Shown: in pieces, positions 1 to 45,155 of the stretch | How positions within the stretch are numbered: the stretch's first letter is position 1 | Layout of the letters: each line of letters begins with the position of its first letter | Source of the DNA: a virus | Strand: one strand, 5' to 3' | Length of the DNA stretch: 45,155 nucleotides | Virus record (IMG/VR): IMGVR_UViG_3300048582_000020 | Span: 1 to 45,155 of that record | Position numbers and translations under genes: made by a program | The notes under the pieces: generated by a model | What the model saw: only the letters and a program-made list of their open reading frames with translations | The model's database searches: none | Told to the model about the DNA's origin: nothing

Positions 1-182
1 TGGTCTGTCTTACTACACTGGCGGACGTGGTACTGGTCAGATGCTTGTCGATCCGACTGGCGGTGACTTGATGGAACAGACCTTTGGTGGTCTGGCTCGT
101 GTGTACGAAGGTGACAGGTCCGTAATTGGAACTGCTATCTCTGAGTACATCGTGTCTCCTGAGTTCAAAGCTGCGTACGGCG
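1..182. repeat. End overlap of a circular assembly (left copy)
   Basis: Bases 1-182 equal 44974-45155 except one position: G at 55 versus A at 45028. The difference is in the third base of a proline codon (CCG/CCA), so it is silent. The copies lie inside one continuous gene, which fits an assembly cut at an arbitrary point better than a true terminal repeat. The single difference suggests two variants in the sampled population or a read error. Confidence 0.9.
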
Positions 183-424
183 ATATGACGCCTAGCGTAA
201 GTTGGGGCACATGGGCAGTCGAGAGCATTCCGCTTGTGTCCGATGAGCTTAGCACTGCCGCAGCTAACGGTAGACCTGTGTTTAGTGTCACGCATGTTGG
301 CGATGGTAAGGCTATGTTCGAGTTCACTCTTGACGACGAAGGTACGAGTATCCCTGTCATCATTCCGCTAGAGGAAGTTGGTAGCTGGTACATCAAGAAA
401 GATAAGACGCTTCTAACGAAATAA
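1..424 (+). CDS. Internal virion protein with M15-like peptidase, C-terminal part
   Basis: This is the end of the gene that begins at 41816 and leaves the window on the right. The reading frame is entered at base 2 and stops at 424. Bases 1-182 repeat 44974-45155, so the joined protein is about 1193 residues. The tail of the protein shows no recognisable motif; it reads as a soluble domain ending in a lysine-rich stretch (IKKDKTLLTK). An ATG at 41 would give 127 residues but has no ribosome site and lies mid-gene, so it is not a start. By position (directly after the gp14-like gene and before the gp16-like gene) this is the T7 gp15 equivalent, a protein ejected into the cell with the DNA. The link to T7 gp15 is from gene order, not from sequence match. 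Confidence 0.8.
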   Translation, partial: GLSYYTGGRGTGQMLVDPTGGDLMEQTFGGLARVYEGDRSVIGTAISEYIVSPEFKAAYGDMTPSVSWGTWAVESIPLVSDELSTAAANGRPVFSVTHVGDGKAMFEFTLDDEGTSIPVIIPLEEVGSWYIKKDKTLLTK

Positions 425-427
425 CAA

Positions 428-447
428 GGCGGGCCGCAAGGCCCGTC
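428..447 (+). other. Intergenic hairpin before gp16-like gene
   Basis: CGGGCC (430-435) pairs with GGCCCG (440-445) around a GCAA tetraloop, and G428-C447 plus G429-U446 can extend the stem. GCAA is a GNRA-type loop, which stabilises RNA hairpins. No T run follows, so this is more likely an RNA stability or processing element, or a translational spacer, than a terminator. The next ribosome site (GGAG, 457-460) lies just downstream. Confidence 0.5.
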
Positions 448-466
448 TCCACCAATGGAGATTACA

Positions 467-3400
467 ATGGCAACTGGCGAAGAGCCTACTATCGCTACCC
501 CGCAATTCGCGGATGGTACTATTCCGCCGCGCCGGTTCGATCCGATCTTGCAAGGCGATACGATTGAAGCGGAGACGCTCTCTAATCACATTGCAAGTCA
601 GAAACGCACGGCTAAGCAGTCGTGGACTGACAACATCAATAATAGCGTTGCTGCCAAGATGATCCGTAACATCGGGCAACGTGTAGACCCAGAGGAAGAT
701 ATCTTTACGCAGATCGGGCAAGGCATTGTTGCCGCCACGGGTCAAGCTGGTAAATGGGGTACTCCTGACTGGGACAAGTCGAAAGAGATTGACAAGCTAA
801 CTGCAGACATGCCCAGAGAATACTGGGATGATATCATGGCGCAGGATACGCTTATTGGTGCACAGATCACTAGGAAGAACATCGAGGATGAGCTACGGCG
901 TTATCAGCGTATGGGCCTAGACAAAGGCTCTGTTGCTGCGATGGGCTTTCTTGGTAGCTTCTTGGATATCGACGCTCCGCTGGTGCTGGCCTCTGGCGGG
1001 CTGATCGGCGCGGCCAAGGTGTCGGGCAAGGCAGCGTACGCCGCGCGGCGGCTAGGGCTGCGTTCCAGCACGGCTCTCAGGGTCGGCGGGGCTACAGCAG
1101 GCTTGTCCGGTGGCGCTCAGGTTGGGGCGCTTTTGGGGGCTGGCGAGGCTCTGAACAGCGACGTGTCCACATGGGTTGACGGGGTTGCCGTGGCGCTCAC
1201 CTCTGCCGTGATGGGCGCGGGTATAGGCGCTATAGCACCCGAAGCAATGCTTCCTTTAAAGAGCTTGCGAGAGAACACGATTAAAGGTATTGCAGCAGGC
1301 GACGAGTTCTATCATGCAGACAGCATGGTAAAGCTCACAGATGAAGTCCCGGCTTCCCGTGTCATGCCGCAGGTTGGCAATACGGACGCGCCTGCAACAT
1401 CACAGGTTGGCGAACCAACTGCAGCGGGCGAGGTTCTGGATGACGGTGCAGAAGTTCCTGCGTATTTCGGCCCACAGGGTCGCGATCTTAGCGCAGCGGC
1501 TGGACCTACGCAAAGCGTATTCCCCGCACTAAAAGACCCAGTACGTCCTATGTCTGACGCTACTAAGAAGCATATCCAATCAGCACGTGACTACCTGTTC
1601 CATACTGACTTTGATGTAAAGATCAGGACAGCGTTAGATGACGCATGGGTACGGCTGTCAACTAGCCGTATCTTCCAGATTGGTACGGGTGACGTTACGC
1701 AGCTATGGAAGTCTAAGTCTTCGGTTGCTAACAGGCTCGCTGCTACTATCTTTGAGATACCGGGTGGACAGGTTCGCGGTGAAGTAGCTAACGCTGCTAT
1801 GCTTACAGACATGTACACTAAGCGCGTAATGCGGCATGTGCAGGACGTTCCTAAGATCATGCATGAGTGGGCTGGAAAGAACGGTAAGCACTTGTTCATC
1901 GTTCCAGGTACTAGCAAGCGTGTAGGTGTCAATAGAGAAGGACAGCGTATTTTTATGCGTGAGGTCATGCTCGACATGAACAATGCGTCTATGGGCAGGC
2001 CACGTAGCCAAGACCCGCATGTGCGCACTGCAGCCGATCAATACGGTGCAGCAGGCAAGGAAGCTGTAGCAGTAATGCAAGGCCGTGCTAACGAGATACC
2101 ACTCGAAGGTTCGCAAATCCTCAAGCTTGATGACCACTTCATGCCGTATCGTGCAAATGGCGCAAAGCTCGCTAAGCTACTGCAGGACGGTACTATCACT
2201 AAGAAGGATATGGTCAATGCGTATCGTGACAGCTATATGTCTGCTGGAACGTTCACTGATAAAGACCTTGCCACTACCGTTGCTAAAGCGTACGTAGATC
2301 GCTTCCTTGCACGCGGCACTCAGCTTGACGACCAAATGATCGGTCTGTTCTCGCAGGATGGTCGCGAGTTCCTACAGCAAGCATTGCGTGCATCTAAGGT
2401 CAGCCAGAAAGCTATCGACGGCATCATGCGTAAGTTCGACGGTGACATGACTGAGCGTGGCAAGCTTAGCACACTTAAGAACCGTAATGACTTGGACCTC
2501 GACACACCGTTGGGGAACACGGGACTTAAGATCGTGGATATCATGGACGGCGACTTCGATGCAGTCTACAGCAGATACACACGGCAGATCGCAGGGAACT
2601 CGGCACTGGCACGTCACGGCATCACTTCTCGCGCTATGCGGAATGAGATGATCGAGGCTATGCAGGCAGAGCAGCGGGCACTGGGCGAGACGCCTATTGA
2701 TCCGCAGCTAGTTGAGGCTATGCTCTCAGAGTTCGACGGTGGACCACAGATCGGCTACGATAGCATCTCAGGCCAAAACAAGGGCATTGGGGCTATGGCC
2801 GACTTGAAGTCGTTCACGTCACTGGCGCTGCTGTCGCTTAACGGTCTTACGCAGATCGCGGAGACTGGGCTGCAGATCGTTGCTGTTGGAGCTAAGAACT
2901 GGTACGGTCGCGGACCGGGCCGAATGTTCAACGCACAGCTTAAGCGCGGTAACAAGGCTGCTCTTGACGAGGTTGCGTACCTTATGGGTAACATCGGACA
3001 GGATCACCATGCTCTGCGTTTGCACCTGAACCTAGACGAAGCTTACGAGTACAGTGTTGGAGACAGCGTTGTTAAGAACATGGCACAGCGTGGCCGTGAG
3101 ATGCTTAACACTGCTAACATGGTGCAGGGCTATACGTCACTCATGAACCACGTCAGACAGTACCAGCAAGAGATTGCAGCATTGGGTATGATGGACAAGG
3201 TTGCTCGTCTTATCAAGGACGGGCGTATGGACATGTTCGAAGCGAACGGTCGTATCAACCGTGACTTGGCGCTGACTGACGAGCACTACATGAAGATCAA
3301 GGATTTGATCGACAATGGCACTATTGTGTTCAAGACAGAGAAGACTTTGCTTGGAGACATGACGTATGTGGATCGTTTGAACCTGCATCAGTGGGATCAG

Positions 3401-4012
3401 ACACTCGCACAGGACTTCGCCGCTGCTTTGAACCGTAGCGTTAACCAACAAGTGCAACGTGCTATGGCAGGCGAAAGCTCTCGCTGGATGCATACTACTT
3501 GGGGTTCTGCAGTAACGCACTTGCAGACCTTCCCTATTCTATCCGTGCAGAAGCAGTTCTTTAGGAACGCTTTGTCACGCGATGGGCAGGCGGTCATTAC
3601 TGCACTAGCTGCGTACGGCACGGCTTACTTGGCTATGTCACTGCGTGATACGGTAACTGGTGCGGAACGCTCTGACGCAGACCGTGCTAAGATGGCGTTC
3701 GGGTATTCTAGCATGACTGGCTGGATGCCTCTGTATACTGATCCGCTAATGTCTTTGCTCGGTATGGAAGACTACCGTGTGAACACGTTCGGTCCGTATG
3801 CACGTCCTATGTCTGTACCTATGGTGGATACATTCAACAACATCTACCGTGCACCCGGTGCTATTAAGGATGCACTAGCGGGAGAAGACGACTGGACTGA
3901 CAGACAGGCACTCAGAGCAATACCGTTCTTTAGGTTGCTTGAGGCTGCAGTTAATGTCGGCTCATTCGGTCAAGTAGAGCTTATCCAAGCACCAAAAGTA
4001 CGGCCACAATAA
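467..4012 (+). CDS. Large internal virion / DNA ejection protein (T7 gp16 position)
   Basis: This 1181-residue protein occupies the place of T7 gp16, between the gp15-like gene and the tail fibre. In T7 the 1318-residue gp16 is ejected and spans the cell envelope to help draw DNA inside. The start at 467 is chosen because GGAG (457-460) sits six bases ahead; an in-frame ATG at 455 would include that site. I see no lytic transglycosylase motif near the N terminus, where T7 gp16 has one. Around residues 170-265 there is a long Ala/Gly-rich hydrophobic stretch (for example VLASGGLIGAAK and VALTSAVMGAGIGAI) that could insert in a membrane, and more hydrophobic segments occur near residues 785-810 and 1045-1065. 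DNA coding for the first stretch (about 960-1235) is clearly richer in G and C than the rest. Assignment rests on size and order. Confidence 0.8.
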   Translation: MATGEEPTIATPQFADGTIPPRRFDPILQGDTIEAETLSNHIASQKRTAKQSWTDNINNSVAAKMIRNIGQRVDPEEDIFTQIGQGIVAATGQAGKWGTPDWDKSKEIDKLTADMPREYWDDIMAQDTLIGAQITRKNIEDELRRYQRMGLDKGSVAAMGFLGSFLDIDAPLVLASGGLIGAAKVSGKAAYAARRLGLRSSTALRVGGATAGLSGGAQVGALLGAGEALNSDVSTWVDGVAVALTSAVMGAGIGAIAPEAMLPLKSLRENTIKGIAAGDEFYHADSMVKLTDEVPASRVMPQVGNTDAPATSQVGEPTAAGEVLDDGAEVPAYFGPQGRDLSAAAGPTQSVFPALKDPVRPMSDATKKHIQSARDYLFHTDFDVKIRTALDDAWVRLSTSRIFQIGTGDVTQLWKSKSSVANRLAATIFEIPGGQVRGEVANAAMLTDMYTKRVMRHVQDVPKIMHEWAGKNGKHLFIVPGTSKRVGVNREGQRIFMREVMLDMNNASMGRPRSQDPHVRTAADQYGAAGKEAVAVMQGRANEIPLEGSQILKLDDHFMPYRANGAKLAKLLQDGTITKKDMVNAYRDSYMSAGTFTDKDLATTVAKAYVDRFLARGTQLDDQMIGLFSQDGREFLQQALRASKVSQKAIDGIMRKFDGDMTERGKLSTLKNRNDLDLDTPLGNTGLKIVDIMDGDFDAVYSRYTRQIAGNSALARHGITSRAMRNEMIEAMQAEQRALGETPIDPQLVEAMLSEFDGGPQIGYDSISGQNKGIGAMADLKSFTSLALLSLNGLTQIAETGLQIVAVGAKNWYGRGPGRMFNAQLKRGNKAALDEVAYLMGNIGQDHHALRLHLNLDEAYEYSVGDSVVKNMAQRGREMLNTANMVQGYTSLMNHVRQYQQEIAALGMMDKVARLIKDGRMDMFEANGRINRDLALTDEHYMKIKDLIDNGTIVFKTEKTLLGDMTYVDRLNLHQWDQTLAQDFAAALNRSVNQQVQRAMAGESSRWMHTTWGSAVTHLQTFPILSVQKQFFRNALSRDGQAVITALAAYGTAYLAMSLRDTVTGAERSDADRAKMAFGYSSMTGWMPLYTDPLMSLLGMEDYRVNTFGPYARPMSVPMVDTFNNIYRAPGAIKDALAGEDDWTDRQALRAIPFFRLLEAAVNVGSFGQVELIQAPKVRPQ

Positions 4013-4020
4013 CACCTAGC

Positions 4021-4040
4021 GCCCCGGTTAATTCCGGGGC
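4021..4040 (+). terminator. GC-rich hairpin overlapping a phage promoter
   Basis: GCCCCGG (4021-4027) and CCGGGGC (4034-4040) form a perfect 7-bp stem with a six-base loop TTAATT. The 3' arm is also the first half of the promoter-like motif at 4032-4053. Only a short T run follows (ACCTTTATGG). It may end transcripts of the gp16-like gene weakly or act as a processing site; on the DNA level it could also shape the promoter. Confidence 0.45.
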
Positions 4041-4053
4041 ACCTTTATGGAAA
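4032..4053 (+). promoter_or_regulatory. Candidate phage RNA polymerase promoter 1
   Basis: The sequence TTCCGGGGCACCTTTATGGA plus AA matches three other intergenic sites (12975, 17932, 33586) almost base for base. The core TTTAT-GGAAA resembles the TATA-GGGAGA initiation part of T7 promoters, with the first G at about 4049. It lies 14 bases ahead of the tail fibre start, so it would drive the tail fibre, terminase and lysis genes. Confidence 0.75.
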
Positions 4054-4066
4054 GGAAACTTTAAGC

Positions 4067-5479
4067 ATGGCACTTTCAAGTAAAACTATCACCTACACTG
4101 GCGGCCCTCAAGTGTTTAACATTGCGTTCGCGCTTGGTGTTCTTGAGACTGACCATCTTTCTGTTCAAGTAGTTGGAGACGTTGATGGGTTTGGTGATCC
4201 CATTGAATACGCATTCACTTACGATCCTAATACTGGCGATGTTACTGTAACGGATACGCTAACTGTAAACGACGTAGTATACATTAGCCGCACAACGCCG
4301 ATTGATGTTTTGCTAGTTGACTTTGAAGCTGGTGCTGACGTGTCGCGCAGGAACATTGACCGAGCCGTTAAACAAGCTTTGATGGTTACTCAAGAAGCGT
4401 CTGATGCTCGCGCGGAAGACGCGGCTACTGTGCAAGAATTGTCTGAGCTTTACGCCACTATTCCAGCAGATGTTGCTGCCGCTGAGGCTGCTGCTGCTAC
4501 TGCTACTGCGCAGGCTCTTGCGTCTGCTGCGAGCGCCGCTGCTGCGTTGGCCAAAGAAAACTCTATGCTTGACGATGCAGGCGACTGGCTAACAGCCACT
4601 CTGTATACACCATCGCAGATTTACACGTATGATGGTACAGCGTATATTACGCTCGTATCGCACACGTCTACGTCTGTTGCTGCTGACCTTAGTTCTGGCA
4701 AGGTGCGAGTGTTCGTTGCAAAAGGTGCCGCTGGACCCGGCTCAGGTGATATGCTTAACAGCGATAACCTTAGCGGTCTTGTTAGCAAACCTACTGCTAG
4801 GAATAACCTTGGCGTCGCTATCGGATCACAGGTGCAGGCATGGAATGCTAAGCTAGATCAGCTTGCCGCACCTGCGTATGTACGTGGCGATCTTATTCGC
4901 AGCGGCGCGGCGTCTCTAGAGCGCATTGCTATTGGTGCTGCTGGTAAAGTGTTTATTAGTGACGGCGTTGACCCGGTGTGGGGCGATAGCCCTGATTGGA
5001 AGAATGTTTGGCATCCTTACAACATGGTTACTCCGGGTGATGGTAATACCGGACGCTTCTACAACAACACGTTTACGGCAAGTATTGCGGGACCTTCGCT
5101 AGATGCTGGTTACGACTACATCATACGCGGTATTGGTATTAGCCATAACGTAAACAACCTTAACTCTCAGCAGAGGTTTACGGTTAACGGTGTAGCAAGC
5201 TCGCTAGTAATTGGTGGAAATAGCGGTGCGTCGCGGTCGGTTAACTTTTGGGCGCAGCTAGAGTCACCTAAAGTAGCAAACTGGCCTAAAGGCGCAACAG
5301 GATTTTACAGGATAGATAATGGTAGCAATAACGCGCCGTTTACTATCTCATTCGCAAACAACGCTACCACGGTAGATAGCCTAACGTTTACGTGGGTTAA
5401 CGAAGACTCGGGTGGCGGTACTGCTAGCTATGACGCTGGCGAACTGTTCCTGTACCGCAGAAAGACACTGATACTGTGA
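4067..5479 (+). CDS. Tail fibre protein (T7 gp17-like N terminus)
   Basis: The first about 120 residues fit the T7 gp17-type tail-fibre anchor: an opening with ITYTGG, a Y-DPNTGDVTV stretch, then TTPIDVLLVDFEAGADVSRRNIDRA, a hallmark of this family, where the fibre joins the tail. Residues about 120-170 are an alanine-rich heptad-like segment (AEAAAATATAQALASAASAA), a likely trimeric coiled coil. The remaining 300 residues are beta-rich and would bind the host surface; this part is not recognised. At 470 residues it is shorter than T7 gp17 (553). A ribosome site (AAGGAAA) precedes the ATG and promoter 1 lies just upstream. No pyramid-tip or endosialidase motif was seen, so the receptor is unknown. 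Confidence 0.9.
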   Translation: MALSSKTITYTGGPQVFNIAFALGVLETDHLSVQVVGDVDGFGDPIEYAFTYDPNTGDVTVTDTLTVNDVVYISRTTPIDVLLVDFEAGADVSRRNIDRAVKQALMVTQEASDARAEDAATVQELSELYATIPADVAAAEAAAATATAQALASAASAAAALAKENSMLDDAGDWLTATLYTPSQIYTYDGTAYITLVSHTSTSVAADLSSGKVRVFVAKGAAGPGSGDMLNSDNLSGLVSKPTARNNLGVAIGSQVQAWNAKLDQLAAPAYVRGDLIRSGAASLERIAIGAAGKVFISDGVDPVWGDSPDWKNVWHPYNMVTPGDGNTGRFYNNTFTASIAGPSLDAGYDYIIRGIGISHNVNNLNSQQRFTVNGVASSLVIGGNSGASRSVNFWAQLESPKVANWPKGATGFYRIDNGSNNAPFTISFANNATTVDSLTFTWVNEDSGGGTASYDAGELFLYRRKTLIL

Positions 5480-5745
5480 TGACTGTACCTTTCGAGAAGG
5501 ATAATGACGGGAGCGTTAAGCTCGCCGTAGGACAAATTATGTCTGATGTTCGGCATATTAGCGACAGCATCAAGTTGATGCGGGGCGACGCTAAAGAGCA
5601 CAGAGATGAAGTCAAAGAGGCACTTGCGAGCCAAGGTGAGCGTATCACCAAGGTAGAGCAATTCATGTGGAAAGTGCTCGGCATTACTGCTCTTGCGGCA
5701 GTTGTCGTTCCGCTCGTCGTGACGGTAGCTCTAAGAGTGCTGTAA
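5479..5745 (+). CDS. Small coiled-coil membrane protein, XhlA-like holin candidate
   Basis: An 88-residue protein with a charged, helical first two thirds and a single strongly hydrophobic C-terminal segment (VLGITALAAVVVPLVVTVAL, about residues 65-84). This layout matches the XhlA/haemolysin family, in which an amphipathic coiled coil precedes one membrane helix, and which is linked to phage lysis. The ATG at 5479 overlaps the last base of the tail fibre stop codon, so translation is probably coupled; a GTG at 5476 is possible. T7 also has its class II holin (gp17.5) directly after the tail fibre gene. The topology and place support a holin or holin partner. A second small membrane protein at 9206 competes for this role. 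Confidence 0.55.
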   Translation: MTVPFEKDNDGSVKLAVGQIMSDVRHISDSIKLMRGDAKEHRDEVKEALASQGERITKVEQFMWKVLGITALAAVVVPLVVTVALRVL

Positions 5746-6056
5746 TGGACCCATATAGCAGAGGCAAACAAGAACTCGGTCTTGTAGGCAATAGCTTTAC
5801 GGACAGAAAGATAACGAAAAGACTGGGCGAGCCGCTCGGAACTCCTAAGCTAACAGCGCAGGGTTCTAAGACAGTTCGTCCGCCTGTTAAACCGCCACCG
5901 CAACCAACAGCATCCGAAGTATGGATTGGCTCTGTGTTGCAGCTTGATCGCGATCGCGAGGCTGCTGTACAGAAGCTTGCTAAGCGTGGATACCGTACTC
6001 AAACAGAGCACGAGTTCATAAAGTTGCGTTGGCCCCAGAATAAACCATTGGTGTAA
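5745..6056 (+). CDS. Hypothetical protein
   Basis: A 103-residue, basic, proline-rich protein not recognised by eye. The middle (VRPPVKPPPQPTAS) looks like a flexible linker between an N-terminal part and a charged helical C-terminal part (LDRDREAAVQKLAKRG). The ATG overlaps the stop of the preceding gene by one base, and the small terminase gene follows after two bases, so it is translated as part of the same message. No signal peptide or membrane helix. Confidence 0.6.
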   Translation: MDPYSRGKQELGLVGNSFTDRKITKRLGEPLGTPKLTAQGSKTVRPPVKPPPQPTASEVWIGSVLQLDRDREAAVQKLAKRGYRTQTEHEFIKLRWPQNKPLV

Positions 6057-6058
6057 AC

Positions 6059-6403
6059 ATGGCAAAAGGCGCAGCATCTGAGGAAAGCCTCGGTAAACTG
6101 CACGACAAGCTAGCCACTGTACTGGCGCGCGTAATCGACGGTTATATCAAGCGACTTGATGTAATCGAGAACGTTACGCCAGAGCAGCTTGAAGATGAGA
6201 TGCTAGCAGAGTTGTTCAATGACAATGCTATGCCTAATCCGGCTATGCTGACTGTCGTGTCGAACTTCCTCAAGAACAACGAGATTAGGTTCTCAACGGA
6301 AGAAGTGAGCAAACTTGGTGAGCTTAATGAGCAACTGGCTATTCGCCGAAAAGCTCGTGGAAGTATCGCAAGTCTATCGCTGGTTCCGGCAGTAGGAGAA
6401 TAA
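6059..6403 (+). CDS. Small terminase subunit (DNA maturase A, T7 gp18 position)
   Basis: A 114-residue helical, acidic protein directly ahead of the large terminase, separated by one base. In T7-type phages the small subunit (gp18, 89 residues) binds concatemeric DNA and starts packaging with gp19. The middle segment (ENVTPEQLEDEMLAELFNDNAMPNPAMLTVVSNFLKNNEI) resembles small terminases of podoviruses, which carry a PNPAMLTVVSNFLK-type stretch. The assignment comes from this pattern and its adjacency to the large subunit. Confidence 0.8.
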   Translation: MAKGAASEESLGKLHDKLATVLARVIDGYIKRLDVIENVTPEQLEDEMLAELFNDNAMPNPAMLTVVSNFLKNNEIRFSTEEVSKLGELNEQLAIRRKARGSIASLSLVPAVGE

Positions 6404-6404
6404 C

Positions 6405-8198
6405 ATGAAAGAGCTTACACCCGACGAACGTTGGGCTGAGCTTCACGCATTGCAAACGGAGTACGCTCGGTTTCCTGACTTCCTGTATGATGTGATTACA
6501 GGTCTGTTGGGGTTCCAGTGTACTCCAATGCAGCTAGACATAGCGGAGTACCTTGAGAAAGGTCCAGTATACCGCATGATCCAAGCACAGCGTGGCGAAG
6601 CTAAGACTACTATTACGGCAATATATGCTGTATGGCGACTGATCCATAATCCTTCTACACGCGTTCTTATCGTGTCTAGCGGTGATACGATGGCCACTGA
6701 AATCTCTAACTGGATTATCCAGATCATCAATGGCTTGGATGAACTTGCATGCTTGCGACCAGACAAGGCGCATGGTGATAGAGAAAGTGTTAAAGCATTC
6801 GATGTACACTATGTATTGAAGGGGCCTGAGAAGTCTCCTAGTATCGCCTGTGTTGGTATCACTGCTAACATGCAGGGTAAGCGCGCAGACATTCTGATCG
6901 CGGACGACGTTGAAAGCTCCAAGAACAGCCAAACAGAAGTACAGCGCGCAAGGCTTAAACACCTCACGCTAGACTTTAGCTCGATCTGCACTAACGGTGA
7001 TATCATCTATCTTGGTACTCCGCAGAGCATTGACAGCGTGTACAACGGTCTGGCTTCCCGTGGGTTCGACATTCGTGTCTGGCCCGGTCGCTATCCAACG
7101 GACGAAGAGTTGCCTAACTACGGTGCTTTCTTGGCACCTAGTATACGGAATAATCTGCTAGTCAATCCTAAGCTTAAGGATGGCGGCGGGCCTATGGGTG
7201 ATCGTGGTCAGCCTACTGATCCTATTATGATGAGCGAAGCTGCTCTGAATAAGAAAGAAATTGACCAAGGTCGTGCGTACTTCCAACTGCAGCACATGCT
7301 TGATACACGTCTGATGGACAGGGACAGGTTCCCGCTTAAGCCATCAAACCTCGTGTTTATGAAGATACCTGCGGAGCGTGCGCCTACCGAAGTGAACTGG
7401 GTACAAGCACCTGAGTACCGTGTGCATACGCCTAGCGACTTCTTCATTGACGTACCGTTCTACCGTGCGCACTCGTTCTCGCAAGAGTACGGTGCATTCC
7501 AAGGTACGAACTTCCACATTGACCCGTCAGGTGGTGGTGCGAATGGTGACGAATGCGCGTTCGCTGTTACTAGCTTTATGGCTGGTAAGGTGTACTGGCG
7601 TGCTATTGGTGGCCTTAAAGGCGGCTATGGTAAGGACTTGCTCGAAACTATCGCAGCAGAGGTTCTTAAGTACAAGCCGACGATTGTTACGATTGAAAAG
7701 AACTACGGTAACGGTGCGTTCAAGAACGTGGTAGAGCCTGTTATCCTGCGTAAGTACCAATGCGGTATTGAAGAGACGTGGGCTACTGGGCAGAAAGAAC
7801 TGCGGATCATTGACACACTCGAACCTGTGCTATCCTCGAATAGACTTATTGTCGATGAGGAAGTGCTGCGGCAAGACGTACGCTTGTGCGACAAGTACGC
7901 GGTGCAAGATAGACCGAGCTACAGTGTATTCTACCAGATGGCGCGAATTACGCGTGATCGGGACGCACTCATCCATGACGACCGTTTGGACGCCTTGGAA
8001 GGTTCTGTCAGGCATTGGGTGGCAATGCTCCGGCAAGACGAACAAAAGTCTACTGCTGTTGCAAAGCGCAAAGCATACGAAGAACTGATGGCCGACCCTC
8101 TCGGCACTGGAAGACCAGTCAAAGGCTGGAAAGCTATGCATGGTCTTAATGGTGGCGCATCGCCGCTAGATAAGCATAAAAGGATGTATCCAAGATGA
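6405..8198 (+). CDS. Large terminase subunit (DNA maturase B, T7 gp19-like)
   Basis: A 597-residue packaging motor, close in length to T7 gp19 (586). The N-terminal ATPase shows a Walker A variant QAQRGEAKTT near residue 63 (T7 also has a non-standard P loop here) and a Walker B DILIADDVESS near residue 165. The C-terminal half carries the nuclease fold: HIDPSGGGANGDECAF with the first metal-binding Asp, then TIVTIEKNYGNGAF, and DDRLDALEGSVRHW near the end with further acidic ligands. The enzyme would fill the prohead with DNA using ATP and cut at genome ends. The gene follows its small partner and its TGA overlaps the ATG of the next gene. Confidence 0.95.
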   Translation: MKELTPDERWAELHALQTEYARFPDFLYDVITGLLGFQCTPMQLDIAEYLEKGPVYRMIQAQRGEAKTTITAIYAVWRLIHNPSTRVLIVSSGDTMATEISNWIIQIINGLDELACLRPDKAHGDRESVKAFDVHYVLKGPEKSPSIACVGITANMQGKRADILIADDVESSKNSQTEVQRARLKHLTLDFSSICTNGDIIYLGTPQSIDSVYNGLASRGFDIRVWPGRYPTDEELPNYGAFLAPSIRNNLLVNPKLKDGGGPMGDRGQPTDPIMMSEAALNKKEIDQGRAYFQLQHMLDTRLMDRDRFPLKPSNLVFMKIPAERAPTEVNWVQAPEYRVHTPSDFFIDVPFYRAHSFSQEYGAFQGTNFHIDPSGGGANGDECAFAVTSFMAGKVYWRAIGGLKGGYGKDLLETIAAEVLKYKPTIVTIEKNYGNGAFKNVVEPVILRKYQCGIEETWATGQKELRIIDTLEPVLSSNRLIVDEEVLRQDVRLCDKYAVQDRPSYSVFYQMARITRDRDALIHDDRLDALEGSVRHWVAMLRQDEQKSTAVAKRKAYEELMADPLGTGRPVKGWKAMHGLNGGASPLDKHKRMYPR

Positions 8199-8548
8199 CC
8201 AAAGAAATCAAAGAGCCGGTTGCTGTTGAAGCGCCGGCTGACCCTAACGCTGGTGTTGTTAATCCGCGTATGCTGGTGTTCCCGCAAGACCCGACTGGGT
8301 TCCTGTATAAGATGAAGGCTGCTGTTCTGTCTGCTATTGAGCGCCAGAATGGTAACGCAGAAAAGCACGCGCAGTTCATGGAGACTATTGTCGTCCTTGC
8401 GCAGTTCGCTAAGCGTCGGTACACTGTACAGCGCGAAACGCGTGATGCTGATGTTGCTGCTGCAGTTGAGGCTGCTGCTAAGCTAAATGAAAGCGCGTTT
8501 ACTCAAGAGGTTCCTGATGACGCAGAAACTGATAGCGGCACTAAGTAA
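8195..8548 (+). CDS. Hypothetical acidic protein
   Basis: A 117-residue protein not recognised. It starts with a Pro/Ala/Glu-rich flexible segment, then a hydrophobic helix (LYKMKAAVLSAIERQ) and an alanine-rich acidic C terminus (DADVAAAVEAAAKLNES). The ATG overlaps the terminase stop codon and AAGGATG precedes it. The 3' end overlaps the endolysin start by 32 bases, so the genes are tightly packed and likely coupled. No signal peptide or clear membrane helix. Confidence 0.6.
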   Translation: MTKEIKEPVAVEAPADPNAGVVNPRMLVFPQDPTGFLYKMKAAVLSAIERQNGNAEKHAQFMETIVVLAQFAKRRYTVQRETRDADVAAAVEAAAKLNESAFTQEVPDDAETDSGTK

Positions 8549-9209
8549 GGCTGAAATCAGTCGTAACTGGCGTGCTGGTGCTATCGACGGTGCGGTGAAG
8601 ATCGTAACGTACGGGTACGCTAACAAATACAGCACGGCTGAGATTGCATTCAACCTTGGGCAAGCAGAGCATGAAGCTGGTCGCTGGATGGCACCAATTC
8701 GTGAGGGCTGCAGCAGGCAGGGTCCAGCAGGAACAGATGCGCAAGCACGCGCAGCTATTGCTAGCGCAATGCGTAAGGGTCTTATCAAGCTCGACTATCT
8801 TACTGCTGTCAATGGACAGTCGTACTACGGTCGCGGATTGATCCAGATTACATGGAAAGACAACTACGCGAAGTTCGAAAAGATCACTGGCAGACCGCTA
8901 GTTAGTAACCCGGATATCGCGCTAGACTGGCCCGTTGCTCTGGATATCATGTACAAAGGTATTAACCTCGGTGTGTTCCGTAAAGCCAAGTTCAGTGACT
9001 TCGTTACTGGCGTGCCTACGGAGAGCGCATACGCGAGTGCGCGGAATATCGTGAATGGTGACGTGCGTAAGTACGGTGCTATCACTGGTGAACGAGCAAT
9101 GCTGTTCTACAAGACCCTACTTCCGCTGGAGAATGAGCTACGCGCACAATCTACGGCTAAGCCTAGCGTGTTCGGCATGCTCAGCAATCTATTCGAGAGG
9201 TGGAAATGA
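8517..9209 (+). CDS. Endolysin, GH19 chitinase-like muramidase
   Basis: A 230-residue enzyme with the glycoside hydrolase 19 core: FNLGQAEHEAGRW (catalytic Glu region) and the hallmark YYGRGLIQITWKDNYAKF, followed by NPDIALDWPVAL. Phage GH19 proteins cleave peptidoglycan rather than chitin, and here the gene lies just ahead of membrane and spanin genes, as expected for the lysis enzyme. T7 instead uses an amidase (gp3.5). The start at 8517 is preferred because AAGAGG (8505-8510) stands six bases before it; the ATG at 8487 adds ten residues without a ribosome site. No signal peptide is visible, so export would need a holin. Confidence 0.85.
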   Translation: MTQKLIAALSKAEISRNWRAGAIDGAVKIVTYGYANKYSTAEIAFNLGQAEHEAGRWMAPIREGCSRQGPAGTDAQARAAIASAMRKGLIKLDYLTAVNGQSYYGRGLIQITWKDNYAKFEKITGRPLVSNPDIALDWPVALDIMYKGINLGVFRKAKFSDFVTGVPTESAYASARNIVNGDVRKYGAITGERAMLFYKTLLPLENELRAQSTAKPSVFGMLSNLFERWK

Positions 9210-9421
9210 CGAAGAATACAGCAGAAGTTATGGTGTTCGTCCGTATAGGACTTTACATCCTCGCAGGTAAAGCACTTGCTGGTGGCTGGCTTCCCGCAGA
9301 AGTAGCGGAGTACGTAAAGTCGCCGGAAGTGATTGAAGTTATTACAGGTCTGGTACTTAGTGCCGGTACTGTATTGTGGTACTGGAAATCTCAAGCGCAT
9401 GCTGCGCTGAAATCCAGGTAA
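9206..9421 (+). CDS. Small membrane protein, holin candidate
   Basis: A 71-residue protein with two hydrophobic segments (VMVFVRIGLYILAGKALAGG, about 9-27, and VITGLVLSAGTVLWYW, about 46-61) and a basic C terminus (ALKSR). This two-helix form fits class II holins. The ATG at 9206 overlaps the endolysin stop and is served by GAGAGG (9195-9200); a GTG at 9200 would overlap that site. It lies between the endolysin and the spanin genes, the standard holin place, although the coiled-coil protein at 5479 may share or hold the role. Confidence 0.65.
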   Translation: MTKNTAEVMVFVRIGLYILAGKALAGGWLPAEVAEYVKSPEVIEVITGLVLSAGTVLWYWKSQAHAALKSR

Positions 9422-9428
9422 CATTCCT

Positions 9429-9665
9429 ATGTGGTGGGCACTTGCTAGGGTTTGGTGGAAGCCAGCCCTAGCCCTTTTACTCATAGGGTCGCTGTACCTG
9501 TACATTTCGACCATCAACACGGACAACGAGAAGCTTCGGTATAAGATCGAGGACTACTCGCGGTACGAAACAACGACAAAGCGAGTTAATGATGCAGTTA
9601 AGAAAAGTGGGCGTCTTGATGTTGACGCTGCTCGTGACTGGCTGCGGGAGTACGCAGATCGGTAG
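9429..9665 (+). CDS. Inner-membrane spanin (Rz-like)
   Basis: A 78-residue protein with one N-terminal membrane helix (PALALLLIGSLYLYIS, about residues 12-27) and a charged helical remainder, the layout of an i-spanin. Spanins join the inner and outer membranes and fuse them after the cell wall has been cut. The assignment is supported by the lipoprotein gene nested over its 3' end in another frame, the typical Rz/Rz1 arrangement. The periplasmic part is short for an i-spanin. Its start follows the previous stop by seven bases. Confidence 0.75.
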   Translation: MWWALARVWWKPALALLLIGSLYLYISTINTDNEKLRYKIEDYSRYETTTKRVNDAVKKSGRLDVDAARDWLREYADR

Positions 9666-9816
9666 CATCCGAGCGATTAATGCAACTGTTACCCCGGAGA
9701 TGCAAAAGCTCGCTGGTGTAACTGCAGACTGTACGCATCCTGCGTGCGATCCTGTTGTGAAGCAAGCTGCTATTGCTATTGCGGCTTATGACGCGGCGGT
9801 GAACAATGAAAAGTAA
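9589..9816 (+). CDS. Outer-membrane lipoprotein spanin (Rz1-like)
   Basis: A 75-residue protein whose first 19 residues form a lipoprotein signal: basic start (MMQLRKV), hydrophobic core (GVLMLTLL) and lipobox VTGC, with Cys19 as the lipidated residue. It overlaps the Rz-like gene by 77 bases in a different frame, as Rz1 overlaps Rz in many phages. It would sit in the outer membrane and bind the i-spanin across the periplasm. Two further cysteines (TADCTHPACDP) may form a disulfide. Two adjacent ATG codons exist (9589, 9592). Confidence 0.8.
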   Translation: MMQLRKVGVLMLTLLVTGCGSTQIGSIRAINATVTPEMQKLAGVTADCTHPACDPVVKQAAIAIAAYDAAVNNEK

Positions 9817-10060
9817 CAGCATCACTGGTCAAATTACGACCAATATGGCGTGGCAACAGCTTCCTGTGTCGAATACACAGCGAGACTGGATGCTGCACGT
9901 AGAGGGAGCAGAAGTGCTCTTGTTCATCGGAGATGGTTCGCCCTCTAACGCCGCTGCCTTCAAAGTACCCGGTGATGCAGCTATTCGCTGGTACGCAACT
10001 GTACAGCCTGTATTCGTAAAGGGAGTAGACCTAGCAACTGTCGTCTACTATCTGTCGTAA
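9806..10060 (+). CDS. Hypothetical protein, probable virion accessory
   Basis: An 84-residue protein not recognised. It has a beta-rich pattern (DWMLHVEGAEVLLFIGDGSPSNAAAFKVPGDAAIRWYATVQPVFVKG) similar in feel to small phage surface or decoration domains. It starts within the end of the Rz1-like gene and its stop overlaps the next ATG by one base. Its place in a run of tail-fibre-like genes suggests a virion role, which is inference only. Confidence 0.6.
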   Translation: MKSNSITGQITTNMAWQQLPVSNTQRDWMLHVEGAEVLLFIGDGSPSNAAAFKVPGDAAIRWYATVQPVFVKGVDLATVVYYLS

Positions 10061-10350
10061 TGCTCTGGCAGCTTAAACCGGCTGCAGGAGGTGGTGGCGG
10101 TGTAACCGATCATGGTGCCCTAACAGGGCTGGCCGATGACGACCATCCGCAATACCTGAATAATACACGCGGGGACACGCGTTACTACACGAAGTCAGAG
10201 GTAGACGCTTTAATAGCGGCTGCTGGTGGCGGACTGTCAGACGGTGACTTCGACGAAGTTATCGTGTCTGGCGGCGCAACTGTACTGACTGTGGCCCCTA
10301 AAATCAAACATGGACTACCTCGCGCTATGAGCCGTAGTCTGCACTTCTAA
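10060..10350 (+). CDS. Small tail-fibre-like protein with DDHPQY motif
   Basis: A 96-residue protein containing DHGALTGLADDDHPQYLN followed by TRYYTKSEVDALI. This linked motif is widespread in phage tail fibres and tail-associated proteins, where it usually sits between an anchor and a receptor-binding part. Here it forms most of a short separate protein with a glycine-rich start. It may be an adaptor or a short fibre module. The start overlaps the preceding stop. Confidence 0.7.
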   Translation: MLWQLKPAAGGGGGVTDHGALTGLADDDHPQYLNNTRGDTRYYTKSEVDALIAAAGGGLSDGDFDEVIVSGGATVLTVAPKIKHGLPRAMSRSLHF

Positions 10351-10360
10351 GGAGTAGACA

Positions 10361-10774
10361 ATGGTACAGAACGTAGAACCAATCTTCCCCAAGACGCCGC
10401 ATGTTAGCTGGACTGATGCTGTACTTACGGCGAATACTACAAAAGACGGTACTGCTGGTACGGTCACACTTGCATTTACTGCCGGTGCATACGGGTCGTT
10501 CATTGAGAAGATCACTGGTATGCCTTTGGGTACAAATATCCAGAGCGTAGCACGTATCTTCCTTAACAACGGTCTTACTAACGCAACCGCAGCGAACAAC
10601 AGCTTGATCGACCAGATTGACCTGCCTGCTATCACGAACATTGAGAACGCTGGTGTTGCTCGTGTGGCGCTGCCGCTAAACATTGCAATACCGGCTGGCT
10701 ATCGCTTGTATATCGTGATTGGAACTACAGTTGCTTCCGGTTGGGAGTTCACTGTATGGGGCGGTGATTACTGA
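10361..10774 (+). CDS. Hypothetical protein, probable virion accessory
   Basis: A 137-residue, beta-rich protein without charged clusters or membrane helices. It has a strong ribosome site (AAGGAG) and stops in overlap with the next gene. The sequence (TANTTKDGTAGTVTLAFTAG and IAIPAGYRLYIVIGTTVASGW) looks like small jelly-roll proteins encoded near tail genes of other phages. No known family was recognised with confidence. Confidence 0.65.
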   Translation: MVQNVEPIFPKTPHVSWTDAVLTANTTKDGTAGTVTLAFTAGAYGSFIEKITGMPLGTNIQSVARIFLNNGLTNATAANNSLIDQIDLPAITNIENAGVARVALPLNIAIPAGYRLYIVIGTTVASGWEFTVWGGDY

Positions 10775-11637
10775 TGTGGAGTGGCATTAACCCTCGTGAT
10801 CAGGTTACTCGCTTTGATCCTCATGGGACCTCTGTAAACAACTGGCAAGAATACCGCGTCCCAAAAGGCGCTCGACTTCTGCAGATGCTTTGTGTTGGTC
10901 CCGGAGGTAACGGCGGTAATGGTTTTGGTGCTGTTGCCGGTACTGCCCGTGGAGGTGGCGGAGGTGGTGGCGGAGGTGGCGTATCACGCCTGTTAATCCC
11001 TGCTGAGTTCCTACCAGAGATTTTGTTCGTTCAGGCAGGTGATGTAAACTTTACTGCTAACAACAGTCGTATTAACGTGCACCCGGTTAACAGTTTTGGT
11101 GCGTCAACTGTGCTATACGCTGGACCGGGTGGGAGCGGCGGGAACGGTACTGCTGCTGCTGCGGGAACTGCCGGTTCTGCCGCTGCTATCGCAACTGTAG
11201 CTAACACATTGTTCCAGTGCTTCGGTCTGTGGACTGCACTCGCTGGTGCTGCTGGTGCAGCTGGTGGTGCACATACGGGTGCTGCTGGTGTTGGCTATAC
11301 GTTCGGTGGTGTCGGTCTTCTAGCTACTGCGGGTACAGGCGGGGCTGGATGCACTGCTGCTGAATTTGCTGGCGGTGCTATTACTGGTGCAGGTCTTGTT
11401 AAGACTATACCGGGTGGTCTTGCTGGTGGCGGAGAAGGACTTAAAGGTCTAGTATCCACTCGTCCTTTGTTCGGTACTGGTGGTACTGGCGGTGGATCGA
11501 GCAACACTGTAGTTGGCGGTGCAGGCGGTAATGGTGGTCCCGGCTCCGGTGGCGGAGGTGGTGGTGCGGGTGTTACTACTGGTGGTGTCGGTGGACGTGG
11601 CGGTAAAGGCTTCGTAATCATCACAGCGATATTCTGA
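10774..11637 (+). CDS. Glycine-rich surface protein
   Basis: A 287-residue protein with a short N-terminal domain (to about 45) followed by glycine-rich segments, among them a run of ten Gly near residue 60 and GGAGGNGGPGSGGGGGGAG near 245-270, and ending in GKGFVIITAIF. The opening of the rich region (ARLLQMLCVGPGGNGG) and this ending are typical of glycine-rich domains at phage tail tips and adhesins, where polyglycine helices pack into a receptor-binding tip as in the S16 gp38 adhesin. It may bind host surface structures; its partner could be the collagen-like protein that follows. ATG overlaps the previous stop. Confidence 0.75.
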   Translation: MWSGINPRDQVTRFDPHGTSVNNWQEYRVPKGARLLQMLCVGPGGNGGNGFGAVAGTARGGGGGGGGGGVSRLLIPAEFLPEILFVQAGDVNFTANNSRINVHPVNSFGASTVLYAGPGGSGGNGTAAAAGTAGSAAAIATVANTLFQCFGLWTALAGAAGAAGGAHTGAAGVGYTFGGVGLLATAGTGGAGCTAAEFAGGAITGAGLVKTIPGGLAGGGEGLKGLVSTRPLFGTGGTGGGSSNTVVGGAGGNGGPGSGGGGGGAGVTTGGVGGRGGKGFVIITAIF

Positions 11638-11650
11638 TAAAGGAAAGAAC

Positions 11651-12205
11651 ATGACTGAAACTGTGGATATCGGTGCTCTTGCCGCTCAAGTAGACATGCT
11701 GAGCATGGCTCTGGCTAAACAAGCCGATGAACTAGCTGAGTACCGGAAGGTTGAGCTACGGTATCGTGGCTTGCCCGGTAACGACGGAAAGGATGGTCGT
11801 GATGGCAAAGATGGCATCAACGGCAAGGATGGTCGTGATGGTACTGACGGTACGAACGGTACTAATGGTATTGATGGCAAAGACGGTCGTGACGGGATTG
11901 ATGGCAAGGATGGCATTGATGGTCAGAACGGTCAAGATGGTGTCGGCACGAACGGTAAAGACGGTACTAATGGCGTAGACGGTAAAGACGGACGCGATGG
12001 TATCGACGGTAAAGATGGAAAAGGCGGGAAAGATGGTATTGATGGTGTCAATGGCACCAATGGTACTAACGGTAAGGACGGAATTGACGGTAAGGATGGC
12101 AAATCCGCGTACGAATTGTATGTAGATCGATATGGACCTGCGTCATTCGAGAAGTTCCTGCTGCACCTGACCGACCTGCGCTCAGCAGCCGAAGCAAAAG
12201 CCTGA
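11651..12205 (+). CDS. Collagen-like repeat protein
   Basis: A 184-residue protein with an N-terminal helical segment (residues 1-36, likely trimerising), then an uninterrupted series of Gly-X-Y triplets from about residue 39 to 150, mainly GKDGRDG, GIDGKDG and GTNGTNG types, and a helical C terminus (SAYELYVDRYGPASFEKFLLHL). Such collagen-like stretches are common in phage tail fibres, where they make stiff trimeric rods. Asp/Lys-rich triplets without proline are usual for phage collagens. The repeated DNA may promote slippage. Ribosome site AAGGAAAG precedes the ATG. Likely a fibre or attachment rod. Confidence 0.85.
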   Translation: MTETVDIGALAAQVDMLSMALAKQADELAEYRKVELRYRGLPGNDGKDGRDGKDGINGKDGRDGTDGTNGTNGIDGKDGRDGIDGKDGIDGQNGQDGVGTNGKDGTNGVDGKDGRDGIDGKDGKGGKDGIDGVNGTNGTNGKDGIDGKDGKSAYELYVDRYGPASFEKFLLHLTDLRSAAEAKA

Positions 12206-12269
12206 GCGGCTTGAGCAAAGGGCTGATTTCCGCACCAAATCCCCGATCCTGTGGCCTCTAAGGCTCTGG

Positions 12270-12356
12270 ATGGGTAAGGACCGCCCGAACACGGTGCGCC
12301 TCTGTGCGGCTCTCTGGCGGAGTTCTAGGGCATACCGCCCTAACATGCACTTTTAA
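12270..12356 (+). CDS. Possible 28-residue small protein
   Basis: An ATG at 12270 has AAGG about six bases ahead and opens a basic 28-residue frame (MGKDRPNTVRLCAALWRSSR, then AYRPNMHF). The same frame is open back to 12171, overlapping the end of the collagen-like gene in the +1 frame, without another ATG. The upstream part is also protein-like in composition, so a lost start, a frameshift from the collagen-like gene, or chance are all possible. Codon use is more GC-rich than that of neighbours. Low confidence. Confidence 0.3.
   Translation: MGKDRPNTVRLCAALWRSSRAYRPNMHF
12327..12341 (+). terminator. Weak hairpin after collagen-like gene
   Basis: AGGGC (12327-12331) pairs with GCCCT (12337-12341) around a five-base loop. 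A TTTT run lies at 12351-12354, too far for a standard terminator. It also sits shortly before the ATG at 12375. Confidence 0.3.
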
Positions 12357-12374
12357 CACTATAGGATGGACATA

Positions 12375-12671
12375 ATGTCTCAGAAAACTCTCGATGTGCT
12401 TCTGGCACCCGCTACTTGGACTGATCTTTCGACCCAAGTTAACCTCGTTGGTAAGCACCTTATCCTGCTTACTAAGCGTTCTGACGTTACTATCGGTCGT
12501 AAGGCTACTGCCCCGACTGCTGGTGTAGCTGTCACTGCTGATGTTGGCGTTGAAGTCATCATCAAAGAAGGTGATACCCTGTCGCTCTGGGCACGCTCGA
12601 CTGCTGGCGGTAAGATCACTCTTATGTCGCTCGCTGATCGTGTCGTTATTGACGGTACGGGTACGACCTGA
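12375..12671 (+). CDS. Hypothetical beta-rich protein
   Basis: A 98-residue protein of regular beta-strand pattern (VTIGRKATAPTAGVAVTADVGVEVIIKEGDTLSLWARST) with no signal peptide or membrane helix. It resembles small head or tail decoration proteins, but no family was recognised. ATG 12375 is chosen since AGGATGG (12363-12369) lies before it; ATG 12366 would sit inside that site. It is the last gene before the 1.4 kb stretch without genes, so it ends the late region. Confidence 0.65.
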   Translation: MSQKTLDVLLAPATWTDLSTQVNLVGKHLILLTKRSDVTIGRKATAPTAGVAVTADVGVEVIIKEGDTLSLWARSTAGGKITLMSLADRVVIDGTGTT

Positions 12672-12687
12672 TCCCGTGTAACTACGG

Positions 12688-12717
12688 TGCTATGCATGCT
12701 TAACTGTGTGCATAGCA
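12688..12717 (+). other. Inverted repeat after last late gene
   Basis: TGCTATGCA (12688-12696) and TGCATAGCA (12709-12717) are perfect complements with a 12-base loop. No T run follows. The half sequence GCATAG recurs at about 13090, 13109, 13147 and 13166, so the stem shares its motif with the repeats of this region. Confidence 0.5.
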
Positions 12718-12974
12718 GTAGTAGGATCAGAAAAATGACGTAGAATTTCGTAGGGGTATCGAACATCACGCGCGATTGAGTTTCCCCCATGGGGTATGCC
12801 TGTGTATTTCTGCACAATGCCAGCGATATACCGGAACAAACACGCTTGAATGCCTGCTATCAATAACCTTTCATCCATTGCTTTCAATGCCTTAGCAAAT
12901 ACGCACAAAGCCAAAGCTACATGTTAGTCCAGATTTCGGCATGCCTGCTAAGTCATTGTTTTTATTGCCTTATG

Positions 12975-12996
12975 TTCCGGGGCAGCTTTATGGAGA
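12975..12996 (+). promoter_or_regulatory. Candidate phage RNA polymerase promoter 2
   Basis: TTCCGGGGCAGCTTTATGGA plus GA matches the other three sites, with one change in the middle (CAGC instead of CACC) and GGAGA at the start point, the closest of the four to the T7 GGGAGA start. It lies in the gene-free region and would transcribe toward the early genes. T7 has similar promoters near its left end that serve replication and DNA entry. Confidence 0.65.
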
Positions 12997-13043
12997 AGAT
13001 AGCTTAATACCTATCAATACCTGCATGTGTGACATTTATGCCA

Positions 13044-13065
13044 ATCAGTAACAAAGTATGTATTA
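13044..13065 (+). repeat. Shared block (copy 1) downstream of promoter 2
   Basis: ATCAGTAACAAAGTATGTAT plus TA matches 33632-33653 in 19 of 22 bases. Both copies lie downstream of a phage promoter motif (by about 47 and 24 bases), and both are in AT-rich DNA. Function unknown; an origin element or a host -10-like region is possible. Confidence 0.45.
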
Positions 13066-13079
13066 TATATACAACACTA

Positions 13080-13170
13080 AACAATACTGCATAGACCATG
13101 CAACAAACGCATAGCTAAGAAGCTGGCACTCGATATGCATCTAATGCATAGCTCTAACAATACTGCATAG
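13080..13170. repeat. 15-bp direct repeat AACAATACTGCATAG, two copies
   Basis: AACAATACTGCATAG occurs at 13080-13094 and 13156-13170. Between them GCATAGCT occurs twice more in partial form (13109, 13147). Short repeats next to the genome ends of T7 and T3 act in packaging or concatemer processing, so this may mark the end region here. Confidence 0.6.
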
Positions 13171-13231
13171 CTCGATTAGCATGTATATAGATACGCGCGT
13201 CTTATCCTTAAGATCAAAGACTGCTCGATGA

Positions 13232-13275
13232 TACCAATCAAATACCAAATCAGTACCAAATCAGTACCGAATCAG
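13232..13275. repeat. Tandem 11-bp repeats, TACCAAATCAG type
   Basis: TACCAAATCAG stands at 13243-13253 and again at 13254-13264, followed by TACCGAATCAG at 13265-13275 and preceded by a degenerate unit TACCAATCA at 13232. The spacing of one helical turn looks like iterons or like the short repeats beside T7-type terminal repeats. Confidence 0.65.
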
Positions 13276-13390
13276 TCTAATGCATTGATATCATTAGATA
13301 ATATACCAATGGCCTATCAAATGGGTTAGAACATCTAGATACATTCAAAGTAATCTATCTGATAAGTCATTGATTTCATTGCATTCTTTT

Positions 13391-13420
13391 CTTACACAAT
13401 CCCGAAAATAGGTCTATAAC
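13391..13420 (+). promoter_or_regulatory. Candidate host sigma-70-type promoter for early genes
   Basis: CTTACA (13391-13396) and TATAAC (13415-13420) are separated by 18 bases and follow an AT-rich stretch. Host RNA polymerase must read the early genes of such a phage, and this is the best -35/-10 pair I found ahead of them. It lies about 640 bases before the first gene; other promoters nearer to 14064 may exist (TATATATAAA at 13819 has no good -35). Confidence 0.3.
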
Positions 13421-13848
13421 TAGGTACATCGAAAGACGGAACGAACCGCTAGCCGCTAGGGCTGGCCTACGGGTCTCTCTCTAGATAACATACTTTCACT
13501 TAGGCATAGGGCTGTAAGGTTCTGTGACTGGGCAGTCATGACCTACCTGACTGAGTAAGATGAGTGGCGCAAACCTATCGCTATAGGTCTAGTTAACGGC
13601 TAGTATCCCGGACAGTAACGCAACGGCATAACGTGTAGTTTTGATACATAGGCATACGTCTAGGTATCGGGATAGATCACGGTCGGTAGTGGATGACCAT
13701 CAAAGGGCCACAAGTGCGCAGCGGCGCCGGATTACCGGGCATAAGGACAACGCATCGCCCTGATGATCGCTGGATAGCGAACAGAAGGATTGGCACGGTG
13801 CTGGTCGCCCTAACAGCGTATATATAAAGGCTGCACGGGAAGTCAGAC

Positions 13849-13933
13849 GTACTGTCACCATACGGTACATGATAGCTAAGTGGGTCCAAGCCCATTATCG
13901 CAAGATAGGCTATCAGTATCGTTTTGGTGATAG
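13849..13933 (+). ncRNA. Structured leader of the early transcript
   Basis: GTACTG (13849-13854) pairs with CGGTAC (13863-13868), closed by one wobble pair. Directly after it, TGATAGC (13870-13876) pairs perfectly with GCTATCA (13909-13915) and encloses two hairpins: TGGG/CCCA (13881-13894) and TATC-GCAA-GATA (13896-13907) with a GNRA loop. CTATCA of the closing stem can instead pair with TGATAG at 13928-13933, and TGGTGATAG (13925-13933) with CTATCACCA at 14039-14047, just before the ribosome site of the first early gene. These choices exclude each other, so a switch, an RNase III site or a stability element is possible. Pairing was worked out by hand. Confidence 0.4.
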
Positions 13934-14063
13934 TATGCAGCACAGGACCAGCGGTATATCCTCAAATGCATGGCGGACCGTATAGCGGTGTGAAGCTCGC
14001 GATATTAACCTAGCATGGTTTAAATCCTGTGTTGCATTCTATCACCAGCAACAGGAGATTGCT

Positions 14064-14597
14064 ATGTCTACGCTTAACCAGAAGGTTGCGGCTTTCCTTA
14101 AGTCGCATAAGAACCAGTCGGCAGCCGCAATGGCTCTGCTTGGTGTTGTTATGGAACACGCTCTGTCCAGCCGTGACTGGACGCCTATGGCACGTCTGAC
14201 ACAAGGTGTTGAGCCTCGCATGCAGCGTCGTATGCAACAGATCATCGGTCGGTGCATGGGTGGCGTCACTGGTTCGACCGACACGAAGGCTGAGTTCGGC
14301 TATCGCTTCAAACTCGGTGACAATGCTGCGTTCACCGATCAGAAGGCTGAGTTTGATATCCTGATCGCACAGAAGGTCGGTATCTATTCCGGTGACGTTG
14401 AGAAGTTCCTTGGCCTTGACGTGAAAGCACCTGCTGTGTTTGATCCGGCTGCACGTGCTACCGCATTGGCTGAGAAAGCCGTTGAGGCTGGTACTGATCT
14501 GGACCTGCTGCTTGAACTGGTCAAGCGTGCGTACATCAAGGCGAACGCTGCTAAGGTTCCGGTTTCTGCTAAGGTCGAAGGCGAGCCTGCGCACTGA
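14064..14597 (+). CDS. First early protein, hypothetical
   Basis: A 177-residue protein, the first gene after the gene-free region. It is not recognised. The N-terminal third (LNQKVAAFLKSHKNQSAAAMALLGVVMEHALSSRDW) is helical and basic; the rest alternates charged helices, with LAEKAVEAGTDLDLLLELVKRAYIKAN near the end. AGGAG (14052-14056) gives a good ribosome site. By place it should be made first in infection and may shut off or modify host functions, as T7 gene 0.3-0.7 products do; nothing in the sequence shows which. Confidence 0.75.
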   Translation: MSTLNQKVAAFLKSHKNQSAAAMALLGVVMEHALSSRDWTPMARLTQGVEPRMQRRMQQIIGRCMGGVTGSTDTKAEFGYRFKLGDNAAFTDQKAEFDILIAQKVGIYSGDVEKFLGLDVKAPAVFDPAARATALAEKAVEAGTDLDLLLELVKRAYIKANAAKVPVSAKVEGEPAH

Positions 14598-14728
14598 TGC
14601 GTAAGCTCGAAGACCTCATCAGTATCGTTTTCTACAGCATGGTAGCGTGTACAGTCTTGTATGCGCTGCTGTGGCATTCCGGGCTTGTACCAGTGTTGTC
14701 GGTACTATTCCCTGCGATTGCTATGTGA
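14597..14728 (+). CDS. Small membrane protein
   Basis: A 43-residue protein with a hydrophobic run from about residue 9 to 41 (LISIVFYSMVACTVLYALLW, then VPVLSVLFPAIAM), enough for one long or two short membrane helices. Its ATG overlaps the stop of the first early gene, so it is coupled. Function unknown. Confidence 0.55.
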   Translation: MRKLEDLISIVFYSMVACTVLYALLWHSGLVPVLSVLFPAIAM

Positions 14729-14738
14729 GCATAGAGCG

Positions 14739-14760
14739 GTGGCATCTGCAAAGGTGCCAC
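14739..14760 (+). other. Intergenic hairpin in early region
   Basis: GTGGCA (14739-14744) pairs with TGCCAC (14755-14760) with a ten-base loop. It lies between two early genes, upstream of the ATG at 14800, without a T run. A processing or translation element is possible. Confidence 0.35.
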
Positions 14761-14799
14761 TTCATGTATGCAAGAGCAAAGCCAAGAAAGGGCAACGCT

Positions 14800-15045
14800 A
14801 TGAACTATTGTGCAAAGCCGGACGATACCGTTGAGGTTCGTGACGGGGCGTACTACATGCTCCGTAACAAGTGCATCGTACATATCAGCGGGTTCGATGA
14901 GACGTATCTGTGCACTAAGCCTGTTGGCGAAATCGGGCTGATTGGTATGTGGCATGCGGATGGCACGGCATGCTTCTACAGCGAGGACTACAGCGAGGAA
15001 GAAGCTGAGTTCGACTGCATCGCTGAGGTGTTCCCATGCATCTGA
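14800..15045 (+). CDS. Hypothetical early protein
   Basis: An 81-residue acidic protein with six cysteines (MNYCAKPDD, NKCIVH, YLCTKP, TACFYS, FDCIAE, FPCI) and a beta-rich start (TVEVRDGAYYMLRNKCIVHISGFDETYLC). The cysteines could bind metal or be free. ATG 14800 is chosen because AAGAAAGGG lies just ahead; an upstream in-frame ATG at 14764 would add 12 basic residues. Not recognised. Confidence 0.6.
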   Translation: MNYCAKPDDTVEVRDGAYYMLRNKCIVHISGFDETYLCTKPVGEIGLIGMWHADGTACFYSEDYSEEEAEFDCIAEVFPCI

Positions 15046-15296
15046 TTGATGACCTGAAAGCGTGGCTGCGTACTGCACCGCGTATCCGCAACCCGTTCGC
15101 TGCACCTGTGGTACATGTGGTGTACAAGGCTGCTGGACTGCATGGTACGTACTGCTACAAGTGCAAGCTCGGTAGCATGAATAACCGGCACAAACTCATG
15201 CTTGAGTTGCATGCGCACTATGCTGCAGCGGGCAACCCTCTAGGTGTAGTACCGAACACTAATGCGGTACGTATCGAAATCGTGGAGATTTTCTGA
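15036..15296 (+). CDS. Hypothetical early protein
   Basis: An 86-residue basic protein not recognised. It has one CxxC-like pair (TYCYKCKLG) and several histidines (KLMLELHAHYAA), so a zinc site is possible. It overlaps the previous gene by ten bases and shares a base with the next one. GAGGTG precedes the ATG. Confidence 0.6.
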   Translation: MHLIDDLKAWLRTAPRIRNPFAAPVVHVVYKAAGLHGTYCYKCKLGSMNNRHKLMLELHAHYAAAGNPLGVVPNTNAVRIEIVEIF

Positions 15297-15718
15297 TGCT
15301 GGTGTTCCGTGTAGAGATGCGACCGAAAGATCGCGATGCTATCGGATGCGGTGCGTTCGGTTGCGAGCTTGCCTTATCGCACGACAGTGCTGCGATTGAG
15401 GCACAGGATGGTGGTCGGGCATACACTATGCCTACGCCACTTGAAGAGCCAGAACAAACGCCTGTTCACAAGTGGATCAAGGAAACTCGCGGCTACATCA
15501 ACGAAATGCGCTTTGGGTTCGAAAGTATACAAAGCTACCGCAAAGCATTCTCGTCAGCCGCTGGTCGTCAGCGCATGGCTGAGAACGGTGGTGTGCTCAG
15601 TGTGTACGAGGTGCCTCGCGAGCATGTGCTCATCGGTTGGTCACAGGTTGTGTTCGACTATACGAAATCCAAGCGCGTTGCCGTGCTTCAAACAACGGAT
15701 GATTATTATGCAGCGTGA
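15296..15718 (+). CDS. Hypothetical early protein
   Basis: A 140-residue protein of unknown function with a beta-type start (MLVFRVEMRPKDRDAIGCGAFGC), a charged middle and a hydrophobic strand pair near the end (VLIGWSQVVFDYTKSKRVAVLQ). Its start overlaps the previous TGA. No membrane helix or signal peptide. Confidence 0.65.
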   Translation: MLVFRVEMRPKDRDAIGCGAFGCELALSHDSAAIEAQDGGRAYTMPTPLEEPEQTPVHKWIKETRGYINEMRFGFESIQSYRKAFSSAAGRQRMAENGGVLSVYEVPREHVLIGWSQVVFDYTKSKRVAVLQTTDDYYAA

Positions 15719-15902
15719 AGTAGCACTGTTCATCAACCAAGCTTCCGCTACTCGTGCAGGGCAAGCTGCTGTGCAAGAGAAGGGCGGTACGTACCATCTG
15801 CATGTCCGCACTCGTCGTGGTCAGTTCATGGGGTATGCAGTAGAGCTTCGGCCTACGAACATGCAGCCCGGTGAGCTTCGCATATACATCATGGAGCAAT
15901 GA
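15708..15902 (+). CDS. Hypothetical small early protein
   Basis: A 64-residue basic protein starting ten bases inside the previous gene in another frame (MQREVALFINQASATRAG). It looks like a small alpha/beta protein. Its TGA is one base before the next ATG. The chosen ATG at 15708 is the first that makes sense; longer extensions run through the coding part of the previous gene. Confidence 0.55.
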   Translation: MQREVALFINQASATRAGQAAVQEKGGTYHLHVRTRRGQFMGYAVELRPTNMQPGELRIYIMEQ

Positions 15903-15903
15903 C

Positions 15904-16122
15904 ATGAAGAAGCACATCACTCAGTCAGCTATTGACACACTGGCTCAGGACTACAACAGCGCGCATCGCAGTATGCGCATCAACAATCTGAACGGCAATC
16001 AAGCTGGTGCAGATATCGAGTACAACGTCATGATTGCGTACGCTAATGCGTTCGGTATCCTTACAGGGCAAGATTACGATACAGCACGTATGATGCTGCG
16101 TAAGCGTGCTGGCATCGTATAA
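15904..16122 (+). CDS. Hypothetical small helical early protein
   Basis: A 72-residue helical protein (SAIDTLAQDYNSAHRS, then DYDTARMMLRKRAGIV), likely soluble. GGAG at about 15893-15896 serves ATG 15904; the frame is open upstream but that part overlaps the previous gene. Not recognised. Confidence 0.55.
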   Translation: MKKHITQSAIDTLAQDYNSAHRSMRINNLNGNQAGADIEYNVMIAYANAFGILTGQDYDTARMMLRKRAGIV

Positions 16123-16133
16123 GGGAGAGCACC

Positions 16134-16487
16134 ATGCTTGAAGTCACCATTGCGTCATCGTTCATCATGTTCTTTGCTGTTGTTCTGACGCTACACCGCT
16201 TTGCATCTATCAAGCTTATGTTTGGTTATGCAGCGGCTGTTGATGTGTCCATTACTGTGCTGCTGTTCGTAGCTATGAATGGCACACTTGGTGGCGAGCT
16301 TATCGCAACGCTTGCTGGCCTATTGCTGGCGTTGTTTCTTACTATTGGCCGGTACTGCTTTGGTTACAGCAAAATACGCTGGATCAAACACATCGGCTTC
16401 ACTGTCATTGACATTCCGTCACCTCTCAAGCGCAACGTAAAAGGAAAGTACCATGCGTATCAAAGTCGGTTTCATCGGCCTGCCTAA
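16134..16487 (+). CDS. Early membrane protein with three helices
   Basis: A 117-residue protein with three hydrophobic segments at about 5-22 (TIASSFIMFFAVVLTL), 28-48 (LMFGYAAAVDVSITVLLFV) and 54-76 (ELIATLAGLLLALFLTIGRY), and a basic cytoplasmic tail (SPLKRNVKGKYHAYQ). AAGGGAGAG precedes the ATG. As an early membrane protein it could take part in superinfection exclusion or host takeover; this is inference from expression time and topology. It overlaps the next gene by 35 bases. Confidence 0.65.
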   Translation: MLEVTIASSFIMFFAVVLTLHRFASIKLMFGYAAAVDVSITVLLFVAMNGTLGGELIATLAGLLLALFLTIGRYCFGYSKIRWIKHIGFTVIDIPSPLKRNVKGKYHAYQSRFHRPA

Positions 16488-16659
16488 CGTCACTGCAGAA
16501 TACACGCTCGATGCTAGCATCCCAGATGATGCTAAAGAGATGCAGAACATGACTGCAAGCAACTTCAAGAAGGTTGCATTCGCAGTGATTCGTCGCCGCC
16601 ACAAGCTGGAGAACGCTTTCCCGATTAGCGTGTCCGGCCATTTCTTTGGGAGCAAGTGA
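16453..16659 (+). CDS. Hypothetical small early protein
   Basis: A 68-residue protein starting inside the end of the membrane protein gene, served by AAAGGAAAG. It has a beta start (MRIKVGFIGLPNVTAEYTL) and a basic second half (FKKVAFAVIRRRHKLENAF). Possibly a nucleic-acid-binding protein; not recognised. Confidence 0.6.
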   Translation: MRIKVGFIGLPNVTAEYTLDASIPDDAKEMQNMTASNFKKVAFAVIRRRHKLENAFPISVSGHFFGSK

Positions 16660-16660
16660 G

Positions 16661-17521
16661 ATGCGTAAAGTAGTAGCAGGGAACACACTGTACGACCTAG
16701 GTGTGGGCGTCGGTGATGTGGTGTACTTCGATGATGCAGCGTACGATCATCGCGGCGATCCTATGACCATCACGCGTGTTATCGGTAATACAGACGGCAC
16801 GAATACGTACTACTGTGACGAGCACAAGCTCTCTGGTGCTGGCCTCTGGCACGTTGTATCGTACAGCAATGCGGTGTCCGCTATGATCCATGAGCCTGTG
16901 GCTATGGCTGGTGTGCAGGGATACAGCAGCCCAACACCTGATGCAGTAGTGTTCTCTATGAACGAGAGCATGTACGAGATACTGTGCAACTCCGACGCAT
17001 GGTGCGGTCTTGTTGCCGAGCATCTGAGCATCGGCGAGGGTTGCTATGAGGGCAAGCAAGAGCAGGCGTTCTCGCTGCCTAAATCGGTGTTCGACGAGAT
17101 GAACCGCCGCTGGCCTTGGATACTGCATGACCAGCACAGTGTACTAATTCTTGGTACTCCCGGTAGCCAGAACTGGCGTCCTGCACGTCTGCTGTTCCTG
17201 CAGGCTAGCGGGTGGCCGGGTGGTGAGGAAGACCTAGGTACATGGCATGAAGTTACTAGGGCGCAGGCTGTGTACAATGGTAGCTGGTCGCACTTTAATG
17301 GGCATTGGTTCATCTGTGAGCACGAGCCTGCAGAAGATGCAGAGACTGTCAAGGAACGCCTGATCGAAGAAAAGCTCAAGCTGCTCGATAGTGTCATGTC
17401 TCGTATCTGCGCTATGACTAAGCCAGACATGCATAAGTACGGCCTGTACCACGACTGGGCCACGTGGGCTACGATGGACAAGCGAGGATACGGTAATGAT
17501 ACCTATGCAGCACCTAGTTGA
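16661..17521 (+). CDS. Hypothetical early protein, 286 residues
   Basis: The largest early protein, not recognised. The first 60 residues are beta-rich (GDVVYFDDAAYDHRGDPMTITRV) and look like a small SH3-like or KOW-like barrel. A middle part contains PARLLFLQASGWPGGEEDL, and the C terminus is a charged helix (DAETVKERLIEEKLKLLDSVMSRI). Ten or so tryptophans stand out. GGGAG precedes the ATG at 16661. No signal peptide. The 3' end overlaps the next gene by 26 bases. Confidence 0.65.
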   Translation: MRKVVAGNTLYDLGVGVGDVVYFDDAAYDHRGDPMTITRVIGNTDGTNTYYCDEHKLSGAGLWHVVSYSNAVSAMIHEPVAMAGVQGYSSPTPDAVVFSMNESMYEILCNSDAWCGLVAEHLSIGEGCYEGKQEQAFSLPKSVFDEMNRRWPWILHDQHSVLILGTPGSQNWRPARLLFLQASGWPGGEEDLGTWHEVTRAQAVYNGSWSHFNGHWFICEHEPAEDAETVKERLIEEKLKLLDSVMSRICAMTKPDMHKYGLYHDWATWATMDKRGYGNDTYAAPS

Positions 17522-17699
17522 AGCACAGATACTGCACAGGGCGTTAGAGAGATTGGCAACAATGCACCCGCCTGACTTGCTAGCTACGGAAGCTCGTATG
17601 TCTGGCCGTGGGCGTATCGCGGTAGCTAGCATCATAGCACGTGGTCACTGGGTGCAGATCAATGGACAATGGCATAAACGTAAGGATGCAATCGGATGA
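17496..17699 (+). CDS. Hypothetical small early protein
   Basis: A 67-residue basic, helical protein (LVEAQILHRALERLATM, then RMSGRGRIAVASIIARGHW) overlapping both neighbours in other frames, by 26 and 4 bases. Not recognised. The ATG at 17496 follows AAGCGAGG at a suitable distance. Confidence 0.5.
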   Translation: MIPMQHLVEAQILHRALERLATMHPPDLLATEARMSGRGRIAVASIIARGHWVQINGQWHKRKDAIG

Positions 17700-17923
17700 A
17701 CAAACAGTATATGTCACAACTGCGTATCGGTCACAAGATCGCTACGCTAGTGGATGGAAACTTGGTGGGGATCAGCTACATCTACAAGTCGTTGCTGGCG
17801 AACCAGCCGACGCCACCGAAGATGCGGTACGACCGTAAGCAACGCTTCGCTGCCGCATGGGGCGAAGACGGGGAAGTTCGTGCGGTGCGCACCGCTAGGC
17901 TTTTCAAGGGACACAGGCCGTAG
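17696..17923 (+). CDS. Hypothetical small early protein
   Basis: A 75-residue strongly basic protein (MRYDRKQRFAAAW, VRAVRTARLFKGHRP) that starts in ATGA overlap with the previous gene and ends eight bases before promoter 3. It is the last early gene before the phage-polymerase-driven region. Possibly nucleic-acid binding; not recognised. Confidence 0.5.
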   Translation: MNKQYMSQLRIGHKIATLVDGNLVGISYIYKSLLANQPTPPKMRYDRKQRFAAAWGEDGEVRAVRTARLFKGHRP

Positions 17924-17931
17924 TCGTTCCG

Positions 17932-17953
17932 TTCCGGGACACCTTTATGGAAA
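17932..17953 (+). promoter_or_regulatory. Candidate phage RNA polymerase promoter 3
   Basis: TTCCGGGACACCTTTATGGA plus AA is identical over 22 bases to the site at 33586 and differs by one base from the site at 4032. The GACAC part equals the box of SP6 promoters at the same distance from the start. It lies in a 124-base gap and would drive the replication genes. Confidence 0.75.
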
Positions 17954-17968
17954 TACGACTGTAGCGGA

Positions 17969-17994
17969 GAAGGGCTGGATTATTCTGGCCCTTC
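17969..17994 (+). other. 5' leader hairpin after promoter 3
   Basis: GAAGGGC (17969-17975) pairs with GCCCTTC (17988-17994). If the transcript starts at 17949, the hairpin lies about 20 bases from the 5' end, where it could protect the message or be cut. The T run at 18004-18009 is too far away for a terminator. Confidence 0.45.
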
Positions 17995-18047
17995 CTAGAT
18001 GCAGTTTTTGTGAAGCATCAAACCCCACAACCTATAGGAAACACAAA

Positions 18048-18455
18048 ATGACCAAAGACTTCTTTGACTTCGCCGACCTCTCGGACCTGCCGGAAGAACT
18101 GCGTGGCAAACTCACCCGTGAGACCGACGAAGCTGTCAAAGCTTGGGCTGGCATTGTCCAGCAGGGCGTTGCCCGTGGCTATGACGCTCTGAACATCAAC
18201 CAGATCGTTGCTGTTGCTCATCGTATGGGCGTTGAAGTTCCCGGCATGCAAACTGTCCGTGGATACCTCAAGCGCGCCATTGAGCTTAAGCTCATCGGTA
18301 AGCCTACCCCGCGTTCGTATGGCGCTCCGGGCGTTGTTGTCGCTGGCGATGACGAGGATGAAGCAGATGCTGCACCGGAAGTCGCAACCAACGTCAAAGA
18401 CGCTGCACCTGCTGCTCAATCGGCTGACGACGTGCTGAACGCACTGACCGCCTAA
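18048..18455 (+). CDS. Hypothetical acidic protein, first gene after promoter 3
   Basis: A 135-residue protein, acidic at both ends (DFFDFADLSDLPEELRG; DDEDEADAAPEVATNVKDAAPAAQSADDVLNAL), with a basic helical middle that looks like a winged-helix or helix-turn-helix part (NINQIVAVAHRMGVEVPGMQTVRGYLKRAIELKLIGKP). The acidic low-complexity tail resembles that of ssDNA-binding and DNA-mimic proteins. Codon use (CTC, ACC, CCG) is more GC-rich than in early neighbours, suggesting strong expression or different origin. TAGGA precedes the ATG. Function unknown. Confidence 0.65.
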   Translation: MTKDFFDFADLSDLPEELRGKLTRETDEAVKAWAGIVQQGVARGYDALNINQIVAVAHRMGVEVPGMQTVRGYLKRAIELKLIGKPTPRSYGAPGVVVAGDDEDEADAAPEVATNVKDAAPAAQSADDVLNALTA

Positions 18456-18468
18456 TTGTGAACGTGGT

Positions 18469-18491
18469 GGCGACGTATAGATATGGTCGCC
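18469..18491 (+). terminator. Weak terminator-like hairpin
   Basis: GGCGAC (18469-18474) pairs with GTCGCC (18486-18491), with an 11-base loop and only TTAA after it. It lies between two short genes. Confidence 0.35.
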
Positions 18492-18573
18492 TTAATGAGA
18501 GTGTTAAGAAAATCACTGCCGCCACGCCCACACCTCGTTTCCAATCCACTACAGTCATATAGAAAGAACTAAC

Positions 18574-18795
18574 ATGAAACTCACCATCACCGCTATCTTC
18601 GCCGCTCTGTTCGCAACTGCCTCGTTTGCAGGTTCGACTGAGAACATCACTGGCTGTGCCACTGAGCCAGTCGAAGGCGCGAACTTCACTGTGCGCTCCG
18701 ACGTGTACTGCGCCCTGCCCACCACTGGTGGCAACGGTGCTGACGCTCTGATCGTCGCGGCTGTTAAGGAAGTCATCGAAGACCTCCAGAACTAA
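18574..18795 (+). CDS. Secreted (periplasmic) small protein
   Basis: A 73-residue protein with a clear Sec signal peptide: MKLTITAIFAALFATASFA, cut probably after Ala19 (ASFA-G). The mature part is 54 residues with two cysteines (ITGCATEP and DVYCALPT), well placed for a disulfide in the periplasm, and an acidic helical end (ALIVAAVKEVIEDLQN). A hairpin lies before and a strong terminator directly after the gene, so it may be a unit on its own and strongly made. A role at the envelope, such as blocking other phages, is inference only. Codon use is GC-rich. Ribosome site AGAAAG. Confidence 0.75.
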   Translation: MKLTITAIFAALFATASFAGSTENITGCATEPVEGANFTVRSDVYCALPTTGGNGADALIVAAVKEVIEDLQN

Positions 18796-18801
18796 TTCTA
18801 T

Positions 18802-18832
18802 CGGCAGGGCCTTGTGCTCTGCCGTTTTATTT
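18802..18832 (+). terminator. Intrinsic terminator after secreted-protein gene
   Basis: CGGCAGGGC (18802-18810) pairs with GCTCTGCCG (18816-18824), with one wobble pair and a five-base loop, followed by TTTTATTT. This is the standard form of a factor-independent terminator. Its 3' arm CTGCCG and the T run are also the first part of a 23-bp inverted repeat arm (18819-18841), so the terminator and the longer stem exclude each other. Confidence 0.75.
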
Positions 18833-18973
18833 GGGAGTGCCGAGTAGCATTGCGGAATGCTACTCACGAATGCATCCGCAGCATTCATGGCGACACGATG
18901 CACCAAGTGGGTGTATTAGGATCGCAAGTCGGTCGTTATTCAGACGGGCAGGCACTCCCAAATAAAACGGCAG
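18819..18973 (+). ncRNA. Cloverleaf-like structured element with 23-bp perfect inverted repeat
   Basis: Bases 18819-18841 are the exact reverse complement of 18951-18973 (23 pairs, arms beginning CTGCCGTTTTATTT). The 109-base interior holds hairpin A, GAGTAGCATT (18842-18851) with AATGCTACTC (18856-18865), loop GCGG; hairpin B, GAATGC (18868-18873) with GCATTC (18881-18886); and hairpin C, GATGCACC (18897-18904) with GGTGTATT (18910-18917), closed further by GCGA (18890) with TCGC (18922). The form is a long closing stem with three arms. A ribosome site (18975-18980) follows at once. It could be an RNase III site, a free small RNA, an attenuator with the overlapping terminator, or a cruciform in DNA. 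Confidence 0.5.
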
Positions 18974-18987
18974 CAAGGAGAACTAAC

Positions 18988-19398
18988 ATGAACGATATCG
19001 TTAAGGCTGTGCTGTCGCACAGTAACTTTTTTCAAGATGTTCGGTACTATGTTTCATGCTCGCGTAACGCAGAAAGCCTACTGCATATCAAGATGCACAT
19101 GGCAGCGCACGTAGCTAACATGTACGGTATGCTTGCCTTCATCTATGAAGACGAGGTTAAATTCGTGTCGCATGAGACGCCAGCTACATGCATACTTGTA
19201 TCGCGTAACCCTAGTCAGGAAGACTTGGGCAACGCATCGTTCATTGCGTATACACCTCGCGGGGTTGTCGCTGTAATCCCCACACCCGGAGAATTGTACA
19301 ATGAGGTCACAGGAGTGGCTAACGCAAGCGAAGGAACTGGAGATAGGCAGCAGGAAGAAGATACCTCACTGCAGTACTACTCCGACAGCGTACATTAA
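18988..19398 (+). CDS. Hypothetical protein
   Basis: A 136-residue protein of unknown function, with a helical, histidine-rich start (LLHIKMHMAAHVANMYGMLAF) and a beta part (VKFVSHETPATCILVSRNPSQ). ATG 18988 has AAGGAG seven bases ahead; the frame is open further upstream through the structured element, but that part looks untranslated. Its 3' end overlaps the primase by 98 bases in another frame, long for this genome, so the last third may be of relaxed sequence. Not recognised. Confidence 0.6.
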   Translation: MNDIVKAVLSHSNFFQDVRYYVSCSRNAESLLHIKMHMAAHVANMYGMLAFIYEDEVKFVSHETPATCILVSRNPSQEDLGNASFIAYTPRGVVAVIPTPGELYNEVTGVANASEGTGDRQQEEDTSLQYYSDSVH

Positions 19399-20110
19399 CT
19401 CGGGTTCTAAGGGCTATAACATCAACTGCTTCCGCTGTGGGTACACTGAGTTCGTGCGCGCAGAGCGGTCAGCTAAAGACCTGATGAAGCTACGTGCAGG
19501 AACTGATGAAGTGCGTGCTGTACGTGGTATGCCAGACACTGCTGTAACTGTCACTCAAGCAGATGAAGATTTGCTCGTGTGGTTGCTCAAGGGCGGTATG
19601 ACGCCAGAGGCGGCCGACAAGTACGGTATGCGCTGGCACCCGCCTAGCAAGCGATTGCTTATACCTATTCGCGATGCCAAAGGTAAGCTCTCGGGTATAC
19701 TAGGTCGCTCTGCTACAGAGAAGCCTAAGTACCTCATGCTGCAGGGATCGCCCGGCCTGCACTACGAGCGCTCCGGCTTTGATGGCGGTACGCTCGTGGT
19801 AGTTGAAGACGTGCTGTCTGCAATACATGTAGCTAAGGCGGGATACAACTGCGTTGCTCTTATTGGTAAAAGTATATCGCATGAGCAAGCGGTTGTGTTC
19901 GCTGACTACAGGTTCGTTGTGTCTTTCACTGACCCAGATGCTGGCGGTGACGAGGCACGCAAGGTTCTACGTAAACGTGCTGCGCTGTACGATTGTAAGT
20001 TACTCAGGGCTTACAGCGAAGTCGATCCAAAGTACCTGACACAAGAAGAGATAAGGGATGCAGTTAGAAAGGCATTAAATGATCGACCTAACCCTGCTAC
20101 GTATTCTTAA
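19301..20110 (+). CDS. DNA primase (zinc finger plus TOPRIM), separate from helicase
   Basis: A 269-residue primase. The N terminus holds a zinc-binding site (His23-Cys24 in KKIPHCST, then Cys43-x2-Cys46 in NCFRCGY), which reads the priming site on DNA. A TOPRIM domain follows at about 150-225: LVVVEDVLSAIHVAKAG with the catalytic Glu, and VVSFTDPDAGGDEARK with the DxD metal site. It makes RNA primers on the lagging strand. In T7 the primase and helicase are one protein (gp4); here they are two genes overlapping by 32 bases. GGAG about nine bases ahead supports ATG 19301. Confidence 0.85.
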   Translation: MRSQEWLTQAKELEIGSRKKIPHCSTTPTAYINSGSKGYNINCFRCGYTEFVRAERSAKDLMKLRAGTDEVRAVRGMPDTAVTVTQADEDLLVWLLKGGMTPEAADKYGMRWHPPSKRLLIPIRDAKGKLSGILGRSATEKPKYLMLQGSPGLHYERSGFDGGTLVVVEDVLSAIHVAKAGYNCVALIGKSISHEQAVVFADYRFVVSFTDPDAGGDEARKVLRKRAALYDCKLLRAYSEVDPKYLTQEEIRDAVRKALNDRPNPATYS

Positions 20111-21344
20111 AGTCCGCGATGACTTTTACAAGATACGCGGCAAAATTCCTGAGAGTGCCTTGGACACACAGACTAGCATCTTGCTAGGTGACTACGGCAA
20201 ATACTTCGACAAGTTCCCAGACCATGCTGTGATTAACTTCGACGTGTTCCTTCCGCTGTTCCGTGCTTGGCATAGCGGGCTTAAGGAAGACACGCGGCAT
20301 GCGCTGGAAGTTATTCTGCTTAACGCTAAGCAAGACGTAGACGCAGATGCTAAGTCGCACGTAATGAAGTCTCTGCTTGAGCTTAAGCTATCGGCTCGCG
20401 TTGCGTCTCTCATTAACTCATTCGAGGAAGGTGAGCTAGATAATCTGCACGGTAAGCTGAGTACGAGTATCCAAGAGTTCCAAGCAGACGCTAACCTGCA
20501 TGTGCAGGAGTACATCGACGACACTATCGAAAGCATCCTCGCAGAAGAGGAAGACGGTAGCGGTATCAAGTTCAGGCTTAACTGTTTGAACGAGAGCATG
20601 CGGCCTATGCGTGGCGGTGATTTCGGTATTGTTGCTGGTCGGCCTGATCGCGGCAAGACTACGTGGATTGCCAGCGAGTGTACGTTCTGGGCACCGCAAT
20701 GCGAACCTGATCGCAATGTGCTGTGGCTTAACAATGAAGGTCCGGGTAAGCGTATCATCCCACGTCTGTATCAAGCTGCGCTTGGCGTTAGCCGTACGAA
20801 GCTCGTTGAGCTATCGAACAAGGGTGTGCTTGGTGCGGTGTACGATAAGATCGTTGGTCGGCGTGACAAGATCAGGATCGTGGACATTCACGGTGCTGAC
20901 AATTACGACGTGCAGCAGATCATTCAGAAGAACAATGCGCAGATCGTGATATATGACATGATCGACAACATTCGTGGCTTCGGTGATAGCGCACGTACAG
21001 ACCTCGGGCTGGAGAAGATGTATCAGTGGGGACGTGAGACTGCAGTACGTTTCGATGCTATTGGAATTGCTACGTCGCAAATCTCTGCAGAGGGTAACAA
21101 CCTGCAGTTCCCCGGTCAGTCAATGCTTAAGGACAGCAAGACTGGTAAGCAAGGTGCCTGTGACTTCATCATTATGCTAGGTGCACTTGATGATCCCGGC
21201 TATGCCAATACACGTTGGATTGGCGTTCCAAAGAACAAGCTACGCAAAGATGGTGGCCCCGGTGATCCACGCGCTACGGTTCAGTACGAGCCTATGCGGG
21301 CACGATACACCGATGAGCCTATGACAATGGAAGGCAAGGATTAA
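20079..21344 (+). CDS. Replicative DNA helicase (DnaB/gp4-like)
   Basis: A 421-residue RecA-fold helicase. An N-terminal helical domain (1-140) is followed by the ATPase core with Walker A AGRPDRGKTT (residues 186-195), Walker B QIVIYDMIDNI near 286-296, and a motif with ATSQIS that senses phosphate. Near the end KNKLRKDGGPGDPRATVQYEP resembles the C-terminal loops of phage helicases. It would unwind the fork as a hexamer together with the primase encoded just ahead. AGAAAGG lies six bases before the ATG. The stop codon overlaps the next start by one base. Confidence 0.85.
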   Translation: MIDLTLLRILKVRDDFYKIRGKIPESALDTQTSILLGDYGKYFDKFPDHAVINFDVFLPLFRAWHSGLKEDTRHALEVILLNAKQDVDADAKSHVMKSLLELKLSARVASLINSFEEGELDNLHGKLSTSIQEFQADANLHVQEYIDDTIESILAEEEDGSGIKFRLNCLNESMRPMRGGDFGIVAGRPDRGKTTWIASECTFWAPQCEPDRNVLWLNNEGPGKRIIPRLYQAALGVSRTKLVELSNKGVLGAVYDKIVGRRDKIRIVDIHGADNYDVQQIIQKNNAQIVIYDMIDNIRGFGDSARTDLGLEKMYQWGRETAVRFDAIGIATSQISAEGNNLQFPGQSMLKDSKTGKQGACDFIIMLGALDDPGYANTRWIGVPKNKLRKDGGPGDPRATVQYEPMRARYTDEPMTMEGKD

Positions 21345-22963
21345 TGGGCGGAGCACCGCATCTCGACAAGGTAGCAGTGGAGCACGTAGTGCGGCATATT
21401 GGTACGAACCAAGAAAGCTGCATGGCGTATCTGCGCACTACTGGCTACAAGTTCAGGAACAGTAGGTTCCGTGAGCTTTACAACGAGGTCATGGAGACAG
21501 CGCAAGAGACAGAGCTTCCGGGCTTCCTTGAGGCACCAGACAAGCGCCGTGAGAAAGCTACAGGCAAGACCTTCGTGTTCACCTGTGCGCAGAACAATAC
21601 GGCGCTGCATGACAAGTTCTGGCAGTCGCTAATGCACTACATCGCAGACAACGACGCGAAGCTGCACGTTAGCCGCTTTGTGTACAACAAGAACACAATG
21701 GCCTCTGAGTTGCAGAAGGCCGACACAAGCAAGGTGTCTGACGACGATGGTGTGTGGTACGATAAGCGTATCGAGCCGTACGTATCAGACACGTCGCTGC
21801 AGATCGCCCCATCGCTAGTGTGGTGTGGTGAGCTTAACATCATCCCTACTCGTGTGCATCCGCTAAGCACACTCAAGACGTACACACGTGGTAACAGCGC
21901 GATCATTCCGCATGTCAAGATGCGTATGGACAGCGTGCCTACTATGAAGGACGCAGACCCTGTGTTCTTGTACACTACTGGTGCAGTGACCAAGCGTAAC
22001 TATATCCAGCGCGTTGCTGGTCAGGTTGCTGAGTTCCACCATGTGTTCGGTGCTATGGTTGTCGAAGTGGATGATGATGGTAACTGGTGGTCGCGTCAGA
22101 TTAACGCGGACATTAACGGCTGCTTCTATGATCTGGATACGTACTGGACACCGGATGGGTACAGCGACGGTCATCGGCTCGCAGCAATTACGCACGGCGA
22201 TATCCACGGCCTTAAGGCTGACTGGGATATCATGGAAACTGTGTTTGACGAGGGTGGTATCCTCGACCAGTTGATGCCGCACGAGCAGTTCATGCATGAT
22301 ACTATCGACTTCATGCCGCGTAATCACCACAACATCAAAGACCCGCACTTCCTGTGGGCGATGCATAAAGACCAGAACGAAAGCGTAGAGTACGAGTTCA
22401 GCATCGCGGCGCGTATCCTGCATAGTGCGCACCGTACTTGGTGTAAGACTGTTGTAGTTGTATCGAACCACGATCAGGCTCTGGGCACGTGGCTCAAGAA
22501 CACTGCTGCGTTCACCGATCCGGTTAACGTGGAGTTCTGGCTGCGCTGTAACCTGTGGGTGTACAGAAACGGCGTAGGCGACGTGTTCATTACTGCGCTG
22601 AATGATAAGCTAAGCAAGCAAGTGCGCGATGCTATTGCGTACGTTCGTGAGGACGAGAGCTACAGCGTGTACGGTACGAACATTGAGGGTGGTGTGCACG
22701 GGCATCTCGGGCCTAGTGGCGCACGGGGTAATCCGCTGAACCTGCGCACAGTTGGAAAAGCTAACACTGCACATACGCATAGTGCTGGTATTGTGGATGG
22801 TATCTACACTGCTGGCGTATACGGCACGCTTGATATGGGTTACAACAAGGGCCTGTCTAGCTGGTCACACAGCTTCATCGCCACGTACCTGAACGGTAAG
22901 CGGGCGATCTTGACAATCAAACACGGGAAGGCGTGGCGAGACGCACACGTCAGAAAGGGATAG
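21344..22963 (+). CDS. Metallophosphoesterase-like protein (possibly T5 A1-like)
   Basis: A 539-residue protein. The first 40 residues look like a small helical DNA-binding part (VAVEHVVRHIGTNQESCMAYLR). The C-terminal half carries in order: GDIHGLK (D-x-H), HDTIDFMPRNHHN (acidic/Asn ligands), VVVVSNHDQAL (GNHD-type), GVHGHLGPSG and TAHTHSAGI. This set is the ligand pattern of calcineurin-like phosphoesterases. From memory, phage proteins of this type include the T5 A1 DNA-transfer protein; that link is tentative. It lies between helicase and nucleotide genes, so DNA processing or host DNA degradation is plausible. The middle part (about 60-270) is not recognised. Confidence 0.6.
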   Translation: MGGAPHLDKVAVEHVVRHIGTNQESCMAYLRTTGYKFRNSRFRELYNEVMETAQETELPGFLEAPDKRREKATGKTFVFTCAQNNTALHDKFWQSLMHYIADNDAKLHVSRFVYNKNTMASELQKADTSKVSDDDGVWYDKRIEPYVSDTSLQIAPSLVWCGELNIIPTRVHPLSTLKTYTRGNSAIIPHVKMRMDSVPTMKDADPVFLYTTGAVTKRNYIQRVAGQVAEFHHVFGAMVVEVDDDGNWWSRQINADINGCFYDLDTYWTPDGYSDGHRLAAITHGDIHGLKADWDIMETVFDEGGILDQLMPHEQFMHDTIDFMPRNHHNIKDPHFLWAMHKDQNESVEYEFSIAARILHSAHRTWCKTVVVVSNHDQALGTWLKNTAAFTDPVNVEFWLRCNLWVYRNGVGDVFITALNDKLSKQVRDAIAYVREDESYSVYGTNIEGGVHGHLGPSGARGNPLNLRTVGKANTAHTHSAGIVDGIYTAGVYGTLDMGYNKGLSSWSHSFIATYLNGKRAILTIKHGKAWRDAHVRKG

Positions 22964-22964
22964 C

Positions 22965-23168
22965 ATGTGGTGGGTTCCGGTACTTGTGATTGGGATTAAC
23001 GGAGCAGAGCCTGTGTCGCTTGAGCACAACAGCTACTACTTCACAGAAGAGCAGTGCATGGCCAGAGCAGAAGTTCTGGCTAACCTGTACATCGTCGGTC
23101 AAGTACAGTCGGGCAATACGGTAGACGAGGCACTGTATCATTGCAAGCCTGTCGCGGAGGTTAGCTGA
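22965..23168 (+). CDS. Hypothetical small protein, possible exported
   Basis: A 67-residue protein with a short hydrophobic start (MWWVPVLVIGINGAEPVS) that could be a weak signal peptide, followed by an acidic part with two cysteines (EEQCMARAEV, YHCKPVAE). If exported, the cysteines may pair. AGAAAGGGA precedes the ATG and the stop overlaps the next gene. Function unknown. Confidence 0.55.
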   Translation: MWWVPVLVIGINGAEPVSLEHNSYYFTEEQCMARAEVLANLYIVGQVQSGNTVDEALYHCKPVAEVS

Positions 23169-23623
23169 TGGCACTGGATCGCATCTATCTCGCAGGGTCT
23201 CTACGGAACCCCGCTATGCCACGTATTCGTGATGCACTAGCGGAAGCCTGCAGCATGCCCGTCTTTATGGACTGGTACGCTGCTGGTCCGCATGCAGACG
23301 ATCACTGGAAGGAATACTACGATAGCATGGGACTATCGTACCCAGAGGCATTGCGTATGCCTGCTAGCCTAAATACGTTCGGGTTCGACAAGAAAAACAT
23401 CGACGTGAGCGCCTGTATGGTGCTAGCGTTGCCTGCTGGTAAATCGGGGCATCTGGAGCTAGGGTATCACCTTGGTAAGGGCAGGCCGGGATTTATCCTG
23501 CTTGAGGAAGAGAACGACCGTTGGGACGTTATGTACCAATTCGCAACAGGTGTGCACTACGATGCTGATTCGATTGCGCAGAACATCAAAGAGCTACGCC
23601 AAGATGGGGAGTACTGGAAGTAA
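23168..23623 (+). CDS. Nucleoside 2-deoxyribosyltransferase-like protein
   Basis: A 151-residue protein with the family pattern: RIYLAGSLRNP at the start (substrate loop), an acidic middle (FMDWYAAGPHADDHWKEY), and LPAGKSGHLELGYHLGKGRPGFILL, the signature around the catalytic Glu (in HLELGY). Such enzymes move or split deoxyribose from nucleosides; phage forms often act in nucleotide salvage or in making unusual bases. It stands in a run of nucleotide-related genes. ATG overlaps the previous TGA. Confidence 0.75.
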   Translation: MALDRIYLAGSLRNPAMPRIRDALAEACSMPVFMDWYAAGPHADDHWKEYYDSMGLSYPEALRMPASLNTFGFDKKNIDVSACMVLALPAGKSGHLELGYHLGKGRPGFILLEEENDRWDVMYQFATGVHYDADSIAQNIKELRQDGEYWK

Positions 23624-24384
23624 TGTTCATCAACTTCAAACAGAAGCTAGTAGTAATTACTCCGCCGCGTGCAGGTAGCACGCGATTGAAGCAGTGGCTG
23701 CTAGGCGTAGGTCCGCGCGAGCACAACTACGAGAAAGCCAACGACGCAGGATGGATTATGCCATTCCGGCACGGCGAGTTCGCTATGCTGCAGTATGTTA
23801 ACAGCGCGCACGGTGTTCCAGAAACTGAATACCAGTACTCGTTGCTGTACGCTATCGAAGCGGGCCATGATCCGTACTGGCGCGTAGTTTACATGCTGCG
23901 TCAGCCTGTTGACCGGCTGTATAGCCTTTGGCTGTACATGCAGCAGATCACAGAAGAGACGCATCGGCGCGCACCTGCTGATTGGCGCGAGCGTAATAGC
24001 ACAGATGCTAAGCGACCGTTCGAAGAGTGGTTGCTGAACTCGCAAGCTACGTTCAACGAGGGTGCGGGTTCTGATCCACGCAAGTGGGATACTGAACTGT
24101 ACAGCAGATACTGCACTCAGCTTAGCATACCTGCGTCCAGAAAAAATGCCGATAATTTTTTGGACAGTTGCCCTAGAGACATTGTGGTCCCTGTGCGCTA
24201 TAACAGCAACTCGGATTACATGCATGTGTTTGGTGACTTTCCACCAGAAGGTAAAGTGAACGCGTCAAAGCAAGAACCTATGTTCGACACGTCAGTAACG
24301 AAGCTTACGCATGAGCGTTTGAAAGAGCACTTTGCGTACGACTACAAGCTAATGGAGATGGCTAATGCAAGATCAAAAGTTTAA
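23623..24384 (+). CDS. Sulfotransferase-like P-loop protein
   Basis: A 253-residue protein whose start (VITPPRAGSTRLKQWLL) looks like the 5'-phosphosulfate loop of sulfotransferases (PRSGST/W type), with YMLRQPVDRLYSLWLYM (about 89-105) like the R-x-P-x-x-R-x-x-S segment that binds the 3'-phosphate of PAPS. These enzymes transfer sulfate to sugars, lipids or proteins. The target in a phage is unknown; it might modify host glycans or be an auxiliary metabolic gene. It sits between a nucleoside enzyme and a DUF5664-like protein and overlaps the latter by 20 bases. Loss of the usual N-terminal strand length suggests a compact version. Confidence 0.65.
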   Translation: MFINFKQKLVVITPPRAGSTRLKQWLLGVGPREHNYEKANDAGWIMPFRHGEFAMLQYVNSAHGVPETEYQYSLLYAIEAGHDPYWRVVYMLRQPVDRLYSLWLYMQQITEETHRRAPADWRERNSTDAKRPFEEWLLNSQATFNEGAGSDPRKWDTELYSRYCTQLSIPASRKNADNFLDSCPRDIVVPVRYNSNSDYMHVFGDFPPEGKVNASKQEPMFDTSVTKLTHERLKEHFAYDYKLMEMANARSKV

Positions 24385-24832
24385 GGCTGATGCTGGTAAG
24401 CCAGATCACAGCCTGCTTGAGCTAGGGTTCCCTAATGCTCTGGCGTTCGTACAAGCAACGCTTGATTACGGTGCTAAGAAGTACGAGGCGCATAGCTGGC
24501 GTAAAGTTCCAGATGCGTTCAATCGGTATGACAAGGCTGCACGTAGGCACCGCAACCAGCGTGATGCTGGTATGATGTACGGTGCGGGTTTCATTTACCC
24601 AGACGATGAGAGCGGCCTGCCGCATGTTGCGCACGAGTTGTTCAATCTTATGGCGCAGGTAGAGTTGTACCTTCAAGACAATCCCATGATTGACGTTCGT
24701 AAGGTACTAACTCCTAAGGAGCCGCCTACTGCACACAAGTACGTCGAGCCAGCGCCTGCGACTATGCATCATCGTGCGATGGACGCCATGATCGAGGGCG
24801 TCAAGTACAACGGGAGCTACATGAATGACTAA
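24365..24832 (+). CDS. DUF5664 / dATP-dGTP diphosphohydrolase-like protein
   Basis: A 155-residue protein with the pattern KADAGKPDHSLLELGFPNAL, then YGAKKYEAHSWRKVPD, RYDKAARRHRNQRDAG, and HVAHELFNLMAQVELYL. This K-x-D-x-GKP start with Y-G-x-x-KY and a histidine/acidic end is that of the DUF5664 family, often annotated in phages as dATP/dGTP diphosphohydrolase N-terminal domain. A role in clearing or shaping the nucleotide pool fits the neighbours. Start overlaps the sulfotransferase-like gene. Confidence 0.75.
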   Translation: MQDQKFKADAGKPDHSLLELGFPNALAFVQATLDYGAKKYEAHSWRKVPDAFNRYDKAARRHRNQRDAGMMYGAGFIYPDDESGLPHVAHELFNLMAQVELYLQDNPMIDVRKVLTPKEPPTAHKYVEPAPATMHHRAMDAMIEGVKYNGSYMND

Positions 24833-25778
24833 GACACTCCAACTAGCTAAGCCGTACACTCCTGCTAAACTCTCGCCTATGGTGTACGTGTCTCAGAAGC
24901 TCGACGGTGTACCTGCTAGGTTCGAGTTGCAGATCAATCCGTTCGGTGACAATGCTGTTTGCACTACAATCCGTAGCAGACAAGACGAAGAGCTAGTGTC
25001 TTGTGCGGGTATTGGGCGTGAGCTTGCCAAGCGTCTTACGTTTTGGCTTGAGAAGCTGCCATCTGACAAGCGTGAGAAGTGGGCCAGCGCAAAGCTCGTT
25101 GTCGTAGGAGAAGTTACGCACGATAGCTTCAAGGATTTCAAGGATATCAGTGGTGTTGTTCGTCGGCAGTCTGAGCAAGACGGTTTGCGTGTGGGTCTAT
25201 TTGACTTTTGGTCTTCTGTGCTTAACGATGCGCATGCTAGCTTTCTGAACAGGTACGCGCTGATGGAAGTAATCTTCCGTGGTGTGTGGAACAAGTCGTA
25301 TGTGATCCCACAGGCGCTTATGCCTAGCACTGCAGCGCAGACTTACTGTGACCTGTATTTGGAAGAGTATCCGAATGCTGAGGGACTTATCATCCGCAGT
25401 ACCACGGAGACTTGGCAACCCGGTAAGCGTACGTGGGGCTACCAGAAGTACGTAGTTGATCCAACGATTGACCTGTTCATTGTAGGTGTTGAGGAAGCTA
25501 CCTCAGAGGATGGTCAGCCGTTGAACATGGCTGGTCGTCTTGTTGCGTCTTACAAAGGACGCGAGATTGGTATTGGTCCGGGTAAGCTCTCGCATGCAGA
25601 GCGGCGTGAGTTGTTCGCTGAGTTCTATCAGTGGCAGCAGGCGATCAAGTCTGGGTACAAGGATACCAAATGGAAGCGTATGGCTGCTATCAAGTACAAG
25701 CGCGATGACAGCTACAGCGATCTGCGGCAACCAACGTTCCAAGCATGGCGCGATGACAAGGAAACACCAGATGCATGA
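24825..25778 (+). CDS. ATP-dependent DNA ligase
   Basis: A 317-residue ligase with the nucleotidyltransferase motif KLDGVPAR (Lys25 takes the AMP), VVGEVTHD (motif III-like), EGLIIRST (motif IV) and WGYQKYVVDPTIDLFIVGV (motif V), then a C-terminal OB-fold region (about 230-300). It would seal nicks between Okazaki fragments. T7 ligase (gp1.3) is 359 residues, so this is slightly shorter. It overlaps the preceding gene by eight bases and the next by eight. Confidence 0.9.
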   Translation: MTKTLQLAKPYTPAKLSPMVYVSQKLDGVPARFELQINPFGDNAVCTTIRSRQDEELVSCAGIGRELAKRLTFWLEKLPSDKREKWASAKLVVVGEVTHDSFKDFKDISGVVRRQSEQDGLRVGLFDFWSSVLNDAHASFLNRYALMEVIFRGVWNKSYVIPQALMPSTAAQTYCDLYLEEYPNAEGLIIRSTTETWQPGKRTWGYQKYVVDPTIDLFIVGVEEATSEDGQPLNMAGRLVASYKGREIGIGPGKLSHAERRELFAEFYQWQQAIKSGYKDTKWKRMAAIKYKRDDSYSDLRQPTFQAWRDDKETPDA

Positions 25779-26223
25779 CTATAACTTCCTTCGAGACGAG
25801 TTCGATATCCCCGTAGATGTTCTGCCGGTAGTGCTGCAATGCAGTCGCACTGGCTCTGCATGGACGTGTGATCCGCCGGTACTAAATAGTGATCGCGATA
25901 TACTACTTCTCGTAGCTCCAGACGCGCGCACGAATGATCCGCGAAACCAAACAGACTACGTTCGCGAGATGTTCTATAACGCCGGGTGGGACGTGCACGG
26001 CGACTACCACAACGCCGATCAAGCCACAGAGATTGCGTTCCTAACTGCACGTAAAGGCACTAATAACGCCATCGTGTATTCCGATCCAATCGGGTTCGAG
26101 CGGTTCGCAGCAGCTACGCGTATATGTAAAGAGCTTAACCTGCTTAACAAAGCAGATCGTGTCCGTGTACATATTGCTGCAACAGAGTTCGGAAAGAGCG
26201 AGTACCCTGCTTTCGGGTTTTAA
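25771..26223 (+). CDS. Hypothetical protein, 150 residues
   Basis: A Rossmann-like alpha/beta protein, not recognised with certainty. Strands such as DILLLVAPDAR and NAIVYSDP alternate with helices (QTDYVREMFYNAG, GFERFAAATRICKELNLL). The form recalls nucleotide-processing proteins. ATG 25771 is served by AAGGA; the longer open frame upstream lies inside the ligase gene. It ends eight bases before the DNA polymerase. Confidence 0.6.
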   Translation: MHDYNFLRDEFDIPVDVLPVVLQCSRTGSAWTCDPPVLNSDRDILLLVAPDARTNDPRNQTDYVREMFYNAGWDVHGDYHNADQATEIAFLTARKGTNNAIVYSDPIGFERFAAATRICKELNLLNKADRVRVHIAATEFGKSEYPAFGF

Positions 26224-26231
26224 GGAGAAGC

Positions 26232-28529
26232 ATGTATAAAATCTTCGATAGCGAGACTGAGACGCACCACAGTTTCAAGCGTAAATCCAACCCGTTTGAC
26301 CCGCGTAACTACATTGTCATGCGTGGTCATAAGCGGCAAGATCACTCCTGCGCTACGTCTGAGCACTTCCTGTCGAAGTCAGAAGTAACGCCACTTGTAA
26401 TTGAGGATGACGTGACGTTGCTGGTCGGGCACAACATAAAGTTCGACCTGTTGTATGAAATGACTACGCCCGGTGGATACGAGAACCTGCGGGCGTACTA
26501 CAATCGCGGTGGTAAAATCTGGTGCACCCAGTACGCAGAGTACCTGCTACGTGGTCAGCAGAAGAAGTCACAGATGGTGGCTATGGATACCATTGTCGAG
26601 AGCTACGGTGGTCGTCTTAAGGTAGACGGCCTCAAGGCTCTGTGGCAGGCTGGTGTGCTTACGTCTGAGATTAACCCTGATCTACTACGTGACTATCTGA
26701 TCGGCACCGTCGAGGAAGGTAGGAACTCTGGTGATATCGGGAACACTGAGCTTATCTATCTGGGTCAACTTAAGCTCGCAGAAGAGCTAGGCATGCTGCA
26801 CACTATCCAAGTACGTATGGATGGTCTGTTGGCTACGACTGAGATGGAATACAACGGTCTCAAGATCGACATGCAGGCTGCTAAGGAAGACTTGCAGTTG
26901 CTCATCACTGAGCAGCGTGCGTTGCAAGAGCGTCTGGATGCGTACATCAAAGACGTTGTGCCAGAGGAAGTTGGTTTCTCATGGACCAGCGGAACGCATG
27001 TATCATGCCTGTTGTTCGGTGGTACTATCAGATACCAGAAGCGGGAGACTTACATTGACACAGAGACAGGCGAACTCGCTAGGCTTAAGGCTACGGAAGA
27101 TTGGCCTCTCTTTGATGGTAAGCCACTTAGTCCGGCTAAGCTCACTGCAGCCGGGGCTAGTCAGGATGCGTCTGGACGATGGACGCTTTCAGCAGGCGGA
27201 AGAACGTTCCTACAAGACGTGTTCGCCAGCGGTAAGAAAGCAGGCGATCCCAAGACCAAGAAAGTCTCGGTCCCCGGCGAACTCAAAGTAAAATGGCAAG
27301 ACTTCTTCTTCAAGCTACCCGGTATTACTGAGCCTGATCCTGAGTGGAAGACGGCGCTCACTGATGGTATGGGTGGCCCTATCTACTCAACAGACAAGGA
27401 TACTATCGCTGAGCTAGGTACGCGTGACATCCCGTTCCTCAAGGAGTACGCACGGAACGCTGCTATCCAGAAGGACATGGGGACGTACTACGTTACTAAC
27501 GATGGTAAGAAGATGAAGGGTATGCTCACTTGCGTTGACCCCGCATCGCTTATGATCCACCACAGCCTTAACCATGTGATGACCGTTACTACGCGGTTGT
27601 CTAGCTCTGAACCGAACCTGCAGAACCTGCCGCGTGCAGACAAGTCACGCGTTAAGCGTATGTTCGTATCTCGCTTCGGCGAAGATGGCGACATGGTTGA
27701 GATTGACTATGCACAGCTAGAGGTTGTTGTGCAGGGCCTACTTAGTAATGATCCGAACCTTGTTCGTGACCTCATTGCTAAGATCGACTTCCACTGTAAG
27801 CGTGTAGCCTTGAAGTACAAGTGCACGTACGAGGAAGCGTTGTACTGGTGCAAGGACGAGACGTTCACAGAGTTCAAGCTCTGGAAGAAGCGGCGTACTG
27901 CTGCTAAGGAATTTTCGTTCCAGCGTGCATACGGTGCAGGTGCAGCAGGTATCTCGGCCACTACAGGTATTCCAGTCGATGACGTTAAGGCGATGATCGA
28001 GTTGGAAGAGGCGGAGTACGCTGGTGTTAAGAAGTACAATGACAGCGTAGAGCGCGAAGTGCTCGATACTGCGTATCCGTTCCGCGACCCCGATCGTGGG
28101 TTCCGGCAGTTCCGCAAAGGAACTTACACAGCACCGACTGGTACACAGTATGTGTTCCGTACTTATGATGCTCCAGCATGGCAGCGTAAGAAAGGTGTAG
28201 TCGATACATTCATGCCGACTGAACTTAAGAACTATCCGATCCAAGGTACTGGTGGTGAGATTGTTCAGATGGTTCTGGGCGTACTGTTCCGACTGTTCAT
28301 GCTCAAGAATAATTGGGATGGTAAAGCATTCCTTGTGAATACAGTGCACGACTGTTACTGGATCGACTGCCATAAGAGCGTCTCCAAAGAAGTAGCAGAC
28401 ACTGTGCTGCGCGTAATGACTTCTGTGCCGCAACTACTCAAGCGGTTCTACGGTATAGATTGCCCAGTACCGTTTCCAGCAGAAGCCGAACACGGGCCGA
28501 ACATGTATGAACTCAAGCACTTCCATTAA
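26232..28529 (+). CDS. DNA polymerase, family A (T7 gp5-like)
   Basis: A 765-residue replicative polymerase. The N-terminal proofreading exonuclease has FDSETE (ExoI) and VGHNIKFDLLYE (ExoII). The polymerase part shows motif A MVEIDYAQLEVVVQGLL near residue 495, motif B KEFSFQRAYGAGAAGIS near 560, and motif C VNTVHDCYWID near 703. In motif C the Glu next to the catalytic Asp, usual in HDE, is Cys, as in some phage relatives. An insert at about 265-395 between exonuclease and polymerase makes it longer than T7 gp5 (704). It carries out genome replication with the helicase and primase. AAGGAGAAG precedes the ATG. Confidence 0.95.
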   Translation: MYKIFDSETETHHSFKRKSNPFDPRNYIVMRGHKRQDHSCATSEHFLSKSEVTPLVIEDDVTLLVGHNIKFDLLYEMTTPGGYENLRAYYNRGGKIWCTQYAEYLLRGQQKKSQMVAMDTIVESYGGRLKVDGLKALWQAGVLTSEINPDLLRDYLIGTVEEGRNSGDIGNTELIYLGQLKLAEELGMLHTIQVRMDGLLATTEMEYNGLKIDMQAAKEDLQLLITEQRALQERLDAYIKDVVPEEVGFSWTSGTHVSCLLFGGTIRYQKRETYIDTETGELARLKATEDWPLFDGKPLSPAKLTAAGASQDASGRWTLSAGGRTFLQDVFASGKKAGDPKTKKVSVPGELKVKWQDFFFKLPGITEPDPEWKTALTDGMGGPIYSTDKDTIAELGTRDIPFLKEYARNAAIQKDMGTYYVTNDGKKMKGMLTCVDPASLMIHHSLNHVMTVTTRLSSSEPNLQNLPRADKSRVKRMFVSRFGEDGDMVEIDYAQLEVVVQGLLSNDPNLVRDLIAKIDFHCKRVALKYKCTYEEALYWCKDETFTEFKLWKKRRTAAKEFSFQRAYGAGAAGISATTGIPVDDVKAMIELEEAEYAGVKKYNDSVEREVLDTAYPFRDPDRGFRQFRKGTYTAPTGTQYVFRTYDAPAWQRKKGVVDTFMPTELKNYPIQGTGGEIVQMVLGVLFRLFMLKNNWDGKAFLVNTVHDCYWIDCHKSVSKEVADTVLRVMTSVPQLLKRFYGIDCPVPFPAEAEHGPNMYELKHFH

Positions 28530-28540
28530 AGGAACGCACA

Positions 28541-29521
28541 ATGACGCACTCTCTGTTGGACGAAGTAAAAGACGACGTTCTCCCCGATCAGTCGAAGGCT
28601 GTCGAATACGAAAACACCATTCCGCCTGCTGGTAAAACGCTCGCACGCTTCATCGGGTACGTTGAGGTAGGTAAGCGCAAGGACATGTACGAGGGCAAAG
28701 AGAAGGGCACTGTGCTTCGCGCTAAGCTGTTCTTTGAGCTTCTTGGTAAGGCGCACATGAAAGACGTTGACGGTAAGCAACAGGGTACGCTGTTCACCCA
28801 AGACGTTGCGGTTAAGACTGGCGAGAAGGCTGGTTTCCGTAAGCTCTTTATGAAGATGCGGGCTGGCGACGAAAGCATCACGCACATGGCTAAGCTACTG
28901 AACCGTGGCTTCATCATTGAGATTACGCATACGAACGGCAAAGGCGACAAAGCTGACGTTACGTACGCTAATATGACGCGTGACGGAGAGTGGCTTATCT
29001 ATCCGCCTATCTTCGAGAACCCGGCCACGGGTGAAGTGACGAAGCTTCCTGTACCTGATGCTACCATTCCGATGCGCCTGCTTCTGTGGAGCAATCCAAG
29101 CAAGGCTCAGTGGGATAGCATCTTTATCGACGGTACGTACACCCGCAAGAACAAGGATGGTACTGAGGAAGAAGTGTCGAAGAACTGGTTGCAGAACCTG
29201 ATTGTACGTGATGCACTCGATTTCGAGGGTTCACCGCTACAGGATTTGCTGATCGGTCTTGGTGCCCTTACGCTTGATGCGTCAGAGGGTAAGCCTGATC
29301 CGGCGCTGGTCGCGGCGGCTGAGAAGGAAGCCGAAGCCATCGCTGCAGCGGCTCAGGCGAGCAAGGCGGCACCTGTCGCCGACAAGCCGACCGAAGCTGC
29401 CCCGGTTAAGGAAGCTGCCCCTGCAGCCGCGCCTGCTGAGCCTGCCAAGGCCGCTGACCCGGCACCCGCACAGGTCGCGTCGGCTGACGATCTGTTCGCA
29501 CAGCTTGGTATCAACCCGTAA
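28541..29521 (+). CDS. Putative single-stranded DNA-binding protein
   Basis: A 326-residue protein with a beta-rich domain (about 25-185; LARFIGYVEVGKR, GTVLRAKLFFELLG, RGFIIEITHTNGKG), a helical part, then an Ala/Pro/Glu/Lys low-complexity linker (about 250-312) and a short hydrophobic acidic end (DDLFAQLGINP). An OB-like core with a flexible linker and acidic tip is the plan of SSB proteins such as T7 gp2.5, and the gene stands between DNA polymerase and exonuclease. The linker DNA (about 29280-29500) is very GC-rich. Not confirmed by a clear motif. Confidence 0.55.
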   Translation: MTHSLLDEVKDDVLPDQSKAVEYENTIPPAGKTLARFIGYVEVGKRKDMYEGKEKGTVLRAKLFFELLGKAHMKDVDGKQQGTLFTQDVAVKTGEKAGFRKLFMKMRAGDESITHMAKLLNRGFIIEITHTNGKGDKADVTYANMTRDGEWLIYPPIFENPATGEVTKLPVPDATIPMRLLLWSNPSKAQWDSIFIDGTYTRKNKDGTEEEVSKNWLQNLIVRDALDFEGSPLQDLLIGLGALTLDASEGKPDPALVAAAEKEAEAIAAAAQASKAAPVADKPTEAAPVKEAAPAAAPAEPAKAADPAPAQVASADDLFAQLGINP

Positions 29522-30585
29522 TGGATTTGCTAGCAGAACTAGACGGCATTAACCTCGGCGATCAAGTATCGCCGGGGAAACCCGTTTCAGGGCGCGTTGC
29601 GCATATCGACGCAGACTTCATGACGTACATCGTCGCAGCCGATACTGTGGCTGAGACTAACGGCGAGAAGCCAAAGCGTGACTTGGGGTATAAGTTCGGG
29701 CAGGTTATGGAGTTCGCACGTTTCATTGCTGGCAAGGCGCGCGCATCGGAGTACGTACTGCACGTCACTGGTACAGGCAGCACCAAGGGTGGCAGGTACA
29801 ATCAGGTTGTGCAGCAAGAGTACCAAGCGTCCCGTGGTGGTCGCGATCTACCTGCAGACTTCGCAGATGTTAAGAGCTTTATCGGATCGCATGAGCGCAG
29901 CATTGTGCACATGGATCAGGAAGCTGATGACGGTATGACGCAGGCTAACTACGCTGACCCAAAGAATGCTATCATCTGCAGTGCTGACAAAGACCTGCGT
30001 ATGGTTCCGGGTCTGCACCTCGACATGAACTCGTACGAAGTGGTTGACGTTCCGTTCGACGCGTACGGCAGCATTGAAATTGACGATAGCAAGAGCAGCA
30101 AGAAGATCGTTGGCTACGGCCCTGCATTCTTCTTTGCACAGTGCCTTACTGGTGACGCTGCCGATACGATCAAAGGTCTACCTGCTGTGTACGGTGCTAA
30201 GGCTATGGCACTGGCACCTACTCAGGCGTACACCAAAGCAGTGACTGCGCTTGCTGATCTTGAAGAGATGGCTCAACCGAAGTCAGAAGCTATGCTCAAG
30301 CATATGCAGAAGTACCGCGACCAGATAGAAGCGGCGCATGCTAAGACTAAGCCGTGCGGGCCAGTTATGGCTTACGAGTTGCTAAAAGATGTGCGGTCTG
30401 TAAAGGATGCGTTGCATCTCGTTGACGATCTGTTCATGAAGTCGGGCATTGCATTCACGCATTGGCAGACTGGTGAAGAGGTTACACCACGTCAAGCGTA
30501 TCGCGGCGACATGTTCGCTCTGTGGATGCGTCGTAATAAGAACCCGGAAGACGTGCTTGCATGGCTCAGGGAGACTGTGAAATGA
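29521..30585 (+). CDS. 5'-3' exonuclease (T7 gp6-like, FEN family)
   Basis: A 354-residue nuclease with FEN-type metal ligands in order: HIDADFMTY (first Asp), EADDGMTQANY, IICSADKDLRMVPG and LTGDAADTIKGLPAVYGAKAM (helix-hairpin-helix region). In T7, gp6 breaks down host DNA, removes primers and works in packaging. It is longer than gp6 (300) by an N-terminal extension and C-terminal helices. The ATG overlaps the TAA of the SSB-like gene by one base. Confidence 0.9.
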   Translation: MDLLAELDGINLGDQVSPGKPVSGRVAHIDADFMTYIVAADTVAETNGEKPKRDLGYKFGQVMEFARFIAGKARASEYVLHVTGTGSTKGGRYNQVVQQEYQASRGGRDLPADFADVKSFIGSHERSIVHMDQEADDGMTQANYADPKNAIICSADKDLRMVPGLHLDMNSYEVVDVPFDAYGSIEIDDSKSSKKIVGYGPAFFFAQCLTGDAADTIKGLPAVYGAKAMALAPTQAYTKAVTALADLEEMAQPKSEAMLKHMQKYRDQIEAAHAKTKPCGPVMAYELLKDVRSVKDALHLVDDLFMKSGIAFTHWQTGEEVTPRQAYRGDMFALWMRRNKNPEDVLAWLRETVK

Positions 30586-30776
30586 TTGGTCCCATAATTA
30601 CCTCGTTCGAGGCTGTCGTTATCGTAACCGTCAGCACGCTCGCTGTAATGGCACTGATATTCTGTGCCGTGGTTATTGTTGACGCAGCCACTGGCGCGTT
30701 CTTCAACAGAAAGAAATACGATGAAGCGTCTCCTGACAAAACAGATACCTCAAGCAACGGAGTTGATACTTGGTAA
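30582..30776 (+). CDS. Small single-helix membrane protein
   Basis: A 64-residue protein with one hydrophobic segment (VVIVTVSTLAVMALIFCAVV, about 12-31) and a charged C terminus (NRKKYDEASPDKTDTS). AGGGAG serves ATG 30582, which overlaps the exonuclease stop. It overlaps the endonuclease gene by 56 bases in another frame. Function unknown. Confidence 0.5.
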   Translation: MIGPIITSFEAVVIVTVSTLAVMALIFCAVVIVDAATGAFFNRKKYDEASPDKTDTSSNGVDTW

Positions 30777-31107
30777 GCAAGGTAAGAAGTGTCCAATCTG
30801 TGCACACCCTATTGGACGCGGAACCAAGCAACCTGTTCTCGATCATGACCACATCACCGGATACATACGAGGAGTTCTGTGCAGAAATTGTAACGGTATC
30901 GAAGGGAAGATACACAACCTTACGAGACGGGTCGGGAAACATACTGACAAGTATACTGTCCTAGCCAAGCTGTTAGAATACTGGGAAGCACACAGGCATC
31001 CGCAGCATGGTATGGTACTGCATCCGACGCACAAGACGGATGAAGAGAAGAGACTAGAGCTTAAAAAGAAAGCAGCCGCTAGGCGCATCAAAGCTAAGGG
31101 AATATAA
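30721..31107 (+). CDS. Endonuclease VII-like recombination nuclease
   Basis: A 128-residue HNH-type protein with the T4 endonuclease VII pattern: KKCPICAHPI (zinc Cys pair), VLDHDHITGYIRGVLCRNCN (catalytic DHDH and second Cys pair), then a basic helical tail (EEKRLELKKKAAARRIKAK). Such enzymes cut Holliday junctions and branches, clearing DNA for packaging; T7 uses the unrelated gp3. It starts inside the membrane protein gene and its stop overlaps the RNA polymerase ATG. Confidence 0.9.
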   Translation: MKRLLTKQIPQATELILGKQGKKCPICAHPIGRGTKQPVLDHDHITGYIRGVLCRNCNGIEGKIHNLTRRVGKHTDKYTVLAKLLEYWEAHRHPQHGMVLHPTHKTDEEKRLELKKKAAARRIKAKGI

Positions 31108-33584
31108 TGACAGTTTCTACGCAAGACGAGCTTGAGTGGGAGCGCAACATGGTGGACCGGGGAGTAACCCGGTTCATCACACAGCGCGAACGAGCAGTAG
31201 AGGGCAACCGCGTATCGGAAACGAGCGCAGGTAAGACCATTATGAAAGAGTATTTGGTTCGGATTGCAGAAGCAGTTACCGCGTATCTCAATGGCGAGAC
31301 AGAGGTGCGTCGCGCACCAGAAGCCAAGATACTCGTTGGCATGGACGCTAACAAGATTGCGTACATTGCACTAAAGAGCATGCTGTCATGTGTGTATCAG
31401 GCAGATCGCACGTACACCTCAGTATGCGCAGACATTGGTAGCAAGATCGAGGACGAGTTCCACTTTATGCAGCTTGAGACTGAGAACAAGCCGTACTACG
31501 ATCAGGTGCTACGTGCTGTTAGCGAGAAAGCTACGCAGCATTACGGCTTCATTCGCCGCAGTATTCTCAGTGCAGCAAAGAATAACACAGCGTTCGAACC
31601 TACGTACTGGACACAGCCACAGCGTGTGCTGGTTGGTCTTATCATTGCCCAGACCGTGCTTGGTAATACTGATCTGTTTGAGGTACGTCATGGCTTCCGC
31701 GCCAATCAGGTTGGTAAGTGGGGCAAGGCAGCTAAGTTCCTTGTGCCTAGCGCAGAGTGCTTGACATGGGTTAACGCGCATGATGACGCGATGGCTATGC
31801 TGTTCCCGGACCGCTTGCCTATGCTCACTCCGCCAGACCCGTGGACTACGCCGTCGAATGGCGGGTATCTGCTGCCAGAGCTACGGCATACGACGCCGCT
31901 GATTATTCGCAGCAGGCTCAATCCGCAGGCTGGCCTTAAAAAGTACGCCAAGGCTGAGATGCCGAAAGTGTACCGCGCTGTTAACGCAATGCAGGGCACA
32001 CCGTGGAAGATCAATCGTCGCGTGCTGTGGGTTATGCAAGAGGTCTGGGCTAACAACCTTGGTGTTGGTATGCCAAACAGCGAGCCGTACACATTCCCGC
32101 CATGCCCGCTAGCACCCGGTGCGCAGCCGTCGAACCAAGAGGAAACTGACGCGTTCGACACATGGAAGAATACTATGCGCGCTATCCATGCTCAGGAAGC
32201 TGAGCGTAGTGCACTGTGCATGCTCGTAAGCAGGAACCTACGTCTGGCTAAAGAGCTAGAGGATAAACAGGAGTTCTACTATGTCTACAGATGCGACTTC
32301 CGGGGACGGGTATACTCAGCATCCTCCGGCATATCGCCACAAGGCCCGGACCAAAGCAAGGCTCTTATTCAATTCGCTAATGCGAAGCCCCTCGGGGCGC
32401 GTGGAGTATACTGGCTTAAAGTACACGGTGCAAATAAATGGGGATACGATAAGTCTTCCTATGATGACCGTGTACGGTGGATCGACGAGAGGAAAGAGCA
32501 GTGGCTTGCAGTTGCTGCAGACCCTGTTGGAAACCGTTCCCTCTGGGCGGACGCTGATAAACCTTACCAGTTTCTTGCGTTCTGCTTCGAATACGCGGGA
32601 GTTAACGAGTTTGGAGAGACGTTTCGGTCGCATCTGCCCGTTGCTCTCGACGGGAGTTGTAACGGCCTGCAACACTTCTCCGCAATGCTACGGGACCAAG
32701 TGGGAGGTTCAGCGGTAAACCTAGTTCCTGCTGACAAGCCTGCCGATATCTACCAGTCTGTTGCTGACGTTGCTACAGGTAAGCTAATGGTGCTTGCTGC
32801 TGACCCGCACGAGGATCAGAACGGTGCGCGGAACTGGTTGCGGTTGTTCCGGCGTCTGGATGCAGACAAGCCGAAGATGCCGCGCAAGCTCTCGAAGAAG
32901 CCTGTTATGACACTTCCGTATGGCAGTACGCAGAACACATGCACCGAGAGCATCTTTGATTGGTATCGTGAGGCCGACGGTAAATACTTTGGTAACACTG
33001 GGTTCAAGCACGCGATCTACCTGTCTCCTATTCTGTGGTCTAGCATCGGCGAAGTTGTCGTTGCTGCTCGTCAGGCTATGGGCTGGATACAGAAGGCAGT
33101 CGGTGCTGCAGCCAAAGACGGCAGGGCTGTGCTGTACCATACGCCGCTAGGGTTCCCTGTGTATCAGGCAGCAATGGCGACTGACACTAAGATGGTCAAG
33201 ACTGCAATCAACGGTGGCATACGTCTGACAGTGCAGTTCCATACTAGCGACCTCGACGTGCGTAAGATGCGTCAGGGTGCTAGCCCGAACTTTGTGCACA
33301 GTATCGACGCATCGCACATGATGTTAGTACTGAATGCATCGCTTGACGCTGGCATCGAAGACTTCGCTATGATCCACGATGACTTTGGTACGCATGCTTG
33401 TCACATCGACGAGTTCCATAAGATCATCCGTGAACAGTTCGTACTGCTGCATACCGAGAGTGTGCTTGACGCTCTGTACATTGAACTCTCGCTCTCGCAT
33501 CCACGTCAAGAGATACCGAACCCGCCCGCTGCAGGTACACTAGATATTAATGCCGTTAAACAGTCGGCATTCTTCTTCGGTTGA
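31107..33584 (+). CDS. Single-subunit phage RNA polymerase (T7 gp1-like)
   Basis: An 825-residue polymerase (T7: 883). Catalytic positions are present: Asp515 in LDGSCNGLQHFSA (T7 Asp537), Lys597 and Tyr605 in KKPVMTLPYGST (T7 Lys631, Tyr639), and Asp758 in MIHDDFGTHA (T7 Asp812). The end is FFFG, like the FAFA foot of T7. It would read the motif found at 4032, 12975, 17932 and 33586. Unlike in T7, the gene lies after the replication genes, so those must first be read by host polymerase. Between about 32281 and 32720 codon use changes (more TCC, GGA, CGG), a sign of a swapped segment. Confidence 0.97.
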   Translation: MTVSTQDELEWERNMVDRGVTRFITQRERAVEGNRVSETSAGKTIMKEYLVRIAEAVTAYLNGETEVRRAPEAKILVGMDANKIAYIALKSMLSCVYQADRTYTSVCADIGSKIEDEFHFMQLETENKPYYDQVLRAVSEKATQHYGFIRRSILSAAKNNTAFEPTYWTQPQRVLVGLIIAQTVLGNTDLFEVRHGFRANQVGKWGKAAKFLVPSAECLTWVNAHDDAMAMLFPDRLPMLTPPDPWTTPSNGGYLLPELRHTTPLIIRSRLNPQAGLKKYAKAEMPKVYRAVNAMQGTPWKINRRVLWVMQEVWANNLGVGMPNSEPYTFPPCPLAPGAQPSNQEETDAFDTWKNTMRAIHAQEAERSALCMLVSRNLRLAKELEDKQEFYYVYRCDFRGRVYSASSGISPQGPDQSKALIQFANAKPLGARGVYWLKVHGANKWGYDKSSYDDRVRWIDERKEQWLAVAADPVGNRSLWADADKPYQFLAFCFEYAGVNEFGETFRSHLPVALDGSCNGLQHFSAMLRDQVGGSAVNLVPADKPADIYQSVADVATGKLMVLAADPHEDQNGARNWLRLFRRLDADKPKMPRKLSKKPVMTLPYGSTQNTCTESIFDWYREADGKYFGNTGFKHAIYLSPILWSSIGEVVVAARQAMGWIQKAVGAAAKDGRAVLYHTPLGFPVYQAAMATDTKMVKTAINGGIRLTVQFHTSDLDVRKMRQGASPNFVHSIDASHMMLVLNASLDAGIEDFAMIHDDFGTHACHIDEFHKIIREQFVLLHTESVLDALYIELSLSHPRQEIPNPPAAGTLDINAVKQSAFFFG

Positions 33585-33585
33585 T

Positions 33586-33607
33586 TTCCGGGACACCTTT
33601 ATGGAAA
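33586..33607 (+). promoter_or_regulatory. Candidate phage RNA polymerase promoter 4
   Basis: TTCCGGGACACCTTTATGGA plus AA, identical over 22 bases to promoter 3. It begins two bases after the RNA polymerase stop codon and would drive the head and tail genes. Confidence 0.75.
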
Positions 33608-33631
33608 GCACAGTCTAGCCTAGGTTAGCTC

Positions 33632-33653
33632 ATCAGTAACAGAGTATATAATA
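33632..33653 (+). repeat. Shared block (copy 2) downstream of promoter 4
   Basis: ATCAGTAACAGAGTATATAA plus TA matches 13044-13065 in 19 of 22 bases. It contains TATAAT, a host -10 consensus, but no good -35 stands at the right distance. Confidence 0.45.
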
Positions 33654-33685
33654 ACTTAGGCTATACTACCATATAGGTAATAAAT

Positions 33686-33853
33686 ATGTTCAATGACCTT
33701 ACAGAAGAAGATAGTATTCTACTAGCACTAGAGTACGTAGTAAAGGGCAAGGACATACCGAAACCACTTAAAGAACTTCTAGCACCTGACGTACTAATCA
33801 GTATAAAGGAAGCAAATCATGACGGACTTAACATCACTACGTGCGTTGCGTAG
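33686..33853 (+). CDS. Possible 55-residue small protein
   Basis: An open frame of 55 acidic residues (MFNDLTEEDSILLALEYVVK, then GKDIPKPLKELL) with a weak AGG site before the ATG. It has a helical, protein-like composition up to about residue 42 and overlaps the following gene by 35 bases. It is the first frame after promoter 4. Not recognised. Confidence 0.45.
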   Translation: MFNDLTEEDSILLALEYVVKGKDIPKPLKELLAPDVLISIKEANHDGLNITTCVA

Positions 33854-34019
33854 TGGAGAGAAGGTTGTACTAGATGCAGTCAAAGAACGTATAACCAGAG
33901 TAGACAACAATAGGTTCACTCGGGATAGCACGTCGTTCGATATGGGGTATACTCAGGCGCATCGAGACCTCAAGGCATTCATTGAAGGATTAGAGAAAGG
34001 CAAGGAACAGTATGATTAG
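33819..34019 (+). CDS. Hypothetical small protein
   Basis: A 66-residue charged helical protein (SGEKVVLDAVKERITRVDNNRF; AHRDLKAFIEGLEKGKEQYD). AAGGA precedes the ATG and the end overlaps the next gene by eight bases. Not recognised. Confidence 0.6.
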   Translation: MTDLTSLRALRSGEKVVLDAVKERITRVDNNRFTRDSTSFDMGYTQAHRDLKAFIEGLEKGKEQYD

Positions 34020-34425
34020 ACGAGCTACGGCAGAAGACTACGCAGATGTTGCGAAGCTTATGCAGAAGTTTGCCGAACGTATTGGCTCACCGCACGATCT
34101 AGCGTTCTTCGGTACTGCCGTTGAGAACCTGATCGACAATGAAGTTGTATTGGTGTCAGATACGGACAATGGTATCACTGGAGCAATCCTTGGTAAAGTA
34201 GTCTACGACGCCATGACAGACACCGATCTGTTGCAAGAAGTTGCGTGGTACGCAGAGGATAACTCCGGTATATTCTTACTCAAGGCATTCATTGCCGAAG
34301 CCAAAGAGATTGGCGTTGCTAGCATCTACTTCTCGGTGCTCGAAACTGCAGGAGAGCGGGTTCACAAAGCAATGTCTCTTCTCAAGTTCACACCTGTAGA
34401 GAGAAGCTATAGGCTAACACTATAG
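34012..34425 (+). CDS. GNAT-like acetyltransferase fold protein
   Basis: A 137-residue protein with the start of GNAT enzymes (MIRRATAEDYADVAKLMQKF), a strand region (EVVLVSDTDNGITGAILGKVVYD) and a helix-strand end (IFLLKAFIAEAKEIGVASIYFSVLETA) with a final RSYRLTL. The R/Q-x-x-G-x-G/A acetyl-CoA loop is not clear, so it may be a fold relative without activity. T7-type phages also encode GNAT-like proteins near the head genes (T7 gp13 is a virion protein with distant likeness), so a virion assembly role is possible. Confidence 0.55.
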   Translation: MIRRATAEDYADVAKLMQKFAERIGSPHDLAFFGTAVENLIDNEVVLVSDTDNGITGAILGKVVYDAMTDTDLLQEVAWYAEDNSGIFLLKAFIAEAKEIGVASIYFSVLETAGERVHKAMSLLKFTPVERSYRLTL

Positions 34426-34437
34426 CGAGGTAGCACG

Positions 34438-34839
34438 ATGGGTTTGCTTACTACCCTAGCAGTAGGTCTTGGCGCAGCCGGGGCTATTGCGGGCGCAAGT
34501 CAAGCTAGGAAAAATCGTAAGAGCCAAGAAGCCGAAATGGCGCGGCAGGATACGTTGGCCCGTGAGATGGGCCGTCTTAACATGACAAAAGATGGTACTG
34601 GTGCAGACATTGTTCTCGGTACAGACTTCACTAAAGGCGGTGCGCGTAATGCGAGCACTAGCAGACAAACTCCCGGCAATGCGCCTCTTAATCCGTCTAG
34701 TCCAAATACCGGCTTCAAAGGCGAGAACAATCCGCTTAGCATTCTTATGAACCAGATGATGGGTATCAAGCAGAAGCGTCGTGTTGTAACGGAGCCTGTA
34801 GGTAGGCCTACGAACTTCGCACAGGCGGTGATGGGATGA
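34438..34839 (+). CDS. Tail assembly or ejection protein (T7 gp7.3 position)
   Basis: A 133-residue protein with a hydrophobic glycine/alanine start (LLTTLAVGLGAAGAIAGASQ) that could insert in a membrane, followed by a basic, flexible, Asn/Ser-rich part (GADIVLGTDFTKGG; TSRQTPGNAPLNPSSPN). T7 gp7.3 stands just before the connector and is an ejected virion protein of similar kind. The likeness is in place and style only. It overlaps the connector start by four bases. Confidence 0.55.
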   Translation: MGLLTTLAVGLGAAGAIAGASQARKNRKSQEAEMARQDTLAREMGRLNMTKDGTGADIVLGTDFTKGGARNASTSRQTPGNAPLNPSSPNTGFKGENNPLSILMNQMMGIKQKRRVVTEPVGRPTNFAQAVMG

Positions 34840-36380
34840 GCGATCTAGAGACGCAATGGACTGCTATGAACAGCGAGAAGGGCGACCTTACTACTCGCAG
34901 TGAGACGTATGCTAAGTGGACTATCCCGGCAGTGTGTCCAGAGGATAACACGGAGAATACGGCTATCGTAGGAAGCTACGTGGTAATCGGTGCGCGTCTC
35001 CTGAACTTCCTTAGCAACAAGGTGGTCAGTGCGATGTTCCCGCTTGACCGCCCTTTCTTCATGGCAGCAATGGCAACAGAGCTTCAAAACCGCATTCGCA
35101 AGACTGCAGGTGAAGAGGCGCTGGCGCAGATGAAAAGCACTGCACGTCAAGAGGCACAGTGGGTAGAGACTATGGCGATGGACAAGTTCAACCTTGTCAG
35201 CTATAGACCAGCTGCAGTCGAGATGGCGCAGCAACTGATTGTGACTGGTAACGTATGTAAAGTACGTCTCGACGATGGCACCTCTGTGGTGTACGGTATC
35301 AAGGACTTCTGCGTTCGTCGCGGATTAAACTCAAAGCCGTACGATGTAGTGGTACGTGATCGTTGCTTGCTTGAGGAACTTCCTAAGTCTGTTCAAGAGC
35401 AGATCAGGGAGAAGACGAACAAAGCGCCTAAAGAGAAAGAAGATGGTAAGCGGCTTGAGGATAAGCTCTGGTTGTATACTAGGTTCCAAACTAAAGGGAA
35501 CCTTGTTACACGTACGCAAGAATGCGAGGGAGTTGAAATCCTTGAGGCGCGTAAACGCTTCTCTCTGAGGGATAATCCGTCTATTGTGCTTGCGTGGTCT
35601 TTGCCGCGTAATCGCAACTATGGTCGTGGTATCTGCGAAGAGCATGCGAACCTGTTCCACAATCTCGACAAGAGCGGAGAAGCTCTGTTTGATATCTTCC
35701 AGATTTCTGCTGATATCAAGTTTGTTGTTAACCCCGCGTCACTACTCGACGTGGTGCAGCTTAACAACAGCAGACGTGGCACGTATCACTCGGGTAGCCC
35801 AGATGATGTGGGTACACTGACGAATGATGCGGCAAAGGAACTGAGCATTCTCATGGCTGCTGTGCAGTCTATGGAGCAAGAGCTTTCTCGTATCTTCTTG
35901 GCTGGCGCGGGGTCTGTGCGTGATGCAGAGCGCGTGACGGCGTTTGAAGTGCAGCTTAATGCTCTAGAGCTTGAGAGTGCGTTTGGTGGGCTGTATAGCC
36001 GCCTTGCTCTTGAATGGCAGAAGCGTGAGGCCGACTACCTTATTGGTACGTTGAACATTCCTTCGCTTGGTAAGAAAGACCTGTTCGATATCAAGATCAG
36101 TGCTGGTGTTGAGAGCCTTTCCAAAGAGAGTGTCCTGCAACAAGTACGTGCTGCATTCATGGACCTGCAACTGCTTGATGCAGTGCCGGAAGACATGCGT
36201 GCTGCATTCGACCCAAGTAAGGTTGCGCAGTTCATGTTCGGGCAACGCGGTATTGACTATAAGGAGTTCCTTAAGTCTTCCGATCAGATTGCTTCCGAGC
36301 AAGCACGGGCGCAGCAGCAACAGACCGATATGGTCGCGCAAGAAGCTGCAGCAAAAGCAGCCACGCAGCCCGAAGCATAA
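34836..36380 (+). CDS. Head-tail connector (portal, T7 gp8-like)
   Basis: A 514-residue portal, close to T7 gp8 (536). Features of this podovirus portal family are the start (WTAMNSEKGDLTTRSETYAKWTIP), VVSAMFPLDRPFF, the repeated helical stem region, and IFLAGAGSVRDAERVTAFEVQLNALELESAFGGLYSRLA, the family signature near residues 350-395. It forms the ring at one head vertex through which DNA passes, docking with terminase and later the tail tube. The C terminus is a Gln/Ala-rich flexible tail. Confidence 0.93.
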   Translation: MSDLETQWTAMNSEKGDLTTRSETYAKWTIPAVCPEDNTENTAIVGSYVVIGARLLNFLSNKVVSAMFPLDRPFFMAAMATELQNRIRKTAGEEALAQMKSTARQEAQWVETMAMDKFNLVSYRPAAVEMAQQLIVTGNVCKVRLDDGTSVVYGIKDFCVRRGLNSKPYDVVVRDRCLLEELPKSVQEQIREKTNKAPKEKEDGKRLEDKLWLYTRFQTKGNLVTRTQECEGVEILEARKRFSLRDNPSIVLAWSLPRNRNYGRGICEEHANLFHNLDKSGEALFDIFQISADIKFVVNPASLLDVVQLNNSRRGTYHSGSPDDVGTLTNDAAKELSILMAAVQSMEQELSRIFLAGAGSVRDAERVTAFEVQLNALELESAFGGLYSRLALEWQKREADYLIGTLNIPSLGKKDLFDIKISAGVESLSKESVLQQVRAAFMDLQLLDAVPEDMRAAFDPSKVAQFMFGQRGIDYKEFLKSSDQIASEQARAQQQQTDMVAQEAAAKAATQPEA

Positions 36381-36392
36381 GGATAACCCCAG

Positions 36393-37223
36393 ATGGTAGA
36401 CGAAGTTAAAGAAGAAGAGAAGCCGGTAGTTCCGGCACCGACTAACCAAGACGGTCAAATGTCTGCAGAAGAAGTTGCGGCTCAGGCCGCTGCCGAAGCT
36501 GCTGCAACTAAGGCCAAGGAAGACGCAGCCGCTGCTGATGCAGCCAAAGCAGAAGCCGACGCTAAAGCTAAGGCAGAGGCTGAGAAGCCAAAAGACGAGC
36601 CGAAAGATAAGCCGCTTGATCTTACAGTGTGGGAAAGCACTGGCAGTGAAGTTGGTGATGCGGTTCTTACTAAGCTGCAGAACAGTGGCGTAACGCCAGA
36701 GGAAGCTAAGGCACTGCTGTATGATGCAGTAGTTGCTAAAGACCTCACCAAGATCGACAAGGCTGCACTGACTGCTAAGGTTGGTGAAGCGTCTGCCACT
36801 ATCATACTTGATGGTGTTAAGTCGTTCCTCGCTGGCGTGGAGCAGGCACAAGCCGTTACTCTTAAGTCAGTGCATGACGTGGTTGGTTCTTCCGAGAACT
36901 GGGACGTTGTTCGTACGTGGGCGAAAGAAAACCTCACGAATGAACAGAGACTGGAATACGCCGCAATGATCGACGTTAGCCCTCGTGCTGCCGCTATGGC
37001 TGCTAAGGCTATGTACGAAGACTACATTGCTGCGGGCAACACGGAGTTCACGAGCACCACTGCTGTTACTCCAAATGTTAACTCGAAGGCTACGGCTATC
37101 GAGCCACTGACTGCAGCGGAATATTTCCAAGCTGTAGAGAAAGCGAACAAGGCAGGCACGTACGAAGCTGACAAGGGTCGTCTTCTGCAGGCGCGACTTG
37201 CTGGAAAGAAACAAGGCATTTAA
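36393..37223 (+). CDS. Capsid assembly scaffold protein (T7 gp9-like)
   Basis: A 276-residue acidic, alanine-rich protein between connector and capsid, the place of T7 gp9 (307). Residues about 25-70 are an Ala/Glu/Lys helix (EEVAAQAAAEAAATKAKEDAA), followed by LDLTVWESTGSEVGDAVLTKLQ and helical parts; the end is basic (LLQARLAGKKQGI), fitting the capsid-binding helix of scaffolds. It would guide prohead formation and then leave. Confidence 0.85.
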   Translation: MVDEVKEEEKPVVPAPTNQDGQMSAEEVAAQAAAEAAATKAKEDAAAADAAKAEADAKAKAEAEKPKDEPKDKPLDLTVWESTGSEVGDAVLTKLQNSGVTPEEAKALLYDAVVAKDLTKIDKAALTAKVGEASATIILDGVKSFLAGVEQAQAVTLKSVHDVVGSSENWDVVRTWAKENLTNEQRLEYAAMIDVSPRAAAMAAKAMYEDYIAAGNTEFTSTTAVTPNVNSKATAIEPLTAAEYFQAVEKANKAGTYEADKGRLLQARLAGKKQGI

Positions 37224-37248
37224 GCCGTAACTATGAAGGAGTACCCGA

Positions 37249-38217
37249 ATGTCGGGTGTTAATATCCCTACCGACAGTGGGCATCTGTCGGACCTCGCTC
37301 GTTCGGAAATGATTGAGCAATACGGTGGTGCTGTTGATAGCTCGTTTGTCAAAGCTTCCATCATGCGGAAGATGTATAACGTCATGCCGATCCGTGGCAC
37401 TGACACCAAGATCGTTCGGCGCATCGGTACTTCGGAACTCCAGCGCGTTGTTCCGGGTGTGCGGCCTGCTGCTAACAAGACGAACTTCGGTCGCGTTGGC
37501 GTTACCGTCGATACTGTAATTCTTGCACGGGATAACCGTTCGCAACTGAATGAGTTCCAGATCGACTTCAATGCTCGTGCAGAGATTGGTAAGGAACACG
37601 GCAAGAAGCTGGCGAAGTTCTTCGATGAGGCGTTCCTCATCCAGAGCATCAAAGGTGCACGTCAGACAGCCCCTGCTGGCCTGAACGGTGCCATTGGCGC
37701 TGGTAAGGTTGAAACGCTGGCTCTGGCTAACGATGAACTCGATCCCGATCTGCTGTATGCTAAGATCGCGCGTATCATCGTGCGTATGCAAGAGGAAGAC
37801 CTCCCTGTTGAAGAGAGCGTTATCTTCGTGCGTCCGATCCAGTACGAAGTGCTGCTTAACAACGACAAGCTCGTTAACGCAGACTTCTCTGCTGACAACG
37901 GGAACTATGCGCTTGGCAAAGTGAAGACGATCATGGGCCTTCCGCTCATCTCGACTGCACGTATGCCTAACGCTGCTATCTCGAACCACCTGCTCTCGAA
38001 CGACGAGAACGGTCAAGCGTACGACCTGTCTGCTGCGGAAGCTAAGGCAGTTGCTATCGTTGCGCACCCGAACTCGCTGCTTGTTGGTGAAACCATTCCG
38101 CTGGAAAGCGATGTGTTCTACGACAAGGTTGAGCGTCAGTGGTTCATTGACAGCGCGATGGCGTTCGCTGTGAACACGCGGCGTCCTGACGTTCTGGGCG
38201 TTGTTGACAAAGCCTAA
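37249..38217 (+). CDS. Major capsid protein (T7 gp10-like)
   Basis: A 322-residue capsid protein (T7 gp10A: 345). The region RGTDTKIVRRIGTSELQRVVPG and later DFNARAEIGKEHGKKLAKFFDEAFLIQSIKGARQ match the N-arm and spine helix layout of T7-type HK97-fold capsids; VFYDKVERQWFIDSAMAFAVNTRRPDV is a typical C terminus. It has a strong ribosome site (AAGGAG), very regular codon use (CTC, TCG, GAA) fitting high expression, and a terminator eight bases after the stop. Confidence 0.93.
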   Translation: MSGVNIPTDSGHLSDLARSEMIEQYGGAVDSSFVKASIMRKMYNVMPIRGTDTKIVRRIGTSELQRVVPGVRPAANKTNFGRVGVTVDTVILARDNRSQLNEFQIDFNARAEIGKEHGKKLAKFFDEAFLIQSIKGARQTAPAGLNGAIGAGKVETLALANDELDPDLLYAKIARIIVRMQEEDLPVEESVIFVRPIQYEVLLNNDKLVNADFSADNGNYALGKVKTIMGLPLISTARMPNAAISNHLLSNDENGQAYDLSAAEAKAVAIVAHPNSLLVGETIPLESDVFYDKVERQWFIDSAMAFAVNTRRPDVLGVVDKA

Positions 38218-38224
38218 TTACATT

Positions 38225-38255
38225 GGCCCCGGTAGTAATACTGGGGCCTCTGTTT
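38225..38255 (+). terminator. Terminator after capsid gene
   Basis: GGCCCCGGTA (38225-38234) pairs with TACTGGGGCC (38239-38248) over ten pairs, one a wobble, with loop GTAA, followed by TCTGTTT. It lies eight bases after the capsid stop, as the T-phi terminator does in T7, which lowers transcription into the tail genes. Confidence 0.85.
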
Positions 38256-38261
38256 ATCTAT

Positions 38262-38331
38262 GTGCGTAGTGCCGAATTGACGGTAGAGCATTCAGTGACA
38301 GCTTATGTGCTCGCTGAAATGTGCTACGTAC
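38262..38331 (+). other. Structured RNA in the leader of the tail-tube A gene
   Basis: GTGCGTAG (38262-38269) can pair with CTACGTAC (38324-38331), one wobble, and inside it TTCAGTGA (38291-38298) with TCGCTGAA (38311-38318), again one wobble. It lies between the capsid terminator and the next ribosome site. It might be an RNase III cut site or affect translation. Confidence 0.4.
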
Positions 38332-38352
38332 TTACGTAAACAGGAGGCAGTA

Positions 38353-38922
38353 ATGCTAACAAAACTTGATGCTATTAACGTAAGCCTCGCTGCAATCGGT
38401 ATTGATCCCGTTTCTGGTGAGGACAGTAGGCACCCGGCCTATCTCCGAGCTAAGCGGAACTTTGATACAGAACTCTCTACCATGCTATCTAATGGCGGTA
38501 AGGGGTACTGGTTTAACCGATCGACTGTAGAACCTGCAGGTCCATCGGTTACGATTCCGAGTAACGCTATCGTATTCCGCTGCCTGTCCGACCCACTTAT
38601 TGTGGTGCGTGACGGTAAGCTTTTTCACATGACTACGCGTATGAATGTGTCGCCAGAGGGGAACAAGTTCGAGCTGATCGAAGACCTACCGTTTGAATAC
38701 ATTCCGGCGTCTGCGCAAGATTACGTTAAGAACCGTGCGCGGTACATCTTCTTTGTGAATAACAACGGCAGTGATCCTAAGCTCAGCGTGTACAGAGATG
38801 AGATGGTTTCGTCTGCGAACCTGCTTAGAGCAGAGGACTTGAACAACAAGAACTTGAACTACTTCGACAGACCGTACGCGGATAGAGAAGCTCCGCACCA
38901 CAGCAGATACGTAAGGGGATAA
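38353..38922 (+). CDS. Tail tubular protein A (T7 gp11-like)
   Basis: A 189-residue protein (T7 gp11: 196). The family pattern is seen: INVSLAAIGIDPVSG at the start, RAKRNFDTELSTMLSNGGKGYWFN, and PFEYIPASAQDYVKNRARYIF, ending in a loop with PYADREAPHHSRYVRG. It forms the upper ring of the tail that joins the connector to the nozzle. ATG 38353 has the ideal AGGAGG five bases ahead; an upstream ATG at 38305 has none. Confidence 0.9.
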   Translation: MLTKLDAINVSLAAIGIDPVSGEDSRHPAYLRAKRNFDTELSTMLSNGGKGYWFNRSTVEPAGPSVTIPSNAIVFRCLSDPLIVVRDGKLFHMTTRMNVSPEGNKFELIEDLPFEYIPASAQDYVKNRARYIFFVNNNGSDPKLSVYRDEMVSSANLLRAEDLNNKNLNYFDRPYADREAPHHSRYVRG

Positions 38923-38923
38923 G

Positions 38924-41263
38924 ATGGACGGTTCGCTTGGCGTGCTGCTTAACGGTGTTAGCCAGCAGCCGCAAAGATTTCAACAAGAGGGTAACGTAGT
39001 TGAGCAGATCAACCTTTACCCTAACCCTAGCCTTGGGCTTACAAGTCGTCCGCCTAGTGTGCTAGACCAAGTGTTTAGTGGGCTTCCCGTAGATGCAAAG
39101 CTGAACACGGTTTTGCTAGGCGGGAACCTGTACCTTATCGCTACGTACACTGACACCTTGAAGATGTTCAGCTACTCTGGTGATGAGTATACAGTCACGG
39201 TTGATGCCGACGCTCAGGCGTACATGGCAGGCGATATCGTAGCGTACGCAACTGATGGTAAGGTGTACCTCGTCAATCGGAATAAGGTCGTAGCAACTAC
39301 TGTGCCTACGTCTGATGGCGACTACCGCTTTGGCTACGCGTATGCATTGGGCGGCGAGTTCTCTCGTACGTACACTGTGACGCTTGAGTACTCAGACAAC
39401 ACGGTTGCGGTTGGTACGTACACTACGCCGGATGGCGACGTTGCTGGCGACAGTGAGAAGACTGCTGCTGGATATATCATCGACAAGATCAGGGACAGCC
39501 TGATTGTGCACGCGAACTTCAAGGCAGCTACTACAGTTGTTGACGTAGAGCAGGAAGTGATGTGGGTAAAGAACGCTACGTGGGACTTCTCACTAACGGC
39601 AAACGACGGCTCAAATAACACTGTCGTACGCGCTGGTGTTAGCGAAGCTGTTACGCTGGCGGACGTTCCTCGCTTTGCGCCGCATGGCGCTATTATCCGT
39701 ATTCGTGGTCAGGCTGGTAGCTTGGCTGACGAACAGTGGATTAGATTCTTTTCTGACAGCACGACTACGCTTGGTGCAGGCTTTGGCTTGCCCGGTACGT
39801 GGCGTGAAGTTGCTGACCCAGAGAACCTGCTTGACCTAGACAAAGCGACGATGCCGCATGTTGTTACTGTTAACACGGTAGCTAAGACTGCGCAGGTATC
39901 ACGTGGTGGTTGGCATGGTAGGCGTGCTGGTAGTACCACTACGAACCCGCCGCCGTCATTCGTTGGTAACACTATCTCCGATATCGGGGAGTTCCAGCGT
40001 AGACTGTGGTTCATTGCTGGTGGTAGCTTTATTGCCAGTAAGACTAAAGAGCCGCTTGACTTCTGGCGCAGTACAGTTGCAGCAGAACTAGCCACAGATG
40101 TAGTTGACGTTAAGACTTCCGGTGAGGAAGAGAGCCAGCTACTGTTCGGCGTTCCGTACGATACGAACCTTGTTGTGTTCTCTCGTGCAGGTCAGTTCCT
40201 GATTGACGGTGCCATCGGGCTTACGTCACAAACGATTAACATCGTGCGTACGACTAAGTTCGAAATGTCGCCTGCAGCTAAGCCAGTGGTGTCTGGTGAT
40301 ACGGTTATGTTCCCGTATAAGCAGCAGTCGTTCTCTGGCGTTAACGAGTTGCAGCCATCGTCTGAGATTACTAGCAATAGTGTAGCAGACCTCAGCAGTA
40401 ACACTCCGCGTTACATTAAGGGAGAGATTACTGGCATGGCTTCTGCAGGTAACTCTAAAATCCTGCTGATACAGACTGACGACAACAGCAACACTCTGTA
40501 CGTGTATAACTTCTTGTGGCGTGGCCAAGAGAAGCTGCAGTCCGCGTGGCATAAATGGGAGTTCCCATTTGAGGTCAAGCATGTGTACGTGCAAGAAGGC
40601 GCAGTGTATCTTTGGTACATATCCGATGACGAGACTGTAAGCTACAGGCTTCGTCCAGACAACCCACGATTGTTCGGCCTGCCTTACACGCCCACATTGG
40701 ATGGTGCCGCTGTGTACAACACTGCCGAGCCGCTTGCTAGTGTAAGTTCAGAACTTGCGTTCGTGTCTGCAGAGGACTCGGTAAGTTACAAGATCGGGTG
40801 GCCTGTAACGCCAGCGTCAGCTATCTTTAATGCTGGTACTGGTAAGTACGACTATGTATTCGCAGATGACGCACCAGATACGGTTGTTGGTGGCCTAGTG
40901 TTCGAGACTACGTTAATTCCAAACAAACCGCTGGCAGCAGATTGGCGTGGGCAGAAGCGTGCGCAGGACCCGATTAACATCGACAGATACATTGTAGATT
41001 ACGTAGACAGTGGTACGATTGAAGCGTACATGCTAAACAAGTACAGAGACGCAGGTGCTCCTATCTTCGTACTCGAATCTGATACGTTCCCATTTGATGA
41101 CGATCCGATCGATAACTTTGGTACTGCAGTTAGTACCGGGTCATTCGTTATCCCGTGGGGCGAGACGCAGCAGGTGTCTGACCTGATGCTCAAGACAACT
41201 AAAGTTTGGCCTGTAACGTACATTGAATTGAGATGGATCGGGCAAGTATTCAAAGGATACTAA
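38924..41263 (+). CDS. Tail tubular protein B, nozzle (T7 gp12-like)
   Basis: A 779-residue protein (T7 gp12: 794). It opens with the family signature GVLLNGVSQQPQRFQQEGNV and NLYPNPSLGLTSRPPS, and contains QRRLWFIAGGSFIASKTKEPLDFWRSTV (about 355-385) and SFSGVNELQPSSEITS (about 470-485), all typical of gp12 beta-propeller nozzles. The nozzle ends the tail and binds the fibres. The gene follows gp11 by one base. Confidence 0.95.
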   Translation: MDGSLGVLLNGVSQQPQRFQQEGNVVEQINLYPNPSLGLTSRPPSVLDQVFSGLPVDAKLNTVLLGGNLYLIATYTDTLKMFSYSGDEYTVTVDADAQAYMAGDIVAYATDGKVYLVNRNKVVATTVPTSDGDYRFGYAYALGGEFSRTYTVTLEYSDNTVAVGTYTTPDGDVAGDSEKTAAGYIIDKIRDSLIVHANFKAATTVVDVEQEVMWVKNATWDFSLTANDGSNNTVVRAGVSEAVTLADVPRFAPHGAIIRIRGQAGSLADEQWIRFFSDSTTTLGAGFGLPGTWREVADPENLLDLDKATMPHVVTVNTVAKTAQVSRGGWHGRRAGSTTTNPPPSFVGNTISDIGEFQRRLWFIAGGSFIASKTKEPLDFWRSTVAAELATDVVDVKTSGEEESQLLFGVPYDTNLVVFSRAGQFLIDGAIGLTSQTINIVRTTKFEMSPAAKPVVSGDTVMFPYKQQSFSGVNELQPSSEITSNSVADLSSNTPRYIKGEITGMASAGNSKILLIQTDDNSNTLYVYNFLWRGQEKLQSAWHKWEFPFEVKHVYVQEGAVYLWYISDDETVSYRLRPDNPRLFGLPYTPTLDGAAVYNTAEPLASVSSELAFVSAEDSVSYKIGWPVTPASAIFNAGTGKYDYVFADDAPDTVVGGLVFETTLIPNKPLAADWRGQKRAQDPINIDRYIVDYVDSGTIEAYMLNKYRDAGAPIFVLESDTFPFDDDPIDNFGTAVSTGSFVIPWGETQQVSDLMLKTTKVWPVTYIELRWIGQVFKGY

Positions 41264-41264
41264 C

Positions 41265-41816
41265 ATGAGTAACTTGATGTACGCCGACATGGCTATATCT
41301 GCCTTCTCAAAGGTTGGCGGCTACCTCGTAAGTAAAGAGGAAAGCCGCCTTGCCCGGTCTATGCAGAAGTTCAGAAACACTATGTCGGCGCTATCGGCTG
41401 CGCAGAGCGAGAACGCTATTACGCAGAACGAAATTGACGCTGCCGACAATACAGCGTTCTCTAGGCTAAGTCTGCAGGTATCGTCTATGCGCGATCAAGC
41501 GGCGTACGATGTTGAAGCAGCGGCGGCTGGTATTATGGGCAGGTCTGTTGACATTGGCCGTAGCCAGCTTGACGCTGACTTTGACAGAGCAAACACTACG
41601 CTTGATCGTACAGATTTGCGTACTAGGCGGCAGTTCGGGCAGCAACGCCAGACTGTAAAGCTACAACAGATATACAACAAAGATATCAGCGTTATACCGA
41701 AACCATCTGTAGGTAATACCCTGCTAGACATAGGTATGAGCAGCATTGATATCTGGGACAAACACAATCCAGAGGACCGGCAAGTATCGGCCCTTCTATC
41801 AAGGAAGCGTAAGTAA
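41265..41816 (+). CDS. Internal virion protein B (T7 gp14-like)
   Basis: A 183-residue protein (T7 gp14: 196) in the matching place between nozzle and gp15-like genes. It has an amphipathic helical start (ADMAISAFSKVGGYLVSKEE) and long helices rich in Ala, Gln and Arg (QVSSMRDQAAYDVEAAAAGIMGRSVDIG; RRQFGQQRQTVKLQQ). T7 gp14 is ejected and forms the pore in the outer membrane. The assignment comes mainly from size, order and this helical style. Its TAA overlaps the next ATG. Confidence 0.8.
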   Translation: MSNLMYADMAISAFSKVGGYLVSKEESRLARSMQKFRNTMSALSAAQSENAITQNEIDAADNTAFSRLSLQVSSMRDQAAYDVEAAAAGIMGRSVDIGRSQLDADFDRANTTLDRTDLRTRRQFGQQRQTVKLQQIYNKDISVIPKPSVGNTLLDIGMSSIDIWDKHNPEDRQVSALLSRKRK

Positions 41817-44800
41817 TGGCACGTAGACAACCAGTACAGCGTGAAATCGGTAGCACACTTGAGATGCAGCAGGCGTTTAATACAGCGCCTGTTGCGCCCC
41901 TGTCTGTACCCGGTGTTCAGAACGTTAATGTACCACGGCAAGCACCGATGACTGCTGAACTGGAGTTCATGGGTGCCCTTGCTGAATTTGGTAGCCGCAA
42001 AGTTCGTGAGGCTGCTAAGACGAAATACGAGAAGCATGTGCTGGATGGTCAGATGGCCTACCAGCAAGGTGTTGCTGTAGACGATCTAGAACTCGACGGT
42101 AACAAGTGGATGCTCGAAGGCTACCGTACTATGGAAGCCGAAACCGTAGCATCCTCGCTGTTCGCTGCACAACAAGCAGAGATTAGCAACGGTCTGTACG
42201 AGAGTGATCCTGATGCATTCCGTGCTGCTTATACGGGCAGGCTTGAAGAAGCTCTGGCTGGAAAGGACGAGCGCACGCAGGATATGATTAAAGAACGTAT
42301 GGCTGCTCAGATGCCTGCGTTGGTAGAGCAGCATACGCGTGAACATGCAGACCATCTGCAGAAGAAGAACGCAGAGGCGCTTGCTACGTCAGTTGACGTT
42401 ATCAGCCGTGATCCGGGTAACACTCAGGCACTGGTTGACTTTGCATTGGGCACTAGCCCCGCATCGCAAGGACTGAGCGAAGAGAAGCGTCGTGCTGCTG
42501 TTGTAGACGGTGTTGTTCGTGCGTTCAGTAATAACAACCCCATGGCGTACACAATCCTGCAAGATCAGGGTGTGTTCGAAGACTTACCGCCTGAGCATGT
42601 TGCTGCTATGCGAAGCGCATCCGCCGCGTACGAGAGCCGTAAACGGTCTGAACTGGATGAGGCATTTCTGCTTGCAGAAGATGCCCTTATTCAAGAGATT
42701 GAGGACGGCGACTACACGCCAGAAGAAAGCCTACGTAAGTACGTAGACTTGATGGCAGAGCATGGTATGACAACTACTGCCGCAGAAGGTAGTAACATCT
42801 ATGGTGCGTCCAGAGAAGCCAACGCGTCTGCAGAACGTGCGATCATGTACGAGGTGGAGACTGCTAAGCTTAATGGCGACTACGGTAAGGTTGCTGACCT
42901 GACGTATGAGTACGCACAGGCGTCTGCCAATCCGACCACACCGGGTACTGTGTACACGCATGGTACTACGATTGATTACCAGATGGGACCAAAGCGCCCG
43001 AACAAACCAAAGGCCGAGGTTGTGTCCGTTATTGGTGCAGCTACGGAGAATGTGCTTGGTACTGGCGCGCGTGTTGTAATCAGTTCTGGGATGGAAGATG
43101 CTGGCGAACAGCATGGTGCTCATAGGCATCCTACTGGACATGCAGCAGACGTTTCGTTCTATCGTCCCGATGGTAGCCGTGTTGTTGATGGCGATCCCGA
43201 GTGGCCTGAGCTAGCCAAGGAAGCAGCCCGTATGGGTGCTGTTGGTATTGGTTTTGGCAAAGAGTATATGGGCGACACAATGCATATTGACTTGGTTGGC
43301 GACAAGGTTGTCAACGGTCAGCAGGGTGGTAACGTATGGGCTAGCGGTGCTAAGGCCATTGGCGCAGAGCTTACTGCGATCATGCGTGATGCCACTAAGG
43401 GTACTGCGCTTGGTGACATTGATCCGCAGAAGTGGAAGACTACTGTAACTCAGTTCGGCGGTGACGTTGAGGCTGCTGCAGTGGCGTACACTATGGGCGG
43501 AGATATGGCTAAGAAGTGGCTTGAAAGCGGTAAGCCTACGAGCATGCTTGATCCTGATGTAGCTGCGTTTGTTAATCGTATCGGCGGGCGTATGTCTGGT
43601 GCTGCGTATCAGACTGCAGAGACACGCGCTGCAAACGCAGAGGCTACGTATAACATCGCTAAGGAGCGTGCTGCTATCTCTACGTACGCGGCAACGCAGC
43701 CTGCACTAGCAGCTTTGGATGACGACTACATCAACGGCGCTATAACTCGCGATGACTACATGCAGCGTCGTGGGGATATCCGCAGGACGTACGACCTTGC
43801 CCTTACTACGGCAGAGGTTGACCACGTTATCGCTACGGAACGTGCTGCTGTCGCTAAGGCCACTGCTACGGTCAAAGACGTGCAGGATACGGACTACGCG
43901 GTTGCTATGGACAGATACGGTGCAGAGAGCGTAATTGCTACTGCTGGTCTGGAAGAGGCTGTCGCAGGCATCAAGAGCATGATGCAGCCAGAGGGAATGA
44001 GCAACGCAGACTTTGCTAACATGCAGGGTGCTGCTATTCAAGACGCTCTTGGTACATATCAGACGTACATGGCTACTGCCGCACAAACTCTTGGTATCAA
44101 GCCAGAGGACTTGAATATCGCCGATACGACTAAGCAAATCGTGGATGCTACTGTTAAGGCAAACAAGGCTGCTATGGAAGGTCGTCAGATCAACGCAGAG
44201 GCTACGCGTGCGGTTATGGCAGGGACGCTTGACAAGGCGTCGTCTGCTGTGCAGGAGAACGCATGGGGCCGTGCTCAGCAAGCTATCAGCGATCAAGTTG
44301 ATACGTTTGCAAGCACGCCGGGTGCTAATGGTCAGCCACCTTCTAATGAAGAAGTTGCAAACCATGAGAAGGCATTGCTTGAAGACTGGATGGCAAAGTC
44401 GAACTTCGTTCCTGAGCAGATCAAGAATGAAGCTAGCTCGGTGCTACGCGGTAAGTTCGTACAAGACGATGGTACTGTGTCACAGCATGCCATTGATACT
44501 ATCTTGGCGTATCGCGATCTTAAGGCTAAGAGCACGACTGCAGCGAACAAGCTGCTCGACCCTGACGTGAAAGTCATTGCTGATGGCGTCCTAGACGTTG
44601 CTGGTAATAACGAGCGTGCTATTCCGCGTATCATGGCAGACCTGTGGGCTAAAGGCTTGAATGCCCCGTTCGTTGGTAAGCCTAATCCCGTGTTCGCTGA
44701 GACTGGTGAGGTTACTGATGCAATCAACGCCGCAACTGGTGGTGGGCGTATCTCTCGCATGATCGGACGTATTGTCGGATCAGAGGACGCAGTGGACACA

Positions 44801-45155
44801 CTGGGGCTTGGCTCTAAGGCTTTCGATGACCTGACTACGCTGATGAAGCATCAGGTGCAGAAGCTGCATGAACTCAATCCTCGCCTTGATCCGCGTATGG
44901 TGACGCGTACTGCTGAAGAGACTGTTATGCGCAGTGTTGCATCTATTGGCAACAACCAAAGCGGGTTCCTCGGTGGTCTGTCTTACTACACTGGCGGACG
45001 TGGTACTGGTCAGATGCTTGTCGATCCAACTGGCGGTGACTTGATGGAACAGACCTTTGGTGGTCTGGCTCGTGTGTACGAAGGTGACAGGTCCGTAATT
45101 GGAACTGCTATCTCTGAGTACATCGTGTCTCCTGAGTTCAAAGCTGCGTACGGCG
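41816..45155 (+). CDS. Internal virion protein with M15-like peptidase (T7 gp15 position), runs off the right edge
   Basis: The gene starts in TAATG overlap with the gp14-like gene and continues at base 183 of the window, stopping at 424; the whole protein is about 1193 residues, far longer than T7 gp15 (747). Residues about 400-500 form a D,D-carboxypeptidase/endolysin M15-type domain: VVISSGMEDAG, HPTGHAADVSFYRPDG (H-x-x-G-x-A-x-D with His438 and Asp445 as zinc ligands), VGIGFGKEYMGDTMHIDLV (His490). It would cut peptidoglycan peptides while DNA enters. Long alanine-rich helices flank the domain on both sides. In T7 the murein enzyme is on gp16, not gp15. No signal peptide. Confidence 0.85.
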   Translation, partial: MARRQPVQREIGSTLEMQQAFNTAPVAPLSVPGVQNVNVPRQAPMTAELEFMGALAEFGSRKVREAAKTKYEKHVLDGQMAYQQGVAVDDLELDGNKWMLEGYRTMEAETVASSLFAAQQAEISNGLYESDPDAFRAAYTGRLEEALAGKDERTQDMIKERMAAQMPALVEQHTREHADHLQKKNAEALATSVDVISRDPGNTQALVDFALGTSPASQGLSEEKRRAAVVDGVVRAFSNNNPMAYTILQDQGVFEDLPPEHVAAMRSASAAYESRKRSELDEAFLLAEDALIQEIEDGDYTPEESLRKYVDLMAEHGMTTTAAEGSNIYGASREANASAERAIMYEVETAKLNGDYGKVADLTYEYAQASANPTTPGTVYTHGTTIDYQMGPKRPNKPKAEVVSVIGAATENVLGTGARVVISSGMEDAGEQHGAHRHPTGHAADVSFYRPDGSRVVDGDPEWPELAKEAARMGAVGIGFGKEYMGDTMHIDLVGDKVVNGQQGGNVWASGAKAIGAELTAIMRDATKGTALGDIDPQKWKTTVTQFGGDVEAAAVAYTMGGDMAKKWLESGKPTSMLDPDVAAFVNRIGGRMSGAAYQTAETRAANAEATYNIAKERAAISTYAATQPALAALDDDYINGAITRDDYMQRRGDIRRTYDLALTTAEVDHVIATERAAVAKATATVKDVQDTDYAVAMDRYGAESVIATAGLEEAVAGIKSMMQPEGMSNADFANMQGAAIQDALGTYQTYMATAAQTLGIKPEDLNIADTTKQIVDATVKANKAAMEGRQINAEATRAVMAGTLDKASSAVQENAWGRAQQAISDQVDTFASTPGANGQPPSNEEVANHEKALLEDWMAKSNFVPEQIKNEASSVLRGKFVQDDGTVSQHAIDTILAYRDLKAKSTTAANKLLDPDVKVIADGVLDVAGNNERAIPRIMADLWAKGLNAPFVGKPNPVFAETGEVTDAINAATGGGRISRMIGRIVGSEDAVDTLGLGSKAFDDLTTLMKHQVQKLHELNPRLDPRMVTRTAEETVMRSVASIGNNQSGFLGGLSYYTGGRGTGQMLVDPTGGDLMEQTFGGLARVYEGDRSVIGTAISEYIVSPEFKAAYG
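44974..45155. repeat. End overlap of a circular assembly (right copy)
   Basis: Equal to bases 1-182 apart from A at 45028 (G at 55), a silent change. It should be counted once, giving a circle of 44,973 bases. Confidence 0.9.

Follow-up and report, generated by a model that had tools for sequence, protein, structure and literature searches.

A probable RNase III-type processing stem built onto the early terminator of a phiKMV-like phage

A 45,155-base IMG/VR virus record assembled from a metagenome (hereafter the window) carries, ahead of its replication genes, a strong intrinsic terminator that merges into a perfect 23-bp closing stem around four hairpins. We consider this element to be probably a processing site for an RNase III-type enzyme of the host, built onto the early terminator, at which read-through RNA would be cut before the replication genes. 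Sequence comparison shows that long closing stems of two helical turns between the early genes of phiKMV-like phages form a recurrent class, to which the element belongs.

The window represents a phiKMV-like member of Autographiviridae, with genes for a primase, a DnaB-like helicase, a DNA-transfer protein similar to T5 A1 and a single-subunit RNA polymerase, and its nearest named relatives are Paracoccus phages ParMal1 and ParKuw1 and phage MedPE-SWcel-C56. The element and the genes around it all lie on the plus strand. Upstream are a gene kept at the same place in relatives (18048-18455; 45% identical in record L033) and, just 5' of the terminator, a gene (18574-18795) whose 73-aa product begins like a signal peptide. 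The counterpart of the latter secreted-protein gene in the closest relative, L027 (8287-8787), contains a long DPVDPV/DPIDPV repeat that is missing from the window protein. The first-pass annotation had placed the element in front of the primase region; the primase is indeed near, but the gene directly 3' of the element is a small one of no assigned function (18988-19398, 136 aa, with a weak homologue in L027), which is followed by the primase (19301-20110) and the helicase (20079-21344). An in-frame GTG reading frame running through the element (18814-19398) was set aside because the ribosome-binding site and the L027 homologue favour the ATG at 18988. A sequence that is probably the promoter of the phage RNA polymerase, CCGGGACACCTTTATG, precedes gene blocks at 4034, 12977, 17934 and 33588 of the window (two exact copies and two with 1-2 mismatches; chance 0.21) and occurs in exact form at 7723 of L027; the copy at 17934 lies 0.9 kb 5' of the element.

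The two arms of the closing stem (18819-18841 and 18951-18973), described in the first-pass annotation as exact reverse complements, are 100% complementary over 23 nt, enclose a spacer of 109 nt and constitute the best inverted repeat in the whole window. That annotation had also proposed folding the region and searching relatives for covariation. The computed fold of 18795-18990 reached -96.8 kcal/mol (z -9.8), whereas 200 dinucleotide shuffles gave -56.5 (sd 4.1) and never equalled the native sequence in stability, and the most stable 180-nt fold anywhere in the window is that of the element region. At least three hairpins had been expected in the interior, the first with ten perfect pairs; the computed fold contains four, namely hairpin 1 (18842-18865), which does have ten perfect pairs and a GCGG loop at 18852-18855, hairpin 2 (18868-18886) with six pairs and the loop AUCCGCA, hairpin 3 (18890-18925), which includes G-U pairs and is weaker on the opposite strand, and hairpin 4 (18928-18949). 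When folded separately, this interior has a z of -5.2 on the coding strand versus -2.5 on the opposite strand. Six bases in the loop of hairpin 2, UCCGCA, are complementary to UGCGGA at the hairpin 1 tip, and a kissing contact between the two loops is possible; counted over every pair of loops, such a match has a chance of about 0.7%. As had been noticed before, a single base (C18974) separates arm 2 from the AAGGAG at 18975-18980, and the segment 18974-18990, CAAGGAGAACTAACATG, provides the ribosome-binding site and the start codon (ATG at 18988) of the next gene. Searches of Rfam 15 at gathering and loose thresholds returned chance matches only and no family for the element. A tRNA or tRNA-like cloverleaf was rejected, as ARAGORN reported none and the interior has no T-loop motif.

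The terminator occupies 18802-18832 and has the G+C-rich hairpin and following U-run expected of an intrinsic terminator: a 9-pair stem with a 5-nt loop (18802-18824) and then TTTTATTT. In full, CGGCAGGGC-CTTGT-GCTCTGCCG TTTTATTT ranks first among the terminator-like sites between 12.5 and 20.2 kb. The coordinates agree with the earlier observation that CTGCCG, its 3' half, and the U-run lie inside arm 1 and that arm 2 terminates in CGGCAG, from which it had been proposed that the same strand can form either a terminator or a long stem. Computed folding with stepwise lengthening of the transcript 3' end bears this out: the terminator hairpin has a probability of 0.99 up to an RNA end at 18964, the two structures largely coexist at 18970 (terminator 0.87, closing stem 0.79 on average), and with the end at 18976 the probability of the terminator is down to 0.04 and that of the closing stem up to 0.96. 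They compete for the six pairs of CTGCCG only, the other 17 pairs of the stem being compatible with the terminator, and forcing the terminator in the computed fold costs 5.2 kcal/mol. Arm 2 starts 127 nt past the terminator stem; by the time it is transcribed the polymerase has left the terminator behind, so arm 2 cannot bring about antitermination and can refold read-through RNA only. The attenuator controlling entry into the replication genes, one of four functions suggested in the first-pass annotation, was thus rejected together with any classic antiterminator, because the alternative pairing cannot precede terminator action (probability 0.99 until arm 2 is made). In the predicted read-through fold, CCUUG (18810-18814) also pairs with CAAGG (18974-18978); these five pairs cover part of the Shine-Dalgarno sequence and leave the first bases of the ribosome-binding site about 95% paired, and in the predicted cut product the site is freed only in part. 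Since this helix is short and spans a bulge, we take it as suggestive only.

To place the element among its relatives, about 60 Autographiviridae records related via the helicase were scanned for closing stems (stem score at least 14, loop 30-200), the region within 10 kb upstream of the helicase being regarded as early. There were 55 stems upstream of the helicase versus 3 downstream (2.4 and 1.6 in shuffled sequence), 42 of the 55 being mostly intergenic with respect to called genes; the records are related to one another and these counts are not independent. Arm lengths form a separate peak at 20-24 bases (n=53 versus about 4 per shuffle) with its maximum at 21-22. Two turns of A-form RNA correspond to 21-22 bp, which is the size usually quoted for a full RNase III substrate. 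At positions that are not Watson-Crick pairs, G·U outnumbers A·C (50 versus 19) and U·U outnumbers A·A (23 versus 4), with p values of about 0.002 and 0.003 in slid-arm controls. Neither excess is expected from DNA pairing or from the other strand, so the coding-strand RNA appears to be the selected molecule in the class, and the predominance of G·U pairs over A·C disfavours, for the class, the DNA cruciform that had been another of the four suggestions. Many members end within 40 bases of a start codon preceded by a Shine-Dalgarno sequence, while others end well away from any start. Most of the stems carry mismatches, unlike the perfect one described here. The interiors of 41 members have a mean z of -0.57, barely beyond shuffles, and are mostly unstructured and poorly conserved; at -6.3, the interior of the element is an outlier, so the class accounts for the stem but not for the elaborate interior. 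Stems are present in Caulobacter phage Lullwater, Agrobacterium phage Atu_ph03, Rhizobium phages RHph_Y48 and Paso, and Paracoccus phages ParKuw1 and ParMal1, and Lullwater, Atu_ph03, RHph_Y48 and Paso are among the cultured phages in which they lie just 5' of annotated genes.

Several stems found in the scan are associated with tRNA-like sequences or an integrase gene. In L046 (2801-2914), the stem surrounds a degenerate cloverleaf that resembles a tRNA and has a T-arm (CCCGGTTCGACTCCGGC); its score as tRNA-Sec is weak, 17.7 bits, below threshold. The stem in L050 (5377-5475) encloses what reads like the 3' portion of a minus-strand tRNA, and a similar stem lies directly 3' of the integrase gene of Rhizobium phage RHph_Y48 (4303-4401); both resemble attachment sites more than processing sites. 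Since a few look-alikes located at an integrase or a tRNA fragment may serve for attachment, the class is probably mixed.

Compensatory changes were found in the class and in a sister element of the window. This second closing stem (13925-14047, plus strand) lies 5' of the first early gene (ATG at 14064) and has a homologue at 3870-3992 of L027; among its 35 pairs, 20 are identical, 9 have both bases altered with pairing retained, 2 show single changes and 4 are broken. Comparison of homologous stems in L078 and L083 gave 15 same, 4 double, 2 single and no broken pairs, and that of L073 and L099 gave 25, 6, 1 and 5, respectively. In several homologous sets (such as L042/L045 and L073/L077), the outer stem is kept and the interior is swapped or shrunk. 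L042 (6666-6762) and L045 (6150-6298) have the same stem at the same place, but the interiors, 47 and 103 nt long, cannot be aligned with each other, and the insert seems to be freely replaceable. The sister element stands at the end of about 1.4 kb without convincing genes (12672-14063), after which the first early gene begins, and a similar gap is observed in ParMal1, ParKuw1 and MedPE-SWcel-C56. A weaker closing stem of 13 bases is located 5' of gene 1 in phiKMV (1548-1662) and LUZ19 (1559-1673), overlapping the annotated gp0.1 in LUZ19, and is perhaps a counterpart of this leader element.

For the element itself, the proposed search yielded no homologue. No close relative was detected by DNA search of phage records, its exact arm pattern was absent from IMG/VR, and a covariance model run against 63 sources (1.2 Mb) recovered the element and one chance-level match only. 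Single queries (primase, downstream protein and DNA-transfer protein) retrieved zero or one distant locus each, and alignments used as queries succeeded; the genome collection provided one related Pannonibacter locus with no comparable stem upstream. L027 does not have the element, the two genes being 3 bases apart there. The covariation evidence thus covers the class and the sister element, not the element's own stem.

The union of terminator and stem was examined within 4 kb upstream of the helicase in 60 records, which contain 29 strong terminators and 21 strong stems. In four records (the window, L033, L035 and L046), a stem starts between -14 and +10 bases from the end of a terminator; random placement gives 0.09, and none of 20,000 permutations reached four, but because this range was chosen after two cases had been seen, the figure is indicative only. 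L033 offers the closest positional parallel: its terminator follows the homologue of the window gene at 18048-18455 and is succeeded by the stem, a small gene and the primase, and its arm 1 likewise absorbs the U-run of the terminator (CTTTCAT with ATGAAAG). L033 has no secreted-protein gene. The small gene after its element has no detectable homology to the one in the window, so this part of the match is positional.

RNase III is known to cut T7 early RNAs, a step that is important for translating several T7 messages (PMC4858673). The loops of bacterial RNase III targets range from four to thousands of nucleotides, and the model site of T7, R1.1, is a single compact hairpin that has internal mismatches and a short loop (PMC8708148). 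Similar to R1.1 and the other T7 sites, the element is a double-helical early intergenic RNA near the next ribosome-binding site in a phage with its own RNA polymerase, and it has two features of RNase III sites, a helix of about two turns and a location between early genes on the transcribed strand. It is not a compact single hairpin with a short loop; unlike in R1.1, four hairpins lie in a 109-nt interior within the closing stem, and the stem is joined to a terminator. By analogy, the element may work like the T7 sites while being built differently. The same scan of the first 20 kb of T7 revealed no stem of such build, nor did the same scans of phiKMV and LUZ19 reveal one between early genes; the first-pass statement that the element is not a known feature of T7-type phages therefore holds for its architecture but not for RNase III sites as such, which T7 has. 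With the RNase III stems that enclose ribosomal RNA precursors, from which the enzyme cuts out the structured insert, the element shares a long closing stem and, if it is cut as we propose, a structured insert that is removed, although this insert is 109 nt long, is not ribosomal RNA and has no known product. Its terminator resembles the early terminator of phiKMV (annotated at 5087-5110) and TE of T7 in ending the early region before the replication genes, but no closing stem follows the early terminator in phiKMV and LUZ19. The PeSL mobile promoter-stem-loop cassettes of T4-type phages also place stem-loops between early genes in fast-changing regions; the stems of the present class differ in being long, two-turn and covarying. 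We found no description of stems of such build in the phiKMV group in a literature search that covered only a minority of subscription journals.

Among the functions suggested in the first-pass annotation, an RNase III site is the best supported, by the two-turn length, the coding-strand asymmetry and the early intergenic position that is often near a ribosome-binding site. Several features fit this reading less well: the element has no sequence homologue in which its own stem could display covariation and is absent from L027, its interior is far more structured than a spacer requires, the stem is perfect unlike those of most class members, and release of the ribosome-binding site is only partial in the predicted cut product. 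The interior is what a rather unlikely alternative would explain, in which read-through transcripts yield a non-coding RNA consisting mainly of stem and hairpins, the interior has a role of its own (as a decoy, an antisense RNA or a protein-binding RNA) and the stem serves as frame or release site. Such a stable small RNA had also been suggested, and it gains from the outlying stability of the interior relative to the opposite strand and to the class, as well as from the possible six-base contact between the loops of hairpins 1 and 2; class interiors, however, are mostly unstructured and poorly conserved, homologous elements keep the outer stem while their interiors diverge or are reduced to a plain hairpin, this interior was found nowhere else in 1.2 Mb of relatives, and Rfam has no match even at a loose threshold.

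It is distinctly unlikely that the element acts in read-through RNA without RNase III, the stem masking the next ribosome-binding site and shielding message ends from exonucleases and thereby tuning translation and stability of the replication operon. Pairing of the first bases of that site and the many class stems ending close to a start codon would agree with such a role, but the sharp length peak at 21-22 bp is left unexplained and other members end far from a start codon. An element acting at the DNA level (a cruciform, a site of replication or recombination, or a small mobile element bounded by terminal inverted repeats) seems very improbable. The inverted repeat is perfect, a DNA strand can fold too, L027 lacks the element, and a few look-alike stems occur at integrase or tRNA-fragment sites; against this stand the class-wide mismatch asymmetries, which indicate coding-strand RNA, the single copy in the genome without a match in phage records, the flanks GTGCT and CAAGG, which show no target-site duplication, and the finding that none of the window proteins tested in its vicinity is a recombinase. 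We give hardly any credence to a plain terminator next to a functionless inverted repeat: the terminator is strong and occupies the position of the annotated early terminator of phiKMV, but the fold is far more stable than shuffled sequence and the combination of terminator and stem recurs in three further records.

While sequence and computation show the stem, its strand and its class membership, we infer cleavage, the nuclease responsible and the consequences for expression. Transcription first encounters the strong terminator, and in RNA that reads through, arm 2 can displace the terminator hairpin to form the 23-bp perfect helix around the four hairpins. According to the RNase III reading, the host enzyme then probably cuts this two-turn helix. 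Cutting would create a new 3' end on the upstream message and release the structured interior, and the message of the replication genes would have a short 5' end starting just before its ribosome-binding site, where the Shine-Dalgarno sequence, partly masked by CCUUG in uncut RNA, would be freer. A bolder version, which we regard as unlikely, is that a widespread and so far undescribed class of cassettes fuses early terminator and RNase III stem into one switch and that here the excised four-hairpin RNA with its loop-loop contact is a functional non-coding RNA, which would arise solely by read-through when early gene expression gives way to that of the replication genes. Because the named cultured phages (Lullwater, Atu_ph03, RHph_Y48, Paso, ParKuw1 and ParMal1) have such stems, their dependence on RNase III can be tested in culture. 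The two-turn RNA stems located between early genes of phiKMV-like phages thus form a class that can be recognised and that covaries, and some of them are fused to the early terminator, which gives a testable account of the passage from early to replication gene expression.
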